Below the pieces are notes generated by a model. That model was not told the origin of the DNA. It did no database searches and worked only from the letters and a program-made list of their open reading frames with translations. From Geodermatophilus ruber (lineage in GTDB: Bacteria; Actinomycetota; Actinomycetes; Mycobacteriales; Geodermatophilaceae), in contig NZ_FOSW01000001.1 in NCBI RefSeq assembly GCF_900114385.1, positions 248,001 through 312,000 on the forward strand: 64,000 bases of DNA. Reading direction: 5' to 3'. Each line of letters opens with the position of its first letter. The stretch's first letter is position 1. This document shows positions 1-64,000 of the stretch, one piece after another. The translations under genes were made by a program, and so were the position numbers.

Positions 1-222
1 GGCGACGGCACGCGCGACCTGCTCGGTCTGAAGCTGGTCACCGACTCGGGCGGCAGTCCGACGTCGGTCGAGCGGACGATCATCGCGCTGAACGGGCCGC
101 ACGCCGCCAACGGCGCCCGCTCCATCGTGCCCGCGCCCACCGCGGCCGAGGCCGCGCGGGCCGGCTCGATCACCTGCGGCGACCTGACCATGGCGGCCGA
201 CGGGGTCAGCTCCGGGCACTGA
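1..222 (+). CDS. C-terminal end of an unidentified protein (5' truncated)
   Basis: An open frame runs in from the window edge and stops at TGA 220-222, giving 73 residues. The tail contains one cysteine (ITCGDLTMA) and ends in VSSGH. It is rich in Ala, Gly and Thr, which would suit a secreted or surface protein, but no family is recognised. The gene lies outside element 1, so it is chromosomal. The start is beyond the window. Confidence 0.5.
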   Translation, partial: GDGTRDLLGLKLVTDSGGSPTSVERTIIALNGPHAANGARSIVPAPTAAEAARAGSITCGDLTMAADGVSSGH

Positions 223-583
223 CGCCGTCGTCGCGCGCGACCGCCTGTGGACTGCCCCGGGACGCAAAACCGCAGGCCGGACTACCGCGGGAGGCTTCCG
301 ATACCCCTCCGGTGTCCAGATCCGCAAGGCCCCCGGATGCCATCCCCCCGCCGGTTCGTCCGACAGCGGGGCGCTCAGGGCGTTCTCCGCCCCGTCGCGC
401 GCGTGCGCGCGCACGGCCTTGAACCGGGCGACCTCCTCGGGACTGTTGCCTTCGCTGTCCTGCTGGCTGAGTGACACGTAGGCTGCGGGACCACGGTGCC
501 GACGTCGACCAGGGCGACGAGCGGGCGGGCGTGCAGCGGGATATCCGTGGTCAGCCCCTGCAGGAGAACCTGCTGGTCAGTAC
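223..583. other. Chromosomal spacer left of element 1
   Basis: This stretch of about 360 bases lies between the truncated first gene and the left attachment repeat. No gene is convincing. Minus-strand frames contain short protein-like stretches (for example DQQVLLQGLTTDIPLH and SPEEVARFKAVRAHARDG) that only join if a frameshift is assumed. It may hold a decayed gene, perhaps from an earlier integration at the same tRNA. That reading is tentative. Confidence 0.3.
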
Positions 584-630
584 GGTGGGCCCCGTGGGGA
601 TCGAACCCACAACCCGCGGATTAAAAGTCC
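584..630 (-). repeat. attL of element 1 (partial tRNA-Lys copy)
   Basis: These 47 bp are identical to 10191-10237. Read on the minus strand, they carry the tRNA-Lys 3' end up through the anticodon loop but lack the 5' half, so this copy is not a working tRNA. It marks the left end of element 1. Confidence 0.9.
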
Positions 631-735
631 CAGCCCAGGCGTGACGGACGGTGCCGCATGATGCTGTCCGCGCTGGTCAGCGCCGCAACCAGTGCCGTCG
701 GCCATCGCCGTCTCTCGCCTGCTTCCCCGCAGTCC

Positions 736-754
736 GCGACCACAACGCGACCAC
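736..754 (+). promoter_or_regulatory. Paired GCGACCAC direct repeat, candidate integrase arm site
   Basis: GCGACCAC occurs twice, 11 bp start to start (736 and 747), 106 bp inside attL. The same doublet with the same spacing recurs at 4818 and at 10114. The one-turn spacing and proximity to both element ends suggest arm-type integrase or excisionase binding sites (inference). Confidence 0.5.
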
Positions 755-823
755 TTGATGGCCCCAGCCGCCCGGCCTCATAGAGTGAGACGAAGCCAAC
801 AGTCCGTGAGCCGGGGGTAGTAC

Positions 824-1666
824 GTGTACGACGGGGATCTGCAGGCGGACGTACAAGCCGCTCTAGGCACTTCCGAGCTGATCCCGCTGATCACCGGGGG
901 GCAGAAGCTCGTCTTTACCACCGAACTCGAGGGCATCCCCGTCGTCGCCAAGGTGATCCTCGTTCCGGAGGGGCCCCACGCCGATGAGGTGCTCGAGCGA
1001 GCGCGGCGCGAAGTCGAGCTTCTGTCGACGGTTGAGTCGGAGTTCGTGGTCCGGGTGCTCTCGGAAGCCGTTGAGATCGGAGACCGTCCGGAAGCGGTGT
1101 GCTGGGTTGAGGAGTTCCTGGACGGCGACGACCTGAGGAACCTCGTGGGCACCTTTCCCTGGGAGCCCAGCGAGGTTTGGTCGCTCCTGCGCGATGTGGG
1201 AGCTGGCCTGGCGGCCTGCCATGAACTGGACGTGGTTCATCGCGACCTGTCGCCGGGAAATGTGCGACGTCGCGCAGACGGCCGGTTCGTCGTAATGGAT
1301 CCAGGCTTCGCCCGGCATCTCACCAAGGCAGCCCTCACCGGCGTGTACCAGCCCGGGACTCCCGGCTACATGACTCCCGAGCACGTACCGGGCGGCCGCC
1401 CGACTCCCGCCAGCGACGTCTTCGGGCTGGGCATCCTCGCCTTTCAGGCGCTCACCGGCGCGGGCCCGATGCCGTACCGCGGCGATGAAGCTGAGTACTA
1501 CCGACAGCTCCGTAACGGGCAAGCCCCGCCGGTGGCGAGCGTCCGGGCGGACGTCCCCGCCGACCTGGCCTCGGTCGTTGACAGGTGCCTCCAGCGGCAG
1601 CCAGCTCGTCGCTACCTCGACGCCCAGGAGCTCCTCGAGTCGCTTCCCAGTGCGAGCGACTCATGA
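824..1666 (+). CDS. Eukaryotic-type Ser/Thr protein kinase, cargo of element 1
   Basis: The 280-residue protein is essentially a bare kinase domain with no membrane segment or sensor domain, so it is likely cytosolic. The ATP-binding lysine is in VVAK (K43), the catalytic loop is HRDLSPGN (D141, N146), and the activation segment ends GTPGYMTPEH. The Mg-binding motif is DPG (D159) instead of DFG, and the glycine loop is degenerate, so activity may be atypical. The start is GTG. Its stop overlaps the start of the next gene (ATGA at 1663-1666), so the two are translationally coupled and probably functional partners. Its place in the variable part of a mobile element suggests a defence or regulatory cargo role, which is inference. 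Confidence 0.85.
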   Translation: MYDGDLQADVQAALGTSELIPLITGGQKLVFTTELEGIPVVAKVILVPEGPHADEVLERARREVELLSTVESEFVVRVLSEAVEIGDRPEAVCWVEEFLDGDDLRNLVGTFPWEPSEVWSLLRDVGAGLAACHELDVVHRDLSPGNVRRRADGRFVVMDPGFARHLTKAALTGVYQPGTPGYMTPEHVPGGRPTPASDVFGLGILAFQALTGAGPMPYRGDEAEYYRQLRNGQAPPVASVRADVPADLASVVDRCLQRQPARRYLDAQELLESLPSASDS

Positions 1667-2832
1667 GTGTCCTCATCCAAGATGGGCGTCGTGGCGGTCA
1701 CCTGCGGTGGGTGACGCAGGCGTTGGCCGCAGGGCTGGCCGACGGAGTGATCATTAGCCCGTTCCACACTCCTCGCGTTTCGATACCGCGACACCAGGCG
1801 GGCGCCACCGTCAGTGCTGCGGTGATAGCCGCCGGCGGCGAGGCGGTTTTCGATGCCAGTACCCATGCGCGTTTGCTGCCCGGCAGCGACGACGTCCTCC
1901 ACTACGACACCTGGCAGCTGTGGGGTCCATCGGGGATAGGGCTCGATAGTGACGCCAAGCGCCTTGAGCATCTTGAACGTGTGTTCGCGCGACAGCGCGA
2001 GATGTCGGTTCCTACCCTGGCGCCGACGCTGACCCTGGAAAGCCCGCTTGGCCAAGCTGCGGATGACGCGTTCCGCACCGCTGAGCTGGCACGAGGCTTG
2101 GATCCGGCCTGCTGGCAGACGCTGGCTGGGCGACGGTCCTTTTGGCGGGCCGGCTCGGACCTCGACGCGTATATCGGGCAATTGGCCTCGCTGCGCGCCC
2201 CCTGCTGGGCCCTGACTGTCGTGAACGACATCGTCGTCGACAACGTGCCAGACCTTGCAGACACCGAAGCCTTCTCAGGGCTGCTCCGCACCGTGCACTC
2301 CCTTTCCCAGCGAGCTCGCGTGATCATCTGCCACGCCGACTACGCCGGAGTGCCTGCGGTCGCCGCGGGTGCGAGTGACATCGGCGCTGGCTGGGATCGG
2401 GGGATGCGGTTCTTCGACCCCCGCTCGTTCCAGCTCACGACGCCTGGCATCCAGATTCCAGCTTCCTACGTGACACAAGGCCGGCTTGGGGCGGTGCTGC
2501 GCCGCGACACCGGTGATGCCATCGCCAGGCTCGGGGACGCCTTCGCGACCACGCTGCGAGGCGGCCCCATGCCAGCTGACGACACCGCTGAGCGTTCCCA
2601 CCACTTGCGTCAGCTCCGAGATCTTGTGAACGCTGTGAGCGGGCACGGAGTCGCTCGACCGGGACGCATAGGGGAATTGCGCAACTTCTATGAGCGATCG
2701 ATGGCCGACTTCGACAGCCTGCTCACGCGCCTGCCCCGGACGACTCTGCAGGAGAGCTCCCGGATGCGCTGGGTGGAGCAGCCGTACAGGGCACTCAAGG
2801 CCTACGCCGAGGCTGAAGGCCTTTGGTTATGA
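1663..2832 (+). CDS. Unknown 389-aa protein coupled to the kinase
   Basis: The ATG at 1663 overlaps the kinase stop by 4 nt, which fixes the start although the frame is open upstream. No family is recognised. Alternating hydrophobic strands and helices, with conserved-looking short motifs near the strand ends (IISPFHTPRVS, WALTVVNDIVVDN, VIICHADYAG), could fit a TIM-barrel-like enzyme. This is weak. There is no signal peptide or membrane segment. Tight coupling suggests it is the substrate, effector or regulator of the kinase. It converges on the minus-strand gene at 2839, only 6 nt away. Confidence 0.7.
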   Translation: MSVLIQDGRRGGHLRWVTQALAAGLADGVIISPFHTPRVSIPRHQAGATVSAAVIAAGGEAVFDASTHARLLPGSDDVLHYDTWQLWGPSGIGLDSDAKRLEHLERVFARQREMSVPTLAPTLTLESPLGQAADDAFRTAELARGLDPACWQTLAGRRSFWRAGSDLDAYIGQLASLRAPCWALTVVNDIVVDNVPDLADTEAFSGLLRTVHSLSQRARVIICHADYAGVPAVAAGASDIGAGWDRGMRFFDPRSFQLTTPGIQIPASYVTQGRLGAVLRRDTGDAIARLGDAFATTLRGGPMPADDTAERSHHLRQLRDLVNAVSGHGVARPGRIGELRNFYERSMADFDSLLTRLPRTTLQESSRMRWVEQPYRALKAYAEAEGLWL

Positions 2833-2838
2833 GCGTTC

Positions 2839-3603
2839 CTAAGTACGCGGCGGGGACGATGGAGAAGCCCCTGCCAGCGCAGCTATGACGTGCTCACTCG
2901 CCCAAAGACGACGGGCGAGCTCAAGGCGTCTGACCCGCGGACGGACCAGCCATCGTGCGCCAAGCGCAAGCCCCAAACCGAGGTCTGCGGCTTGCGCCAT
3001 CGCCCGTGACCGGTCGCGAGGGAGGCGCCGGACGACCGTTGCGGATGCATCGGCCCACGCCCCATAGCGGAGTGCTTGACCTAGACCGCCGGACCAGTCG
3101 TCAACCTTGGCCTCCAGCGCATAGATCCGGCCCACAGGTTGGATCTCGGGAGCGCGCAAGACGCAGCCGCTCGCGGTCTCGACTAGAGCGCCGCAGCCGA
3201 TCAACCGTGCGATCCGTCGCCGGACGCTCCGCTCGTCAGCCTCCAGCCTGCGACTCAACGCCGAAGCCGACAGGGCCTGCCTTGGGGACGCAGCTGCAGC
3301 CAGTCGAACATCGCCCCAAGACAGCAAGGGAGGACACGCGTACTCAAGGCGAGTCGCCAACCGCGGCGTCATCGGGACAGCGACGAGATCGGGAAGCCCC
3401 GCCGGGCCAGGCATCTCAGCGATGACGGTGACGCCCCGTCCGGCCCCAGGGAGTCGTGCGGCCAAGTCGCGGAGGTCCGGATCAAGCTCACGTTCCGCGG
3501 TGGGCATGAACCGACGACCAGGCCGATCGCGGCGACTCGTTGACTCCTGAACGCGAGACATGACCGGCTCACGAACAGGCCGAGGCACCACGCTGACAGG
3601 CAC
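2839..3603 (-). CDS. Winged-helix protein with a PD-(D/E)XK nuclease-like core
   Basis: With the GTG start at 3603 the protein is 254 aa; internal ATGs at 3561 and 3507 are alternatives and none has a clear RBS. Residues 63-76 (EMPGPAGLPDLVAV) and 162-180 (ALEAK, then GGLGQALRYG) look like the PD, EXK and Q motifs of restriction-endonuclease-fold proteins. Between them lies a helix-turn-helix-like segment (about 112-142, SALSRRLEADERSVRRRIAR). It could be a DNA-binding nuclease or an inactive regulatory relative. It lies beside the kinase pair, on the opposite strand. Family membership is inferred from motifs only. Confidence 0.6.
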   Translation of the reverse strand: MPVSVVPRPVREPVMSRVQESTSRRDRPGRRFMPTAERELDPDLRDLAARLPGAGRGVTVIAEMPGPAGLPDLVAVPMTPRLATRLEYACPPLLSWGDVRLAAAASPRQALSASALSRRLEADERSVRRRIARLIGCGALVETASGCVLRAPEIQPVGRIYALEAKVDDWSGGLGQALRYGAWADASATVVRRLPRDRSRAMAQAADLGLGLALGARWLVRPRVRRLELARRLWASEHVIAALAGASPSSPPRT

Positions 3604-3666
3604 TCACTCATTATCGGCGAAGGGACGACGACTCTGACCGCCTGGGCCGCGCCTGGAACGATCGGC

Positions 3667-3954
3667 ATGATCGCGGTGGACCCGAAGTGGCGAGGAAGCC
3701 CAGCCGCGTACCGACTGCTGAAGGCAGCAAGCGACTACTTCGCTCCGGCCCCACTCCGGCACGACGGCTCCCTGTCAGCTATAGGGGCAAGGCTGGCGGA
3801 GCGACTGAGGATTGAGCGCGATCCCGGCACAATCGGCAAGTCGGTCGCGGACATGAGCCCCTCCGTCGATGAAGCGCGGGCCATGGATGCGCTACGACGG
3901 GCGCGCGGGGAGCGGGTGCCCGTCTTCTTTCCTCCGCAGGCGTCAGACGACTAG
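3667..3954 (+). CDS. Small hypothetical protein
   Basis: This 95-aa basic protein opens MIAVDPKWRG and ends VPVFFPPQASDD. Codon use is typical of the region and it sits alone between the nuclease-like gene and a wHTH-like gene. Helical content looks high, with no membrane segment. No family is recognised, and the true start may lie elsewhere because there is no good RBS. Confidence 0.45.
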   Translation: MIAVDPKWRGSPAAYRLLKAASDYFAPAPLRHDGSLSAIGARLAERLRIERDPGTIGKSVADMSPSVDEARAMDALRRARGERVPVFFPPQASDD

Positions 3955-4125
3955 GGCCGCGAATTCACTTGAACGCAACACGAGGGACTCGTCTGCTCAG
4001 CTGGTGAAGCTGCAGCGATCTCGCTCCTGAGCGGCGGTCGCGCTAGCGCCCAGCCGGCCCTGTCCTCGGCCTCAGGCAGCGGTGTCCATCAGCGGCCCCC
4101 TGACGACGCCACTAACGTCCGCCAA

Positions 4126-4572
4126 GTGACGCGACCCGAGCCCCTGCCCGACCAGTGGTATAGCCGCGACCTCCTCGTGCTCCACGAGGTGGCCCACGCC
4201 TTCGCCGACGACCCTCAGGCGACACCCGAGGCCTCCGACATCGCCGAGTCGTTGAACCTCGACGAGGACCTCGTGGGGCTCATCGGCGAGAGCCTCAAGG
4301 AGGCCGGATACGTCGACGGCATCAGCACGGCTTCGGACGGCATCATCATCTTCACCAAGCTCACCCCGGCGGGCCGGCGGGAGGTCGGCCTCTGGCCCTC
4401 CCCCGATACCGCTGCCGACCGACTGATGGCCTCCCTCGAGCAAGCCATCGACCGAGCCCAGGGCGAGCAGAAGACGCGCCTGCAGAGGGTCAGGGACGGC
4501 CTCTCGCAAGCCGGCCGTGACGTCGTCATCGGCATCGCCACCGGCGTCGCCACGGGCCAGCTCGGCGGCTGA
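4126..4572 (+). CDS. Hypothetical protein with winged-helix-like N-terminus
   Basis: A 148-aa acidic protein starts at GTG 4126. Residues 13-80 have the helix pattern of a small winged helix (SRDLLVLHEVAH, then SDIAESLNLDEDLVGLIGESL, then a GYVDGI wing followed by LTPAGRREV). The C-terminus is a helical linker followed by a Gly/Val-rich segment (DVVIGIATGVATGQLGG) that may associate with a membrane or pack in an oligomer. This layout, a small HTH plus a glycine-rich tail, is seen in uncharacterised actinobacterial proteins of defence and mobile regions. Function is unknown. Confidence 0.6.
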   Translation: MTRPEPLPDQWYSRDLLVLHEVAHAFADDPQATPEASDIAESLNLDEDLVGLIGESLKEAGYVDGISTASDGIIIFTKLTPAGRREVGLWPSPDTAADRLMASLEQAIDRAQGEQKTRLQRVRDGLSQAGRDVVIGIATGVATGQLGG

Positions 4573-4817
4573 CCCAACCGCCGGTGAGCCGACGTAGCGT
4601 CCCCGACATGGAGAACCCACCACGCAGTCGCAACGATGACCGAAGCCTTGGCGGTCCTCATCGACCAGTTGCGTGAGGACCTGGTCCCGAAGAACATGCC
4701 CTGAGCCGGTGACTCGGAGATGGCGGAACGGCAGCCCACGGCTCTGCGGTGGCAGCACGTAATACGCCCCGTCGCTGAGCAGCAGCTCCGGTAGCCGGAT
4801 GCGAGCAGGAAGATGCT

Positions 4818-4836
4818 GCGACCACACCGCGACCAC
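4818..4836 (+). promoter_or_regulatory. Internal copy of the GCGACCAC doublet
   Basis: GCGACCAC lies at 4818 and 4829, with 11-bp spacing, matching the doublets near both ends of the element (736 and 10114). An internal copy is unexpected for arm sites and could be a fossil element end. Confidence 0.45.
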
Positions 4837-4861
4837 ACCGCCCATAACCGCAGGTCAGTCG

Positions 4862-4894
4862 GTGCGCCTGCGGAGGGCTAATCCGCAGGCGCAC
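4862..4894. terminator. Hairpin, likely bidirectional terminator
   Basis: The 12-bp perfect arms GTGCGCCTGCGG and CCGCAGGCGCAC flank a 9-nt loop. It lies between the end of the plus-strand cargo and the end of the minus-strand core operon (stop at 4954), where a terminator is expected. There is no U tract, which is usual at this GC content. Confidence 0.55.
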
Positions 4895-4953
4895 ACCGAG
4901 TTCCGGGAGTTCCGGGACAGGCCCACGCGCGCACGTGCGCGACACCGCGGCCG

Positions 4954-5604
4954 TCACGCGTCTCCACCCGCCAGCGCCCGCAGCCGGGTGGAGACGATCC
5001 GCAGGACCCCAGGGTCGGTCAGGTCATGGCCGAGATCGGTGAGTGCACCCCGCAGCGCATCAGCGACCAGCCGGCCCTGCTCCTGCGCCAGCCTGACCCG
5101 ACGCTCCTCGATCCCCGCCGACAGCGCCGCCGTCATGACCGCGACCAGGTGCTTGCGCTCCCGCTCGTACAGGTCCAGCAGAACGTTCGCCCCAGCCCGC
5201 TCCACGCTCTTCCACTCCTGGCCCTTCTCGCCGGCGCCCTCGCGGTACTCCGTGCGACCCCAGGTCAGCTCCTGCTGCTTGAGCTCCTGGATCCGCTCCC
5301 GCAGCCACGCCACGTGCCCGGCCGTCCACTGGATCTCGTCGACCAGGGCCTGCGTCGGCGACACCTCGACCGGCAGCCCATAGGTCACCGCCGCGGCGTG
5401 CAGCGTCGCCTGCCGCTCCCGCCGCTCGGCCTCGGCCCGCACCCGCGGCGCCTTGCCCCCGTGCATCGAGCAGACCATCCCGCCGACGATCGGCGCCCGC
5501 TTGCACTGCTCCCCCGACTGCTTGCTCCGGGCCACACACCGACGACGTCCATGGGGTTCGAGGGCGGCCAGCCCCTCCATGCGGTGTCGGCCGCGCGGGC
5601 TCAT
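4954..5604 (-). CDS. Terminase-small-subunit-like / zinc-motif phage protein
   Basis: The start is set at ATG 5604, preceded by AGGAGA at good spacing, giving 216 aa although the frame is open further upstream. The N-terminus has a Cys/His motif (CKRAPIVGGMVCSMHGGKAP) followed by basic helices (VRAEAERRERQ), then a long helical region and a C-terminal helical domain. Actinophage and satellite proteins with a CxxHGG motif and helical tail are often labelled small terminase, which recognises DNA for packaging. Here no large terminase is present. It is the last gene of the minus-strand core operon, 127 nt after the ATPase. The assignment is moderate. Confidence 0.55.
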   Translation of the reverse strand: MSPRGRHRMEGLAALEPHGRRRCVARSKQSGEQCKRAPIVGGMVCSMHGGKAPRVRAEAERRERQATLHAAAVTYGLPVEVSPTQALVDEIQWTAGHVAWLRERIQELKQQELTWGRTEYREGAGEKGQEWKSVERAGANVLLDLYERERKHLVAVMTAALSAGIEERRVRLAQEQGRLVADALRGALTDLGHDLTDPGVLRIVSTRLRALAGGDA

Positions 5605-5731
5605 CGGCTCTCCTGGCTGGTGGTGTGGGGCTGTCCGTCGTGGGGTGCTGGCTGTCCGTGTCCGCTCCCTAAGGGAGGAGCGAACGGACGGACATGTCCG
5701 CGGGGTGCGGACAGTCGCGGACATGCGGACA

Positions 5732-6781
5732 TCACTGGGTGTCTCCCTGGATGTAGAAGGGCCGGGCGTCGGTCCCGGTGTCGATGAGGGCTCCGGCTTC
5801 GACCAGCTCGTTTAGGGAGCGGTGGAAGGTGGCGGAGGGCATCGAGGCGACGTTGCGGAGGTCGGCCTTGGTGGCTCCGGTGGCGCCGAAGGCGGACATG
5901 AACACGGACATGAGGTCGCGCGCCTTGGCGTTCATGTCCGCGGCGATCGCGGACACGATGACGCCGCTGTCGAGGACGGGGTTGAGGCGCAGTTGGAGGG
6001 TGTCCTCGCGGGGGCCGTCCTTGCGCTTGGTGCGGCTCAGCTTCATGAGACGGGCGTCGCCTTCGGTGGTGTAGACGGTGTCGACGCCGGCCTCGAGGGC
6101 GGAGGATCCGCGGATGGTGGCGCGGTCCTTGCCGGTGTGGTGGGCGACGGCGATGGTGCCGCCATTGGTGGCGTCGCGGAGGCGGTAGAGGGCGTCGACG
6201 GCGATGCCCATGTCCTTGGCGCTGTTCTCGTCGGCGCCGACGAGGCAGCGGGCGAGGGTGTCGAGGACGACCAGGGAGCGGCCGGCGGCAAGCTGGCAGA
6301 GCTCGGCGACGGCCTGGGCGTCGAGGAGGTTGATCGGCTCGGGGAGGACGGCGAGCTGGTCGTCGGGGATGTCGCGGTGCCAGCCGTACTCCCAGGCGGT
6401 TAACCGGGGGTGGAGGCCGTGGGCGCCTTCGGCGGCGACGTAGAGGACTGCGCCCTGTTCGACGGGTCGGCCCATCCATGGTCGGCCGGTGGCGATGCTG
6501 GCAGCCCAGTCCTGCAGGACGAAGCTCTTCAGCGAGCCGAAGTGGCCGGCGATGACGGCGACGGTGCGCCGGTCGATCGTGCGGTCGATGAGGGGTTCGG
6601 GCTCGGGGAGCTGTGCGAGGGCGCCGCGGGTGAGCAGGCGCTCGCCGAGGGGTGGCTTGGTCCGCGGTGGTGTTGCGGCCGTGGGCTGCTCATCGGGTGG
6701 GTGCTCGGGTGGCGAGACGTCGGCCCAGGGATCGGCCGTTGCGTCCTGGATCCACCGCGGTTCGGCGCGGGCTGCGGTCAT
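5732..6781 (-). CDS. RepA/AAA_25-type ATPase, replication protein
   Basis: This 349-aa RecA-fold ATPase is related to plasmid RepA and DnaB-type helicases. The Walker A motif is GHFGSLKS (79-86, variant but with the key Lys-Ser) and Walker B is LVVLDTLAR (170-178). A further motif, VAHHTGKDRATIRGSSAL (212-229), matches the sensor region of the family. The C-terminal ~70 residues look like a winged helix (TKADLRNVASMPSATFHRSL). The protein probably drives replication of the excised element. Its ATG overlaps the upstream gene's stop by 4 nt. Confidence 0.8.
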   Translation of the reverse strand: MTAARAEPRWIQDATADPWADVSPPEHPPDEQPTAATPPRTKPPLGERLLTRGALAQLPEPEPLIDRTIDRRTVAVIAGHFGSLKSFVLQDWAASIATGRPWMGRPVEQGAVLYVAAEGAHGLHPRLTAWEYGWHRDIPDDQLAVLPEPINLLDAQAVAELCQLAAGRSLVVLDTLARCLVGADENSAKDMGIAVDALYRLRDATNGGTIAVAHHTGKDRATIRGSSALEAGVDTVYTTEGDARLMKLSRTKRKDGPREDTLQLRLNPVLDSGVIVSAIAADMNAKARDLMSVFMSAFGATGATKADLRNVASMPSATFHRSLNELVEAGALIDTGTDARPFYIQGDTQ

Positions 6782-7280
6782 GCGGCGACGACTAGTCCTC
6801 TCGGTTCGGTGAGGGCCCGGTGGCGGGCGCGGACGGCGTCGACGGCGGCCTGCTCGGCGTGAGTGAGTCGGTCGAGCTCGTCGGGGTCGGCGTGGCCGGC
6901 GACCTGGGCAAGCCGGGTGGCCATCTCGACGGTGCGGCGGCGCCAGGCCTGCTCGAGGGCCTGGGCGGCGTACCAGCGGACCGAGGCGGGGTTGTTGCGG
7001 GCGCGGTGGTCCATCAGCCGCATGAGGACGCCGGCGAAGGTCTTGATCTGGTGCTCACCGGCGGCGCGCTCCTCGCTGATGGCGAGTGCCAGGACCGCGG
7101 CCGGGTCGGGGCTGACTCCGGCGTCGCACAGCTGGTCGATGAGCTGGTGCACGAGGCGGATCGCGTGGTTCGCGATGTCGTCGGGGTGGAGGAGGTCGAC
7201 GACCGGGCGGGCCCGGGTGTGGTCGAGCGCCATGAGGGCGGCGACGAACGCCTCTTCGGCGGTGTGTACCGGCGGGCGGG

Positions 7281-7284
<4 letters not shown>
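6778..7284 (-). CDS. DnaB-N-like helical protein, helicase-loader type
   Basis: The GTG at 7284 overlaps the preceding stop (GTGA), giving 168 aa, so the open frame further upstream is ignored. The sequence is all-helical (AEEAFVAALMALDHTRARPVVDLLHPDDIANHA), resembling the N-terminal domain of replicative DnaB helicases or a loader that binds it. It is coupled on both sides: to a 90-aa protein upstream and the AAA ATPase downstream. Together they look like the element's replication module. Confidence 0.65.
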
Positions 7285-7553
<269 letters not shown>

Positions 7554-7624
7554 GTTGGTCGGCTCCAGGTGACTCTGGGGTCTGGTGGTGGGCGGCCGGG
7601 TCTGTGGCGGACCCGGCGCCCCTG

Positions 7625-7903
7625 TCAGAGGCCGGAGACCGGCCGCAGGTTCGGCGGTGACGTCGTCACCGCGGATCGCGGGCTGTCAGCAGCCGGCTCG
7701 ATGCCGAGGGCGGCCAGCAGGCCGTCGGGGCCGCCGGTGACCACGCGGTAGCGCGAGCCCAGGCGGACGACGCGGGCGGGGAACTGGCCGGCGCGGACGA
7801 GCTGGTACGCGAGCGTGCGTCCGCAGGACAGGGCACGTGCCGCGGTGACGACGTCGACGGTGGCTGGCAGCGCGGCGAGCTCGGCCTGGGTCATGGCGCT
7901 CAT
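7625..7903 (-). CDS. Excisionase / AlpA-type DNA-binding protein
   Basis: The protein is 92 aa. Residues 16-55 form a MerR/excisionase-like helix-turn-helix (VDVVTAARALSCGRTLAYQL, then FPARVVRLGSRYRV), the usual layout of Xis proteins that bend DNA to promote excision. The tail after residue 65 is poorly ordered. It overlaps the Xre-like regulator by 4 nt (ATGA), so the two are co-expressed. The integrase lies nearby on the opposite strand. Confidence 0.8.
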   Translation of the reverse strand: MSAMTQAELAALPATVDVVTAARALSCGRTLAYQLVRAGQFPARVVRLGSRYRVVTGGPDGLLAALGIEPAADSPRSAVTTSPPNLRPVSGL

Positions 7904-8121
7904 GCCGCTGCGTCCCGGAGTGCCTCGAGCAGGTCGCGGTAGGCGATGGCCCGTTCGCGGCGGGGCGCCACGATCCCGCGCTCCCAGCGGTGGACCGTGA
8001 CGGGCGAGACCTGCAGCTCTGCCGCCAGATCGGCGAGCGAGACCCGGGCGTCGGTCCGGATGCGCCGTCGCACTGCCGGCGGGGGCAGTTGAGCCGCCTT
8101 GATGCTGTCGACCAGGCTCAT
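7900..8121 (-). CDS. Xre-family repressor
   Basis: This 73-aa helix-turn-helix protein has the Xre pattern (VSLADLAAELQVSPVTVHRW at about 28-47, followed by ERGIVAPRR). It is probably the master switch of the element, acting at the divergent promoter region 8122-8262, where an inverted repeat lies just upstream. It is the first gene of an operon with the excisionase. Confidence 0.8.
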   Translation of the reverse strand: MSLVDSIKAAQLPPPAVRRRIRTDARVSLADLAAELQVSPVTVHRWERGIVAPRRERAIAYRDLLEALRDAAA

Positions 8122-8135
8122 GGAGAACTCCCTCT

Positions 8136-8163
8136 ATCGGTGCAAGCTCAGACTTGCGCCGAT
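8136..8163. promoter_or_regulatory. Inverted repeat operator candidate
   Basis: The 11-bp arms ATCGGTGCAAG and CTTGCGCCGAT (one mismatch) are separated by 6 bp and end 15 bp upstream of the Xre-like start. GCTCAGACT also occurs twice in this spacer (8146 and 8203). The position suits autoregulation and control of the divergent 8263 gene. Confidence 0.5.
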
Positions 8164-8262
8164 GAGATTCCCCGTGGAACGGCCTTGCGTCAAGTCCAGC
8201 ACGCTCAGACTCTGGATGTGCACTAGTAGGCGCAACGGCAGTGTTCGGATACGGTCACACCC

Positions 8263-8907
8263 GTGAGCGACCTCCCGACCGCCCCTGACCGCTTGGTCAT
8301 CTCGTTGGCAGCGGACGACAAGGAGTGGCTCAGCCTGCGGCACGGCACTACCGGCTGGGCCGCCTACCGATCCGAGCGCCCCAGCAGCGAAAAGGCGCTC
8401 TTCTTCGTGCGCTTCGGCCTGGACCGCGAGGAGCCCAGCGAGGCGCTGATCGTCGTCCGCGAGGTGCTGATCTCGTTCTCCGGCGGGGCAGTGGCCTCCT
8501 CCCGGGTCCTCCGGGAGCTCCCCCTGGCGCGCATGGAGCAGGCCGTGAACCAGCCGGCCTGGCGGGACAAGGTGCTGCAGCGGCTGCCGAACTGGAACGC
8601 GGTGCAGATCCCGTTCCCCGAGGACCCTGGGCCCTCCGGCATTGGATGGTGGTTGGCCCACCCGCACCCCTACGCCTCCCCCAAGATCACCGTGGACGTC
8701 CCGGCTGGCCGTAGCCGGCCCGACGAGTTCTACGAGGCGGTCGCCCGCGGGTTCGGCTACCTCGCCTCGGTGAGCAAGCGACCAGCCCAGGAGATGGCTG
8801 AGGCGAATGGCGTGCCAGTGACGACCGTCCACGGCTGGGTCAAGGAGGCACGGCGCCGCGGCTTCCTGCCCGCCGGCGAACGCTCGAGGAAGGGAGGTGC
8901 CGCATGA
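8263..8907 (+). CDS. Hypothetical DNA-binding protein upstream of the integrase
   Basis: The protein is 214 aa with a GTG start. The first ~155 residues are of unknown fold. The C-terminal 50 residues form an HTH (AQEMAEANGVPVTTVHGWVK) with a basic tail (EARRRGFLPAGERSRKGG). Proteins with this C-terminal element are common next to integrases in actinobacterial mobile DNA. The stop overlaps the integrase start by 4 nt, so it may control or assist recombination. It is transcribed divergently from the Xre-like repressor. Confidence 0.7.
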   Translation: MSDLPTAPDRLVISLAADDKEWLSLRHGTTGWAAYRSERPSSEKALFFVRFGLDREEPSEALIVVREVLISFSGGAVASSRVLRELPLARMEQAVNQPAWRDKVLQRLPNWNAVQIPFPEDPGPSGIGWWLAHPHPYASPKITVDVPAGRSRPDEFYEAVARGFGYLASVSKRPAQEMAEANGVPVTTVHGWVKEARRRGFLPAGERSRKGGAA

Positions 8908-10259
8908 GCGCCGACCGCCGCGGCCGGGTCTACCGCCGCTGCTCCTGCCGGGGCGAGGACGGCCGCCAGCTCGGCCAGGCCTGCCCGCGCCTGGCCACCG
9001 ATGGCAAGCACGGCACCTGGTACTTCGCCGTTGACATGCCCGCCGAGGGCCGGAAGCGCCGCACCATGCGCCGCGGCGGCCACGCCACCAAGGCGGCCGC
9101 GAGCCGGGCCCTGGCCGACATCGCCAACCGGACCGCGCAGGGTGTGCGCGTCGACGACCGGGAGACCGTCGCTGCCTTCCTGGCGCGCTGGCTGCAGGTG
9201 AAGGCCACCGAGGCGAAGGCGACCACGCTGCGCTCCTACCGGGCGCACGTCGACAACGTCATCGTCCCAGCGATCGGGCACGTACCGATCGAGCGGCTCC
9301 GCGCTGAGCACGTCGAACAGCTCCTGGTCGACGCTGCCGCCGGTCGCGGCCCGGTGACCGTCCGGCGGATCCACGCGACGCTGCGGTCGGCGCTGAGCTA
9401 CGGGGTCAAGACGCGCCGGCTGCCGTTCAACGTGGCCAGCAACGTCACCCCGCCGAACGGGGCCCGCCCCGAGGTGCAGCCGTGGTCAGCCGGCGAGCTC
9501 GTGACCTTCCTGCGGCACGTCGAGACCGACCGGCTCGGCCCGCTGTTCGAGGTCATCGCCGCTACCGGGCTGCGCCGCGGCGAGGCGCTCGGCCTGCGCT
9601 GGACCGACCTCGACCTGGCCAACCGCACCGCGCGGATCCGGCAGACCGTCGTCGACGTCGGCGGCCGGCTCGAGTTCTCCACCCCCAAGACGCGGTCGTC
9701 TGAGGCGACCGTGCCGCTCACCGAGCGCGCCGTCCAGGCGCTGCTGCAGTGGCGGCTCGGGCAGGACATCGACCGGCAGACCTGGGGCACCGCCTACGAG
9801 GATCACGGCCTGGTGTTCGCCCGGGAGAACGGCGCCCCGCTGCGGCCGGAGTACGTCACCCGCCGCTTCGTCGCGCTCAGCCAAGCCGCCGGCCTGCGCC
9901 AGGTGCGGCTGCACGACCTCCGGCACGGCGCGGCGTCCCTGCTGCTCGCCGCCGGCGTCCCCATGGCGATCGTGTCGAAGATGCTCCGGCACTCCTCCAT
10001 CGGCATCACGGTCGACACCTACGGCCACCTGTCCGAGGACACCGCTCGGACCGCGTCGGACGCCATGGCGGCGGCGCTGGAGCGGGCCTTCGAGACCACC
10101 GCCGCGGCAGCTCGCGACCACGCTGCGACCACAGGGGGGTCCGTGGGCGCCGCACAGGGCGTTGACGTGGACGAACCTGCAGGTCAGAAGGGTGGGCCCC
10201 GTGGGGATCGAACCCACAACCCGCGGATTAAAAGTCCGCTGCTCTGCCAGTTGAGCTAG
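8904..10259 (+). CDS. int: Tyrosine integrase of element 1
   Basis: This is a 451-aa site-specific recombinase. There is an N-terminal arm-binding region (AP2-like, to ~80), a core-binding SAM-like domain (~88-170) and a catalytic domain with R224 (TGLRRGE), K262, H337-R340 (HDLRHG), H363 (LRHSS) and nucleophile Y373 (DTYGHL). The gene reads straight into the attachment core: the last 22 residues and the stop are encoded by the complement of tRNA-Lys. After excision, the same frame would continue into the left-end sequence and stop after ten new residues. The start overlaps the previous stop (ATGA at 8904-8907). Confidence 0.95.
   Translation: MSADRRGRVYRRCSCRGEDGRQLGQACPRLATDGKHGTWYFAVDMPAEGRKRRTMRRGGHATKAAASRALADIANRTAQGVRVDDRETVAAFLARWLQVKATEAKATTLRSYRAHVDNVIVPAIGHVPIERLRAEHVEQLLVDAAAGRGPVTVRRIHATLRSALSYGVKTRRLPFNVASNVTPPNGARPEVQPWSAGELVTFLRHVETDRLGPLFEVIAATGLRRGEALGLRWTDLDLANRTARIRQTVVDVGGRLEFSTPKTRSSEATVPLTERAVQALLQWRLGQDIDRQTWGTAYEDHGLVFARENGAPLRPEYVTRRFVALSQAAGLRQVRLHDLRHGAASLLLAAGVPMAIVSKMLRHSSIGITVDTYGHLSEDTARTASDAMAAALERAFETTAAAARDHAATTGGSVGAAQGVDVDEPAGQKGGPRGDRTHNPRIKSPLLCQLS
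10114..10132 (+). promoter_or_regulatory. GCGACCAC doublet near attR
   Basis: GCGACCAC lies at 10114 and 10125, with 11-bp spacing, 77 bp inside attR and within the integrase coding tail. It matches the doublets at 736 and 4818 and is a candidate integrase arm site. Confidence 0.5.
10191..10237 (-). repeat. attR core of element 1 inside tRNA-Lys
   Basis: This is the second copy of the 47-bp perfect repeat. It covers the 3' 45 nt of the intact tRNA-Lys plus 2 bp beyond, and marks the right end of the element. Confidence 0.9.
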
Positions 10260-10265
10260 AGGCCC
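10193..10265 (-). tRNA. tRNA-Lys(UUU)
   Basis: This intact 73-nt tRNA has a 7-bp acceptor stem (GGGCCTC pairing, with one G-T, with GGGGCCC), D arm, anticodon loop CTTTTAA with anticodon TTT, T arm TTCGATC and discriminator A. CCA is not encoded. It is the integration site of element 1, and its function is preserved because the 5' half stayed on this side. Confidence 0.97.
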
Positions 10266-10401
10266 GGTGGGTGCAGATGACCCTCCAGACAACCCACGAG
10301 ACAACGCGTGAGAGATCTGGGGCCGTCTGCGGCCCGACGCGAGGCTACCGCCGGCGCCGAGTGCCACCACGAGCAACGCACGGCCCGGCGTGCAGCGCCG
10401 C

Positions 10402-11478
10402 CTAGTAGAGCCGCTCCCGGAGCCGACGGGCCAACTCCCGCGCGTCGGCGCGGGCCCGGTCTGCCCGGGCGGCCGGGGTGTCGGCGGGTGCCGCCGATGA
10501 CGACGTGGGGGGCGGGTCCGATCCGGGCAGGCTGGTAGCCAGGCGGACGGCGAACCCGGTCACGGTCCAGAACGCCTCCAGCGTGTCGCAGGCCTGCCGG
10601 ACCAGCCACAGCCCCGCCCCAGCAGGTGGGACGCCGTCGCCCGGCGGGGTGCAGCCGGCCAGCGGGTCGTCGAACCCGTCCCCGCGGTCCGTGACCGTGC
10701 ACTCGAGCCGGGTCGGCGTCGCCCACAGCCGGAAGGCGACCGGTGGGCGCCCGTGCCGCAAGGCGTTGAGGAGCACCTCGGCGACCGCCGCAGCGAAACG
10801 GCTGCGCAGCTGCCCGGGGTCGCCTGAGCCGTCCAGGGCGGCGCGCACTCGCGCGCGCAGCTCCGGCAGCCGGCCGACATCGGTCAGGTCTGCCAGCTGG
10901 AGCGTGGGCGGGATGTCTTCCGTTCGCCCCGCCCGGGTGGTCGGGGTCCGGCGCAGGACGGTCGCGGGGTCCACGTAACGGTGATTGGGCACGGGACCCG
11001 CGGGGGTCATCAGCGCGGGATGGGTCTCCTCGACGCCTTCGCAGATCGCGTCGGACAGCTCGCGTCGGTCGTAGGCGCACACGCTCGACAGCGGCAGCGG
11101 TCCCAGTGCGACGTTGAAGATCGCCTCGCAGCGGTGCCACTCGTGCCATTCGTCACCGGCCTGATCGACCGGGATCTCGCCGAGCAGCCGCACTCCGGAG
11201 GCCCCGGCCACCAGCTGGCGGCGGACCACCCGGCGGAGCGTGGCGATCACCTGCGAGGTCCGGGTGTAGATCCCCTCCCGCGGCAGGACGAGGATGCGGT
11301 CGTCGTGACCGAGGGCCTCGGCCAGCAGGGTGCTGCTCTCCTCCCGGCAGGCGAGCACGACCGCCTCGCCGGCGGCCAGCCCGTCGGCGAAGAACGGCAC
11401 GACCGCGGACGCCAGGTCCTCGGCGGAGCGGCAGAGGAGCGCGGCGTGCAGGTGGGCTGGTCCGGTGATGGAGGTCAT
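10402..11478 (-). CDS. MEDS-domain histidine-kinase-like ATPase (anti-sigma type)
   Basis: The 358-aa protein has an N-terminal MEDS (DcmR sensory) domain at about 8-170. After a linker comes an HATPase_c domain of RsbW type: N box AEVLLNALRHG, G1 TDRGDGFDD, G2 PAGAGLWLVRQA. It lacks a phosphoacceptor His, so it is more likely a Ser kinase/anti-sigma or anti-anti-sigma partner than a two-component kinase. It follows the MEDS-STAS gene with a 4-nt overlap, which suggests the two proteins interact. Confidence 0.8.
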   Translation of the reverse strand: MTSITGPAHLHAALLCRSAEDLASAVVPFFADGLAAGEAVVLACREESSTLLAEALGHDDRILVLPREGIYTRTSQVIATLRRVVRRQLVAGASGVRLLGEIPVDQAGDEWHEWHRCEAIFNVALGPLPLSSVCAYDRRELSDAICEGVEETHPALMTPAGPVPNHRYVDPATVLRRTPTTRAGRTEDIPPTLQLADLTDVGRLPELRARVRAALDGSGDPGQLRSRFAAAVAEVLLNALRHGRPPVAFRLWATPTRLECTVTDRGDGFDDPLAGCTPPGDGVPPAGAGLWLVRQACDTLEAFWTVTGFAVRLATSLPGSDPPPTSSSAAPADTPAARADRARADARELARRLRERLY

Positions 11479-12296
11479 CGCTCACCCCCCACCAGGTGCA
11501 TGCCGGGGAGCTCGTCGACCTCCAGCATGCGCATCGCGAGCTCGACCGGCGGTTGCAGGGCGACGAGCACGACGTGGCCGCCCGACGACCGGTAGTAACG
11601 GGTGGCGTCGTCGAGCCGCCAGCACGAACCGGCGTCGACGTAGGTGACCTCGCCCAGGTCCACCCACAGCACCTGCGACCGGTGACGGCTCGCGGCGCTC
11701 AGCACCGCAGTGAAGACGTCGGTGTTGGTGGCGTCGACCTCTCCGTGCAGTGCCAGCCCGTCCAGGTCCCGGCTGGTGGAGAAGGACGACTGGTGCACGC
11801 CGGACAGGTGCGTGGCGACTGCGTCGTCCAGCCACGTGCCGGTGGTGGTCGCCTCGGAGTACTGGCACATCGCGCTCATCGGCAGGTCGCCGACGAGCGC
11901 GTCGAGCTGTTGCTCGACACCGTGGACCCCGCTGGGTGAGAGGACGCTCAGCGCCGCCCGCACCTCCGCCGAGATGCGCACCGCCGGGAACCCCTCGGCG
12001 AGCGCGCGCTCCACGACCACGCGCTGGCCCTCCGGCGGATAGAACTCCTCCGGCGGCAGCACCACGAGCTGCCCCTCGCCGACGGCGGCGGCAACGTCCA
12101 CACCCCGCGCCTCCAGCACCGGGACCAGCGCGACCTCCGGCATGAGCGGAAGCTCGGTGTAGATGATCTTCTCGCCCAGCTCCAGCCCACGACGAACCCA
12201 GGCGATCAGACCGGCCAGCCGCTCGCCCTCGGTCCGGTGCAGCAGCAGGACGTGCCCGTCCCACTCGGTGCCCGGAGCGTCCCGGACATCCCCCAC
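11475..12296 (-). CDS. MEDS-STAS protein (anti-sigma-factor antagonist type)
   Basis: The 273-aa protein starts at GTG 12296. The N-terminal MEDS domain (~10-165) is followed by a STAS domain (~180-270) of the SpoIIAA/RsbV kind. The usual phosphorylated Ser region reads EVTYVDAGSCW, keeping a Ser. It is likely to be phosphorylated or bound by the ATPase encoded next. It is divergent from a matching pair at 12591-14623. Confidence 0.8.
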   Translation of the reverse strand: MGDVRDAPGTEWDGHVLLLHRTEGERLAGLIAWVRRGLELGEKIIYTELPLMPEVALVPVLEARGVDVAAAVGEGQLVVLPPEEFYPPEGQRVVVERALAEGFPAVRISAEVRAALSVLSPSGVHGVEQQLDALVGDLPMSAMCQYSEATTTGTWLDDAVATHLSGVHQSSFSTSRDLDGLALHGEVDATNTDVFTAVLSAASRHRSQVLWVDLGEVTYVDAGSCWRLDDATRYYRSSGGHVVLVALQPPVELAMRMLEVDELPGMHLVGGER

Positions 12297-12590
12297 AGGC
12301 CAACGCTAGCGTGGAGCACGCCGCTCAGGAGAAGGACGAGACGCCGACGACCGCCCGGAAAGGCGCCGTTCCGGAAGTGGTGCTGCTGCGCTCCACCGAG
12401 GAACGGCGCCCGTGCCGAAAGCCCGACGATCACGATGCGCCGGCGAGGCGAAGCGGCAGGTCCAGGCGTCTTCTGCATCCACCAGAGGCCCGGTGGGTGC
12501 AGAGAACCCTCCTACTCCCGGCCCCGCCGGAGGTCCAACATTCTCCCCGGAACGCGGAGTGGGCGCCCGGAACCCGGGTACCGGGGGCAC
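12297..12590. other. Divergent promoter region of the two MEDS operons
   Basis: This spacer of about 290 bp must carry both promoters. It includes a 20-bp exact copy of the tRNA-Lys 5' flank (12484-12503). No clear -10/-35 pair could be called. Confidence 0.5.
12484..12503. repeat. 20-bp copy of the tRNA-Lys 5' end and flank
   Basis: Positions 12484-12503 equal 10258-10277, which span the first nucleotides of tRNA-Lys and its upstream flank. The match continues with two mismatches for 9 more bases. It may be a remnant of an earlier duplication or excision at this tRNA. Confidence 0.6.
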
Positions 12591-13439
12591 ATGCGCCCGA
12601 ACGGTCGCGCCGGTTCCGCTGCGAGTCGTCGTCCACGGGGCCATGTGTGCTGCGTGTACGACGATGTCGGCAAGTTCCGCCGCCGTCTGACCGCCTTCTT
12701 CGCCGCCGGACTGCGCGCCGGTTGCCGGGTGACCTACGTCGGCCTCGGTGGCGCGGAAGGGTCGCGGGCGGACCTGGTGGGGCTGCCCGACCTCGATCGG
12801 CGGCTGGCCGACGGGTCGGTCCGGATCCTGTCGCTCCAGGACGTGTACGGGGACGCCCACACCGTCGACCCCGACCGGGTGGTCGGCCTCTACGCGGCCG
12901 CGACCGAGCAGGCCCTGGCCGACGGGTTCCGCGGCCTGCGGGTCGCCGCGGACGGCTCGGAGCTGGTCCGCTCACCCGCGCACCTGGACGCGTTGGCTCG
13001 GTACGAATTCCTGGCCGACCGGTACATGGCCGACCATCCGCTGTCAGCGCTGTGCGGCTACCGGCTCGACCTCGGGCACGAGACCGTGAACGAGCTGGCG
13101 TCGCTGCACGCCACCGGCTCCTCGGGAGGAACGGGCTTCACGCTCTTCGGCTGCGCGGACGGCGCCATCGGCCTCGGGGGGGAGTACGACCCGACCAGCG
13201 TCACGGTGCTCCGGCGGCTCCTGACCCGCATCCGGGCGGGAGTCGATGACGGGACCGTCGTCATCGACATGGCCGACGTCGAGTACGTCGACCACCGGCT
13301 GCTGCTGACGCTCAGCGCCCACGCACGGGAGCAGGGGGTGGCGTTGTCACTGCGCTCGGCACCGCCGTTCACGACCCGGCTGATGGAGCTGCTCGCCGCG
13401 TCCTGCCTGCAGCGCGCAGAGGAAGGGACGGACACATGA
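12591..13439 (+). CDS. MEDS-STAS protein, second copy
   Basis: The start ATG 12591 gives 282 aa. The MEDS domain opens with the canonical HxCxxY-like motif (GHVCCVYDD) and covers about 18-170. The STAS domain follows at ~185-280. The position that normally holds the phosphorylatable Ser reads EYVDHRLLLTL, so the acceptor Ser appears to be absent. It may therefore be a constitutive antagonist or a scaffold. The stop overlaps the next gene by 4 nt. Confidence 0.75.
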   Translation: MRPNGRAGSAASRRPRGHVCCVYDDVGKFRRRLTAFFAAGLRAGCRVTYVGLGGAEGSRADLVGLPDLDRRLADGSVRILSLQDVYGDAHTVDPDRVVGLYAAATEQALADGFRGLRVAADGSELVRSPAHLDALARYEFLADRYMADHPLSALCGYRLDLGHETVNELASLHATGSSGGTGFTLFGCADGAIGLGGEYDPTSVTVLRRLLTRIRAGVDDGTVVIDMADVEYVDHRLLLTLSAHAREQGVALSLRSAPPFTTRLMELLAASCLQRAEEGTDT

Positions 13440-14623
13440 GGACCGGACCAGCGCGCGGCTCTACCGGGAACTTCCACGAGGCGGGGTTCTACGGCTCGGA
13501 TCATGAGTTCCTGGCCCTGATCCACCCGTTCGTGACCGGCGGGCTGGCCGCCGGGGAGCCGGTGGTGATCGGCTACGACGAGCGCAAGTGCGACCTGCTC
13601 CGGACGGCGCTGCCCCACCCCGAGGCTGTCACCTTCATCGCCGACACCAGCCTGTACGCCACGCCGGCGCGCGCCATCGAGGCCTACCGGCAGCAGTTCG
13701 AGAAGCACGTGGCGGCCGGCGCCGAGCAGATCCGGATCGCCGGCGACGTCCCGCACGAGGGCAACGGCGGTCGGTTCGCGGGCTGGGACCGCTACGAGTC
13801 CGCCGTGAACGTCGTCTGGCAGGACTACCCGGTGTACAGCCGCTGCCTCTACGACGCCACCACCGTGGCCGACCCCGTGCGCGACGTCGTCGAGCGCACC
13901 CACCGCCGGCTCGTCATCCCCGACGGCGGTGCCGTCCCGAGCCCGCGCTACCAGGAGGCTCCCGAGTTCGAGGCCCTTCCCCCGACGGCCGATCCGCTGG
14001 AGGCGACCGTCCCGAGCGTGCGCCTGGGCGATGCGTCGCTGAAGCGGACCCGGCGCCTTGTCTGCGAGGCCGTGCGGGAGCGGCTCGACCCCGCCGCGTG
14101 CGACGCGGTCATGTTCGCGATGTCCGAGGCCGTCATCAACGCCCAGTTGTACGGTCGCCCGCCGGTCGGGGTGCGGGTCTGGACGGCACCGGGCCGGGTC
14201 GTCGTGCGCGTGCACGACGCCGGCCCCGGCCCCTCCGACCGGCTCACCGGCCTCGTTCCCGCACCGGAGGGCACGTCGGGCGCCGGGCTCGGGCTGTGGC
14301 TCAGCCACCAGCTGCCCGACGTCGAGGTCGGCCTGCTCACCGACGGCGAGGGGTTCACCGTCCGGCTGCGAGCCGGGGCGCCATCCGACACGTCCGGAGA
14401 CGCCGCCGGCGGCGGCCTGCGCGCCGGGACGCTGCACGGCGCCCCGCCCGGCACAGGCACCGTGCACGTGATCGACGGGGATGGCTCGTCGCTGTGCGAG
14501 ATCGTCGACGCGGCCGACCTCCACCCCCTCGACGGCCTGGGCTGGCCCGACCTCCCGGCCGGTCAGCAGTGCCCCCGCTGCCGGCTGGTCATCGACGTCG
14601 ACGACGGCTCGCCCCGGCGGTAG
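13436..14623 (+). CDS. MEDS-domain ATPase, second copy
   Basis: The 395-aa protein has an N-terminal MEDS domain (~10-165), a linker, and an HATPase_c domain (~185-315) with N box SEAVINAQLYG, G1 HDAGPGPSD and G2 GAGLGLWLSHQL. An extra C-terminal ~75 residues end in a small Cys pair (QQCPRCRLVID) that may bind zinc. That tail is missing from the 10402-11478 paralogue. It is coupled to the MEDS-STAS gene upstream. Confidence 0.78.
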   Translation: MRTGPARGSTGNFHEAGFYGSDHEFLALIHPFVTGGLAAGEPVVIGYDERKCDLLRTALPHPEAVTFIADTSLYATPARAIEAYRQQFEKHVAAGAEQIRIAGDVPHEGNGGRFAGWDRYESAVNVVWQDYPVYSRCLYDATTVADPVRDVVERTHRRLVIPDGGAVPSPRYQEAPEFEALPPTADPLEATVPSVRLGDASLKRTRRLVCEAVRERLDPAACDAVMFAMSEAVINAQLYGRPPVGVRVWTAPGRVVVRVHDAGPGPSDRLTGLVPAPEGTSGAGLGLWLSHQLPDVEVGLLTDGEGFTVRLRAGAPSDTSGDAAGGGLRAGTLHGAPPGTGTVHVIDGDGSSLCEIVDAADLHPLDGLGWPDLPAGQQCPRCRLVIDVDDGSPRR

Positions 14624-14856
14624 CCACTCTCCCGGCCGGAAGCCGGCGCCGGCCGCTGCTGCTCGCCGGCCCGCTGGTGGACCAGCGGAGCCTGACCGAC
14701 GTCCGCCCCCAGGAACGGACCTCGGCATCGACGAAGTAGGCACCTCACTGCCACCTCCGGCAACCAGACGTCCCGACCGTCGCACGACGATGTCCGGGAT
14801 CGGCGCACCCGGCTACCACCACTCGGCAGACCCCGCCCGCCCTGCGGCTCGTTCCC

Positions 14857-14955
14857 TCAGAGGACGTCGAAGACCAGCAGCAGGAGCAGGGTCAGCAGAG
14901 CCGACACCGCCAGCGAGCCGAGGCAGCCCAACCGGCTGGAGAAGAGGAAGAACAC
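14857..14955 (-). CDS. Small single-span membrane protein (32 aa)
   Basis: From GTG 14955 the frame encodes 32 residues, starting FFLFSSRLGCLGSLAVSALL and continuing with a Leu-rich stretch to a VFDVL end. This pattern, with an RLGCLGS motif before a transmembrane helix, is typical of short conserved actinobacterial membrane proteins. There is no clear RBS, so confidence is limited. Confidence 0.45.
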   Translation of the reverse strand: MFFLFSSRLGCLGSLAVSALLTLLLLLVFDVL

Positions 14956-15266
14956 GCTCGGCTGGGTGCCCTGGCGAGCCCGCCCCGAATCGGAACCTCA
15001 CGTTCGGTGTTCTAGCTCACGGCGTTTCACCCGCTCAGGGGATGCCGGGATGCAGTATCGCTTACCTAGCGTGATTTCCGGCCGAACGGGTTCCCGCAGC
15101 CCGATGGCCCCTCGTGCTCCGGTCCGGCCGTTCCGTTCCCCCCGGGACGGCCGGACCGGATCCCACGGTCAGCCCCGCATGGGCGCGCGACCAGCTCCTG
15201 GCGCACCGCACGCGGGAGCCGTCGTGCCGCCGCCGGCGCGGCGCGGGACTTCCCGGCCCGGGAGAC
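14956..15266. other. Non-coding spacer with one hairpin
   Basis: No gene is seen in this stretch of about 310 bp. It carries a strong inverted repeat (15119-15159) downstream of the Rieske gene. Confidence 0.5.
15119..15159. terminator. Hairpin downstream of the Rieske gene
   Basis: The 13-bp perfect arms CCGGTCCGGCCGT and ACGGCCGGACCGG have a 15-nt loop, about 110 bp past the stop of the minus-strand gene at 15267. It is a probable terminator. Confidence 0.45.
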
Positions 15267-16145
15267 CTACCGCTGGTGGGCCGGCAGCCGGGCCAGGACT
15301 CGGCCGGCCTCCATGCGGACCTCGAGCTTCTCCTGCGGATCGGCCGACGGTCCACGGCGCGGGTGGCCGGTCGCCAGGTCGAACGCCGACCCGTGCAGGG
15401 GGCAGACGAGGCACTCGTGCCCGCGAATCTCCGCCACCGCGCCCTCGTGGAGCGGGCCGGACAGGTGCGCGCACGTCCCGATGAACACGTCCACCCGGGT
15501 TCCCCGCCGGACCGCGGCCAGGGGCACCGCGACACCGTTGCCCCGCCCGGTGCGCAGCACCGGCCGCCGCTCGGGCAGGTCGTCGAGCGGGCCGAGGTCG
15601 ATCCAGTCGGGAGCCAGCGCCCGGGCCGCGGTCGCCGCGTGCGACGCCCCGGAGGACTCCGCGTAGGCCATGTGGCCGCCGATGGCGGCCGCCCCCGAGG
15701 CGACCCCGAGCCCGGCGTAGGAGAGCACACGGCCGAGCGTCCCCCGCCCCCGGCTACGGGCGGCCAGCGAGCTCACGTACAGCCCGAGCGCGACGCTGTT
15801 GGCCACCGCGTGCAGCGCGCCCAGCCGGCGGACCCCCGAGCTCTGCTCCGACCAGTCCGCCGCCCCGGTCAGCGCCGCGGGGACGGCGGCGGCGACCCCG
15901 GTGCCGATCAGCACCGTCGCCGCGGGCCGCAGCGGGGGTAAGGCGTCGAGCAGCCCGGCGGACAGCCAGCTGCCGACGGGAACCTGCGCCAGCACCGGGT
16001 GCAGCGGGTGGCCGAGCCAGGTGCCGTGCAGGACGTCCTTGACCGCCTGCGGGAGTGTCGACTGCACGGCCTGCCGGGCCGGCTCGATCGCCTTGTCGAA
16101 GGTCGTCACGTCCGCGACCCGGTCCAGGATCCCCAAGAGGCTCAT
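15267..16145 (-). CDS. Rieske 2Fe-2S protein with DUF2231 membrane domain
   Basis: The 292-aa protein starts at ATG 16145. The N-terminal two thirds are a DUF2231-type membrane region with about four hydrophobic segments, opening after the HPLHPVLAQVPVG signature. The C-terminal ~100 residues are a Rieske domain with cluster ligands CAHLSG and CPLHGSAF. It is a probable membrane electron-transfer protein; the partner is unknown. It diverges from the gtrA-like gene. Confidence 0.85.
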   Translation of the reverse strand: MSLLGILDRVADVTTFDKAIEPARQAVQSTLPQAVKDVLHGTWLGHPLHPVLAQVPVGSWLSAGLLDALPPLRPAATVLIGTGVAAAVPAALTGAADWSEQSSGVRRLGALHAVANSVALGLYVSSLAARSRGRGTLGRVLSYAGLGVASGAAAIGGHMAYAESSGASHAATAARALAPDWIDLGPLDDLPERRPVLRTGRGNGVAVPLAAVRRGTRVDVFIGTCAHLSGPLHEGAVAEIRGHECLVCPLHGSAFDLATGHPRRGPSADPQEKLEVRMEAGRVLARLPAHQR

Positions 16146-16293
16146 GACCACCCGGTACCCGTTCCGGACGGCGACGATGCCGCGTGATCGGTCCCACACA
16201 CACCCGGGTGGGCGACACGGGAATATCAGCTCGCCACCAGGGGATTGCCCGGAGCACCCTGGACAACTGCACCGTGCCCCCGAGAGGACCCTC

Positions 16294-16773
16294 GTGACCT
16301 GCCCTTCGCTGCTGTGCCGCCGCTCCGCGGCTGGTGACCTGGTCGGCGTCCTGGCCGCCCGGGTGCGCGCGGAGGACACCCTGGGTCAGTTCTGCCGGTT
16401 CATCCTCGTCGGGGGCGCCACCACGCTGGTCTACGCCGCGCTCTACGTCGCCCTGCGCGACCTGGGGTACCTGCCGGCGCACCTGCTCGCGACCGCCGCC
16501 TCGACCGCGCTGGCCAACGAGATGCACCGCCGGCTCACCTTCCGGGCCGAGGAGCGGGTGCACTGGTTCACCGCCCAGTGGGAGGCCGGCGGCATCACGG
16601 TCCTGGGCCTGGTCGGCACGAGCACGGCGCTCGGCCTGCTCGACTCGATGACCGGCACGGCGCCCGTCCTCGCGCAGGTGGCCCTGGCGGTCGCGGTGAC
16701 CGCGCTGATCGGCCTGATGCGGTTCGTGGCGCTGCGCTGGATCTTCCGCTCCCCGGTGGCCGACCCCGCCTGA
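16294..16773 (+). CDS. GtrA-family membrane protein
   Basis: From GTG 16294, preceded by GAGAGGA, the protein is 159 aa with four predicted membrane segments and the GtrA opening (QFCRFILVGGATTLVYAALY). Family members help move lipid-linked sugars across the membrane or modify polysaccharide. The ANEMHRRLTF loop is typical. No glycosyltransferase partner is adjacent. Confidence 0.8.
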   Translation: MTCPSLLCRRSAAGDLVGVLAARVRAEDTLGQFCRFILVGGATTLVYAALYVALRDLGYLPAHLLATAASTALANEMHRRLTFRAEERVHWFTAQWEAGGITVLGLVGTSTALGLLDSMTGTAPVLAQVALAVAVTALIGLMRFVALRWIFRSPVADPA

Positions 16774-16820
16774 CCTGCGTCGCACGGCGCCGGGGACGCC
16801 CGCTCACTAGCCTCGGAGTG

Positions 16821-18314
16821 ATGAGCGAGCCGAGCCGCCCCGGCCCCGCACGTCGCTCGCGGCTGCTGCGCACCGCCCGCCGCTGGACGGTGCGGCTGGT
16901 CGTCGCGCTGGCCGGCGCGCTGCTCGGCGTCCTGCTGCTCGGCCGCGTCGAGGCCCCCATCGGCCCCTTCGACGCGACGGTGGCCCTCCGCCCCGCCGGT
17001 GGCGGCGCCCACCTGGACATTCCGCCGCTGGGCGCGCTGGAGGTCGACGCCTACGACGGGCCGCTGCAGCTGGACCTCCAGCTCCGGCGGGTCGACGAGG
17101 TCCGCGCGGAGGCACTGGCCACCAACCCGGTGCTGCTGGACGGCGTGGTCGACCAGGTGAGCGAGGACCTGCGGGACGCCGTCGTGAAGGTGTCCTGGAT
17201 GACCGCCCTGGCCGCGGTCGCGGGCGCCGCCGGCGCGTCGCTGCTACTCCTCCGCCGTCCCCGTGAGGTGTTCCTCACCCTCGGCGTCGCCACCGGGCTG
17301 GTCGCCGGCACCGCCGGCCTGGCCGCGGCCACCTGGCGGCCGCAGGCACTGTCGCAGCCCACCTACACCGGGCTGCTGGTCAATGCGCCGAGCCTGATCG
17401 GCAGCGCGCAGGAGATCGTGGCCCGCTTCGACGCCTACCGCGCCTCCCTCGAGGACCTGGTGGCCAACGTCGGCACCCTCTACTCGGCCCTCTCCGCCCT
17501 TCCCGCCCCCGGCGGGACCGACGACACCGTCGCCCTCCTGCACGTCTCCGACCTGCACCTCAACCCGGCCGGCTTCGACCTGGTGCGGCAGGTCGCGACC
17601 CAGTTCGACGTCGACGGCATCCTCGACACCGGGGACATCACCGACTGGGGCAGCGAACCGGAGAACAGCCTGATCACCGCGGTCGGCACCCTGGACGTGC
17701 CGTACGTGTTCATCCGCGGCAACCACGACTCCGCCGTCACCGGCGGGCTGGTCGCCGCGCAGCCCAACGCCACCGTGCTCGACGACTCCGAGGTCACCGT
17801 GGCCGGCATCTCCGTGGTGGGGACGCCGGACCCGCGGTTCACCCCGGACAAGGACGCCACCGGCGACCCCGGGTCCCTCGAGCAGAGCGGCGAGGAGCTG
17901 GCCGAGATCGCCGACGGGCTGCCCGAGCCCCCGGCGATCGCCATGGTCCACGACCCCCGGCAGGCGCCGCCGCTCGACGGCGCCGTCCCGCTGGTGCTCG
18001 CCGGGCACACTCACGAGCGGGAGGTGACCGAGCTGGAGGAGGGCACCCGCCTCATGGCCCAGGGGTCGACCGGGGGCGCGGGGCTGCGCGGGCTCCAGGG
18101 GGAGTTCCCCGAGCCGCTCACCTGCACGGTGCTCTACCTGGATCGAGCGACCGGAGCGCTGACCGCCTACGACGACGTCACCCTGGGCGGGCTCGGGGAG
18201 ACCGAGGTCACCATCGAACGGACCGTCGTCGGGCCGCCGGCCCCGGACAACGGCGAGACCGGCACCGACGGCGGCACCGAGCCCACGGGCACCCCGGCCT
18301 CCCCGACCGGCTGA
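16821..18314 (+). CDS. Membrane-anchored metallophosphoesterase
   Basis: The 497-aa protein has an N-terminal transmembrane segment (~25-45), an extracytoplasmic stretch, and a pair of hydrophobic segments (~120-170). The calcineurin-like domain that follows has the motifs HVSDLHLN, DTGDITDWG, RGNHDS and LAGHTHERE. The C-terminal tail is Gly/Thr/Pro-rich. The substrate cannot be read from sequence. It is preceded by GGAGTG. Confidence 0.85.
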   Translation: MSEPSRPGPARRSRLLRTARRWTVRLVVALAGALLGVLLLGRVEAPIGPFDATVALRPAGGGAHLDIPPLGALEVDAYDGPLQLDLQLRRVDEVRAEALATNPVLLDGVVDQVSEDLRDAVVKVSWMTALAAVAGAAGASLLLLRRPREVFLTLGVATGLVAGTAGLAAATWRPQALSQPTYTGLLVNAPSLIGSAQEIVARFDAYRASLEDLVANVGTLYSALSALPAPGGTDDTVALLHVSDLHLNPAGFDLVRQVATQFDVDGILDTGDITDWGSEPENSLITAVGTLDVPYVFIRGNHDSAVTGGLVAAQPNATVLDDSEVTVAGISVVGTPDPRFTPDKDATGDPGSLEQSGEELAEIADGLPEPPAIAMVHDPRQAPPLDGAVPLVLAGHTHEREVTELEEGTRLMAQGSTGGAGLRGLQGEFPEPLTCTVLYLDRATGALTAYDDVTLGGLGETEVTIERTVVGPPAPDNGETGTDGGTEPTGTPASPTG

Positions 18315-18337
18315 CCGTCCGGTCCTAGGCTCGCCGC

Positions 18338-18679
18338 ATGGTCTCGAAGACGACGTCGAAGCGCGCCGGCCGCCTGTCCACCGGCACCCTCGCCGGCGCC
18401 CTGGTGCTGCTGCCGCTGGGCGCGTGCACGTTCGGCTCGGACACCGTCTCCTGCAGCACGAGCTCCTGCACGGTGACGCTGAGCGGGAACGACGCCGAGG
18501 TGGAGATCCTCGGCACCACCCTGGCCTTCGGCGGCGTCCAGGACGGCCGGGCGACGCTGAGCGTGGGCAACGCCAGCGTCTCCTGCGCGGAGGGGGAGAC
18601 CGTGTCGGCCGGCCCCCTGTCCCTGGAGTGCACCTCGGTGCAGGACGACTCCGTGAAGCTGACCGCCAGCCTGGGCTGA
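18338..18679 (+). CDS. Small Cys-rich lipoprotein
   Basis: The 113-aa protein has a basic N-terminus, a hydrophobic segment and a lipobox-like LLPLGAC (Cys ~30). The mature part is Ser/Thr-rich with several cysteines (DTVSCSTSSCTVTL) and beta-strand alternation. It is likely exported; function is unknown. Confidence 0.65.
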   Translation: MVSKTTSKRAGRLSTGTLAGALVLLPLGACTFGSDTVSCSTSSCTVTLSGNDAEVEILGTTLAFGGVQDGRATLSVGNASVSCAEGETVSAGPLSLECTSVQDDSVKLTASLG

Positions 18680-18685
18680 GCGACC

Positions 18686-19333
18686 TCAGCTCGGGTCGGC
18701 GACCTCCAGCACGATCCGGGTGGGGCCCTCCAGCGCGTAGACGCGGAAGGGCACCTCCTCGGTCGTCCCCACGAACGCGACCGAGGTGCCCTCGAAGGTG
18801 GCGTCCCAGGCGACCTCGGTGACCGTGTCGGTGTCGGTGCCGGACAGCGGATCCGGTCCGGTCCACTCGTCCGCGCCGGTGTCGTAGGGGTAGCCGACGC
18901 CGGTCAGCGTGACCTGCAGGACCGTCCCGCCGGCGACCGCGACCGGTTCGCCGCTGCCCTGGGAGATGGCCTGGTCGACGTATCGGACGTCCCAGCCGGG
19001 CGTGCCGGTGCCCTCGACCTCGAAGACCACCCGGTCGAAGCCCTCGTGCCCGCCGGTCCGGATGTCGGTGACGGTGACCAGTGAGTCGGCCGACGGGTCG
19101 GCGCTGTCCGGCTCGGCGTTCGCCGGGAACGCGGGCGCGTCACCACCCTCGGCCGCCCCCTCGCCGCTGCCCCCCGACGGCGTGCCGCCCTGGGTGCTCT
19201 CCGCGGCCGGCGCCGAGCCCGCGGTCCCCGACGACGAGGCGGTGGCGGTGTCGCCGTTCCCGCCGCACCCGGCCAGCAGGCCGGCGGCGAGGAGCAGGGA
19301 GGGCAGGGCGACGGCGGTACGACGGCGGCTCAC
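18686..19333 (-). CDS. Lipoprotein with AMIN-like C-terminal domain
   Basis: From GTG 19333 the protein is 215 aa. It has a signal peptide with lipobox LLAGC, a low-complexity Ser/Gly/Ala linker (~25-85), then a beta-rich domain with the pattern GFDRVVFEVEG and VYALEGPTRIVLEVAD seen in AMIN-like actinobacterial lipoproteins. Such domains bind cell-wall or surface polymers. It ends 6 bp from the convergent 18338 gene. Confidence 0.75.
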   Translation of the reverse strand: MSRRRTAVALPSLLLAAGLLAGCGGNGDTATASSSGTAGSAPAAESTQGGTPSGGSGEGAAEGGDAPAFPANAEPDSADPSADSLVTVTDIRTGGHEGFDRVVFEVEGTGTPGWDVRYVDQAISQGSGEPVAVAGGTVLQVTLTGVGYPYDTGADEWTGPDPLSGTDTDTVTEVAWDATFEGTSVAFVGTTEEVPFRVYALEGPTRIVLEVADPS

Positions 19334-19587
19334 CCCCCGAGGGTGACACCTGCGGGGTCGCGCAGCCGCGAGGACGGCCCCGTGTCGCCCAGTTGGGTGC
19401 CCGCGTCGCCCGGGTTCCCCGTCGCCGGGAGCGGACACGCCGCACCCCACCGCCCCGCGCACGCCGGCACTCGCCGCTGACCAGCGCGGATATCATCGGA
19501 GGGTCCGCCGGGCGGGCCGCTGGGGCACCCCCCGTCACGAGCCCTCCGTGGAGCATGTATCGTTCTCGTCGCCCCCGGCAAGCACGA

Positions 19588-19660
19588 GCCCCCATCGTCT
19601 AGCGGTCCAGGACGCCGCCCTTTCAAGGCGGTAGCACGGGTTCGAACCCCGTTGGGGGCA
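19588..19660 (+). tRNA. tRNA-Glu(UUC)
   Basis: The tRNA is 73 nt, with acceptor arms GCCCCCA and TGGGGGC, anticodon loop CTTTCAA (anticodon TTC), T loop TTCGAAC and discriminator A. It is the first of three clustered tRNAs. Confidence 0.97.
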
Positions 19661-19692
19661 CGCACGACACGCAGTACCAGCACGACCAGCAA

Positions 19693-19766
19693 GGCCCTGT
19701 AGCGCAGTTGGTTAGCGCGCCGCCCTGTCACGGCGGAGGTCGCGGGTTCGAGTCCCGTCAGGGTCG
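19693..19766 (+). tRNA. tRNA-Asp(GUC)
   Basis: The tRNA is 74 nt, with acceptor arms GGCCCTG and CAGGGTC (one G-T pair), anticodon loop CTGTCAC (anticodon GTC) and T loop TTCGAGT. Confidence 0.97.
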
Positions 19767-19789
19767 CTCTCCGGTGGAGACACCGGGAG

Positions 19790-19863
19790 GGGCAGGTAGC
19801 TCAGTCGGTACGAGCGCTCGCCTGAAAAGCGAGAGGTCGGCGGTTCGACCCCGCCCCTGCCCA
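19790..19863 (+). tRNA. tRNA-Phe(GAA)
   Basis: The tRNA is 74 nt, with acceptor arms GGGCAGG and CCTGCCC, anticodon loop CTGAAAA (anticodon GAA), T loop TTCGACC and discriminator A. Glu-Asp-Phe is a common actinobacterial tRNA order. Confidence 0.97.
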
Positions 19864-20022
19864 CACCAACGTCCTCCCTCCGTCGCGGTCCGGCCTCGTG
19901 GGCCGGGACCGCTGCCACGGTGGTTTCTCCTGAGGGCGCTCTCTCCGAGCCCGAACGCGGCGGTCGGCAGGGCGTACCGTCCTCCCAGGGAGCCGCTCAG
20001 GCTTCCGATGAGGGAGCTCACC

Positions 20023-20157
20023 ATGGCCGACAAGTCCCCCCGGCACACGACGTCGAAGAAGCCGGGCAAGTCGATCAAGGAGAAGCGCAGCGAGCGCAAG
20101 GCCAAGGCCGACACCACATCGCAGATGGAGCGGCTGACGCACGACAAGAAGCGCTGA
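20023..20157 (+). CDS. Small highly basic protein (44 aa)
   Basis: The protein starts at ATG 20023 after GGGAG. It is Lys/Arg-rich (HTTSKKPGKSIKEKRSERKA) with no hydrophobic segment. Short conserved actinobacterial proteins of this type occur downstream of tRNA clusters. It could bind RNA or DNA; function is unknown. Confidence 0.65.
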   Translation: MADKSPRHTTSKKPGKSIKEKRSERKAKADTTSQMERLTHDKKR

Positions 20158-20184
20158 GCGGCGCCCGGCTCCCGACGTCCCCCG

Positions 20185-21180
20185 TCAGGCGCGGTCGGCG
20201 ACCACCTGCGTGTACACCTGCTCGTGCACGGCCTGCACCGCGGCGCGCTGCTCGGCCCGCCAGGCCCGGTCCGCCGGGCGCGGCGCCGGCCGGGTCAGCG
20301 CGGCAGCGACGGCCGCGTCCAGGGACACCGGGTCGAAGCCCCGCTCCTCGTCGTTGCCGTAGGTCACCACATCCGCCCACTGATCGGCGAACCACCCGCA
20401 GGTGGGCGCGACGACCCGCGTCCCGACGTCCCGGCAGATCTCCAGATCCCGGGAGTGGGTGCCGCAGCGCTCCGGCAGGACGGCGACGTGCAGCTCCTGC
20501 AGCTGGCCGACCCAGCCGTCCGCCTTGCGCGGCAGCACCTCCAGGCGGTCGCCGGCGCCGATCGGCACGGGCGGCTCGACGCCGTCGTCGAGGAACACCC
20601 GCAGCCGGCCGCCGCCGTTCACCGCCCCGGAGAGGGCGGCCCGGACGAGCCCGGCCGGATCGGGCACCGCCGGGCCCGGCGCGCCCAGCGCCAGGCCGAC
20701 CAGGCCGCGCTCGGCACCCAGGTCGGGCACCGGCGTCGCCACCGAGGGGTGGGCGACCACGATGGCCGTCCGGCCGAAGCGCTCGGTGATCTCCTCGGCC
20801 GCGCCGGGGGTCAGGGTGAGCACCACCTCAGCGGTGGCCAGCAGCGCCGCGAGGTGGGCATCGTGCCGCCGCGCCGAGGGCTGCGCCGGGTCGCGCAGCT
20901 GGTGCACGGTCGTCACCAGGGGGACGCCGGTCCGGCGCACCGCCTCGGTCCAGCTCACCATCTCGTCCTCGGGGAGGTGGCCGTAGCCGGTGTGCAGGTG
21001 GACGACGTCGACATCGTCGGCATGCGCGGAGAGGTAGGCGGGGTCCAGCCACGGGCTCGGGACGTGCGCCGGGCCGACCCGCTCGACACCGGCGGGCAGG
21101 ACCGCGTCGACGTAGGGGTCGGTGTGCGGCACGGTCACCACTCGGAGCCGCCGGGAGGCCGGCGCGTCGTCACTTCTCAC
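20185..21180 (-). CDS. Glycosyltransferase-like protein (GT-B type)
   Basis: From GTG 21180 the protein is 331 aa. The N-terminal half has the GT4-like pattern DVDVVHLHTGYGHLPEDE and TTVHQLRD. The C-terminal half has a nucleotide-sugar-site-like stretch and VVAPTCGWFADQW. No close family can be named, and the donor and acceptor are unknown. It is convergent with the small basic gene, and there is no partner on its strand. Confidence 0.65.
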   Translation of the reverse strand: MRSDDAPASRRLRVVTVPHTDPYVDAVLPAGVERVGPAHVPSPWLDPAYLSAHADDVDVVHLHTGYGHLPEDEMVSWTEAVRRTGVPLVTTVHQLRDPAQPSARRHDAHLAALLATAEVVLTLTPGAAEEITERFGRTAIVVAHPSVATPVPDLGAERGLVGLALGAPGPAVPDPAGLVRAALSGAVNGGGRLRVFLDDGVEPPVPIGAGDRLEVLPRKADGWVGQLQELHVAVLPERCGTHSRDLEICRDVGTRVVAPTCGWFADQWADVVTYGNDEERGFDPVSLDAAVAAALTRPAPRPADRAWRAEQRAAVQAVHEQVYTQVVADRA

Positions 21181-21634
21181 GCGGTCGTACTCCTCCTGCT
21201 GCCGCGCTCTGCGACGGCAGGGGCGCTTCTCCGGGACGGATCGGGGGATCGGAACCCTACGACTACCCATCATCCGCGCGTCAAACCCGTGACGTCACAC
21301 CGGGTGATCGCGTCCACCCGTTCGGGTCACGACGCCGGTTACCGAGGCGCCTCCGCCAGGGCCGCGAGGGGGGCGCGCACCCGCGTGATCGCCGGCGCGC
21401 CCTCCCCCTCGGCCGACGCGACCCGCCTCACCGAGCCCGCGCGCACGTCCCGGCGGCGACCACCCCCGGGGTGCTGAGCGGAGGAAGCCCCGAGCGTGAG
21501 GGCGCAACTGTGTTGATCCCCCAGTGACTGGTGTGACGGCGGTGTCGTGATCCGGCAGATCCTGTGCAATGGTCTGCTCACGTTGGGAGGCATTCGCCTG
21601 TGACACGGACCGGTCCGGCCCTTACGTTCGGTGC
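21181..21634. other. Long spacer, possibly with decayed DNA
   Basis: In these 450 bp no gene is convincing. A minus-strand frame (21295-21606) begins like a protein (MSQANASQREQTIAQDLPDH) but has no recognised homology and poor coding character after that. A short insertion-sequence remnant is possible. Confidence 0.35.
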
Positions 21635-21844
21635 ATGTTCACGACGCTTGCGGTGATCGGTGGTCTTCTCGTCGGGTTGATCGGCCTGCTCGCGCTCATC
21701 GTCAGCCTGAGCGCCCGGCCGGCACCGAGCCGCGGCTCGGTGCCGGCCGGGAACGCGGACTGGGTCGCCGCCACGGGCCGGCGGCACCCCGACGCCTGGA
21801 CGGCGCCGGTCGCCTCCACCTCGGAGTTCCCCGCGGTCCGCTGA
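21635..21844 (+). CDS. Small membrane protein (69 aa)
   Basis: The start is ATG 21635. One N-terminal transmembrane helix (LAVIGGLLVGLIGLLALIVS) is followed by a ~45-residue polar tail. No RBS is clear. It is a hypothetical membrane protein upstream of the penicillin-binding protein gene. Confidence 0.5.
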   Translation: MFTTLAVIGGLLVGLIGLLALIVSLSARPAPSRGSVPAGNADWVAATGRRHPDAWTAPVASTSEFPAVR

Positions 21845-22007
21845 CCGCCCCTGGTTCCGGCGTCCCGGCGGCTGCGGGCAGCGCGCCGCCGGGACGCTCC
21901 GGGCGTGTCGCCGCGCCCAGCTCCCTGTGCCGGAACGCGGCCGTGCGTGAGGATTCGGGTCGCGTCGACCCGCTCCCCCGGGTCGCCCGGCGCCGGCGAG
22001 GTCGCAC

Positions 22008-24053
22008 ATGGCACGGTTGGATCCCCAGCGACGCCCCCGTCCCCGGCTGCGCGCCGCCGGACTGCTGCTCGGGGTCCTCCCGCTCGCCGGTGCGCTGCTC
22101 GCGTCACTGCTCCTGCCCTGGATCGTGGGCCCGGGGCTGGCGGCCGGCCACACGGCGTCCCTGCTGGAGCCGCTGCCCGTCGAGCTGACCGACGCCACCC
22201 CGGTGGGCAGGTCCACCGTGCTGGCCGCCGACGGGTCGTTGATCACGTACTTCTACAGCCACAACCGGACGCCGGTGCACGCCGGGCAGATCGCCGCGGT
22301 GATGAAGCAGGCGATGGTCGATGCCGAGGACACCCGCTTCTACGAGCACCGCGGCCTGGACGTGCAGGGCACGCTGCGCGCGCTGGTCACCAACCTCTCG
22401 GCGGGCACGGTGCGCGAGGGCGGCTCGACGATCACCCAGCAGCTGGTCAAGCAGACCCTGCTGCAGACGGCCACCACCCCCGAGGAGCGGCAGGCGGCCA
22501 CCGAGCAGAGCCTGGGCCGCAAGCTCCGGGAGGCGCGGCTGGCACTGGCCCTGGAGGAGAAGTACTCCAAGGAGGAGATCCTCACCCGCTACCTGAACAT
22601 CGTGTACTTCGGCGAGGGCGCCTACGGCGTGCAGGCCGCAGCCCAGGCCTACTTCGGCGTGCCCGCCGCCGACCTGACCCTGGCGCAGGCGGCCATGCTG
22701 GCCGGCCTGGTGCAGACCCCGACCGCCGACAGCCCGCTGGCCGATCCGGACCGCGCCCGCGAGCGGCGCAACGATGTGCTCGAGCGGATGGCGCGGCGGG
22801 GGCACATCACCGAGCAGCAGGCGGCGAAGATCGAGCCCGAGCCGGTGCGGCCGGCCCCCGGCCCCGCCCCGCCCAACGGCTGCGTGGGCGCGGTCATCGG
22901 CGGCTTCTTCTGCGACTTCCTCCAGCGCCACCTGGTGCAGAACCTCGGGATCTCCCAGGAGCAGCTGGAGAACGGCGGGCTCACCATCCGGACGACCCTG
23001 CGCCCGGACCTGCAGGCCGCCGCCGACCGGGCGGTCCTGGGCAACCTGCCGATGGGGGATCCGCTCGCGGCGACGTTCACCGCGGTGGAGCCGGGCACCG
23101 GCAAGGTCCTGGCGATGAGCGTCAACCGGCGGTTCGGCTACGACGCCGCCGACCCGGCGCAGGAGTCGGTGAACCTCAATGTCGCCGCCAGCCAGGGCGC
23201 CGGCTCCACCTACAAGGTGTTCGTGGCCGCCGCGGCGCTCGAGCGGGGGATCCCGCCGTCGAACGTCATCACCGCGAGCGAGCCGTACGTCTCCCGGGTG
23301 TACCGCAACGGCACCGCGCCCTACGTCGTCGACAACGTGGGCGACAACTACCCGCCCACCCTCACCCTGGAGGAGGCGCTGATCCGCTCCTCCAACACCT
23401 ACTTCGTGGCCCTGGAGGACCAGCTGGGCAGCGTGGAGGGGCCGGTGCGGGCGGCCCAGCGGATGGGGCTGTTCTCCCTGGACCCGGTGGCCGACACGAT
23501 CATCGCCCAGCGCCGCGGCTCCTTCACCCTCGGCCCGGAGGCGACCAGCCCCCTGGCACTGGCCAGCGCCTACTCCACCCTGGGCGCGAACGGCACCCAG
23601 TGCGTGCCCACGCCGGTGACCGAGGTGTTCGACGCGAACGGGCAACCGGTCACCGACTCCAGCGGCACCCCGATCCCGATCGGCTTCACCTGCACCCCGG
23701 AGGCGGTGCCCTCGGCGGTGGCGACCACGCTCAACCAGATCCTCGTCGGCGACACCGCGCTGCCGATCGGCACCGGCACCCGGGCCGCCATCCCGGGCCA
23801 CCAGATCGCCGGCAAGACGGGCACCAGCCAGGACCGGTTCTCGGTCGCGTTCGTCGGCTACACCCCCCGGTACGCCGCCAGCGTGATGGTGTTCAACCCG
23901 AAGCGGAACCAGGACGTCGGCGGGTTCGGCGGCGGCCGCGGGGCGCAGATCTGGCACGACGCGATGCTGCCGATCGTGTCCGCCCAGCCGCCGGCGCCCT
24001 TCCCGCCGCCGGGCATCCCCCTGGGCCCGCCACTGGGGCCGCCGCCGGGCTGA
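22008..24053 (+). CDS. Class A penicillin-binding protein (bifunctional)
   Basis: The 681-aa protein has a membrane anchor (~15-45), then a GT51 transglycosylase domain with AEDTRFYEHRG (catalytic Glu), GGSTITQQLVKQ and RKLREARLALALEEKYSK. The transpeptidase domain carries STYK (SxxK motif, in GAGSTYKVFV), SSN (RSSNTYF) and KTG (AGKTGTSQD). The Pro-rich tail lacks the PASTA domains found in some relatives. It polymerises and cross-links peptidoglycan outside the membrane. It is a single gene. Confidence 0.95.
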   Translation: MARLDPQRRPRPRLRAAGLLLGVLPLAGALLASLLLPWIVGPGLAAGHTASLLEPLPVELTDATPVGRSTVLAADGSLITYFYSHNRTPVHAGQIAAVMKQAMVDAEDTRFYEHRGLDVQGTLRALVTNLSAGTVREGGSTITQQLVKQTLLQTATTPEERQAATEQSLGRKLREARLALALEEKYSKEEILTRYLNIVYFGEGAYGVQAAAQAYFGVPAADLTLAQAAMLAGLVQTPTADSPLADPDRARERRNDVLERMARRGHITEQQAAKIEPEPVRPAPGPAPPNGCVGAVIGGFFCDFLQRHLVQNLGISQEQLENGGLTIRTTLRPDLQAAADRAVLGNLPMGDPLAATFTAVEPGTGKVLAMSVNRRFGYDAADPAQESVNLNVAASQGAGSTYKVFVAAAALERGIPPSNVITASEPYVSRVYRNGTAPYVVDNVGDNYPPTLTLEEALIRSSNTYFVALEDQLGSVEGPVRAAQRMGLFSLDPVADTIIAQRRGSFTLGPEATSPLALASAYSTLGANGTQCVPTPVTEVFDANGQPVTDSSGTPIPIGFTCTPEAVPSAVATTLNQILVGDTALPIGTGTRAAIPGHQIAGKTGTSQDRFSVAFVGYTPRYAASVMVFNPKRNQDVGGFGGGRGAQIWHDAMLPIVSAQPPAPFPPPGIPLGPPLGPPPG

Positions 24054-24233
24054 CCCGTCGCGGCCGGCCGACACGCTGCGCCGGCTGATCGGGCTGCCGG
24101 CCCGCGACCGCCACCGGTGGACCGACGACGTGTGGAGGGCCGACGCCCCCCGGTGGAGTGCGCCCGCTCTCGGGACACGGTGCACCGCTCCGCGCCGGCC
24201 GGCTGGGCCGCGTCCGACCCGTGTGAGCCCGAC

Positions 24234-25865
24234 TCAGCCGGTCATGAGCTCGGCGGCCCGCTCGCCGAGCATCACCGCGGTCGCCGCCGGCCCGCGCGAG
24301 GTCACCCGGGGCATGACCGAGGTGTCGACGACGCGCAGCCCATCGACCCCGCGGACCCGCAGGTGCTGGTCGACCACCGCTCCGTGGTCCGACACCGGGC
24401 CCATCCGGGCGGTGCCCGCCAGGTGCACCGCCGTGGCCAGGTGCCGCCGGATCCACCGGTCCAGCTGCCGGTCGTCACCGAGCACGTCGTCGGGCAGCCC
24501 GGTCCGCTCGGCCACCAGCGGTGCCAGGGACGGCGTCCGCAGCAGCTCCGCGGCCAGCCGCACCACCTCCCGCATCCGGCGGCGGTCGGACTCCTCGGTC
24601 AGGTAGCGGTACTCGATCCGCGGCGGCACCGCCGGGTCGGCGGAGACCAGGGACAGCTGCCCCCGGCTGTCCTCCCGCTGCAGGGCCACCCCGAGGAACA
24701 GGTCGTCGCGCCGCCTGCCTGCGTCCAGCAGCCGGTGCAGGGAGGCACCGCGCACGGCCCGCAGCGTGCGCGCCGGCCGGCGCAGCACCTCGGCGACGCC
24801 CCCGAGCCGCGCACCGGCCGACCGGTCGAGCATCACCCGGCTGAACGGCTTGAGCCACGGCAGGACCTCCAGGTCGCCGGGCACCGCCGAGCCCTCGGCC
24901 GTGAGGTTCAGGACGCTGTGCAGCGGCAGCAGGCCGCGCGGCATCGGCAGCGGGCGCGCCGGGCGGTAGGTGACGTAGAGGTCGGGGTGGTCGGTGAACT
25001 CCGCGCCCACCCCGGGGACGTCGGCCACCACCTCGATGCCGGCCTCCCGCAGCCGATCGGCCGGGCCGATGCCGGAGAGCAGCAGCAGGTGCGGCGAGCC
25101 GACGGCGCCGGCGCTGAGCACCACCTCGCCGGCGCGGACGACGCCGTCCGCCGTCTCCACGCCGACCGCCCGGCCGTGCTCGACGACGACCCGCCGCACC
25201 GTGACGTCCCCGCGCACGGTCAGGTTCGGCAGCTGCCGGCGGGGCGAGAGGTAGGCCATCGCCGTGTTGACCCGGGTGCCGCCGACCACGTTGAACGGGA
25301 TCGGCCCGAAGCCGGGGGCGCCGTCGGCGTTCTTGTCCGGCTCGGCCGGGAAGCCCAGCTCCGCGGTGGCCGCGCCGAACGCCTCGACCAGCGGGTGGCC
25401 GCCGGGCCGGCGGGTGACCGGAACCGGCCCGGCAGCGCCGTGCCCGGCCCGGGCGCCGTACTGCGCGTCGGCCTCCAGCCGTACGAACGCCGGCAGCACC
25501 CGCTCGTAGGACCACAGATCGTTGCCGGCGGCGGCCCAGCCGTCGAAGTCGGCCCGGGTGCCGCGGATGAAGTAGGTGCCGTTGAGCGCGCTCGAGCCGC
25601 CCACCACCCGGCCGCGGGGCACGGGGAAGGTGACCTCCTCGGAGAGCACCCCGGTCAGGTTCCAGTTGGCCGGGTGGCCCGGCACCGCGGCGCCCATGGC
25701 CGCGGCGTCGGTGAGCACCCGCGGGAAGTCCTCCGGGCGGGCGTGGTCGGCCCCCGCCTCGAGCAGCAGCACCCGGCGCCCGGCGTCGGCCAGCCGCGCG
25801 GCCAGCGGCGCCCCGGCCGACCCGGCACCGACCACGACGACGTCCCAGTCCCCGGCCTCAGCCAC
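24234..25865 (-). CDS. GMC-family FAD oxidoreductase
   Basis: From GTG 25865 the protein is 543 aa and overlaps the previous gene by 8 nt. The N-terminal FAD-binding motif is VVVVGAGSAGAPLAARL, followed by the GMC signatures RGRVVGGSSALNGTYFIRG and GAVGSPHLLLLSGIGP. The C-terminal catalytic region is HLAGTARMG with VVDTSVMPRVTSRGPAATAVM. GMC enzymes oxidise alcohols. Some actinobacterial members (MftG) serve the mycofactocin system, but no mft genes are visible here. It is the last gene of a three-gene operon with an AMP-ligase and an MBL hydrolase. Confidence 0.88.
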   Translation of the reverse strand: MAEAGDWDVVVVGAGSAGAPLAARLADAGRRVLLLEAGADHARPEDFPRVLTDAAAMGAAVPGHPANWNLTGVLSEEVTFPVPRGRVVGGSSALNGTYFIRGTRADFDGWAAAGNDLWSYERVLPAFVRLEADAQYGARAGHGAAGPVPVTRRPGGHPLVEAFGAATAELGFPAEPDKNADGAPGFGPIPFNVVGGTRVNTAMAYLSPRRQLPNLTVRGDVTVRRVVVEHGRAVGVETADGVVRAGEVVLSAGAVGSPHLLLLSGIGPADRLREAGIEVVADVPGVGAEFTDHPDLYVTYRPARPLPMPRGLLPLHSVLNLTAEGSAVPGDLEVLPWLKPFSRVMLDRSAGARLGGVAEVLRRPARTLRAVRGASLHRLLDAGRRRDDLFLGVALQREDSRGQLSLVSADPAVPPRIEYRYLTEESDRRRMREVVRLAAELLRTPSLAPLVAERTGLPDDVLGDDRQLDRWIRRHLATAVHLAGTARMGPVSDHGAVVDQHLRVRGVDGLRVVDTSVMPRVTSRGPAATAVMLGERAAELMTG

Positions 25866-27174
25866 CTGCCAGACCGAGGGCCTCCGGGAGGTCCAGCCGG
25901 CGGACCTTGCCCGTCGAGGTGCGCGGCAGCTCATCCACCGGGTGCAGGCTCTTGGGCCGCTTGGCCGGGCTCAGCCGCGCCCGGGCCCAGGCGTCCAGCT
26001 CCGCGGGGTCGGCGGTGCCCACGTAGGCGGCCACCACCCGCTGGCCCCACTCCTCGTCCGCGATGCCGACCACGGCGCTCTCCACGACCCCGGGGTGGGT
26101 GTCGAGGACGGCCTCCACCTCGGCGGGGTAGACGTTCACCCCGCCGGAGATGACCAGGTCCTCGCGGCGGCCGTCCAGCCACACCGTGCCGTCGTCGTCG
26201 ACCCGGCCGAGGTCCCCGACGGTGACCCGGTCGCCGCGCCAGGCGGCCGCGGTCTTCTCCGGCGCCCGCCAGTACTCGAACCGGGCCCACCGCGGCACCG
26301 CGCACCACAGCTGGCCGCGCGCGTCGGTCGAGAGCTGCCGCGCCGGGCGGGCCCGGCCGACGCTGCCGGGGTGGGCGAGCCAGTCCTCCGGCGAGCAGAC
26401 GGTGAACTGGGCCTCGGTGGAGCCGTAGAACTCCCAGACGCTGCCGGGCGGCGCGGCGTCGAGGACGGCGCGCTTGAGCGGCTGCGGGCAGGGCGCCCCG
26501 GCGTGCACCAGCCGGCGGAAGGAGGACCACTCCACGCCGCCGTGCGCGAGCAGCCGCTGCAGGTGGGTGGGCACGCAGAAGGCGGTGGTCGGCCGCAGCG
26601 TCGCGATCGCCTCCGCGGCGCGGCCGACGTCGAACGGCCCCGGCAGCAACACCTCCCCGCCGGCCAGCAGGGTGTGCACAGCGAAGCGCAGCGGCGCCGA
26701 GTGGTGCAGCGGGGAGAGCACCAGATGCCGGTCACCGGGGACGAAGCCCCAGAGGTCGATCTCCTCGACGGCCAGCGCGCGGGCGTCGTCCTCGGCCAGG
26801 ACGCCCGACCACACGCCCTTGCGCCGGCCGGTGGTCCCCGACGTGTAGTGCATGGGCCGGGCCAGCGGGACGTCGGCGAGCTCGGCCTCCTCGCGGCCGG
26901 TGAGCAGCCGGTCGGGCTCGCTGCCGAGGTCGAGGGCCGGGTCGGCGTCCGCGGCGAGCGCGGCCCGCTCGGCCTCCGGCAGCGCCGGGTCCAGCACGAC
27001 CGGCACGATCCCGGTGCGCAGGGCGCCGAGGACGGCGGCGAGCAGGGCCGGCGAGGCCGCAGCCGACACCAGCAGCCGGTCGCCCGCGCGCAGGCCCGCG
27101 CCGCGCAGCGCCGCGGCCGCCCGCCGCTGGTCGCGCACGCTGTCGGCGGCCCGGACGACGGCGACCCCGCTCAT
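25858..27174 (-). CDS. AMP-dependent acyl-CoA synthetase/ligase
   Basis: The 438-aa protein belongs to the ANL superfamily. The AMP-binding motif is HYTSGTTGRRKGVW. A5-like YGSTEAQF, then the GDLGRVDDDGTVWLDGRREDLVISGGVNVYP-type region and the terminal STGKVRR lysine motif are all present. It is shorter than most members (500-550 aa), chiefly at the N-terminus. It activates an unidentified carboxylate to an acyl-CoA. It overlaps the upstream MBL gene by 4 nt. Confidence 0.88.
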   Translation of the reverse strand: MSGVAVVRAADSVRDQRRAAAALRGAGLRAGDRLLVSAAASPALLAAVLGALRTGIVPVVLDPALPEAERAALAADADPALDLGSEPDRLLTGREEAELADVPLARPMHYTSGTTGRRKGVWSGVLAEDDARALAVEEIDLWGFVPGDRHLVLSPLHHSAPLRFAVHTLLAGGEVLLPGPFDVGRAAEAIATLRPTTAFCVPTHLQRLLAHGGVEWSSFRRLVHAGAPCPQPLKRAVLDAAPPGSVWEFYGSTEAQFTVCSPEDWLAHPGSVGRARPARQLSTDARGQLWCAVPRWARFEYWRAPEKTAAAWRGDRVTVGDLGRVDDDGTVWLDGRREDLVISGGVNVYPAEVEAVLDTHPGVVESAVVGIADEEWGQRVVAAYVGTADPAELDAWARARLSPAKRPKSLHPVDELPRTSTGKVRRLDLPEALGLAGG

Positions 27175-28049
27175 GACAGCCGCACCCGGCCGTCGAGCGG
27201 GCCCTCCACGACCCCCTCGGCGAGCAGTTTCGCCAGCGTCGCCCGGGTGGACTGCGCGGCGGCCGGCCACACGGTGCGCGGCACCTCCGCGTACACCGTC
27301 GCGACCAGCTCGCCGACGGTGCGGGCGCCCTCGCGCAGGGCGGCGAGCAGCTGCCCCTCCCGCATCGCGCGGTGCGCCAGGTAGTAGTCGAGGACGGCGC
27401 CCGGATCCTCGGTGAGCTCGGGGCCGTGCCCGCAGTACAGCGCGCTCGGGCCCAGGGCGTGCACCCGGCGCAGTGATTCCAGATAGGCGAGCACGTCGCC
27501 CTCGGGATGGGTGACCACCGACGTGCCGCGGCCCAGCACGTGGTCGCCGATCAGCACCGATCCGGACTCCAGCCGGAAGGCCAGGTGGTCGGCGCAGTGC
27601 CCGGGGGTGGGGACGACGCCGATCGTCGTCCCGGCCAGGGCCAGCTGCTCCCCCGGGGCCAGCACCCGCCCGCCGGGCCCGGCGACCCGCGGGTCGGCGG
27701 CGGCGACCCGGGCACCGAACCGCGCGGCCCAGGGCAGCGCGGCCTCGGCGTGGTCACCGTGGTGGTGGGTGACCAGGACGGCGGTGCAGCGGGCGTCCCG
27801 CTGCGCGAGGGCCGTCTCCACCGCGGCCAGGTGCACCGGGTCGTCGGGGCCGGGGTCGACCAGCACGGCCTGCCCGCTGCCGGGGGCGCCCACCAGGTAG
27901 GTGTTGGTGCCGTCGAGGGTCATCGGCGAGGGGTTGGGGGCGAGCACCCGGGTGACCAGCGGCTCCAGCACCGCCGTCCGGGGCATGGCCCCGGGCTCCG
28001 GGAGGTCCCATGTCGCGCGCGGGTCAGCCGGGACGTCCACGGCTGGCAC
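27171..28049 (-). CDS. MBL-fold metallohydrolase (LACTB2-like)
   Basis: The 292-aa protein has the metal motif THHHGDH and later ligands in PTPGHCADHL and LIGDHVLG. The C-terminal ~60 residues form a winged-helix-like segment, as in LACTB2-type hydrolases. It leads the operon with an acyl-CoA ligase and a GMC oxidoreductase. Its substrate is not deducible from sequence. Confidence 0.85.
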   Translation of the reverse strand: MPAVDVPADPRATWDLPEPGAMPRTAVLEPLVTRVLAPNPSPMTLDGTNTYLVGAPGSGQAVLVDPGPDDPVHLAAVETALAQRDARCTAVLVTHHHGDHAEAALPWAARFGARVAAADPRVAGPGGRVLAPGEQLALAGTTIGVVPTPGHCADHLAFRLESGSVLIGDHVLGRGTSVVTHPEGDVLAYLESLRRVHALGPSALYCGHGPELTEDPGAVLDYYLAHRAMREGQLLAALREGARTVGELVATVYAEVPRTVWPAAAQSTRATLAKLLAEGVVEGPLDGRVRLS

Positions 28050-28085
28050 GGTAGCGGCGGCGCCCGGCGCCGGCGCGACGGGCGG

Positions 28086-29414
28086 TCAGCAGCCGCTGAT
28101 CTCCACGCCGCGGGCGCGCAGCCACGGCGCGGGGTCGACCGCCCCGCTGTACATGCCACCGTTCGGGTGTACCTCGAAGTGCAGGTGCGGGCCGGTGGAC
28201 TGGCCGCGGTTGCCGACCTCGGCGATCGGCTCGCCGGCCACCACGCGCTCGCCGGCACGGACGTAGTAGTCGTTCACGTGGCCGTAGACGGTCACCGCGC
28301 CGTCGTCCCCGCGGATGTAGACGGCGAGGCCGAAGCCGGTGGCCGTGCCGGCCCGCTCGACGATGCCGGAGTGGGCGGCGTAGATCGGCGTCCCGATCGG
28401 GGCGGCGATGTCGACGCCGGCGTGCAGGGCACCCCAGCGCCAGCCGTAGCAGCTGGAGGTGCGGCCGGAGGTGGGCTTGACGTACGGGCCGGAGCCACCC
28501 GAGCCCGCCGAGGCGGCGGCGCTCCCGCGCGACCCGCTGCTGGCCGACCGGGCCGCGGCCGCGGCCGCAGCCGCCTCCTCCGCGGCGCGGCGTGCGGCCG
28601 CGGCCGCGGCCGCCTCCTCGGCGGCCTTCTGGGCCTGCCACTGCTGGTAGGCGTTGCGGGCGCCCTGCAGCTCGAGCAGCTGGATCTCGGCGGCCTGCAG
28701 CTGCTGCTCGTACTCGGCCCGCTGCGCGGCGACCTGGTCGTAGGCGCTCTGCTGAGCGGCCAGCTGGCTGTCGGCGGCGAGCTTGGCGGCCTCGGCCTCG
28801 GCCTCGGCGGTGGCCATCCGGTCGCGGGCGGCGCGGGCGGCCGAGTCGGCGTTAGCCTGCTGCACGCGGGCGATCTCGAGCTGGCCGAGGACGTCGATCT
28901 GGTTGGCCGAGACGTAGTCGAGCATCGCGGCCCGCTCGATGAGCTGGGCCGGCCCCTCGGCGTCGAGCAGCACGGCCGCGCCGGAGAAGGTGCTGCCGTT
29001 CATGTAGCTGTCGCGGGAGAAGCCGGCGATCCGGCCCAGGGCCGCGTCCACGGCGTCCGCGGCCACCTGCAGCTCCGCCGCGGTCCGCTCCGCCTCGGCC
29101 TGGGCCAGCTCGAGGGCCTCCTCGGCGGCCAGGTAGGCGGCGCCGGCGGCCTCGGCCTGGACCGTGAAGCGCTCCAGCTCGGCCCCGGACTCGGTGACGA
29201 GGGCGGCGAGGCGCCCCACCTCGGCGGCAGCGGCGTCCTGCGCGGACTGCGCGGCACCGAGCTCACCGTCGGTCGGGTTGGGGGGCGGGGGCGGGACGGC
29301 CCCGGCGGGTGCGGCGGCCCCCAGCAGGACCGCGCCGGTCACGATCCCCGCGAGGAGGGCCCGTGCGACCCCGGACGCGGCCGACGATCGCCGGCGACGA
29401 CGGCACTGCTGCAT
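28086..29414 (-). CDS. Secreted M23 peptidase with coiled-coil domain
   Basis: From ATG 29414 the protein is 442 aa with a signal peptide (to ~40). A long coiled coil rich in Ala/Glu/Gln (~55-270) includes an Ala-rich stretch (~275-300). The C-terminal LytM/M23 domain has HAGVDIAAP, YGHVND and the zinc motif HLHFEV. It resembles RipC/EnvC-type cell-wall hydrolases or their activators. A structured leader lies upstream (29437-29529). Confidence 0.9.
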   Translation of the reverse strand: MQQCRRRRRSSAASGVARALLAGIVTGAVLLGAAAPAGAVPPPPPNPTDGELGAAQSAQDAAAAEVGRLAALVTESGAELERFTVQAEAAGAAYLAAEEALELAQAEAERTAAELQVAADAVDAALGRIAGFSRDSYMNGSTFSGAAVLLDAEGPAQLIERAAMLDYVSANQIDVLGQLEIARVQQANADSAARAARDRMATAEAEAEAAKLAADSQLAAQQSAYDQVAAQRAEYEQQLQAAEIQLLELQGARNAYQQWQAQKAAEEAAAAAAARRAAEEAAAAAAAARSASSGSRGSAAASAGSGGSGPYVKPTSGRTSSCYGWRWGALHAGVDIAAPIGTPIYAAHSGIVERAGTATGFGLAVYIRGDDGAVTVYGHVNDYYVRAGERVVAGEPIAEVGNRGQSTGPHLHFEVHPNGGMYSGAVDPAPWLRARGVEISGC

Positions 29415-29436
29415 GTCGCTCCCTGGAGAAGAGGGC

Positions 29437-29529
29437 GTGGAACCGGCGCAGCCTGGCATCGTGACGGTCGGCGACCAAGTCACCACGCGGCACAGTGGTC
29501 ACACTGTGACCATCCGGCGCCGGTTCCAC
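29437..29529 (-). promoter_or_regulatory. Structured leader upstream of the M23 peptidase
   Basis: The 13-bp perfect arms (29437-29449 and 29517-29529, GTGGAACCGGCGC and its complement) enclose ~67 nt. Inside is a second palindrome, GGTCACA-C-TGTGACC (29497-29511), itself overlapping CACAGTG-GTCA-CACTGTG. It ends 22 nt before the peptidase start. It could be a structured 5' UTR or protein operators. It does not match the c-di-AMP riboswitch consensus in my reading. Confidence 0.5.
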
Positions 29530-29716
29530 ATCTATCCCTCTTGTTCTCGTCACCCGGACGGATGACCTTGAGGGCTGGCGCCCGCCTTTGTGCAGACCGG
29601 GCCGTTGCGTTCCTGCCGCGGGCGCGGCCGGGGCGGCGAACCGGGGTCAGGGAGCGGGCGCGGCGGCGCCAGGGGTGACGAGGATCATGCTGATCGCAGG
29701 CCCCTCCGTCGCCGGC

Positions 29717-30454
29717 TCAGCGGCCGACGAGGGTGGTCTCGAAGTCGTACCGGGACGCGCGGTACAGGTGCTGCCCGAACTCGATGGCCGCGCCCTTGTC
29801 GTCGAAGGCCGTGCGCTGCATCGTGAGCAGGGCGGCGCGCGGCGGCTCGTCGAGCAGCCGCGCCTCCTCCGTGCGGGCCAGCCGGGCGCCGATGCGCTGG
29901 TGCGCGACCCGCAGGTGCACCCCCTGGCCGCGCAGGTACTGGTAGAGCCCCCGCTCGGAGAGCTCCTCCACCGTGGGGGCGAACCGCCCCGGCAGGTGGT
30001 TGGTCATGAGGGCCAGCGGCTCCCCGTGCGAGCGCCGCAGCCGGCGGAGGACGACGATCTCCGCACCCTCGGCGAGGTCCAGCTCTCCGGCCACGTCGGC
30101 CGGCGCCGGCCGCCGCTCCAGGGAGAGCACCTCGGTGGTCGGAGCCTCGCCGGCCCGGGCCAGGTCGTCGTAGAGGCTGGTCAGCTCCACCGAGCGGCGC
30201 ACGTGCGGCTGGATGACCTGTGTGCCCACGCCGCGCTTGCGGACCAGCAGCCCCTTGTCGACGAGCTCCTGCACGGCGCGCCGCACGGTCGGCCGGGAGA
30301 GGCCGTGCCGCTGGGCGAGCAGGATCTCGTTCTCCAGCCGCGATCCCGAGGGCAGCTGACCGCCGGCGATCGCCCCCTCGATCGCCTGGGCCAGCTGGAA
30401 GTACAGCGGGGTGGGACTGGAGCGGTCGATCTCGAAGGTGGGCGCGGCCGCCAC
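29717..30454 (-). CDS. GntR/HutC-family regulator of the inositol region
   Basis: From GTG 30454, after AAGGAGGA, the protein is 245 aa. The N-terminal winged helix has LENEILLAQRHGLSRPTVRR. The C-terminal UTRA ligand domain ends RASRYDFETTLVG. It is divergent from the iol genes, and the palindrome at 30569-30578 lies in the shared promoter. By position it is a likely IolR-type regulator answering to an inositol intermediate. Confidence 0.82.
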   Translation of the reverse strand: MAAAPTFEIDRSSPTPLYFQLAQAIEGAIAGGQLPSGSRLENEILLAQRHGLSRPTVRRAVQELVDKGLLVRKRGVGTQVIQPHVRRSVELTSLYDDLARAGEAPTTEVLSLERRPAPADVAGELDLAEGAEIVVLRRLRRSHGEPLALMTNHLPGRFAPTVEELSERGLYQYLRGQGVHLRVAHQRIGARLARTEEARLLDEPPRAALLTMQRTAFDDKGAAIEFGQHLYRASRYDFETTLVGR

Positions 30455-30568
30455 TGAGCTCCTCCTTCGCAGGGCCCTCGCCGGCCCAGACCCTCGTCGG
30501 CCACCGGCGATACGCGCCCAGCATCGCACGCCGGGCCCGCGCCATGATCCGTCGCCTTGATGACAGTA

Positions 30569-30578
30569 TGTCAGGACA
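30569..30578. promoter_or_regulatory. TGTCAGGACA operator candidate
   Basis: The near-palindrome TGTCAGGACA is followed by AA, lies between the GntR gene and the iol genes, and matches TGTCCGGACA at 44569-44578 upstream of the transporter. A GntR regulator site is plausible. Confidence 0.5.
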
Positions 30579-30679
30579 AATCATTGACAGCCCCGTGTGT
30601 GCCGGAGCACAGTTCGACAGGCACGCAGCGCGGCCCGGAGCCGGGCCCCGCGCCGGTCGCGGAAGGACGGTGGCCCGTC

Positions 30680-31108
30680 GTGGAGCACCCCCTGGACGTG
30701 CCGGCCCTGGGCCGCAGCGGGGTCGACGTGTACCCCCTGCAGATCGGCGTCGGGCTGGAGGACGTGGAGACGTTCGGCAAGTACCTCGGCGGCAGCGCGG
30801 CCAACGTCTCCGTCGCCGCCGCGTGGGAGGCCCGCGGCCGCCGCGGGCACACCGTGCTGGACCTGGACTACCGGCCGATGTTCTGGTCCTCCCCCGAGGA
30901 GGCGGGCGCGCAGGTCCGCGGCTCGTTGCCGCACGTCACCGTGGCGGTCGGCAACCGCGAGGAGTGCGCGGTCGCGGTCGGCGAGACCGATCCCGACCGC
31001 GCGGCCGGGGCCCTGCTGGAGGCCGGTGTCGAGCTCGCGGTGATCGCGGCCGAGATCGAGGCACTGGTCGCCGTCGGCGCTCCCCGCCTGGAGGACTCCC
31101 GTGCCTGA
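30680..31108 (+). pseudogene. iolC: iolC remnant with two in-frame internal deletions
   Basis: IolC phosphorylates 5-dehydro-2-deoxygluconate and is normally ~320 aa. Here 142 aa remain. The N-terminus (RSGVDVYPLQIGVGLEDVET, GGSAANVSVAAA) jumps at ~30815-30823 to EARGRRGHTVLDLDYRPMFW. That segment jumps again at ~31038-31050 from LEAGVELAVI to AAEIEALVAVG near the C-terminus. The ATP-site GAGD motif and the sugar-binding centre are gone, so it cannot be a working kinase, yet frame, start and stop are intact. It overlaps the next gene by 8 nt. The full-length comparison is from memory of the family. Confidence 0.75.
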
Positions 31109-32021
31109 GCCCGCCCCCGCCACCGACGTGCTGGACCGCGCCGCGCCGTGCCGGAGCTACGCCGAGATCACCGAGCTGCGCAGCCGCGATCCCGAGGCCG
31201 TCGGCCGGGCGCTGGCCGCCCGCGGCCGGCGCGAGGCCTTCCTGCCCGCGGACGGCCGGCTCATGCTGGTCGCAGCCGACCACCCGGCCCGCGGCGCGCT
31301 CGCCGCCCAGGGCCGGCCGCTGGCCATGAGCAGCCGCACCGAGATGCTCGACCGGTTGCGGACCGCCCTCGCCCGGCCGGGCGTCGACGGCCTGCTGGCC
31401 ACCGCGGACGTCGCCGAGGATCTCCTGCTGCTCGGCGCCCTCGAGGACAAGATCGTCGTCGCCTCGATGAACCGCGGCGGCCTGGCCGGAGCCGCCTTCG
31501 AGCTCGACGACCGGATGACCGGGTACGACGTCGAGGGCGTGGTGGCCGCCCGCTTCGACGCGGCCAAGATGCTCAACCGGATCGACCTCGAGGACGCCGG
31601 CACCGTCGCGATGCTCGAGACGACCGGGCGCACCGTCACCGCGCTGGCCCGGGCCCGGGTCGTGGCCATGCTCGAGCCCTTCCTGTCCCGCCGGATCGAC
31701 GGCCGGGTGGTCAACGACCTCGGCGCCGAGGCGGTGATCCGGTCCGTGCACGTCGTCCAGGGGCTGGGGGCCACGTCGGCCTACACCTGGCTGAAGCTGC
31801 CCGTGGTCGCCGGGATGGCGCGGGTCATGGACGCCACGACCCTGCCGACCCTGCTGCTGGGCGGCGACCCCACCGACGCGCCCGAGGAGACCTACGCGAG
31901 CTGGCAGGACGCCCTGGGGCTGCCGTCGGTGCGCGGCCTGGTGGTCGGGCGGACCCTGCTCTACCCCCCGGACGACGACGTCGCCGCCGCCGTGGACACC
32001 GCGGTGTCCCTCGTCCACTGA
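31101..32021 (+). CDS. Cgl0159-type (beta/alpha)8 aldolase-like protein of the iol cluster
   Basis: The 306-aa protein has a GTG start. The pattern [28 protein letters not shown] and an [11 protein letters not shown] lysine-bearing strand fit class I aldolase-like barrels that accompany iol genes in actinobacteria. The late motif [23 protein letters not shown] supports this. The exact reaction is unproven; cleavage of the phosphorylated deoxygluconate intermediate is one possibility. It appears complete. Confidence 0.75.
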
Positions 32022-32033
32022 AAGGTCTCCCGA

Positions 32034-32162
32034 TGAAGGTGTGGGGCGACGGCCCGCCTGGTCTCCGCGGTGTCCACGCTGCCGAGCACGCAGGAGGCCC
32101 GCACCGTCTACGAGCGCGCGAAGGCCGCGCAACGGCCCTCCCTGCGCCCGGCCCAACCCTGA
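32034..32162 (+). pseudogene. iolD: iolD remnant (C-terminal end)
   Basis: Only a ~40-codon tail survives: [20 protein letters not shown] then [12 protein letters not shown] and a stop. It resembles the C-terminus of IolD (trihydroxycyclohexanedione hydrolase, ~620 aa). No in-frame start exists; TGA lies just upstream in this frame. The rest of iolD, and any iolB, is missing between 32021 and iolE. The assignment is from a short tail, so it is moderate. Confidence 0.5.
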
Positions 32163-32188
32163 CCGCCCCGTCCCAGGAGGAGGACCGC

Positions 32189-33172
32189 ATGAGCACGGAC
32201 AGCCAGGTGGCGCCCGCCCAGCCGCAGCGCACCGGCCGGAGCCGGATCCGGATCGGGTCGGCGCCCGACTCGTGGGGCGTCTGGTTCCCCGACGATCCGC
32301 AGCAGGTGCCGTGGCAGCGCTTCCTCGACGAGGTCAGCGCCTGCGGCTACGAGTGGATCGAGCTGGGCCCCTACGGCTACCTCCCCACCGACCGGGCCCG
32401 GCTGGCCGACGAGCTCGGCGCCCGCGGCCTGCGCGTCTCGGGCGGGACGGTGTTCGAGCACCTGCACCGCCCCGACTCCTGGGACGACGTGTGGGCGCAG
32501 GTGCGCGGCGTCGCGGCGCTGACCGCGGCGATGGGCGGCACCCACGTCGTCGTCATCCCCGACACCTTCCGCGACCAGAAGACCGGAGCCGACATCGAGT
32601 CCCGGCACCTCTCCCTCGAGGCCTGGCGGGCCAAGACCACCGGCGTGGACCGGCTGGGCCGCGCGGTGCGGGAGGAGTACGGCCTGTCCATCGCCTTCCA
32701 CCCGCACGCGGAGACGCACGTCGGCCACCAGTCCGACATCGAGCGGTTCCTGGCCGACACCGACCCGGCGTACGTGCCGCTGTGCCTGGACACCGGGCAC
32801 GTCAGCTACTACCGGGGCGACAACCTCGACCTGATCCGCCGCTATCCCGAGCGGATCGGCTACCTGCACCTCAAGCAGGTGGACCCGGTGGTGATCGACG
32901 AGGTGCTGGAGAAGGACATCGTCTGGCCCGAGGCGGTGCGGCGGGGGGCGATGACCGAGCCGCCGAACGGCGTGCCCGCCTACCCGCCGCTGTTCGAGGC
33001 CCTCGAGGAGCGGGGGCTGGACGTGTTCGCGATCGTCGAGCACGACCTCTACCCGTGCGATCCCGACGTGCCCCTCCCCATCGCCCGGCGCACCCACCGC
33101 TACCTCGGCAGCTGCGGGTTCCCGTCGCTGGAGATCGGCCGCCCGACGGGCTCCCGGGAGGCGCAGGCATGA
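32189..33172 (+). CDS. iolE: Inosose dehydratase / sugar phosphate isomerase-epimerase family
   Basis: From ATG 32189, after AGGAGGAGG, the protein is 327 aa. It is a TIM barrel with metal-ligand motifs: [32 protein letters not shown] and [10 protein letters not shown]. The opening [16 protein letters not shown] is characteristic of IolE, which dehydrates scyllo-inosose. It appears complete and overlaps iolG by 4 nt. Confidence 0.88.
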
Positions 33173-34242
33173 CCACCACCGAAACCCGCGCCGGTGTCCT
33201 CCCGGCGATGGCCGAGGTCCCCGCGGCCGAGCTGCGGGTGGCCGTGCTCGGCGTCGGGATCATGGGCGCCGACCACGTGGCCCGCCTGCACAGCCGGGTC
33301 TCCGGCGCCCGCGTCGTCGCGGTCAGCGACGCCGCCGCCGACCGGGCCGAGCAGATCGCCGCCACCGTGCCCGGGTGCCGGGTCATCCCCGACCCGCTGA
33401 CCGCGATCGCCGACCCGGGCGTCGACGCCGTGGTCGTCGCCAGCCCCGGCCGGTTCCACCAGGAGCAGGTGCTGGCCTGCATCGCGGCCGGCAAGCCGGT
33501 GCTGTGCGAGAAGCCGCTGACCATGGACGCCGACAGCTCGCTGGCCGTCGTCCGCGCCGAGGACGCGTTCGCCGCCCGCACCGGGCGGCGGCTGGTGCAG
33601 GTCGGCTTCATGCGCCGCTTCGACCCCGAGTACGCGCAGCTGCGGGCGCTGATCGCCGCGGGGGAGCTCGGGGAACCCCTGCTGGTGCACTGCGCGCACC
33701 GCAACGCCACCGTCCCGCCGCACTTCACCAGCGAGATGATGATCAGCGACTCGGTGGTGCACGAGGCCGACGTCGCCCGGTTCCTGCTCGACGAGGACAT
33801 CGCGGCGGTCACCGTGCTGCGGCCCCGGGCCAGCCGCCACGCGGTGCCCGGCCAGTCCGATCCGCTGCTGGTGCTGCTCGAGACGACGAGCGGCCGGCTG
33901 ATCGACGTCGAGTGCTTCGTGAGCACCGGCGTCGGCTACGAGGTGCGCACCGAGGTCGTCGGCGAGGACGGCAGCGCGATGATCGGCCTCGACCTCGGCC
34001 TGGTCCGGCACGCCGCCGGGGGCTCCGGGGCCGCCCGGGCCACCGGCATCGCCCCGGACTTCCGGCAACGCTTCGGCCGCGCCTACGACATCGAGCTGCA
34101 GCGCTGGTCCGACGCCGCCCGCCGCGGCGGGATCGACGGGCCCGGCGTGTGGGACGGCTACGCCGCCTCGGCCGTGTGCGCGGCGGGCGTGACGGCGCTG
34201 CGCTCGGGCCGGCGCACCGAGACCCGGCTGGTGCAGCGATGA
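33169..34242 (+). CDS. iolG: Inositol 2-dehydrogenase-type Gfo/Idh/MocA enzyme
   Basis: The 357-aa protein has the NAD-binding motif [14 protein letters not shown], the catalytic region motif LCEKPLTMD, and [12 protein letters not shown] typical of IolG. The later H/D pair ([10 protein letters not shown]) provides the catalytic His/Asp region. It oxidises myo-inositol or a related cyclitol at C2 to the inosose used by IolE. Coupled to iolE. Confidence 0.85.
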
Positions 34243-34391
34243 GGATCGCCCTGGACCCGCAGATGCTGCCGGTCTCCGAGCGCGAGGGCGTGAAGCCGGG
34301 GGGCGAGCAGGCCCGCGAGTCCGGCACCCGGACGCTCGCCGCCATCCGCGAGCTGGTCGCCACGCACTTCCCCGACGACACCACTCCCTGA
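34239..34391 (+). pseudogene. Sugar isomerase/epimerase remnant (50 aa)
   Basis: The frame opens [11 protein letters not shown] like the N-terminus of a ~280-aa sugar phosphate isomerase/epimerase. It runs straight into EQARESGTRTLAAIRELVA, which looks like that family's C-terminal helix. The whole barrel between is absent. Frame, start (overlapping iolG) and stop are retained. It is most likely an internally deleted pseudogene; a genuine small peptide is less likely. Confidence 0.5.
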
Positions 34392-34409
34392 GCAGCGAGA
34401 GAGGCCCCC

Positions 34410-35903
34410 ATGCCCACCGCCATCCCGCACTGGATCGACGGCGCCCGCCGCGAGGGCGCCGGCGGCCGCACGGCCCCGGTCACCGACCCCGCGACGGGGG
34501 AGGTGACCGGGTCGGTCGCCCTCGCCGACCCCGCCGAGGTGGACGCCGCGGTGGCCGCGGCCACCGCGGCCTTCCCCGGCTGGCGGGACACCTCACTGTC
34601 CCGGCGCACCGCCGTGCTCTTCCGCTTCCGCGAGCTGCTCAACGCCCGCAAGCCGGAGCTGGCCGCGCTCATCACCGCCGAGCACGGCAAGGTCCTCGAC
34701 GACGCCCTCGGCGAGGTCTCCCGCGGCCAGGAGGTCGTGGAGTACGCCTGCGGGATCCCCTCGCTGGTCCGCGGCGGGTTCACCGAGAACGCCTCGACCG
34801 GCGTCGACGTGCACTCGGTGCGCCAGCCGCTGGGCCCGGTGGCGGTGATCAGCCCGTTCAACTTCCCGGCGATGGTCCCGATGTGGTTCTTCCCGATCGC
34901 GATCGCCACCGGCAACACCGTCGTCCTCAAGCCGAGCGAGAAGGACCCCTCCGCCTCGCTGTGGATGGCCGAGCTGTGGAAGGAGGCCGGGCTGCCCGAC
35001 GGGGTGTTCAACGTGCTGCAGGGCGACAAGGTCGCCGTCGACGGCCTGCTGGAGCACCCCGGCATCCGCGGGATTTCCTTCGTCGGGTCCACCCCGATCG
35101 CCCGCTACGTCTACGAGACCGGGACGAAGGCCGGCAAGCGGGTGCAGGCCCTCGGCGGGGCGAAGAACCACATGATCGTGCTGCCCGACGCCGACCTGGA
35201 CCTCGCCGCCGACGCCGCGGTGAACTCCGGTTTCGGCTCGGCCGGGGAGCGGTGCATGGCGATCAGCGCGGTGGTCGCGGTCGGCGGCGTCGGCGACGAC
35301 CTGGTCGACCGGATCGCCCGGCGCACCGCCACGCTGCGCACCGGCGACGGCCGCAAGGGCGCCGACATGGGGCCGCTGGTCACCGGCGAGCACCGCGACC
35401 GGGTGCGCTCCTACGTCGAGGCCGGGGAGGAGGCCGGCGCCAAGCTGGTCGTGGACGGCCGGGAGGTCCGCCCGGACGGGGCCGAGAACGGGTTCTGGCT
35501 GGGCCCCACGCTGCTGGACCACGTGCAGCCGCACATGAGCGTCTACACCGACGAGATCTTCGGCCCGGTGCTCTCGGTGCTGCGGGTGGACTCCTACGAG
35601 CACGCCCTCGAACTGGTCAACAGCAACCCCTACGGCAACGGCACCGCGATCTTCACCAACGACGGCGGGGCGGCCCGGCGGTTCCAGAACGAGGTCGAGG
35701 TCGGGATGATCGGGATCAACGTGCCGATCCCGGTGCCGATGGCGTACTACTCCTTCGGCGGGTGGAAGAACTCGCTGTTCGGCGACTCGCACGCGCACGG
35801 CGCCGAGGGCGTGCACTTCTTCACCCGCGGCAAGGTGGTCACCAGCCGCTGGCTCGATCCCAGCCACGGCGGCCTCGACCTCGGCTTCCCGCAGAACGGC
35901 TGA
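34410..35903 (+). CDS. iolA: Methylmalonate-semialdehyde dehydrogenase (CoA-acylating)
   Basis: The 497-aa aldehyde dehydrogenase has N-terminal PHWIDGARREGAGG, SPFNFPAMVPMWFFPIA and the MMSDH-specific active site GSAGERCMA (catalytic Cys), with GVNVLQGDK-like cofactor loops. It converts malonic or methylmalonic semialdehyde to acetyl- or propionyl-CoA at the end of inositol breakdown. It appears full length and follows the isomerase remnant. Confidence 0.92.
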   Translation: MPTAIPHWIDGARREGAGGRTAPVTDPATGEVTGSVALADPAEVDAAVAAATAAFPGWRDTSLSRRTAVLFRFRELLNARKPELAALITAEHGKVLDDALGEVSRGQEVVEYACGIPSLVRGGFTENASTGVDVHSVRQPLGPVAVISPFNFPAMVPMWFFPIAIATGNTVVLKPSEKDPSASLWMAELWKEAGLPDGVFNVLQGDKVAVDGLLEHPGIRGISFVGSTPIARYVYETGTKAGKRVQALGGAKNHMIVLPDADLDLAADAAVNSGFGSAGERCMAISAVVAVGGVGDDLVDRIARRTATLRTGDGRKGADMGPLVTGEHRDRVRSYVEAGEEAGAKLVVDGREVRPDGAENGFWLGPTLLDHVQPHMSVYTDEIFGPVLSVLRVDSYEHALELVNSNPYGNGTAIFTNDGGAARRFQNEVEVGMIGINVPIPVPMAYYSFGGWKNSLFGDSHAHGAEGVHFFTRGKVVTSRWLDPSHGGLDLGFPQNG

Positions 35904-35906
35904 GAC

Positions 35907-35947
35907 GGACCGGCGCCGGCGAGACAGGTCTCCGCCGGCGCCGGTCC
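35907..35947. terminator. Bidirectional terminator between convergent operons
   Basis: The 15-bp perfect arms GGACCGGCGCCGGCG and CGCCGGCGCCGGTCC have an 11-nt loop, just past iolA and just past the stop of the minus-strand isomerase (35955). Confidence 0.75.
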
Positions 35948-35954
35948 CCCCGTC

Positions 35955-36734
35955 TCAGGGGCTGAAGGCGGCGCGGAAGCGGTCGAGCGCCGCCGCGGGA
36001 TCCCCGGAGGCCCAGCCCTCCAGGGCGACGACCCCGGTGTAGCCCAGGCGGTGCAGCGCGGCGGCGATCGCGGGGTGGTGGATCTCCCCCGTGCCGGGCT
36101 CGCACCGCCCGGGGACGTCGGCCACCTGGACCTCCCCGATCAGCGGCAGCGCCCGCTCGACGAGCTGCACGAGGTTCCCCTCGCCGATCTGCGCGTGGTA
36201 GAGGTCGAGGTTGAGCCGCAGGTGCGGGCTCCCGACGGCCTCCACCAGCGCGATCGTGTCGGCCGCCCGGGCGAACGGGGTGCCCGGGTGGTCGACGGCG
36301 GTGTTGAGGTTCTCCAGCGTGAAGACCCGCCCCGCCCGCTCCCCCAGCTCCGCCAGGCGCTCGAGCGTGCGCGCAGCGGTGAGCCACATCGCCGGGGTCA
36401 CCCGCTCGGCGGGCACCACCGGCAGTCCCCGCCCGTCGAGCCCCGTCCCGTGCACGTTGAGCCGGGGGCAGTCCAGCTGCTCGGCCACCTTCAGCGACTC
36501 CGCGGCCGTGCGCAGCAGCTCCTCGGCACCGTGCGGGTCGGCCAGGGTGCCGCTGACGTAGCCGGTCATCGACGAGAACGCGGCGCCGGTCCGCACCAGC
36601 GCATCGACGTCCTTGGTCGTCCAGTCCCAGATCTCCACCTCGAAGCCGAGGCCGGCGATCCGCCGTACGCGCTCGGTGAACGGGAGGTCGAGGAAGAGCA
36701 TCTCCGCGGACGCCGCCAGCCGGTAGGAGCTCAC
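35955..36734 (-). CDS. Hydroxypyruvate-isomerase-like TIM-barrel protein
   Basis: The 259-aa protein starts at GTG 36734. The pattern resembles Hyi/IolI-type isomerases: RLNLDLYHAQIGEGN, VQVADVPGRCEPGTGEIHHP, and final ALEGWASGDPAAALDRF. The Glu and His metal ligands are present. It is the last gene of the P450 operon, overlapping the dehydrogenase by 4 nt. The substrate could be an inosose or keto-sugar rather than hydroxypyruvate. Confidence 0.8.
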   Translation of the reverse strand: MSSYRLAASAEMLFLDLPFTERVRRIAGLGFEVEIWDWTTKDVDALVRTGAAFSSMTGYVSGTLADPHGAEELLRTAAESLKVAEQLDCPRLNVHGTGLDGRGLPVVPAERVTPAMWLTAARTLERLAELGERAGRVFTLENLNTAVDHPGTPFARAADTIALVEAVGSPHLRLNLDLYHAQIGEGNLVQLVERALPLIGEVQVADVPGRCEPGTGEIHHPAIAAALHRLGYTGVVALEGWASGDPAAALDRFRAAFSP

Positions 36735-37747
36735 TTCTCCACCTCGTCGATCCGGACCGGCCGCCCGGCGCGCACCGACTCCGCCGCGGCCAGCGCGATG
36801 GCCAGGGCGGCGCGGGCGTCCTCCCCGGTCACCGGCGCCGGTCCCCCGCTGCGCACCGCCTCGACGAACGCGCCCAGCTCGGCGGTGTAGGCGTCCCGGA
36901 AGAGCTCCTGGTCACCTCGGACGGTCTCGACGACCCGCCCGGCCGGGCCGGAGAAGGCCAGCCCGCCGCGGCGGCCGTCGCCCATGGTCGCCATGCCGCC
37001 GGAGCCGAGCACCTCCCCGCGGACGTCGTAGCCGTAGGCGGCCTCGAAGCAGGCCTCGGCGACGCCCATCGCGCCGTCGTCGAACCGGAGGACGACGACG
37101 GCGGTGTCGAGCAGCCCGCGGTCCCGCCACCCCGGTTCCACCAGCGCGTCGGCGACCGCGTGCACCTCGACGACCTCGGCGCCGGGGTGGAGGAAGCGCA
37201 ACGTGTCGAAGTCGTGGATCAGCGTCTCGAGGAAGATCGTGTCCGGCGGGACGCGCGCGGGGTCGAATCCGCCCGGATCGCGGGTCAGCGACCGCAGCAG
37301 CCGGGGCGTGCCCAGCGTGCCGGCGTCCAGCAGTACGCGGGCGGCCCGCCAGTCGGGCGCGAACCGCCGGTTGAACCCGACCTGCAGGACCACCCCGGCC
37401 GCGCGGACGGCGTCGATGGCCCGGTCGGCGTCGGCGAGGGTGGCCGCCATCGGCTTCTCGCAGAACACGTGCCGGCCCGCCTCCGCGGCGGCGACCACCA
37501 GGGCCGCGTGCGTCCGGGCGGGCGACGCGACGACGACGGCATCCACCGCCGGGTCCTCCCACACCCGGGCCACGTCGGCGTAGCCGCGGCCGGCACCCAG
37601 CGCCGCGGCCAGCCGCTCCGCCGCTCCGGGTGCCGGATCGGCCACCGCGACCAGCCGCGCCCCGGGCAGCCGCCGGACCACCGTCTCGCCGTGGAAGGAG
37701 CCCATCCGCCCCGACCCGATCAGCGCCACCCCCACCGGCGCGCTCAC
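36731..37747 (-). CDS. Gfo/Idh/MocA dehydrogenase, cyclitol/sugar type
   Basis: From GTG 37747, overlapping the reductase stop by 4 nt, the protein is 338 aa. The motifs VALIGSGRMGSFHGE, VFCEKPMA, QVGFNRRFAPDW and ETLIHDFDTLRFL identify the family and suggest an inositol-dehydrogenase subgroup. It is a second IolG-like enzyme, here tied to the P450 pair, so it may oxidise the demethylated product. Confidence 0.82.
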   Translation of the reverse strand: MSAPVGVALIGSGRMGSFHGETVVRRLPGARLVAVADPAPGAAERLAAALGAGRGYADVARVWEDPAVDAVVVASPARTHAALVVAAAEAGRHVFCEKPMAATLADADRAIDAVRAAGVVLQVGFNRRFAPDWRAARVLLDAGTLGTPRLLRSLTRDPGGFDPARVPPDTIFLETLIHDFDTLRFLHPGAEVVEVHAVADALVEPGWRDRGLLDTAVVVLRFDDGAMGVAEACFEAAYGYDVRGEVLGSGGMATMGDGRRGGLAFSGPAGRVVETVRGDQELFRDAYTAELGAFVEAVRSGGPAPVTGEDARAALAIALAAAESVRAGRPVRIDEVEK

Positions 37748-38757
37748 AGGTCGAGCACCAGACGCGCGGTGCAGGCCCGGGAGACGCAGATCATCATGCA
37801 GTCGCCGGCCTGCTGCTCCTCGGGGCTGAGCACCGAGTCGCGGTGGTCGGGGGTGCCCTCGAGGACGCCGGTCTCGCAGGTGCCGCAGGTGCCCTCGGCG
37901 CACGAGGAGAGGACGGCGATGCCGGCCTCCTCGACCACCTCGAGGATGGAGCGGTCCGGCGGCACGGGCAGGGTCAGCTCGCTCTGCGCGAGCACCACCT
38001 CGAACGCCTCCGTGCGCGCCGGCTCGGCCAGCGGCCTGGCGGTGAACCGTTCCACGTGCAACGAACCGGCCGGCCAGCTCGCGCACCGGTGCTCGACGGC
38101 CGCGAGCAGCGGCTCGGGTCCGCAGCAGTAGACCCGCGTGCCGTCGGCAGGCGTGCCCAGCAGCGCGTCGAGGTCGAGCAGGCCGGTCTCGTCCTGCGGC
38201 CGCACGGACACCCGGTCGCCGTACCGGGCGAGCTCGTCGAGGAAGGCCATCGAGTCCCGCCGACGGCCGCCGTAGACCAGCCGCCAGTCGGCACCGGCGG
38301 CCTCCGCCGCGGCGATCATCGGTAGCAGCGGCGTGATACCGATCCCGCCGCCGATGAACAGGTACCGCGAGGCGTCGACGAGCGGGAAGTTGTTGCGCGG
38401 CCCGCGCACCCGGACGACGTCGCCGACCTGCAGCCGCTCGTGCACGTAGACCGAGGTGAGGCCGTCGGCCTCGCGGAAGACGCCCAGCCGCCACACGTGG
38501 TGGTCGGCGGGATCGCCGCAGAGGGAGTACTGCCGGGTCCGCATCCCGTCGAGCACCAGGTCGACGTGCGCGCCCGGCGTCCACGGCGGCAGCGGCTGAT
38601 CGGCCACCTCGCGCAGCGTCAGGACGACGACGCCCTCGGCGCCCTCCCGCTTGCCCTCCACGCGGACGTCGGCCTCGAACTCGGAGCCGACGAGGGTCAC
38701 GCTGGTGGTCCGGTGCTGCACGGTCTCGACGTGCGGCCGGCTCGCGGTCGGGGTCAT
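37744..38757 (-). CDS. PDR/VanB-type ferredoxin reductase (FMN-NAD-2Fe2S)
   Basis: The 337-aa protein has an N-terminal flavin domain (RQYSLCGDP), an NAD domain (FIGGGIGITPLLPM) and a C-terminal plant-type ferredoxin domain with CAEGTCGTC and a downstream Cys. This is the phthalate-dioxygenase-reductase layout. It carries electrons from NADH to an oxygenase, here the P450 encoded immediately upstream with a 4-nt overlap. Confidence 0.9.
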   Translation of the reverse strand: MTPTASRPHVETVQHRTTSVTLVGSEFEADVRVEGKREGAEGVVVLTLREVADQPLPPWTPGAHVDLVLDGMRTRQYSLCGDPADHHVWRLGVFREADGLTSVYVHERLQVGDVVRVRGPRNNFPLVDASRYLFIGGGIGITPLLPMIAAAEAAGADWRLVYGGRRRDSMAFLDELARYGDRVSVRPQDETGLLDLDALLGTPADGTRVYCCGPEPLLAAVEHRCASWPAGSLHVERFTARPLAEPARTEAFEVVLAQSELTLPVPPDRSILEVVEEAGIAVLSSCAEGTCGTCETGVLEGTPDHRDSVLSPEEQQAGDCMMICVSRACTARLVLDL

Positions 38758-40001
38758 CGCTGCTCCCGGGGGGTCGTGGCGGCCGGCACCGGGAACGACA
38801 GCGGCAGGTGCGACCAGACGTACATGTTGGGCGTGGTGGCGTAGCGCACCGGCGGGCCGGCGAGGGTGTAGTCGCCGAGGACGGGCAGCGCCTCCTCCAG
38901 CGCGACCCTCGCCTCCAGCCGGGCCAGCGGGGCGCCGAGGCAGCCGTGCCGGCCCTCCCCGAACCCGAGGTGGCGGAACCGGCCGCGGGTGACGTCGAAG
39001 GACTCCGGGTCGGCGAACTGGCGCTCGTCGCGGTTGGCCGCGCCGTAGACGAGGACCACCCGGCCGCCCTCCGGGATGGTCACGCCGTGCAGGGTGACCT
39101 CGCGGGATGTGGTGCGGCCGACGAGCTGGAGCGGGCTGGAGTGGCGGATCGTCTCCTCGACCGCGGCCGGGAGCAGGGCCGGGTCCCGCTGCAGCAGCGC
39201 CCGCTGGTCGGGGTTGTCGGCGAGCAGCTTGAACAGCGAGCCGGTGAGCCCGGCGGTGCTCTCCACCCCGCCGAGGAAGAGCACCATCATCAGGCCGAGG
39301 ATCTCCGAGGCCGGCTCGAGGTGGTCGTCCGCGAACGGCACGCCGTCGATCTCGGCGCGGACCAGCTCGCTGACGACGTCCTGCCGCGGACGGGCGCGCC
39401 GGTCCTCCAGCAGCCGGATGAAGTAGTCCCGGATGCCCTCGGTGGCCGCCCGGGCGACCGGGGTCAGGCTGGGGTCGCCGGGACGGCGGTCCTTGAGCTC
39501 GTGCACCCAGCGGTCGAGCTGGGCCCGGTCCCCCTCCTCGGCGCTGGGCAGGCCGAGCACGGCGAAGAAGACCTCGTTGGGCATCGGCCAGGCCAGCTCC
39601 TGGGCCAGGTCGACCTCGCCCCGGTCCCGCCACCTCGCCACGAGCCCGCGCACGACCTCGCGGATGGCGTCCTCGCGGGCCGCGATCCGGCGGGGCAGGA
39701 AGTGCGGCTGCACGACCCGGCGGATCTGGTCGTGCCGCGGGTTGTCGATGTCGGGCAGGAATCCCGGCCCGCTCTGGTCCTTCGCGGTGTCGTCGATGTC
39801 GATGCCCTCGTAGCTGAGGAACGTCTCCGGGTCCGTCGCGGCCGCCCGGACGTCCTCGAACCGGGAGAGCGCCCACCAGTTCCACCTCTCGCTGCGGAAC
39901 ACCGGCGCCTCGTCCCGCATCCACCGGTACACGGGGAACGGGTCGGCCTGGAACTCCGGGCTGAACGGGTCGTACTCCATCGCCGTCGGTGCACTGGTCA
40001 C
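38754..40001 (-). CDS. Cytochrome P450 paired with a PDR reductase
   Basis: The 415-aa soluble P450 has a heme-binding loop FGEGRHGCLGAP, ExxR in EETIR, and an I-helix reading FLGGVESTAG, a variant of the usual AGxDT. It forms a two-component system with the adjoining reductase, an arrangement known from O-demethylating P450s such as GcoAB and those acting on methylated sugars. Its neighbours (dehydrogenase, isomerase, LacI regulator) point to a cyclitol or sugar substrate. The substrate is inferred. Confidence 0.88.
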   Translation of the reverse strand: MTSAPTAMEYDPFSPEFQADPFPVYRWMRDEAPVFRSERWNWWALSRFEDVRAAATDPETFLSYEGIDIDDTAKDQSGPGFLPDIDNPRHDQIRRVVQPHFLPRRIAAREDAIREVVRGLVARWRDRGEVDLAQELAWPMPNEVFFAVLGLPSAEEGDRAQLDRWVHELKDRRPGDPSLTPVARAATEGIRDYFIRLLEDRRARPRQDVVSELVRAEIDGVPFADDHLEPASEILGLMMVLFLGGVESTAGLTGSLFKLLADNPDQRALLQRDPALLPAAVEETIRHSSPLQLVGRTTSREVTLHGVTIPEGGRVVLVYGAANRDERQFADPESFDVTRGRFRHLGFGEGRHGCLGAPLARLEARVALEEALPVLGDYTLAGPPVRYATTPNMYVWSHLPLSFPVPAATTPREQR

Positions 40002-40037
40002 GGTCTGCTCCGGGGGTGGGGGACGGGGTGCGGCGGG

Positions 40038-40214
40038 TCAGATCCCGCGTGCGGCGTCGAGGAGGGTCCGCGCGGCAGTGCGCAGCCCCTCGATCGGGTC
40101 GAGCTCCTGGTCCTCGTGCTCGATGGCGACCGCCATGCCGGGGTCCACCTTCTGCAGCGCGGCGAGGAACCGGGTCCCGGTCGTGCAGGACGGCGGTGCA
40201 GCACCGAGCTTCAT
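40038..40214 (-). pseudogene. Sugar isomerase/epimerase remnant (58 aa)
   Basis: From ATG 40214, with GAGGAGGG before it, the frame reads MKLGA, like the N-terminus of a ~290-aa isomerase. It then goes directly to a C-terminal stretch (FLAALQKVDPGMAVAIEHED, QELDPIEGLRTAARTLLDAA) of the same family. The central barrel has been lost without breaking the frame. It is the first gene of the P450 operon, 36 nt before the P450 start. Confidence 0.6.
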
Positions 40215-40262
40215 GGGTGGAGCCCTCCTCGCGCAGGGCCGGGAACGATCCCGAGAACAGCG

Positions 40263-40278
40263 CTTAAAGCGCTTTAAG
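40263..40278. promoter_or_regulatory. LacI-family operator, perfect 16-bp palindrome
   Basis: CTTAAAGCGCTTTAAG is a perfect palindrome with the central CG typical of LacI/GalR operators. It lies between the P450 operon start and the divergent LacI gene and probably controls both. Its AT-rich arms stand out against the GC-rich background. Confidence 0.8.
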
Positions 40279-40331
40279 ATAAGGGTGAATCATCCGAGCG
40301 GTAGGCGCTTATGTCAAGACATGGGAGCGGG

Positions 40332-41354
40332 ATGAACGAAACGGGAGAGAGACGGCGGCCGCGGCTGGCGGACGTCGCGGCCGAGGTGGGCCTGTCGCCG
40401 GCGTCGGTATCGCTCGTCCTGCGCGGCGCGCACGGCCCGAGCGCGGCCACCCGGGAACGCGTGCTCGAGGCCGCCGCCCGGCTGGGCTACCGCGCCGACC
40501 GCGCGGCGAGCCTGCTCGCCCGGCGCCGGAGCCGGCTGATCGGCGTGATGATGGACGTCCGCAGCGACTACCACGGCGAGCTGGTCGAGGACGTCCACGA
40601 GGCGGCCGAGCAGCACGGGTACGACCTCGTCCTGAGCACCCTCACCCGCACCCGGGACGAGCGGCGGGCCGTCGAGACACTGCTGGACTCGCGGTGCGAG
40701 GCGCTCGTCCTGCTCGGTCCGGACGCACCGGCCGCCTGGCTCGCGGAGCTGGACCGCCAGCTCCCGGTCGTGGTGGTAGGGCGCGCGCTCGGCTCCCCCG
40801 GCGTCGACGTCGTCCGGGCCGCGGACGACGAGGGGGTGAGCCGGGCGGTGGACCACCTGGCCGGGCTGGGGCACGCGGACATCGCCTACGTCGACGGCGG
40901 AGCCGGGGAGATCGCCGCCGCCCGGCGGGGCGGGTACCGGCGCGCGATGCGCCGGCACGGCCTGCGCGACCGCGTCCGGGTCGTCCCCGGTGACCACGCG
41001 GAGGAGGCCGGCATCCGGGCGGCCGCCGTCCTGACCGCGGGGAGCCCGCGGCCCACGGCGGTCGCGACGTTCAACGACCGCGTCGCCGTGGGGCTGCTCG
41101 ACGCGCTCAGCCGGGCGGGCATCGCCGTCCCCGGCGAGATCTCGGTCGTGGGCTACGACGACAGCCCGCTGTCCCGCCTGGCGCACGTGGACCTCACGAC
41201 GGTCAGCCAGAACGCGGCGGGGCTCGTCGAGCACGCCGTCGCCGCCCTCGTCGAGCGGCTGGACGGCGGCCGGACCGAGCACCGCGAGGTCGTCCTGGCC
41301 CCGCGCCTGGTCGTGCGGTCGACGACCGGACCACCGGGCCGACCGCCCCGGTGA
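40332..41354 (+). CDS. LacI-family regulator
   Basis: The 340-aa protein starts at ATG 40332. The N-terminal HTH (RLADVAAEVGLSPASVSLVL) and hinge are followed by a periplasmic-binding-like ligand domain ending in VGYDDSPLSRLAHVDLTTV. It is divergent from the P450 operon, with the palindrome at 40263-40278 between, and convergent with the transporter ATPase gene. It probably senses a sugar or cyclitol. Confidence 0.9.
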   Translation: MNETGERRRPRLADVAAEVGLSPASVSLVLRGAHGPSAATRERVLEAAARLGYRADRAASLLARRRSRLIGVMMDVRSDYHGELVEDVHEAAEQHGYDLVLSTLTRTRDERRAVETLLDSRCEALVLLGPDAPAAWLAELDRQLPVVVVGRALGSPGVDVVRAADDEGVSRAVDHLAGLGHADIAYVDGGAGEIAAARRGGYRRAMRRHGLRDRVRVVPGDHAEEAGIRAAAVLTAGSPRPTAVATFNDRVAVGLLDALSRAGIAVPGEISVVGYDDSPLSRLAHVDLTTVSQNAAGLVEHAVAALVERLDGGRTEHREVVLAPRLVVRSTTGPPGRPPR

Positions 41355-41373
41355 GGCGGACCGGTGGCGGAGA

Positions 41374-42189
41374 TCAGCGCTCCAGCTCGTGCGAGAGGGC
41401 GGCGAGCTCCTGCCCGCCGGCCATCTCGGTGGTGAGCTCCTCCAGGGTGACCTCGGAGCGCTTCTTGTCCAGCACCCGGCGGCCGAGCTTCAGGATGATG
41501 AAGTGGTCGCCCACCAGGTAGGCGTGGTGCGGGTTGTGGGTGATGAAGACGACGCCCAGCCCGGCGTCGCGGGCGGCAGCGGTGTACTTGAGGACGACGC
41601 CGGACTGCTTGACGCCGAGCGCCGCCGTCGGCTCGTCGAGGATCAGCACCCGAGCCCCGAAGTACACCGCCCGGGCGATCGCGACGCACTGCCGCTGCCC
41701 ACCCGACAGCGTTCCGATCGGCTGGTTGATGTCCTTGACGACGATGCCCATCTTCTGCAGCTCGGCGTCGGCGATCTCCCGCATGGCCTTGATGTCGAGC
41801 GGGGCCAGCGGGTAGCTGCCCTTGCGGATCTCCGAGCCGAGGAAGAAGTTGCGCCAGACCTCCATGAGGGGCACCACGGCCAGGTCCTGGTAGACCGTGG
41901 CGATGCCGTGGTCCAGCGACTCCCGCGGCGAGCCGAAGTGGACCTCCTTGCCGTCCACCTTGACCGTGCCCTCGGTGTGCGGGTGCAGCCCAGAGATGAT
42001 CTTGATGAGGGTGGACTTGCCGGCTCCGTTGTCACCCAGCACGCAGGCGACCTCCCCGGCGTTGACCGTCAGGTTGATGCCCTCCAGCGCCCGGATGGCG
42101 CCGTAGCTCTTGCCGCAGCCGTCCATCTCGACCAGCGGCGTGCCGGCCTTCAGGTCGCGGGCGGCGTGTTCGGCCAGGGTGTCGGTCAC
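41374..42189 (-). CDS. Sugar/inositol ABC transporter, ATP-binding protein
   Basis: The 271-aa protein has a single ABC domain with Walker [11 protein letters not shown] loop, signature LSGGQRQ, Walker B VLILDEP and switch ITHN. Most ribose-type importers use a double-ABC RbsA; this single-domain form is the FrcA-like subclass. It is the last gene of the transporter operon. Confidence 0.9.
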
Positions 42190-42193
42190 GACG

Positions 42194-43255
42194 TCATCTC
42201 CTCTGGGCCGCGTAGTTCTTGATGTACAGGTTGACCATCACGGCGAGCAGCAACATCACGCCCAGGAAGGTCCGGAACCAGTTCGGGTCCCAGCCGGCGT
42301 AGACGATGCCCTGGGTGGTCATCCCGAAGATGAAGGCACCGAGCGCCGAGCCGACGGCCGAGCCGTAACCACCGGTGAGCAGAGCGCCGCCGACGACCGC
42401 GGCGATGATGTAGATGAACTCGTTGCCGACGCCGAGGCCGGCCTGCACCGTGCTGAAGTTGAAGAGCAGGTGCATGCCGAGGAACCAGGCCAGGAACGAC
42501 ACGCCCATGAACAGGCCGATCTTGACCCTGCGGACGGGCACGCCGACGGCACGAGCGCTGGCGGCGTTGCCGCCGGAGGCGGTGATCCAGTTGCCGGTGC
42601 GGGTGCGCAGCAGCAGCCAGGTGCCGACGGCCACGAACACCAACCACCACAGCACGGTGACCTTGACGGTCATGAACCCGAGCGGGACGTCGCTGGCGAA
42701 GATGGCCCTGGCCTGGTCGAACCCGTCGAGGTTGCTGGTGTTGGGCGTGGCCACGGTGCCGGTGACCAGCTTCGTGACGCCGAGGTTGACGCCCTGCAGG
42801 ATGAAGAAGGTGCTCAGCGTGATGAGGAAGCTGGGAATACCGGTCCTCACCACCAGGTACCCGTTGACGAACCCGATGACCAGGGCGATCAGCAGGCTCA
42901 CCACGACGCCGACCCACATGTTCAGGCTGAACTGGTAGCAGATCATCGCCGAGGCGAGCGCGGTCGTGGTCACCGTGACACCGGCGGACAGGTCGAACTC
43001 GCCACCGATCATCAGCAGCGCCACACCGACCGCGACGATCCCGATGGTCGAGGAGGCGTAGAGGACCGTCGCCAGCGCCGGCAGGGTCCGGAACGGCGGG
43101 GCGATGGCGTAGAAGAACGCGAAGATCACGATCGCCGCGGCCAGCGCGCCGACCTCGGGGCGGGCGAGCACGCGGGACACCAGGGATCGTTCGGCGCGCC
43201 CCGGAGGCGGAGCCGGGGGCGCGGCCGACGGTTTCGTCACCACGGATGAGCTCAT
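42194..43255 (-). CDS. Sugar/inositol ABC transporter permease
   Basis: The 353-aa protein has about ten hydrophobic segments. The conserved loop [20 protein letters not shown] is the EAA-like motif of RbsC/FrcC-type permeases. It lies between the binding-protein and ATPase genes in one operon. Confidence 0.9.
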
Positions 43256-43309
43256 GGACTGCTCCCAGCGAATGCGGGGGAGCCGGGTGACCCGGCTCCC
43301 CTCGGGGGA

Positions 43310-44278
43310 CTACCGGGTGTTGTTGTTCGCGTACTCGACGATCGGGCCGATGTTGCTCTGGTCGACGACCGACGGACCGGTCAGGACGGGCCCCCCGCCG
43401 CCGATGTCGTTGCCGTTGGTGAGGTTCAGCCACAGCGCCGTCACGGCCATGTAGCCCTGCACGTAGGGCTGCTGGTCGACCGAGAATGCGATGCCGCCGT
43501 TGTCGATCTGCTCGGCGACGTCGGCGTTCAGGTCGAAGGTGGCGATGGACGCCTGGCTGCCGGAGTCGGTCTTGGACTGCTGGGCGGCGAGGGCGATGTC
43601 GGCGCCCAGAGTCACCACGTTGGCGATCGAGGCGTCCTGCTGGAGCTTGGCCCCGATGGTCTGCTGCACCGCCGGCAGGTCCCGGCCGTTGACGTAGAGG
43701 ACCTCGGTGTCGGGGAAGGTCTTCGCCACGCCGGCGCAGCGCGCCTCGAGCTGGACCTGCCCCTGCTCCTGGATCACGCAGACGGTGTGGCCGGGGTTCT
43801 CCTGGGCGATCTTCGAGCCCACCGTCTGGCCGGCGAGGTCCTCGTCCGAGCCGAAGTACATCGGGATCCCGAACCGCTCGTAGTCGGTGATGCCGGCGTT
43901 GAACGCGACCGTCGGGATGCCCGCCTCGATCGCCTTCTGCACGTTCGGACCGATGGCGTCAGGAGTGGGCAACGTGGTGGCCAGCCCATCCACGTCGCTG
44001 TCGATCGCGTTCTGGATCAGCGTCGCCTGCTCGCCGGCGTCCTGGTTGTTGGAGTAGTTCAGCGTGATGCCGTGATCGCTCGCGGCCTGCTCGGCCCCGG
44101 CGCGGATCTTGTCCCAGAAGGTGTCACCCGGCGCCTCGTGGGTGACCATCGCGATGGTGAACTCCTCGCCGCCACCCCCCGCGTTCTGCGCGCCCCCCTC
44201 GCTGCTGCACCCGGCCACCACCAGGGCGAGAGCACCGGCCCCGGCCAGCACCTGCAGCGGCTTCCCGACTCGTCTCAT
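43310..44278 (-). CDS. Sugar/inositol ABC transporter, substrate-binding lipoprotein
   Basis: From ATG 44278, after GAGAGGAA, the protein is 322 aa. A signal peptide with lipobox VVAGC is followed by a Gly-rich linker and a type I periplasmic-binding fold (FTIAMVTHEAPGDTFWDKIR, VAFNAGITDYERFG). Sequence alone does not settle inositol versus another sugar; the neighbours favour a cyclitol. Confidence 0.9.
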   Translation of the reverse strand: MRRVGKPLQVLAGAGALALVVAGCSSEGGAQNAGGGGEEFTIAMVTHEAPGDTFWDKIRAGAEQAASDHGITLNYSNNQDAGEQATLIQNAIDSDVDGLATTLPTPDAIGPNVQKAIEAGIPTVAFNAGITDYERFGIPMYFGSDEDLAGQTVGSKIAQENPGHTVCVIQEQGQVQLEARCAGVAKTFPDTEVLYVNGRDLPAVQQTIGAKLQQDASIANVVTLGADIALAAQQSKTDSGSQASIATFDLNADVAEQIDNGGIAFSVDQQPYVQGYMAVTALWLNLTNGNDIGGGGPVLTGPSVVDQSNIGPIVEYANNNTR

Positions 44279-44637
44279 CGAGTGTTCCTCTCGTCGTGCG
44301 ACCCACCGGGAGGGCAAGCCGCGGGGATGGGCGTGCGGGGGTGGAACGGGAGAGCGGGACGACGATCGGCACGTGGCTGCAGGCATCGTCCAGCGCCCGC
44401 GCACGCGGGGGAAGCGGTTCGGTGCCGACGGCGACGGCGCCGGCGCTCGACGCGCTGCGGAACGGAAGGGCCGGCTGCATCGGGCGCCATCGCCTCTCCT
44501 CTCGGCATCCGCGACCAACGCACGGAGGCCCACGATCACCCGGAGCACGGAAGGTGCGACGCTCCATATGTCCGGACAAACTGACATGAGGAATGTGGCA
44601 CGGGCCACATTTTCCGTCAACACCCCGGCGGGCCGGC
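44279..44637. other. Promoter region upstream of the transporter operon
   Basis: This stretch of about 360 bp has no convincing gene. It holds TGTCCGGACA (44569-44578), and AT-richer sequence (CTCCATATG) beside it could form part of a promoter for the binding-protein gene. Confidence 0.5.
44569..44578. promoter_or_regulatory. TGTCCGGACA operator candidate
   Basis: This perfect 10-bp palindrome is followed by AA. One base differs from the site at 30569-30578 beside the GntR gene, suggesting shared control of uptake and breakdown. Confidence 0.55.
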
Positions 44638-45807
44638 TCAGTTCGCGGGGACGTCGACCCAGGCCCCGATAGCGGCCGAGCGGGCCATCGCCTCGAGGAC
44701 GACGGCGGTCCGGACGGCGTCGCCGAGCTCGGCGCCGTGCGGGCGGTCGTCGGCGATCGACCGCAGGAACTCCGCGGCCTCGATGACCTTGAGGTCGTCG
44801 AAGCTCATGGCCATGCCGGAGCCGGGCTGGAAGGCCGCGTACGCCCCGGCGCCGGGGCCCACGTACACGGCGCTGACCGGCTGGTCCTGGTAGAGCCCAC
44901 CGCGGCTGACCCCCAGCTCGCCCATGCGGCGGAAGTCCCAGAAGAGGGCGCCGGCCGTGCCGTGCACCTCGAAGCCGTAGCTGTTCTGCTCCCCGACGGC
45001 GACGCGGCTGGCCTCCAGGACGACCCGCGCCCCCGACACCGTGCGCAGCAGGGCGGAGACGTAGTCGTCGTTCCCCACCCGCCCCCGCGCGCCCCCCGCG
45101 GCGCGGACGTGCCCGGCCGTGGCGCCCGTCGGGCGGGCCCGCTCCGGGATGAACACCGCGGCGTCCGCGGTCAGTGCGGCGATCTCGCCCAGCAGGTACC
45201 AGGTCAGGTCGACCGCGTGCGAGGCCAGGTCGCCGAGCACCCCGCTGCCACCGCGGCCGGCCTCGTACCGCCAGGTCAGCGCGCCGTCCGGGTGGGCCGC
45301 GTAGTCGCTGAAGAAGCGGAAGCGCGCGTGCGTGACCTCCCCGATCTCACCGGCGGCGATCATCTCGCGGGCGGCGGCCACCGCGGGGGCGTGCCGGTAG
45401 TTGAACCCGACCGCGCTGCGCACGCCCGCCTCCCGCGCGGCTGCGGTCACCGCCCGGGCATCCTCGGCGGTCAGGCCGACCGGCTTCTCGATCCAGACGT
45501 GACGGCCGGCCCGCGCCACCTCCTCGCCGATCTCGCGGTGCAGGAAGTTGGGCGCCGTGATGCTGACCGCCGTCACGCGCGGCTCGGCCAGCACGTCCCG
45601 CCAGTCGTGGGTCACCGATTCGAAGCCGAACTGCGCCGCCGCCTCCTCCGCGCGGCCCGGCACCTCGTCGGCGACGGCGACCAGCTCGGGGAGGACCGGC
45701 AGCTCGGGGAAGTGGTGCCGCACGCGGGCGTAGGCCTGGGCGTGCACGCGCCCCATCCAGCCGAAACCCACCACCGCCACGCCGAGCGGACGGAAGCCGC
45801 GCGTCAC
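44638..45807 (-). CDS. Gfo/Idh/MocA-family dehydrogenase
   Basis: From GTG 45807 the protein is 389 aa. NAD motif [34 protein letters not shown] and [13 protein letters not shown] identify the family. The substrate is unknown; it is the third such enzyme in this region, and lies on the same strand as the transporter, upstream of it. No clear RBS was found for this start. Confidence 0.82.
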
Positions 45808-45939
45808 GGCGCGGGACAGTAGGTGGCGCGGGAGGGGCGCGGACGCCGGGGCCCACCCCCGGGGGCCGACCGGCGGAGCGTCGTCATCCTCCGTCGTCCG
45901 CCGCACCACGGACCGGCATCGACGCAGGAAGGAACCGCC

Positions 45940-46206
45940 ATGTCCCGGAAGCCGCCCATCGGTGCGGCGCTCCAGCGCGAGCTGCTGCACTTCCTCCGTC
46001 CCCCGTCCCGGCGGCTGGCGCAGCAGGTGAGCGAGCAGGTGCGGCCCCGGCTGTCCGTGGTCGCCCGGAGCTCGTCCGGCCGGCCGGCGGACGAGGTGCG
46101 GGCCGCCCTGGAGGAGGTGGTGCGCTCGGCCGGCGCCACTCCCGACCTCGAAGCGCTCACCGAGTTCGCGGAGCAGATCGAGGCGGGCCACAACCCGTTC
46201 GAGTAG
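45940..46206 (+). CDS. Small hypothetical protein (88 aa)
   Basis: From ATG 45940, after AGGAAGGA, the protein is basic at the N-terminus ([19 protein letters not shown]) and helical, ending [13 protein letters not shown]. No membrane segment or known domain is seen. It precedes the amino-acid dehydrogenase gene by 68 bp. Confidence 0.6.
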
Positions 46207-46274
46207 CGGCCCATCCCCGGGGTGCTCCGAGTCTGCGAGGACTTCCAGGGACGGCTCCTTCTAGGCTCGCCGTC

Positions 46275-47381
46275 GTGGACGTTCTCGGCTCCGGCCACGA
46301 ACAGGTCGTCTTCTGCTCCGACCCGGCGTCCGGGCTGCGGGCGGTCATCGCCATCTATTCCACGGCCCTGGGCCCCGCGCTGGGCGGCACGCGGTTCTAC
46401 CCGTACCCGAGCGAGGAGGCCGCCGTCGCCGACGCGCTGGCCCTGTCGAAGGCCATGGCCTACAAGAACAGCCTGGCCGGCCTCGACCTCGGCGGCGGCA
46501 AGGCCGTCGTCATCGGCGATCCGCAGACCGCCAAGACCGAGCCGCTGCTGCGCGCCTACGGCCGCTTCGTGGAGTCGCTGGGCGGGCGCTACCTGACCGC
46601 GTGCGACGTCGGCACGACCAACGCCGACCTGGACGTCGTCGCCCGCGAGACCCGCTTCGCCCACGGGCGGTCGGAGACCTACGGCGGCTGCGGCGACTCC
46701 TCGGTGCTCACCGCCTTCGGCGTCTTCCAGGGCATGCGCGCGGCCGCCCAGCACCGCTGGGGCAAGCCGTCGCTGGCCGGGCGCACCGTCGCCGTCGCCG
46801 GTGTCGGCAAGGTGGGCGGCTGGCTGGTGGACCGGCTGGTCGAGGAAGGCGCCGACGTGGTGGTCACGGACGTGGACGCCGGAGCCGTCGAGCGGGTCCT
46901 GGCCAGGCACCCCGGGGTCGACGCGGTGGCCGACACTGCGACGCTGGTGCGCACGCCGGCGGACGTCTACGCCCCGTGCGCCCTCGGCGGCGCCCTGGAC
47001 GACGAGACGGTGGCGGTCCTCGACGCGGAGATCATCTGCGGCGGCGCGAACAACCAGCTGGCCCACCCGGGCATCGCCGAGCAGCTCGTCCGGCGCGGAA
47101 TGCTCTACGCGCCGGACTACCTGGTCAACGCCGGCGGGGTGATCCAGGTCGAGGACGAGCGCCACGGCTCCTCCGCCTTAATTCCCGGCGGTGGGGGTGG
47201 GTTCTCCTTCGAGCGGGCCCAGGCCAAGGCCGAGCGGATCTTCGACACCACGCTGCGGGTGCTCCGGGCCGCCGACGAGCAGGGCATCTCCCCCGCGGCG
47301 GCCGCCGACCGGCTGGCCGAGGAACGGATGGCGAGCGTCGGCCGGCTCGCCACGATTCGAGTTCCGGCCCGCGGCTGGTAG
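46275..47381 (+). CDS. Leu/Val/Phe-type amino-acid dehydrogenase with a replaced C-terminus
   Basis: The 368-aa NAD-dependent enzyme deaminates branched-chain or aromatic amino acids. The catalytic region is [20 protein letters not shown] and the NAD motif is [15 protein letters not shown]. From about 47164 the DNA belongs to element 2: after DERHG an unusual [10 protein letters not shown] insert leads to [20 protein letters not shown] and the end. The native end ([14 protein letters not shown]) lies at 56773-56949. The frame is restored by the element copy, so the enzyme may still work, with an extra ~10-residue loop and a slightly different tail. GTG start. Confidence 0.88.
47163..47167. 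other. attL crossover region of element 2
   Basis: CACGG is shared by 47163-47167 and 56773-56777. Left of it is host dehydrogenase; right of it the sequence departs from the native gene. The serine-integrase crossover should fall within or next to these 5 bp. Confidence 0.6.
47201..47381 (+). repeat. Element-borne copy of the dehydrogenase 3' end
   Basis: This segment is a diverged direct repeat of 56778-56949; by eye nearly nine in ten bases agree, with changes mostly silent or conservative. It begins at GGTTCTCCTTCG in both copies. The element copy ends in RVPARGW, the native copy in RLPR. Confidence 0.85.
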
Positions 47382-47534
47382 CCGCCCGGCGCCTGCCTCA
47401 CCTCCGCCATGGGCCAGGTGACCGGGAGGACGACGACTTGGCAGAACCCGCACCAGGCTCGTCACGTGGCTCACGTCCGTGAAGGCGGCTTTAGGGACAG
47501 GCGCCGCTCGACCGTCGCAGGTTGCATCGGCGCC

Positions 47535-47960
47535 TCATGGCATCCACTCCGGGTTGTATTCCGGGTGATCGGCGTATGGCACGGCCATGAAGCGGAGGAC
47601 CAGGCCGAGCGCTTCCACAGCGCCCAGACGCTCTGATGGCGTGGGATCGTCGCGTGCTGTCGCGGTGACAGCGTCCTGGGCGCTTCTGTGGGCTGAGAGA
47701 ATCCGCCGCTTGGCGTCGCACTCGGCGAGCACGCGCTCAGGGTCGTTTCGAACGATGTGACGAGCCGACGCCTGATCCATCAACTGCTTCCACGGGCCAC
47801 AGGCCACAGGGACGCTGGTTCCATCGAGGAAGACCGCATCCCCCGCGCCGCTCCAGTACCAACCGGCGGTCTCGCGGGAGTCGATCACCTTTACCGCCGC
47901 GCGGGCTGCTGACTCGTCCTCGGTGATGCGAGCCAGAAGGAATGCGGGGAGGTTCTCCAC
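47535..47960 (-). CDS. DUF6221-family protein
   Basis: The 141-aa protein has a GTG start. The pattern of N-terminal AFLLARITEDESAARAA, central HIVRNDPERVLAECDAKRRIL and terminal MAVPYADHPEYNPEWMP is that of DUF6221, common in actinobacterial phages and integrative elements. The role is unknown. It is convergent with the end of the dehydrogenase and divergent from the SGNH hydrolase. Confidence 0.8.
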   Translation of the reverse strand: MENLPAFLLARITEDESAARAAVKVIDSRETAGWYWSGAGDAVFLDGTSVPVACGPWKQLMDQASARHIVRNDPERVLAECDAKRRILSAHRSAQDAVTATARDDPTPSERLGAVEALGLVLRFMAVPYADHPEYNPEWMP

Positions 47961-47996
47961 GCGCCGATCTTCCCGCGATCCCCCGCGTGAACCAAC

Positions 47997-48025
47997 GTGT
48001 CCCTAAGTGGGCCGCTACGGGACAC
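47997..48025. repeat. Inverted repeat with GTCCCTAAGTGGGCC core
   Basis: The 7-bp arms GTGTCCC and GGGACAC flank 15 nt. The core GTCCCTAA(G/A)TGGGCCG recurs at 48818-48842, on the other side of the SGNH gene. It could be a terminator or a regulator site. Confidence 0.45.
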
Positions 48026-48104
48026 CCAGGGCGCGCCGCAAAGGCGGCGTGAGGGACACCGGGCGGTACCGCACGAGCGGCTCCCGCGAACCGTCGATAG
48101 GCCG

Positions 48105-48755
48105 ATGAGGAACCCTGTGCGGGTGGACAACTCATCGCCAGACGTCCGCATCGCCTTCTTCGGCGACTCCTACACGGCCGGGGTGGGGGATCCGTCGGCT
48201 CTCGGGTGGGTGGGGCGAGTCCTCGCCCGCGCCCGGACAACCGGCTGGAACCTCACCGGCTACAACCTCGGCGTCCGCCGCGAGACCACCCCCGACATCC
48301 AGCGCCGGTTCATTCCGGAGGCGCTGCCGCGCCTGCGGGACGGTGACGTCTTCGGCGTCGTCGTCGGCAGCGGCATCAACGACACCACCGTCGCCTCCGG
48401 CTGCCGCCGCGCCACCATTGCGGACACGGTGGCCGCTCTCGACCAGATCCTCGATGATGCCGCCGCGGCACACTGGTCCGTACTGGTCATCGGTCCCGCG
48501 CTGATCGACGACCCGCAGCAGAACGAACGCATCGAGGAGCTCTCCCAGGTCCTGGGCAAGCGGTGCGCCGACCGCGGCGCTCTCTACGTCGAGATCGCCG
48601 CATCGCTCATAGGAGACGAGGACTGGATGTCCGAGGTGGCGTCGATCGACGGCGCGCACCCGGGGGCGTCCGGGTATTCGCGGCTGAGTGAGCTGATCTG
48701 GCCTGTTTTCCTGCACTGGCTGACTGGACTACAGGCAGGGACAGCCACCCGGTAG
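48105..48755 (+). CDS. SGNH/GDSL-type hydrolase, cargo of element 2
   Basis: The start is taken at ATG 48105 (216 aa); GTG 48117 is an alternative. Block I is AFFGDSYTAGVGD with the nucleophile Ser, block III GSGIND, and block V DGAHPGASGYSRL supplies Asp and His. It is probably a cytosolic esterase, as no signal peptide is seen. It is flanked by related inverted repeats, suggesting a separately acquired cargo gene. Confidence 0.8.
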   Translation: MRNPVRVDNSSPDVRIAFFGDSYTAGVGDPSALGWVGRVLARARTTGWNLTGYNLGVRRETTPDIQRRFIPEALPRLRDGDVFGVVVGSGINDTTVASGCRRATIADTVAALDQILDDAAAAHWSVLVIGPALIDDPQQNERIEELSQVLGKRCADRGALYVEIAASLIGDEDWMSEVASIDGAHPGASGYSRLSELIWPVFLHWLTGLQAGTATR

Positions 48756-49077
48756 CGCATGTTGCCGGCGGCAGCTTCTTGGACGTCTTGCGTCAAAGGC
48801 CCGGCAATCGTCCCTCTGTCCCTAAATGGGCCGTTTAGGGACGGCCGGCCAGGCTCCTATCCACCGGGTAGACACCGGCCCGGCACACCTTCGTCAGGCG
48901 ACCGGCCTTGCCGGTGGCCGCCTCGGCGGCGGCCCATTCGGTGACCTCCGCCCCTGGGCGTGGCCGACGGCCGAGCGCCGCCCACATCCCTCGACTGGAA
49001 CGACGGGTACAGGGGCTCTTGGGGCTCCTGGGGCTCCTGGGGCCAGCAGTCCCGGCACGCCGACGGTGGCGGGCGTC
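48756..49077. other. Spacer with inverted repeat and CTGGGGCTC tandem
   Basis: No gene is seen in these 320 bp. The stretch holds the GTCCCTAAA palindrome (48818-48842) and, at about 49016-49045, short tandem copies of a GGGGCTCCT-like unit. Confidence 0.4.
48818..48842. terminator. GTCCCTAAA-N7-TTTAGGGAC hairpin
   Basis: Perfect 9-bp arms and a 7-nt loop lie 60 bp downstream of the SGNH gene. It may be a terminator; it also resembles the repeat at 47997. Confidence 0.5.
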
Positions 49078-49350
49078 ATGTGCCCCACGATCAAGTGCAT
49101 GACTACTGCTGTGTGGATCGAGTCGCTGCACAACCTGCACTGCCCGACGTGCGAGTCCCGGCTCGTCGAGCACGCCGGCCGCTTCGACGTCATCGGGCGG
49201 CCGGACCCCGGGTACACGGCGGACCCCCGGACGTTGATGTGCCCGTCGGGGCACGTCCTGCCCGACGACCAGCACGCCCTCTATGAGCACCGCGACAACC
49301 GGGGCTACCCGCAGGAGGCGACAACGAGAGAGGTCCGCGCGCCGCGCTGA
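49078..49350 (+). CDS. Small zinc-ribbon protein
   Basis: From ATG 49078 the protein is 90 aa; an ATG at 49099 is an alternative start. The two Cys pairs, CPTCESRL and CPSGHVLP, look like a zinc ribbon. The C-terminus is polar. Small zinc-ribbon proteins of this size are frequent in actinophages. No specific role can be given. Confidence 0.55.
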   Translation: MCPTIKCMTTAVWIESLHNLHCPTCESRLVEHAGRFDVIGRPDPGYTADPRTLMCPSGHVLPDDQHALYEHRDNRGYPQEATTREVRAPR

Positions 49351-49706
49351 CCCCCTGCCCTTCTCCCAGCACCAGCAAGGACCGGCTGCGCTACGCCCCG
49401 TCGTTCCAGCTGGGGGATGGTGGGCGCGCGCGCCGACCATCCCCCAGCGCGCAGACCGTGGCCGACTCCGCAGCGCAACGGGCGGGGCGTGTCACCCGGG
49501 TGCGGGCGGGGACAGTCCCCTGCCGGAGGGGGACCGTCAGTCGACCGGACGTCCCCCTCGGCGCGGGCAATGTGTCTCAACGATTTAGACACGGGGTGTA
49601 GCGGGATTGATCGCTTTCGGTGACCTTCGGCCCTTCGGCCGTACTCGTGCCCGGGACCAGCATGGAGGGCGGCCCCACCGGCCTGGATCCCGAGAGGACG
49701 GACCCC
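49351..49706. other. Spacer with a 40-bp palindrome
   Basis: No gene is seen in these 355 bp. The main feature is the palindrome at 49409-49448. A second region (about 49500-49560) is rich in opposing GGGGAC/GTCCCC runs and could fold. Confidence 0.45.
49409..49448. repeat. 40-bp near-perfect palindrome
   Basis: Arms GCTGGGGGATGGT and ACCATCCCCCAGC flank a self-complementary GGCGCGCGCGCC centre, with one mismatched pair at 49422/49435. It is too long and symmetrical for a typical terminator. It could be a replication or packaging site, or a very strong bidirectional terminator. Confidence 0.8.
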
Positions 49707-49904
49707 ATGGACACGATGACCGGCGGCAGCACACGCATCGACCTCCTCGGCGGCTGCACGGCCGAGGTCGAGGTCCACGACCCCGGCGACGGGCCGCCCC
49801 GAGTCATCGCGACCGTCGACGAGTGGCCCATGCCCCCGGCCCAGGCCCGGCAGCTCGCCCACGCCCTGCTCGCCGCCGCCGATCACGCCGTGGCGGCGAC
49901 CTGA
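49707..49904 (+). CDS. Small hypothetical protein (65 aa)
   Basis: The start is chosen at ATG 49707, which follows GAGAGGA by 8 nt. The protein is acidic and helical-beta (IDLLGGCTAEVEVHDPGDGP, PMPPAQARQLAHALLAAADH). This resembles small actinophage proteins; role unknown. Confidence 0.5.
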   Translation: MDTMTGGSTRIDLLGGCTAEVEVHDPGDGPPRVIATVDEWPMPPAQARQLAHALLAAADHAVAAT

Positions 49905-50308
49905 CCCCGCTGACCCCCTCCCCCCGGCGGGGACGGGGGCCGGCGAAGCATCATGGTGTCGGGCATGACCACCCTGGTGCAGATGACACCAGGATGCTTG
50001 CGGCCGACACAGGGACGGTCCCGGTGCGACCCCGCGGTCAGCACGACGGCCCTGCCCGTGCCTGCACGTAGGGGCCGCCCCGGCCCCGCGGACAAGGAAG
50101 ACGCGGGGCCGAGGCGGCCGGGGTCGGGCCCGTCGGCGCTGGGCGTGGGGTCGAGGCGGAAGGGAACGACCCGCCCCCTCGCCGCGACGGCCGCCAGGCT
50201 CCGCCGCGGCGAACCACGCCCATAGATTCCGGCCCGCGCTCCGGACTGAGTCCGGCATGAAAGGCGCGTGGGCGGCCGGTGACTTTGACGCCCCGTGGGC
50301 CCGAGGAT
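49905..50308. other. Spacer with a terminator hairpin
   Basis: No gene is seen in these 400 bp between the plus-strand 65-aa gene and the minus-strand capsid operon end. A strong hairpin lies at 50073-50119. Confidence 0.45.
50073..50119. terminator. Terminator hairpin after the capsid operon
   Basis: The arms at 50073-50090 and 50102-50119 pair over 18 bp with one mismatch, around an 11-nt loop. It lies ~190 bp past the end of the minus-strand operon. Confidence 0.55.
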
Positions 50309-50533
50309 TCAGTAGTCGACCACGGGCAGCCCCCACCAGTCGCCGGCGTCCGGGCCCCCGATCCGGATGACCGCCTCCGGCACCAGCCGGCCGGTGGCCG
50401 CCGCCGCGGCGTACTGGTGGTGCCAGCAGGCCTCCCGCAGCTTGTCGTGCTCACAGCGAGTGGCGTCGAACTGGGCGACGTCCGCCGCGTCCGTGCCGGC
50501 CGCGGCGTCCGCCCGGGTGGCCGTCAGGTTCAC
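50309..50533 (-). CDS. Small protein following the capsid gene
   Basis: The 74-aa protein overlaps the capsid stop by 4 nt. It has an Ala/Asp-rich start, then a Cys/His cluster (CEHDKLREACWHH) that may bind metal, and an acidic end (GDWWGLPVVDY). Coupling to the capsid gene suggests a role with the particle, for instance cargo, decoration or completion. This is inference only. Confidence 0.6.
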   Translation of the reverse strand: MNLTATRADAAAGTDAADVAQFDATRCEHDKLREACWHHQYAAAAATGRLVPEAVIRIGGPDAGDWWGLPVVDY

Positions 50534-51807
50534 GGCCGGATCCCGGAGACGACGCAGAAGCTGGCCGGCCTGGCGACGGCGATGTCACCCCTCCACCAGA
50601 CCAACACGCCAAGTTCCCCGGTGGTGGCGAATGCCTCCGTCAACAGCGTGACCTGCAGGTCGGTGCGAACCCCGATCAGCAGGTTCCTGTAGTCCCCGAC
50701 GATCACGTCGGAGGCGTCGGAGTTGGCACCGGCGGTGAGGTCGTTGGGCACCGTCGACGTCTCCAAGCGGGCCACCCCGTCCAGGTAGTCCGGCGCCCGC
50801 AGAGGCTGCCCGTCGCTGGCCTTGAGCTTGGCGAAGCTGCGGCCGGTGCGCGGCGAGAAGATCGCCGCGGTGGGCTCTTCGTTCACGTCACGAAGGCTTC
50901 CGACGGCGTCGATCAGGACGTCGTAGCTGGTGGGCGCCGCCCCGTTCGCCCCGCCGAACGCGGTCGTCTGGATGCCGGGGGTGGCCTTGATGCCCCTGGG
51001 CTCCGGGGCGGTGCCGGAGCCCAGGAGCGCGACCTTGTCCACGGTCCTCGCGACGACGGCCGCGAAGGCCTGGACCAGCAGGTCGTCGGCCTCGGGGGCG
51101 TCCTCCAGCAGTTCCCTGGTCACCTTGGTCAGGCCGGCCAGGGACCGGGCGGTGAGCCGCACCGTGCCGATCACGCCGTCCGACGGCGGGATGGCCGCGC
51201 CTTCCTGACGCCAGGCGACCGACGGGTCGCCTTCCCAACGCGGCACGTCCACGACGCGGGCGGCCATCGGAAACACCCGTGCTCCCGCACGCATCACCTG
51301 AGTCGCGGCCCTCGCCTTGTCGATCACGGACGCGCTGAGCAGCGTCGGGAGGAGGTACCCGCCCGCCGCCGGGGTCGCCCCGGTCATCGAGCGCTGCTCG
51401 GCCTCGGCTCCGGTCCAGTCGCCCGTCGCCACGCCGCGAAGCCACTTGCGGAGGCTCAGCTCCTGCTGTTCGTGCTCGGCCGGCACCAGCCCCTGCGCGC
51501 GGGCGAAGCCCCGGAAGCTCTGGCCCTCGCCCAGCGGCTCCCCGTCCCGGTACTCCCCCACCGACCCGGCCCGGAGCCGGCGGGCGGCGCCGGCGTGGGA
51601 CAGCGCGAGCAGCTCGTCCTGCTGACCGAGCTCGGCCAGCCGGGCGGCGTACTCGCCGATCTCGCGGGTCAGCGCCCGGAACTGGGCGTCCTCCGCGGCG
51701 GAGAGGTTGGTGCGGCGTTCGGCCTCGACGGCGTCGACGATCCGCTGCCGCCGGGCGACCGCGTCGTCGTGACGCTGCCGCAGCCGGGTGATGATCTGGT
51801 CGCTCAT
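50530..51807 (-). CDS. HK97-family major capsid protein
   Basis: From ATG 51807 the protein is 425 aa. The first ~110 residues form a charged coiled coil (RLRQRHDDAVARRQRIVDAV), the scaffold-like delta domain. The mature fold begins near SMTGATPAAGGYLLP and continues with VPRWEGDPSVAWRQEGAAIP and the usual C-terminal DLQVTLLTEAFATTGELGV. It should assemble into icosahedral shells. No prohead protease, portal or terminase is in the element, so it is alone. Confidence 0.9.
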   Translation of the reverse strand: MSDQIITRLRQRHDDAVARRQRIVDAVEAERRTNLSAAEDAQFRALTREIGEYAARLAELGQQDELLALSHAGAARRLRAGSVGEYRDGEPLGEGQSFRGFARAQGLVPAEHEQQELSLRKWLRGVATGDWTGAEAEQRSMTGATPAAGGYLLPTLLSASVIDKARAATQVMRAGARVFPMAARVVDVPRWEGDPSVAWRQEGAAIPPSDGVIGTVRLTARSLAGLTKVTRELLEDAPEADDLLVQAFAAVVARTVDKVALLGSGTAPEPRGIKATPGIQTTAFGGANGAAPTSYDVLIDAVGSLRDVNEEPTAAIFSPRTGRSFAKLKASDGQPLRAPDYLDGVARLETSTVPNDLTAGANSDASDVIVGDYRNLLIGVRTDLQVTLLTEAFATTGELGVLVWWRGDIAVARPASFCVVSGIRP

Positions 51808-52117
51808 GGTGATCTCGCTCTGCGTGAACGGGTCATCCCTCGGCGGCGTCGTTTGTCGACGCGGCTGCGGCGGCGCGGCCGGAATGGGGCGGCCGGGTGC
51901 TGCGGGGCGCGCAAGCTCGCACGAGGGCGGTGACCAGGTGCAGCGGCGCGGATCTCCGGCTGGGACGGCGCGGCCGGGATGGGCGGCCGGGTGTCCCGGG
52001 GCGGCACGAACCGGGTGCTGCGGCGTGATCGGAGCGGCCCCCTCGCCGCGACCCATGCCAGGACCGCGAGGACGACCGCCTGTCAGAAGCGTAGCCGAGG
52101 CCGCCGACAGAACCGCG

Positions 52118-52342
52118 CTACAGCACGTCGTCGAGCGGCACCAGCTCGGTCAGCGGAACCCGGATGATCTCGCGGTCGGCGATGAACGCCGCCAGCGCGG
52201 GCACCGGCGCCTCCACGCCGAGGAAGTACGTCCGCCCGGCGGCCAGCGCGGCGAGCAGGTGGTCAGCGTCCGGCCGGGCGCTCACCGCGGCCATCATCTG
52301 CTCAAACAGGTCGCGCATGACTCGGGTGTCCAGGGTGTTCAT
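52118..52342 (-). CDS. Small acidic hypothetical protein (74 aa)
   Basis: The start is ATG 52342, preceded by AGGAGAGGG at ideal spacing, which rules out the longer open frame. The protein is helical and hydrophobic in the middle (MRDLFEQMMAAVSARPDADH, YFLGVEAPVPALAAFIAD). No family is recognised. It lies ~310 bp upstream of the capsid gene on the same strand. Confidence 0.6.
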   Translation of the reverse strand: MNTLDTRVMRDLFEQMMAAVSARPDADHLLAALAAGRTYFLGVEAPVPALAAFIADREIIRVPLTELVPLDDVL

Positions 52343-52557
52343 GATCCCTCTCCTGAGGTCGGCGATACCCGTATGTCCAGGTCCGTCCAGTGTGGCCAGA
52401 GCCGCCGACACGGCCCCCTCGCGCGCACGCCCGTGCGTGCGCCCGCCCGCACACACGCCCGCACACGATGGCGGGGGGTCAAACGGGGGGATGTCCACCT
52501 ACCGGCGGGGCGGTCGGGGTGACCCCCGCGAAGATCGACACCCCCTTCCCCGTGGCG

Positions 52558-53028
52558 TCACGGCTGCCAGCTCGCGGGCGGTTCGGGGGCGCCGCGGCGG
52601 CGGGGGTCGGGCCGGCAGCGGGGACAGCGGCCATCACGACGGGCCGCTCGCCAGGTGAGCCGCTCGGTGAGGCATGCGCGGCAGTGCAGGCCGGACACTG
52701 CGGGCGCTGGCCGCGGCGGTGGCTCGGGCTCGGTCTCGGTCTCGGTCTCGGGCGGCCGGTACCCGCGGTGCCCGGCCTTGGCCCCGCCGCGGCGGCCGGG
52801 TCGTCGCCGCTCGGATGTCGTCGCCTCGACGCGCTGCTGCTCGACCTGCGGCTGCTGTTCACGTTGCTGCGGCTGCTCACGCTGCTCACGCGCTGGCCGC
52901 GTCGTCTGATCTCCGGCGGCGAAGCGGGCTCGGAGCCGGTCGACGTCGGCGCTGTCGATCGGCTGCGGCTCAGCGCGGATGGCTGCCGCGGCTGCTGTCT
53001 GCCTACTCCGGTTCGCGCGGGATCTCAT
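52558..53028 (-). CDS. Low-complexity protein with C-terminal zinc ribbon
   Basis: From ATG 53028, after GAGAGGA, the protein is 156 aa. The N-terminus is basic, then come Gln/Glu-Arg repeats (REQREQPQQREQQPQVEQQ), a Thr-Glu tract from a CTCGGT hexamer repeat (~52730-52754), and a C-terminal Cys4 ribbon (CRACLTER ... CPRCRPD). It is probably nucleic-acid binding. Function unknown. Confidence 0.55.
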   Translation of the reverse strand: MRSRANRSRQTAAAAAIRAEPQPIDSADVDRLRARFAAGDQTTRPAREQREQPQQREQQPQVEQQRVEATTSERRRPGRRGGAKAGHRGYRPPETETETEPEPPPRPAPAVSGLHCRACLTERLTWRAARRDGRCPRCRPDPRRRGAPEPPASWQP

Positions 53029-53158
53029 CGTGGTCCTCTCGCTGGTGTGTGGACGGACGTGGCCTCGACCGGCTCAGCGCCACCAGGCGTTGTTCGCCAC
53101 CCCGAACACCGGGGATGGCCCGTCGGGCGGGCCTGGGGGCGCTGGGCGGCTGGCGGGG

Positions 53159-53446
53159 TCAGCGCCTCGCGCCGGGGGTGGGGCGGCGCCGGGCCGGGGA
53201 GGGCCCAGCGTGGCGTGGGATGCAGAAGCGGGCCACCGGGTATCCGGGGCCGGTGTCGAGGGCGACCCACCCGGCCGCCACCAGCGCCGACAGCGCTCGC
53301 CGGACGACCCGCGCCGGGATCTGCGCGGCCTCGGCCAGCAAGCGAACGGGGGGCATCGCAACATCGGTCGCGTCGTCGTCGGCGGCGAAGCACGACAGCT
53401 GCGCGGCGACCACCACGACCGGGCCCGGCAGGCCGGACACCTTCAC
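53159..53446 (-). CDS. Small winged-helix protein
   Basis: From GTG 53446 the protein is 95 aa; the start is uncertain as no strong RBS is seen. The segment PPVRLLAEAAQIPARVVRRALSALVAAGWV fits a winged helix, followed by a basic tail. It is likely a small DNA-binding regulator in the replication and packaging operon. Confidence 0.5.
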   Translation of the reverse strand: MKVSGLPGPVVVVAAQLSCFAADDDATDVAMPPVRLLAEAAQIPARVVRRALSALVAAGWVALDTGPGYPVARFCIPRHAGPSPARRRPTPGARR

Positions 53447-53502
53447 TCGTGAGCGCCACGTCCCCCGGGGGACGCCCCCGGGGAACCCCTCCCCGGGGGG
53501 GC

Positions 53503-53670
53503 TCACTCGGCGGCCTCCGGGGAGGTCTGCTGCGGGAGCTGCTGCTGCAGCTCGATGTCGGGATCCGGTTCGGGCAAAGGCAGCTGGCCGCGGACCGGCT
53601 CGACCGGGCGCAGGCGGTCCTCCGGCCGCCGGCGGGCGCGGCCCTTCCGCCGGGGACTCGTGGTGGTCAT
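53503..53670 (-). CDS. Small basic-then-Gln-rich protein (55 aa)
   Basis: The start ATG 53670 follows AAGGAGA. The N-terminus is very basic (TTTSPRRKGRARRRPEDRL), the C-terminus Pro/Gln-rich. No fold is predicted by eye. The good RBS and position within the minus-strand operon support it as real. Confidence 0.5.
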   Translation of the reverse strand: MTTTSPRRKGRARRRPEDRLRPVEPVRGQLPLPEPDPDIELQQQLPQQTSPEAAE

Positions 53671-53765
53671 GGCGGTCTCCTTCTCTTCGGGTGGGCGGTG
53701 CTGCCCGCCGCGGTCGTCGGCGGGCGATCGTCGGGCTCGATGTCGGGATCCGGCTCGGGGGGTAC

Positions 53766-54509
53766 TCACGACTGATCGCGGGCGTTGGGGTGGCATTGCC
53801 GGCAGCGCTGGGCGAGGCCGTCGGGGGTCTCGCGCAGCCGGGTGCGTTCGTCGCACTCCCCGCACCACGGGGGCCGGGGGGGCGGCCTGTCGGCCTCGGC
53901 CTGCTGCCGCTCGTGCCGCTCGCGGGCCCGCATGCAGGCGACGCATGACACTTCAACGAAGTCGTCGTAGGCGTGCTTGTCGCAGTGCCGGGGATTCGGG
54001 GTGGGGGGAGGCGTCGCGCGCGTCTCCCCTTCTTGTACTTCTTCATGACTATTTGGGCGGCACCTGGTGCCGGTGTTCCTGTCGTGAAATGCCGGTGTTC
54101 CTGTCGTGAAATGCCGGTGTTCCGGCACCTGATCACCGGCATGCGGTGCCGCTGTTCTGCTCCGATCACCGGCACGCGGTGCCGCTGTTCCGTTCGGATC
54201 ACCGGTATGTGGTGCCGCTGTTCCCGCGGGCAGGGCGAGCCGGTACACATCGGCCACGGCCCGCCGGCCGAGGGCCGACCCGCTGCTCTCGCGGACCAGC
54301 CACCCCCTGTCGCGGAGGGTGGCCAGCGCGGCCCGGGTGGCTCGCTCCCCGAGCGCACACTCGCGGGCAAGCAGCGCGACGCCGGGGAACACCCGGCGCC
54401 CGTGCCGGTCCGCGTGCGTCGAGGCCGTGAGGCCGACCAGCCTCACCGTGGCCGTCAGCTCGCCGTCGCCCCGGAGCGCGAGTTGCCATCGGAAGCGGTC
54501 GACGGTCAT
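53766..54509 (-). CDS. Winged-helix replication-initiator-like protein with internal repeats
   Basis: The 247-aa protein opens with a helix-rich domain and a wHTH (VFPGVALLARECALGERATR, AALATLRDRGWLVRESSGS) as in phage and plasmid initiators. The middle (~97-150) is built of 11-aa repeats (TAAPHTGDPNG-type) encoded by tandem 33-bp and 22-bp DNA repeats (54068-54229). The C-terminus has two Cys pairs (CVACMRARE and CGEC/CRQC) suggesting a zinc ribbon. By analogy with lambda O, the gene may contain the origin it binds. It overlaps the upstream micro-ORF by 4 nt. Confidence 0.65.
   Translation of the reverse strand: MTVDRFRWQLALRGDGELTATVRLVGLTASTHADRHGRRVFPGVALLARECALGERATRAALATLRDRGWLVRESSGSALGRRAVADVYRLALPAGTAAPHTGDPNGTAAPRAGDRSRTAAPHAGDQVPEHRHFTTGTPAFHDRNTGTRCRPNSHEEVQEGETRATPPPTPNPRHCDKHAYDDFVEVSCVACMRARERHERQQAEADRPPPRPPWCGECDERTRLRETPDGLAQRCRQCHPNARDQS
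54068..54123. repeat. 22-bp direct repeats, iteron-like
   Basis: Two perfect tandem 22-bp copies beginning TGCCGGTGTTCCTGTCGTG lie at 54068-54089 and 54090-54111, and a partial third at 54112-54123. They lie inside the initiator-like gene. Confidence 0.85.
54131..54229. repeat. 33-bp tandem repeats, iteron-like
   Basis: Three 33-bp units start at 54131, 54164 and 54197, each beginning GATCACCGG and containing GGTGCCGCTGTTC. The units differ at a few bases. The 33-bp period is about three helical turns. Confidence 0.85.
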
Positions 54510-54634
54510 CGGCCACCTGGCCTCGTACCGGAGAGCGCCGCCGGGACCGGGGACGTCGTACCCTGACGGGCGGGCCGAGGGGGCTCGTGCTTCACCGGAG
54601 CGCCGTCGACTGGCCGGTCGGCGGCGTTCTTCAC
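54506..54634 (-). CDS. Possible 42-aa protein linked by 4-nt overlaps
   Basis: From GTG 54634 a 42-aa frame (VKNAADRPVDGAPVKHEPPR...) ends at a TGA overlapping the initiator start. Its own start overlaps the stop of a 13-codon frame (54631-54672). The composition is Pro/Arg-rich and unordered. It may be real, or only a relay for translation. Confidence 0.3.
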   Translation of the reverse strand: MKNAADRPVDGAPVKHEPPRPARQGTTSPVPAALSGTRPGGR

Positions 54635-54672
54635 GTCCGTCTGACCGGCACGGCGCGGAGTGCGGCGGTCAT
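54631..54672 (-). CDS. Possible 13-aa leader-like ORF
   Basis: ATG 54672 overlaps the 49-aa gene's stop (ATGA), and its TGA overlaps the next GTG (GTGA). The peptide is MTAALRAVPVRRT. It may serve only to carry ribosomes to the next frame. Confidence 0.25.
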   Translation of the reverse strand: MTAALRAVPVRRT

Positions 54673-54818
54673 GCGGCGCCCGCCGGTCTGCGGGCGGGCG
54701 GCCGGAGCAGGACTCGGAGGCGTTTCCGCTGCGCGGCGGTGAGCTTGGGGGCCTCGGTGGCGATCCGCTCGGCCCAGGCGTCGAGGTCGCCGTCGGGCGC
54801 CCGCGGCTCGACGGTCAT
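54669..54818 (-). CDS. Small phage-type protein (49 aa)
   Basis: ATG 54818 overlaps the upstream 56-aa gene's stop (ATGA). The sequence (DLDAWAERIATEAPKLTAAQ, then RKRLRVLLRPP) has the pattern 'ERIA..AP.LT..QR..L..LL' seen in very small actinophage and element proteins of unknown role. It is probably real although short. Confidence 0.55.
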   Translation of the reverse strand: MTVEPRAPDGDLDAWAERIATEAPKLTAAQRKRLRVLLRPPARRPAGAA

Positions 54819-54985
54819 GTCTCGTCGTCCTCGGGCTCGGCGAGGAGCATGTCGGCCAGGCGGCGGCGGGTCTCAAGCGGCAGGTGCGGCCACGTCGTCG
54901 TGATCCGCTGGATGTACTTGGTCGCGGCCTGGGTTCGGTGGGCGACGTGCGCGGGGGTGACTCGGGCGCGGGCGTCGGTGCTCAT
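54815..54985 (-). CDS. Small phage-type protein (56 aa), first gene of the initiator operon
   Basis: From ATG 54985 the protein reads STDARARVTPAHVAHRTQAA, TKYIQRITTTWPHLPLETRR, RLADMLLAEPEDDET. It is helical with an acidic end and no known domain. It heads a run of overlapping genes leading to the initiator-like protein. The promoter should lie in 54986-55190. Confidence 0.55.
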   Translation of the reverse strand: MSTDARARVTPAHVAHRTQAATKYIQRITTTWPHLPLETRRRLADMLLAEPEDDET

Positions 54986-55029
54986 CGGCGGTGTGCTCCA
55001 CGGGTCATGGATTCAGGGCGGCGAACCCC

Positions 55030-55070
55030 GTTCGAGCACCTGTTCGAAACATCCCCTCATCGAGAGGGGA
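55030..55070. promoter_or_regulatory. Operator-like repeats upstream of the initiator operon
   Basis: GTTCGA occurs at 55030 and 55042, 12 bp apart, followed by a small inverted repeat (CCCCTC-ATCG-AGAGGGG, about 55053-55069). It suits a repressor site for the minus-strand operon starting at 54985. Confidence 0.35.
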
Positions 55071-55189
55071 CATACGGTTCCCTGTTGGGTCCGCTGGCCC
55101 CACTCGACCACGCCGCGGGCACCGTTTCGGGTCCTGTGCAGACGCGTGTATTGACACTCCTGGCCGCCATTTCCGCGGCGACCAGGACA

Positions 55190-55228
55190 AACAAAAAGGC
55201 CCCCTCGGAAACGTTCCGAAGGGGCCTT
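55190..55228 (-). terminator. Rho-independent terminator of the serine integrase gene
   Basis: On the minus strand, an AAGGCCCC-rich stem (pairing with GGGGCCTT, loop around AACGTT) is followed by TTTTTG. It starts ~17 bp after the integrase stop. It is one of the few hairpins here with a T tract. Confidence 0.8.
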
Positions 55229-55242
55229 GTGTGGGTGGGGCG

Positions 55243-56739
55243 TCAGGCGCGCCAGACGACCCGAATCGTGTCCGGGTCGAACGGGCGCCGGCCGGGGCGA
55301 CCGGGGAGCAGGACGACCCGGCACAGGGCGTCGATGACGGCCCGCCGGGCGCCGAGGTCCAGCGCCAGAAAGGCCTCGGGCGGGCTCTCGGCGGACACCA
55401 CGGCGGCCACCCGCGATCTCGCCGTCACGGCGGCCAACCGACGGTTGACCCGGTCCAGCTCACCCTTCCGACGGGCCTTCTGCTCGCGCATCACTCGGGC
55501 GCTGATCTCGCCGTCGCCGTAGTCGTTCTCGATGCGCTTGATCTTGGCGCGGAGGACGCTGGCCTTGTCGGTCAGCCGGGCGACCTCGGGGTCGTCGGCC
55601 GCCAACAGGTCGGCGACGTCGGGTCGGCGCAGGCGCTTTTCCACGACGAGCAGGACCGCCTCGTCGATCGGGTCGGCGAGCCGCGTGAGGTGCTTCTTTC
55701 GCCGGCACGAGTAAATCCGCTCGCCCGCGGCCCGGTACCGCGACTGGACGTCGGAGTCGATCCCCTCGGCGTCGCACTTGCCGCAGCGGAACAGCCCGGC
55801 GCCGAGCCACTTGCGGGCGGTCGACCCGCCGGACGTCCGGCGCTCCGCGGCGGTCAGCAGCGCCTCCGCCTGCCGCAGCGTGGCCTCCGGCACGATCGCC
55901 GGCCAGGTCCCCGGGCCGGTCTCCTCGCCGCCGTAGGCCCGGATCGCGGCGTAGCGCGGGGAGAGCAGGAGCTTGCGGACCGCGGTGGGCTCCCACTCGC
56001 GCCCCAGCGTGGTCCGCAGCCCGCGGCCGCCGTTCAGCCCCTCGGCCCCGTCCGGGCGACGCTCACCATTGAGGTACCTGGCGATGCTCGCCAGCGACGA
56101 GCCGGCGAGCAGCATCTTGTACGCCTGGCGGACGGCGGCGGCCTCGTCCTCGACCAGCGTCATGCCGCCCTTGGCGTAGCCGAACGCCCTTCGACGCGGG
56201 GGCCGCCCCTGCTCGACCGCCTGCACCTCCGACAGGTGCTGCCTCTCTCCCTTCTGATCTGCCTCGAAGCGGGCCATGCTGGCGAACGTACGGGCAGCGA
56301 GCTTTCCCTGCGGGGTCTCGAAGTCGAGGTCGCCCTGCACGGTGATCACGCGCACCCCCAGGGGTTCGCACAGGTCGATGAGGTCCTCCAACTCGACCGG
56401 CCGGCGGAGCAACCGGTCGAGCGCCCACGCGACCACCACGTCGATGTCGCCCCGTTCGATCCGGCGCAGCATCTCGTCATAGATGGGGCGCTTCCGGCGC
56501 TTGCTCGCGCTGGTGTGGTTCTCGGGGAAGATCAACGAGGGGTCCACGGTCCAGCCTCGGCGCTCGGCGTGGGCAGTGCAGGCGGCGCGCTGCCGGTCGA
56601 TCGCGCGCCCCTCCTCATCGTCGCGGTAGCGGCCGGGGTCATGCGACTGCCGCAGATAGAGGGCGACACGCACCGGGGCATCCACTGGGGCAAACGCACT
56701 GCGGGACCGGGTGCGACGGGGGAGTGTGGCGGTGGTCAC
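55243..56739 (-). CDS. Large serine integrase of element 2
   Basis: The 498-aa protein has an N-terminal resolvase domain with catalytic Ser in ALYLRQSHDPG (S32) and the DRLLRRP and GKLAARTFASMARFE motifs. A recombinase domain (~190-300) includes RRRAFGYAKGGMTL. A zinc ribbon (FRCGKCDAEG ... YSCRRK) and a coiled-coil motif (~385-440) follow. The gene starts only ~33 bp from the right junction. It is the integration enzyme for the dehydrogenase site. Confidence 0.93.
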   Translation of the reverse strand: MTTATLPRRTRSRSAFAPVDAPVRVALYLRQSHDPGRYRDDEEGRAIDRQRAACTAHAERRGWTVDPSLIFPENHTSASKRRKRPIYDEMLRRIERGDIDVVVAWALDRLLRRPVELEDLIDLCEPLGVRVITVQGDLDFETPQGKLAARTFASMARFEADQKGERQHLSEVQAVEQGRPPRRRAFGYAKGGMTLVEDEAAAVRQAYKMLLAGSSLASIARYLNGERRPDGAEGLNGGRGLRTTLGREWEPTAVRKLLLSPRYAAIRAYGGEETGPGTWPAIVPEATLRQAEALLTAAERRTSGGSTARKWLGAGLFRCGKCDAEGIDSDVQSRYRAAGERIYSCRRKKHLTRLADPIDEAVLLVVEKRLRRPDVADLLAADDPEVARLTDKASVLRAKIKRIENDYGDGEISARVMREQKARRKGELDRVNRRLAAVTARSRVAAVVSAESPPEAFLALDLGARRAVIDALCRVVLLPGRPGRRPFDPDTIRVVWRA

Positions 56740-56772
56740 GAGTTAAATAGTAGTAGTAGAGCCGACGGCTGA

Positions 56773-56777
56773 CACGG
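56773..56777. other. attR crossover region of element 2
   Basis: CACGG is shared with 47163-47167. To the left is element sequence (integrase promoter side), to the right native dehydrogenase. Confidence 0.6.
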
Positions 56778-56949
56778 GTTCTCCTTCGCCCGCGCCGAGG
56801 CCAAGACCGAGCGCATCTTCGACACCACCCTGCGGGTGCTCCGGGCCGCCGACGAGCAGGGGATCTCCCCCGCGGTGGCCGCCGACCGGCTGGCCGAGGA
56901 GCGCATGGCGCGCGTCGGCCGGCTGGCGACGATCCGGCTGCCCCGCTGA
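56773..56949 (+). pseudogene. Displaced native 3' end of the dehydrogenase gene
   Basis: It reads [20 protein letters not shown], then a stretch almost identical to the functional copy, ending ATIRLPR and TGA at 56947-56949. It has no start or promoter and was cut off when element 2 integrated at 47163. Excision would rejoin it to the rest of the gene. Confidence 0.9.
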
Positions 56950-57314
56950 CCTCGGCCCTTCGCCCCGCCCGAGTCGCCGGCGGTGGACTCTCCCGGCGAC
57001 GACCACCTCGACGGCGGCCCTGTGAGCTTCCTCGCCGCCGGCGGCCGAACCAGGCCGGCCGGGGCCACGCCGGAGCGGCAGTGCACGGCGCTGGCCGGTC
57101 ATAACCCCAGGTGAATCGGCCGATCCCGGCCCGCGGCACGGGCCGGCGGCACGGGCCGGCGGCCCCCGGTAGGGGGACAGCGGGGGGAGACCCGTGCTCG
57201 TCGTCGATCGGTGTCGTAAGCTCGGTGCAGACACAGTCACTCAGTCGGGGTCGCCACGCGGGCCGTTCAGCCCGGAGCCGGGCTCCCGCACTCCGTAATG
57301 AGGGGGTCGAGCCG
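56950..57314. other. Spacer upstream of the DUF3073 gene
   Basis: No gene is seen in these 365 bp. The stretch includes a 13-bp tandem repeat (CGGCACGGGCCGG-like, about 57134-57160) and must carry the DUF3073 promoter. Confidence 0.45.
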
Positions 57315-57533
57315 ATGGGGCGCGGCCGAGCGAAGGCCAAGCAGACACGCGTGGCCCGTGAGCTCAAGTACAGCTCACCGAACACCGATCTCTCCGCTCT
57401 GCAGCGGGAGCTGGCCGGTTCACCGTCTCCGTACACCCCGTCCCGGGTGGGCACGGACGACGACGAGGACGACGAGTACACCGACCGGTGGGCGGACGAC
57501 GACACCGACGACGACTGGGCCACCAGCCGTTGA
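57315..57533 (+). CDS. DUF3073 protein
   Basis: The start is ATG 57315 (72 aa). The opening MGRGRAKAKQTRVARELKYS is the DUF3073 signature. The tail is very acidic (DDDEDDEY, DDDTDDDW). Conserved in actinobacteria next to purM; function unknown. Confidence 0.92.
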   Translation: MGRGRAKAKQTRVARELKYSSPNTDLSALQRELAGSPSPYTPSRVGTDDDEDDEYTDRWADDDTDDDWATSR

Positions 57534-57558
57534 TCCGGGTCTGAGCCGCACGGTCTGA

Positions 57559-57605
57559 CCACGACGACACCGCGACCCCCTCGGGGGCCCGCGGTGTCGT
57601 CGTGG
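57559..57605. terminator. Bidirectional terminator between DUF3073 and purM
   Basis: The 16-bp perfect arms CCACGACGACACCGCG and CGCGGTGTCGTCGTGG enclose a nested CCCCC-TC-GGGGG stem. The genes on either side converge. Confidence 0.8.
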
Positions 57606-57636
57606 TGCTCGGTGTCGTCGTGGTGCGCCACCCCCG

Positions 57637-57662
57637 CCGGACGGTTCGCGCGAACCGTCCGG
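57637..57662. terminator. 26-bp perfect palindrome at the end of purM
   Basis: CCGGACGGTTCGC and its exact complement abut, 3 bp past the purM stop. It is a likely terminator for the pur operon. Confidence 0.7.
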
Positions 57663-57664
57663 GA

Positions 57665-58723
57665 TCAGCGGTAGGTGCCGACCGGTCGGGCGGCGGCGTC
57701 CCCGGTACGGGGGCGGACGGTGCCGGCGACCCAGGCCGGGACGCCGCGCTCGTCGAGCGCCGCCACCACGTCGTCGGCGACGTCGGGGCTGACGACCCCG
57801 ACCATGCCGACGCCGCAGTTGAACGCGCGCTCGGACTCCTCGCGCGGCACCCCGTGTTCCTCCAGCAGCCGCACCGCGGGGGGCAGCGCCCAGGTGCCAC
57901 GGTCGAGCACGGCCTCCAGCCCATCGGGGACGATCCGCGCGGTGTTGCCGGCCAGCCCGCCGCCGGTGATGTGCGCGTAGGCGTGCACGCCCGCGACGCC
58001 GAACCGCTCCACCAGCGCCAGGCAGTCCCGGGCGTAGATCCGGGTGGGCTCGAGCAGCACCTCCCCCAGCGGGCGGTCCAGCCCCGCGGGGGTGGCAGCG
58101 AGGTCGAGGCCCGCGGCCGCGACCACCCGGCGGACCAGCGAGTAGCCGTTGGAGTGGAAGCCGCTCGAGGCCATCGCCACGACGACGTCGCCGTCGCGGA
58201 CCCGCTCCGGGCCCAGCACGGCGTCGGCCTCGACGACGCCCACCGCGGTGGCGGCGAGGTCGTAGTCGTCGGGCGCCATCAGGTCGCCGTGCTCGGCGGT
58301 CTCCCCACCGACCAGCGCCGCGCCGGCCCGGGTGCACCCGGCCGCGATGCCGGTGACGATCGCGGCGATCCGCTCGGGGACGACCCGCCCGCAGGCGACG
58401 TAGTCCTGGAGGAACAGCGGCTCGGCCCCGCACGCCACCAGGTCGTCGACGACCATCGCGACCAGGTCGATCCCGACGGTGTCGTGCCGGTCCAGCTGCC
58501 GGGCGAGGGCGATCTTCGTGCCGACGCCGTCGGTGGAGGAGGCCAGCAGCGGCGTGCGGTACTTCGCGGTGTCGAGCGCGAACAGCCCGGCGAACCCGCC
58601 CAGCCCGCCGACGACCTCCGGGCGGTTGGTCTTCTCCACCGCCGTCCGCATGAGCGTGACGGCCCGCTCCCCGGCGTCGATGTCGACACCGGATGCGGCG
58701 TACGTGAACGGCTTCTCGCTCAC
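57665..58723 (-). CDS. purM: Phosphoribosylformylglycinamidine cyclo-ligase (AIR synthase)
   Basis: From GTG 58723 the protein is 352 aa. Motifs TYAASGVDIDAGE, LASSTDGVGTK, GGETAEHGDL and ITGGGLAGNTAR are those of PurM, which closes the imidazole ring in purine synthesis using ATP. It overlaps the purF stop (GTGA), so both are co-translated. Length is normal. Confidence 0.96.
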   Translation of the reverse strand: MSEKPFTYAASGVDIDAGERAVTLMRTAVEKTNRPEVVGGLGGFAGLFALDTAKYRTPLLASSTDGVGTKIALARQLDRHDTVGIDLVAMVVDDLVACGAEPLFLQDYVACGRVVPERIAAIVTGIAAGCTRAGAALVGGETAEHGDLMAPDDYDLAATAVGVVEADAVLGPERVRDGDVVVAMASSGFHSNGYSLVRRVVAAAGLDLAATPAGLDRPLGEVLLEPTRIYARDCLALVERFGVAGVHAYAHITGGGLAGNTARIVPDGLEAVLDRGTWALPPAVRLLEEHGVPREESERAFNCGVGMVGVVSPDVADDVVAALDERGVPAWVAGTVRPRTGDAAARPVGTYR

Positions 58724-60273
58724 GGGCGGCCCAGCGCGTCGTCGGCACCACCGGGCACGGTGGCGCTGCCGGCCTGCTGGCCGGTCCAGCCGCTGACCGC
58801 CCGGGTCTCGTCCACGCGGCGCCCGATGCCCTCGAGCACGTGCTTGCCGAGTACCTCGGGCTCCCCCAGGGGGATCGGGTACCTGCCGGTGAAGCAGGCG
58901 GTGCACAGCCGGCTGGCCGGCTGCTCGGTGGCGGCGATCAGCCCGTCCTCGGAGACGTAGCCGAGCGAGTCCGCGTTGATGGAGGCGCGCACGCCGTCGA
59001 CGTCGAGGCCGTTGGCGATCAGCTCGGCACGGCTGGCGAAGTCGATGCCGTAGAAACACGGCCACTTCACCGGCGGCGAGGCGATCCGCACGTGGACCTC
59101 GACGGCGCCGGCCTCGCGCAGCATCCGGATCAGCGCCCGCTGGGTGTTGCCGCGGACGATCGAGTCGTCGACGACCACCAGCCGCTTGCCGCGGATGACG
59201 TCGCGCAGCGGGTTGAGCTTGAGCCGGATGCCCAGCTGCCGGATCGTCTGGCTGGGCTGGATGAAGGTGCGGCCCACGTAGGAGTTCTTGACCAGGCCCA
59301 CGCCGTAGGGGATCCCGGAGGCCTCTGCGTAGCCCACCGCCGCCGGGGTGCCGGACTCGGGGACCGGGATGACCAGGTCGGCCTCGACCGGGTGCTCCTT
59401 GGCCAGCCGCCGGCCGATCTCGACCCGGGCCGCGTGCACGCCGCGGCCGCCGATCGTCGTGTCCGGCCGGGCCAGGTAGACGTACTCGAACACGCAGCCC
59501 TTGGGCTCGGCCGGGGCGAAGTGCTGGCTGCGCAGCCCGTCCTCGTCGATCGCGATCAGCTCGCCGGGCTCCACCTCGCGGACGACGGAGGCGCCGACGA
59601 TGTCCAGGGCCGCCGTCTCGCTGGCCACCACCCAGCCGCGCTCCAGCCGGCCCAGCACCAGCGGGCGCACCCCCTGCGGGTCGCGAGCGGCATAGAGGGT
59701 GTTCTCGTCCATGAAGGCGAAGCTGAAGGCGCCGCGCAGCTGCGGCAGCACCTCCATCGCCGCGGCCTCGACCGAGAGGTCCTGGTGGGCGGCGATGAGC
59801 GCGGTCACCAGGTCGGAGTCGGTGGTGGAGGCGAACGCCCCGGGCACCCCGGCGTCGGCGGCCCGGCTGGCCAGCTCGGCGGTGTTCACCAGGTTGCCGT
59901 TGTGGCACAGCGCCAGGCCGGTGCCGGCCTCGGTGGTGCGGAAGGTGGGCTGGGCGTTCTCCCACGTGGAGGCACCGGTCGTGGAGTACCGGGTGTGGCC
60001 GACCGCCAGGTGGCCGCGCAGGCTGCCCAGGGTCGGCTCGTCGAAGACCTGGCTGACCAGCCCGAGGTCCTTGTAGACCACCACGGAGGTGCCGTCGGAG
60101 ACGGCGATGCCCGCGGCCTCCTGGCCGCGGTGCTGCAGAGCGTAGAGACCGAAGTAGGCGAGCTTCGCGACCTCTTCCCCCGGCGCCCAGACGCCGAAGA
60201 CGCCGCAGGCGTCCTGGGGTCCGGGAGAGTGGGGATCGAGATCGTGCGTCAGCCGTCCATCACCGCGAGGCAC
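58720..60273 (-). CDS. purF: Amidophosphoribosyltransferase
   Basis: The 517-aa protein commits PRPP and glutamine to purine synthesis. A short propeptide-like N-terminus precedes the catalytic Cys in CGVFGVW. The PRPP-binding motif is VVVDDSIVRGNT, and the Gln-amidotransferase features include HTRYSTTG. The sequence is complete and is the first gene of purF-purM. Confidence 0.96.
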   Translation of the reverse strand: MPRGDGRLTHDLDPHSPGPQDACGVFGVWAPGEEVAKLAYFGLYALQHRGQEAAGIAVSDGTSVVVYKDLGLVSQVFDEPTLGSLRGHLAVGHTRYSTTGASTWENAQPTFRTTEAGTGLALCHNGNLVNTAELASRAADAGVPGAFASTTDSDLVTALIAAHQDLSVEAAAMEVLPQLRGAFSFAFMDENTLYAARDPQGVRPLVLGRLERGWVVASETAALDIVGASVVREVEPGELIAIDEDGLRSQHFAPAEPKGCVFEYVYLARPDTTIGGRGVHAARVEIGRRLAKEHPVEADLVIPVPESGTPAAVGYAEASGIPYGVGLVKNSYVGRTFIQPSQTIRQLGIRLKLNPLRDVIRGKRLVVVDDSIVRGNTQRALIRMLREAGAVEVHVRIASPPVKWPCFYGIDFASRAELIANGLDVDGVRASINADSLGYVSEDGLIAATEQPASRLCTACFTGRYPIPLGEPEVLGKHVLEGIGRRVDETRAVSGWTGQQAGSATVPGGADDALGRP

Positions 60274-60304
60274 CCCTCGAGACTACCGGCGTTACGTCCG
60301 GCTC

Positions 60305-60346
60305 CCCGGCCGGGCGGGGTGGTTCGCGCCACCCCGCCCGGCCGGG
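60305..60346. terminator. Terminator after the formaldehyde-oxidation operon
   Basis: The 18-bp perfect arms (CCCGGCCGGGCGGGGTGG and complement) and a TTCGCG loop lie 6 bp beyond the minus-strand MBL gene. Confidence 0.75.
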
Positions 60347-60352
60347 TCCGGC

Positions 60353-60961
60353 TCAGTGGACGTTCTGCAGCTCGGCGGCGATCGTCGTGTCGTCGCCGTG
60401 GCCGGTCTTGACCACGGTGTCCCCGTGCAGCGTGAGCAGCCGCGACCGGATGGAGTTCAGGATCGTCGGCTTGTCGCTGAACGAGCGCCCGGTGGCACCG
60501 GGCCCGCCGCAGAACAGGGTGTCGCCGGTGAACACCGTGTCCAGCTCGGGCGCGTGCAGGCAGGTGCTGCCCGGGGAGTGCCCGGGGGTGTGCAGCGCCG
60601 TCAGCGTCGTCCCGGCGATCTCGAAGCGGGTGCCCTCGGCCAGGTCGTGGTCGGGGGCGGCGTCCGGGTGGACGACGTCCCACAGCATCCGGTCGGCGGG
60701 GTTGAACCAGATCGGCGCGCCGGTGGCCTCGCGGAGCGCGACCGCGGCGGTGATGTGGTCGTTGTGCCCGTGGGTGAGCACGATCGCCCGCACCGTGCGG
60801 CCGCCGATGGCCTCGAGGATCGGGGCGGCGTCGTGCGGGGCGTCGACGACGATCACCTCGTCGTCGTCCCCGACCAGCCAGACGTTGTTGTCGACGTCGA
60901 AGTCCTGCCCGTCGAGGCTGAAGACCCCGCTGACGACGGTCTTGTCGATCCGGGCGGTCAC
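60353..60961 (-). CDS. MBL-fold hydrolase paired with formaldehyde dehydrogenase
   Basis: From GTG 60961 the protein is 202 aa. The metal motif is THGHNDH, with later ligands in HTPGHSPGS and GDTLF. Its start overlaps the dehydrogenase stop (GTGA). This pairing is conserved in mycothiol-producing actinobacteria, where the hydrolase is thought to release formate from S-formylmycothiol; that role is inferred from context. Confidence 0.85.
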
Positions 60962-62046
60962 TTGAACACGACCACGCTGCGCAGCACGTCGCCGTGGTGC
61001 ATCTTCTCGAAGGCGGCCTCGACGTCGTCGATGCCGATGGTCTCGCTGACGAACTCGTCCAGCGGGAAGCGGCCCTGCAGGTACAGGTCGACCAGCGTGG
61101 GGAAGTCGCGGCTGGGCAGGCAGTCGCCGTACCAGGAGGACTTGACCGCCCCACCCCGGCCGAAGATCTCCAGCAGCGGCAGCTCGATCTTCATGTCCGG
61201 GGTCGGGACGCCGACCAGCACGACCCGGCCGGCCAGGTCGCGGGCGTTGAAGGCCTGCTCGAACACCGCCGGGTGGCCGACGGCGTCGATGGCGACGTCG
61301 ACGCCGAAGCCGTTGGTGTGACCCTTGATCGCCTCGACGGCGTCGGTGTTCCTGGAGTTGACCGTGTGGGTGGCGCCGAACTGCTTGGCCCACTCCAGCT
61401 TCCGGTCGTCGATGTCGACGGCGATGATCGTGGTCGCGCCGGCCAGCTTGGCCCCGGCGATCGCGGCGTCCCCGACGCCGCCGCAGCCGAACACCGCGAC
61501 GCTCTCGCCGCGGCGCACGGCGCCGGTGTTCATGGCGGCACCGGCGCCGGCCATGACACCGCAGCCGAGCAGGCCGGCGGCCGTCGGCGGAGCGGCCGGG
61601 TTCACCTTGGTGCACTGGCCGGAGTGGACCAGCGTCTTCTCGGCGAAGGCGCCGATGCCCAGCGCGGGGGTCAGCTCGGTGCCGTCGGCCAGCGTCATCT
61701 TCTGGGCGGCGTTGTGCGTGTTGAAGCAGTACTGCAGCTCGCCCCGGCGGCAGGCGCGGCACTCGCCGCAGACGGCACGCCAGTTGAGGACCACGTAGTC
61801 GCCGACGGCGACGTTGGTGACGCCCGCCCCGACGGCGGAGACGACGCCGGCGGCCTCGTGGCCGAGGAGGAACGGGAACTCGTCGTTGATCCCGCCCTCG
61901 CGGTAGTGCAGGTCGGTGTGGCAGACGCCGCACGCCTGGACGTCCACGACGGCCTCACCCGGACCGGGATCGGGAACGATGATCGTCTCGACGGTGACCG
62001 GTGCACCCTTGCTGCGGGCGACGACGCCCTTTACCTCGTAGGCCAT
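60958..62046 (-). CDS. mscR: S-(hydroxymethyl)mycothiol dehydrogenase
   Basis: The 362-aa zinc-dependent MDR protein has catalytic-zinc motif [11 protein letters not shown] and GHEAAG, structural-zinc Cys cluster [15 protein letters not shown], and NAD motif [12 protein letters not shown]. It matches the actinobacterial MscR/AdhE2 type that oxidises the formaldehyde-mycothiol adduct. It could handle formaldehyde from an O-demethylating P450, or general detoxification. Confidence 0.88.
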
Positions 62047-62260
62047 GCAGGGAGCCTATTCCGGGCCTCCTGCCGCTTCGGGGAGTGGGATCCCCTGGCT
62101 GGTGGCCGTGGCCGCCGGGCCCCCGATCCGGATCGACGACGACCCGTTCGCCGAGCGCCCACCGCCCCGCGGACGTAGCCTTCCGGGGGGCCGGGACCCC
62201 GGACACGAACCCTGTCCCCAGGGGGAATCCGGCTGACCGACCCGACCCGGAGGTCCGCCC

Positions 62261-63673
62261 GTGGCTGTACCGAGCTTCCTGGCCCGTGAGCGCATCGTCG
62301 CCCGTCCCGGCTTCAACCGGTGGCTGATCCCGCCGGCCGCGCTGGCGGTGCACCTGTGCATCGGGCAGGCCTACGCCACGAGCGTCTACAAGAACGCCCT
62401 GGTCGAGCACTTCGACACCAGCCTGACCGCGATCGGGATCATCTTCTCGATCGCGATCGTCATGCTCGGGCTCTCGGCGGCGGCCTTCGGTACCTGGGTG
62501 GACCGGAACGGGCCCCGGGCAGCGATGGTCACCTCGGCCCTCTTCTGGGTCTCCGGCTTCCTGGTCGGGGCCCTGGGCATCTACACCCGGCAGCTGTGGC
62601 TGGTGTACCTCGGCTACGGCGTGCTGGGCGGCATCGGCCTCGGCATCGGCTACATCTCGCCGGTGTCCACGCTGATCAAGTGGTTCCCGGACCGGCCCGG
62701 CCTGGCCACCGGCATGGCGATCATGGGCTTCGGCGGAGGCGCGCTGGTCGCCGCACCCTTGTCGCGGCAGCTGATGAGCTTCTACGACCCCGACTACGAC
62801 CCGAGCGTCTCCGGCTCGGTGCCGGACGGCAGCGCCGTCGGGGCGCTGTTCCTCACGCTGGCCGCCGTCTACTTCGTCTACATGATGTTCGGCGCCCTCA
62901 TCATCCGGGTGCCGGCCGACGGCTGGCGGCCCGCGGGCTGGGACCCGTCGATGGTGAAGCAGAAGGCGCTGGTCACCACCGAGAGCGTGTCGGCCCGCAA
63001 CGCCATCCGGACGCCGCAGTTCTGGCTGCTGTGGATCGTGCTGTTCTGCAACGTCACCGCGGGGATCGGCATCCTGGAGCAGGCCGCGCCGATGATCCAG
63101 GACTTCTTCCGCCGCGGGGACACCTCGCTGGTGACCGCCGCGGCCGCCGCCGGCTTCGTGGGCCTGCTGTCGCTGTTCAACATGGGCGGCCGCTTCGTGT
63201 GGTCCACCACCTCGGACTACATCGGTCGCAAGCCGATCTACATGATCTACCTCGGCCTCGGCATGCTCCTCTACGTCGGCCTGGCCACCCTCGGCACCAC
63301 CGCCACCTGGCTGTTCGTGGTCTTCGCCGCGGTGATCATCAGCTTCTACGGCGGGGGGTTCGCCACGATCCCCGCCTACCTGCGCGACCTGTTCGGCACC
63401 TACCAGGTCGGCGCCATCCACGGCCGGCTGCTCACCGCGTGGTCCGCGGCCGGTGTGGCCGGGCCGCTCATCATCAACGGCGTGCTCGACACCCGGGGCA
63501 CGCCCGGGCAGCTGGTCGCCGCCGACTACCGGCCGGCGCTGTTCATCATGGTCGGCCTGCTCGCCGTCGGGTTCGTCGCCAACCTGATGGTGCGCCCGGT
63601 GGCCGCCAAGTGGCACGAGCCGAAGCGGGACGCCGCCGCATCCCGCACCGCCGAGAGGAGCGCCGCCCGATGA
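62261..63673 (+). CDS. OFA-family MFS transporter (oxalate/formate antiporter-like)
   Basis: From GTG 62261 the protein is 470 aa with 12 predicted membrane segments. Family marks include GWLIPPAA-like start (FNRWLIPPAALAVHLCIGQA), GGIGLGIGYISPVSTLIKWF and GRFVWSTTSDYIGRKPIY. The charged loop after segment 6 is typical. Substrate may be a small organic acid. The stop overlaps the next gene by 4 nt. Confidence 0.88.
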   Translation: MAVPSFLARERIVARPGFNRWLIPPAALAVHLCIGQAYATSVYKNALVEHFDTSLTAIGIIFSIAIVMLGLSAAAFGTWVDRNGPRAAMVTSALFWVSGFLVGALGIYTRQLWLVYLGYGVLGGIGLGIGYISPVSTLIKWFPDRPGLATGMAIMGFGGGALVAAPLSRQLMSFYDPDYDPSVSGSVPDGSAVGALFLTLAAVYFVYMMFGALIIRVPADGWRPAGWDPSMVKQKALVTTESVSARNAIRTPQFWLLWIVLFCNVTAGIGILEQAAPMIQDFFRRGDTSLVTAAAAAGFVGLLSLFNMGGRFVWSTTSDYIGRKPIYMIYLGLGMLLYVGLATLGTTATWLFVVFAAVIISFYGGGFATIPAYLRDLFGTYQVGAIHGRLLTAWSAAGVAGPLIINGVLDTRGTPGQLVAADYRPALFIMVGLLAVGFVANLMVRPVAAKWHEPKRDAAASRTAERSAAR

Positions 63674-63807
63674 CCACCCCGCCGCAGCAGCAGCCCACGC
63701 ACACGCCCGTCGCCCTGATCGCGTTCGCCTGGACGCTGGTCGGCATCCCGCTGGTCTACGGGCTGTACAACACGGTGAAGGCGGCGCTGCCGCTGTTCAC
63801 CGGCTGA
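63670..63807 (+). CDS. MFS transporter small subunit-like protein (45 aa)
   Basis: ATG 63670 overlaps the carrier's stop (ATGA). It has one transmembrane helix (VALIAFAWTLVGIPLVYGLY) preceded by a polar Gln/Pro start. Short proteins of this form routinely follow OFA-type carriers in actinobacteria and probably bind them. Confidence 0.8.
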   Translation: MTTPPQQQPTHTPVALIAFAWTLVGIPLVYGLYNTVKAALPLFTG

Positions 63808-63854
63808 GTCACCGTCGTCCTACCGGACGCCACCGCGACCACGTGCCGTCCCCG

Positions 63855-64000
63855 TCAGGTGCCGCGGCGCAGGGCTGCCAGAGGCAGGTACGCAGAGAGG
63901 TCGGCGCGGTTGCCGCTGGCGGTCAGCCGGCCCTCGGCGACCGCGGTGGCCCAGTCCAGCCGGCCGCTGGCCAGCCGCAGCCAGGCGATCGCGTCGGTCT
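63855..64000 (-). CDS. C-terminal end of a sterol-carrier-like protein (5' truncated)
   Basis: The final 48 residues are visible: TDAIAWLRLASGRLDWATAV, AEGRLTASGNRADLSAYLPL, then AALRRGT and stop. This pattern fits the SCP2-like 'sterol carrier family' proteins found near purF in actinobacteria. The start lies beyond the window. Function is unproven. Confidence 0.65.
   Translation of the reverse strand, partial: TDAIAWLRLASGRLDWATAVAEGRLTASGNRADLSAYLPLAALRRGT

Follow-up and report, generated by a model that had tools for sequence, protein, structure and literature searches.

In islands that occupy tRNA genes, the element brings with it a copy of the gene end that it displaces. In known regulated gene switches, the inserted state is the off state, and regulated gene integrity elements were reportedly described by Mageeney et al in 2020. 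Genomic islands often reconstitute the genes that they have entered, as stated in the sections of the source consulted here (PMC12884075), and coding sequences hold 43.4% of the mapped islands according to the excerpt used of a further study (PMC12424338). PICI-like elements with an integrase and a capsid gene are known from mycobacteria, again from the consulted part of the source (PMC10654092). In Mycobacterium abscessus, a serine-integrase prophage resides in fadE, and in the portion of that paper at hand its authors think that fadE is inactivated (PMC9934374).

Here we analysed a 64,000-nucleotide stretch of the Geodermatophilus ruber genome (hereafter the window), in which an integrated element interrupts a dehydrogenase gene. 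As with regulated gene integrity elements, excision would restore the native gene; unlike in those elements, the gene is readable in both states. The window element resembles the gene-reconstituting islands in that insertion is inside a gene and the element supplies the displaced end. It differs from them, as they appear in the consulted sections, in its serine integrase, its protein-coding target, its diverged tail and a predicted binding half-site that is translated as a loop (PMC12884075). Its length of ~10 kb, its integrase and capsid gene and the scarcity of other phage genes are shared with phiRv1/phiRv2-like and PICI-like elements; the consulted part of the account of these gives no repair of a protein-coding target gene (PMC10654092). 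With the fadE prophage it has in common a serine integrase in a metabolic dehydrogenase gene, whereas in the window the frame is restored (compare the excerpt of PMC9934374).

Our literature search on leucine dehydrogenase or Geodermatophil with serine integrase, and on serine recombinases with reconstituted C-termini, found no paper; most subscription journals were outside its coverage, so prior publication is possible. Gene reconstitution by integrases is already known; as a variant of it, a half-site that is translated and has left a fossil record seems to be new. The window element appears to be set apart among gene-reconstituting islands because its binding half-site appears to be translated and because patched genes appear to outlast the element.

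The patched dehydrogenase gene

The frame spanning positions 46275–47381 of the window encodes 368 residues of a Glu/Leu/Phe/Val dehydrogenase and is free of stop codons. The gene and its two alternative ends are arranged as follows:

46275..47162, forward strand: 296 host codons of the Glu/Leu/Phe/Val dehydrogenase gene (Pfam PF02812 and PF00208)
47169..47201, forward strand: in-frame insert of 33 nt (11 residues), putative attP half-site and glycine spacer
47202..47381, forward strand: element-borne 3' end of the dehydrogenase gene, FSFERA...ARGW and stop
56779..56949, forward strand: displaced 3' end of the dehydrogenase gene, FSFARA...LPR and stop

Alignment to solved dehydrogenases identified leucine dehydrogenases as the closest structures. 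None of the NCBIfam models matched at cut-off, the top model being tryptophan dehydrogenase ScyB (309/600 bits). Scripted joining of the flanks without the element gave a gene that is open over 354 codons and then ends in a stop codon, and the dehydrogenase gene is thus readable both with and without the element. The initial annotation had claimed that the element cuts this gene and brings its own diverged 3' end in frame; the open 368-residue frame and the 354-codon joined gene bear this out. The element-borne tail (47199–47381) and the displaced tail (56776–56949) are 90.7% identical over 161 nt. Judged by its frame, the patched dehydrogenase is a full-length enzyme, which the window genome encodes only with the element's tail, in line with the earlier claim that the tail of the enzyme depends on the element.

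In the patched enzyme, ERHG is followed by the insert and then by FSFERA, whereas native enzymes proceed directly to FSF or a close variant. The initial annotation had noted an insert of about 10 residues; it is present, and its length is 11 residues rather than 10. The three best alignments with solved dehydrogenases place it as one 11-residue gap at the same location within 1–2 residues, and in the alignment with 6acf it falls between chain residues 300 and 301, after NAGGVINVADELYG. We take this to be about the same position in the fold as that of the “antenna” of animal glutamate dehydrogenases. A single-sequence structure prediction had a mean pLDDT of only 42 and was set aside.

Attachment sites and gene content of the element

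The boundaries of the element are defined by two copies of a five-base core, the first of which begins at codon 297, the 58th codon from the gene end:

47163..47167, forward strand: attL core CACGG, also at attR; the proposed crossover dinucleotide CA (47163–47164) is the dyad centre in attP and attB
56773..56777, forward strand: attR core CACGG, the same five bases as attL
56747..56767, forward strand: other putative attP arm, ATAGTAGTAGTAGAGCCGACG, common to G104 (in 2 of 112 genomes, two mismatches allowed)
47165..56774, no strand assigned: integrated element, 9,610 bp if the crossover is at CA, from flank joining and empty sites in relatives

In the reconstructed attP and attB sites of the window and of the Modestobacter genome G104 described below, the dyad centre lies between the C and the A of CACGG. 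Around this centre, the attP and attB of the window and then of G104 show 9, 17, 10 and 13 paired positions of 25, together 49 of 100, and five other centres that we tried gave 19 to 32 of 100. Only 1 of 20,000 shuffles reached 49; the four sites are two homologous pairs, and the shuffle test therefore overstates their independence. Taken by itself, the window attP does not favour this centre (two centres reach 9 of 25), which counts against our preferred reading. Different attP and attB sites with a short common core and dyad symmetry fit the type of site used by large serine integrases. The 11-residue linker is best read as one putative attP half-site plus spacer, translated in frame. A pattern search of the 112 genomes with two mismatches allowed placed the ATAGTAGTAGTAGAGCCGACG arm at two attR sites, those of the window and G104, and nowhere else. 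In the circular form, the attP of the window and that of G104 each have a stop codon in the frame of the tail right before the core (TGA at 56770–56772 in the window and TAG in G104).

The genes recognised within the element were the following:

47535..47960, reverse strand: DUF6221 protein (PF19730, E 7.7e-33)
47997..48755, forward strand: GDSL lipase-like protein, start codon uncertain (PF13472, E 1.6e-21)
50530..52056, reverse strand: HK97-type major capsid protein, start codon uncertain (PF05065, TIGR01554; scanned as 50530–51969)
53766..54509, reverse strand: replication-initiation-like protein with HTH (phrog_391, E 2e-10; PF13730)
55243..56739, reverse strand: large serine integrase, 498 aa (Resolvase domain PF00239 and Recombinase domain PF07508 exceed their cut-offs; phrog_95)

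The integrase gene starts 34 bp from the right core, and a large serine recombinase gene thus adjoins the insertion, as expected from the initial assignment of the element to a serine integrase. With an integrase and a capsid gene in a short element, the gene content resembles that of a PICI or phiRv-like satellite.

We consider it probable that this locus represents gene repair by a serine-integrase element, in which attachment at a conserved codon is combined with a translated attP half-site and an in-frame tail owned by the element. The anatomy of the locus, the empty sites, the second element at the same codon and the patched genes that are open although the search showed no integrase at their site can be read directly from the DNA. 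The large serine integrase would act on these sites to insert the element into the leucine-dehydrogenase-like gene, with the crossover at the CA of CACGG. The attP half-site and spacer are stop-free and a multiple of three, and would therefore be read as an 11-residue loop. The homologous 3' end follows in frame, such that the integrated element would leave the host with a full-length and presumably active enzyme. On precise excision the native enzyme would be regained, and selection against harming the host gene would keep the tail in the element. If correct, this mechanism would show how a serine integrase with differing sites can spare a protein-coding target by means of a translatable binding half-site, and it suggests a natural design rule for placing DNA in coding genes with the protein preserved. 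That the gene is open in both states would also suit a switch, in which the host would alternate between two versions of the enzyme as the element leaves and re-enters the gene, in the manner of regulated gene integrity; both forms are full length, unlike in the known switches, and we regard this explanation as very improbable.

The insertion site in other Geodermatophilaceae

We identified a match to the dehydrogenase in all 112 family genomes searched. For 106 relatives of the window genome we examined how the gene ends (G066–G069 and G094 were left out). No insert is present at the codon in 102 of the 106, including G048 and G054, as well as G060, which was seen just to the contig end. The initial annotation had proposed a search for strains without the element; empty sites are found in these relatives within the family. 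Three of the 106 (G044, G049 and G104) contain an in-frame insert at exactly the codon used in the window. The inserts of the window, G044, G049 and G104 measure 33, 36, 42 and 36 nt, respectively, all multiples of three. A linker pattern, CACGGNTTGTCNGGGNNACTGCCNCT, is common to G044, G049 and G104 and was found only in these 3 of the 112 genomes with two mismatches allowed; a backwards control pattern gave one match in this search and one in that for the ATAGTAGTAGTAGAGCCGACG arm. The window linker does not match CACGGNTTGTCNGGGNNACTGCCNCT, which argues against the gene-repair reading. A further genome of the 106, G017, has its dehydrogenase gene in fragments (L041 4979–5762); the gene can therefore be lost, another point against that reading.

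The genome G104, taken as Modestobacter sp. DSM 44400 of the family Geodermatophilaceae, contains an integrase 60–61% identical to that of the window on contig NZ_FNOZ01000021.1 (79,972 bases). This integrase adjoins a displaced native tail with the same downstream genes beyond it, and, as in the window, the element brings an in-frame copy of the gene end that it displaced. From these sequences, a second element in another genus replaces the 3' end with the frame kept at the same codon. The patched gene and the integrase-side junction of G104 are on separate contigs, which weighs against the gene-repair reading. None of the other window element proteins that we tried was found in the G104 stretches examined, which span part of its element.

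Patched genes with no integrase found at the site, and relic tails

In G044 and G049, the patched gene is open and the native second tail has decayed, lying ~2.2 kb and ~1.7 kb past the core, respectively. The stretches read around the site yielded no relative of the integrase, and weaker relatives are present elsewhere in the genomes of G049 (39%) and G044 (35%). G048 and G054 contain an ordinary gene without the linker and a relic of the tail downstream, that of G054 comprising just 52 nt. The intervals of G048 and G049 have 1,242 bp in common at 91% identity. The tail of G048 is native-like and ends in RGR, and the DNA at this point is similar to the end of element type in G049 (RGW); in G040 and G051, near relatives of G048, the last residues are LPR. 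This mixed 3' end would be accounted for if recombination within the G048 tail had removed the linker. G054 shows no trace of a linker-erasing recombination like that proposed for G048. Between the patched gene and the tail relic, we identified ORFs (L037 5020–6066 and L038 3337–4155) that, by eye, we take to encode a secreted DUF1996-like and a GAF-ANTAR-like protein; they are not genes of the window's element.

Relatives without the element that still have both 3' ends, which the initial annotation had named as evidence against its reading, thus exist on their face: G044, G049, G048 and G054 each have a second tail or relic, and no integrase was found in the stretches read. The conserved linker and decayed second tail of G044 and G049 fit the remains of earlier insertions, and we therefore do not count these genomes as a refutation. 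They suggest that patched genes can outlive the element, in which case insertion, retention and erasure would all be legible in the gene of one enzyme.

These genomes also bear on whether the locus is merely a tolerated accident, in which the tail was copied by chance or local duplication and the linker harms an enzyme that the host does not need. G017 lives with its gene in pieces, which would accommodate such an accident. Against it stand four in-frame cases at one codon, two of them beside related integrases, and the patched genes of G044 and G049, which are still open despite their decayed second tails. Furthermore, the 296-codon cores of the patched genes show low dN/dS values of 0.04–0.18 to their three nearest relatives (median of 0.19 over 231 native pairs), although some of the core divergence may predate the insertion. 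We therefore consider an accident unlikely and retain gene repair as the preferred explanation.

Selection and history of the tails

Among the four element tails, dN/dS is 0.24–0.40, which speaks for the gene-repair reading. The value for ten native pairs is 0–0.29, in a comparison that leaves out the displaced tail of the window. The element tails are thus less constrained than native tails, which speaks against that reading.

The initial annotation had placed the native gene end past the right junction. The displaced tail is indeed located there; whether it is purely native is more doubtful. The tree pairs the two window tails with one another (support 69), and they have in common 8 bases that no more than a tenth of 22 genus tails possess. 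Among 231 native pairs, the number of such shared rare bases never exceeds 5, and the G044 element tail also has 5 of the 8. The middle of the displaced tail is nearer to element tails, and its ends are nearer to native tails. The displaced tail may therefore have exchanged sequence with an element tail. The tail of an earlier element could have replaced part of the original, with the linker lost by recombination and the present element arriving later; alternatively, gene conversion between the two tails could have followed insertion. Along with the excess of shared rare bases, the native-like tail of G048 with its element-like 3' end and the downstream relics point in this direction. In contrast, a search for a conversion tract by run length found runs of shared sites no longer than chance (longest 5, p 0.47), the tree support joining both tails is 69, and common ancestry of the element tail and the host's own tail would look similar. 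We give such an exchange somewhat less than even credence; it would alter the history of the locus and leave the gene-repair mechanism as it is.

More tentatively, a serine-integrase lineage of the Geodermatophilaceae may have evolved a dual-use attP, which serves as integrase site and codes for an enzyme loop, together with an element-owned tail selected as host protein. Repeated insertion, element loss and tail recombination would then leave a new loop and C-terminus in a core metabolic enzyme, making the element an engine of protein change and possibly giving altered enzymes. We regard this wider proposal as rather doubtful.

Distribution of the tail and the integrase

A search of a phage collection with the dehydrogenase tail returned one match, an unannotated fecal record with a dehydrogenase gene that has no insert and is therefore probably host DNA. 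In a plasmid collection, five records contained the tail, and the one examined, from Nonomuraea gerenzanensis, has the gene without the insert. Relatives of the integrase were identified in 613 phage records, all below 60% identity, and the viral contigs searched contained neither the integrase nor the dehydrogenase. Given these matches, we rejected phage, plasmid and viral sources.

Within the order, 7 of 397 genomes contain the integrase at E<=1e-75, and within the class 3 of 394 at E<=1e-85, the window's own genome being counted in both; only G104 besides the window exceeds 50% identity. Of 180 genomes searched in the order, 100 match the dehydrogenase at E<=1e-60, and 77 of these 100 lie outside the family. 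No insert was seen by eye outside the family among the matches listed, none of which had a DNA match longer than the query span.

We also searched 19 regions around related integrases for a direct repeat between the integrase flank and the body, as a sign of tail-carrying. The window served as the positive control (161 nt at 90.7%). In 18 of the 19 regions, four of which stop at a contig end before 20 kb, there was no blastn match better than ~E 1e-4. In G053, we observed a 229-nt direct repeat of 96.5% identity (L173 3661–3889 and 18567–18795) that forms part of an ATPase-like gene. One copy is located ~0.5 kb from a 46%-identical serine integrase, and another gene is possibly involved in insertion there.

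Elsewhere in the window, positions 566–630 and 10173–10265 contain a 65-nt direct repeat of 95% identity whose copies are 9,607 bp apart, the right copy being inside a tRNA-Lys gene (10191–10265). This pair probably marks another element, in a tRNA gene, with a length near that of the dehydrogenase element.
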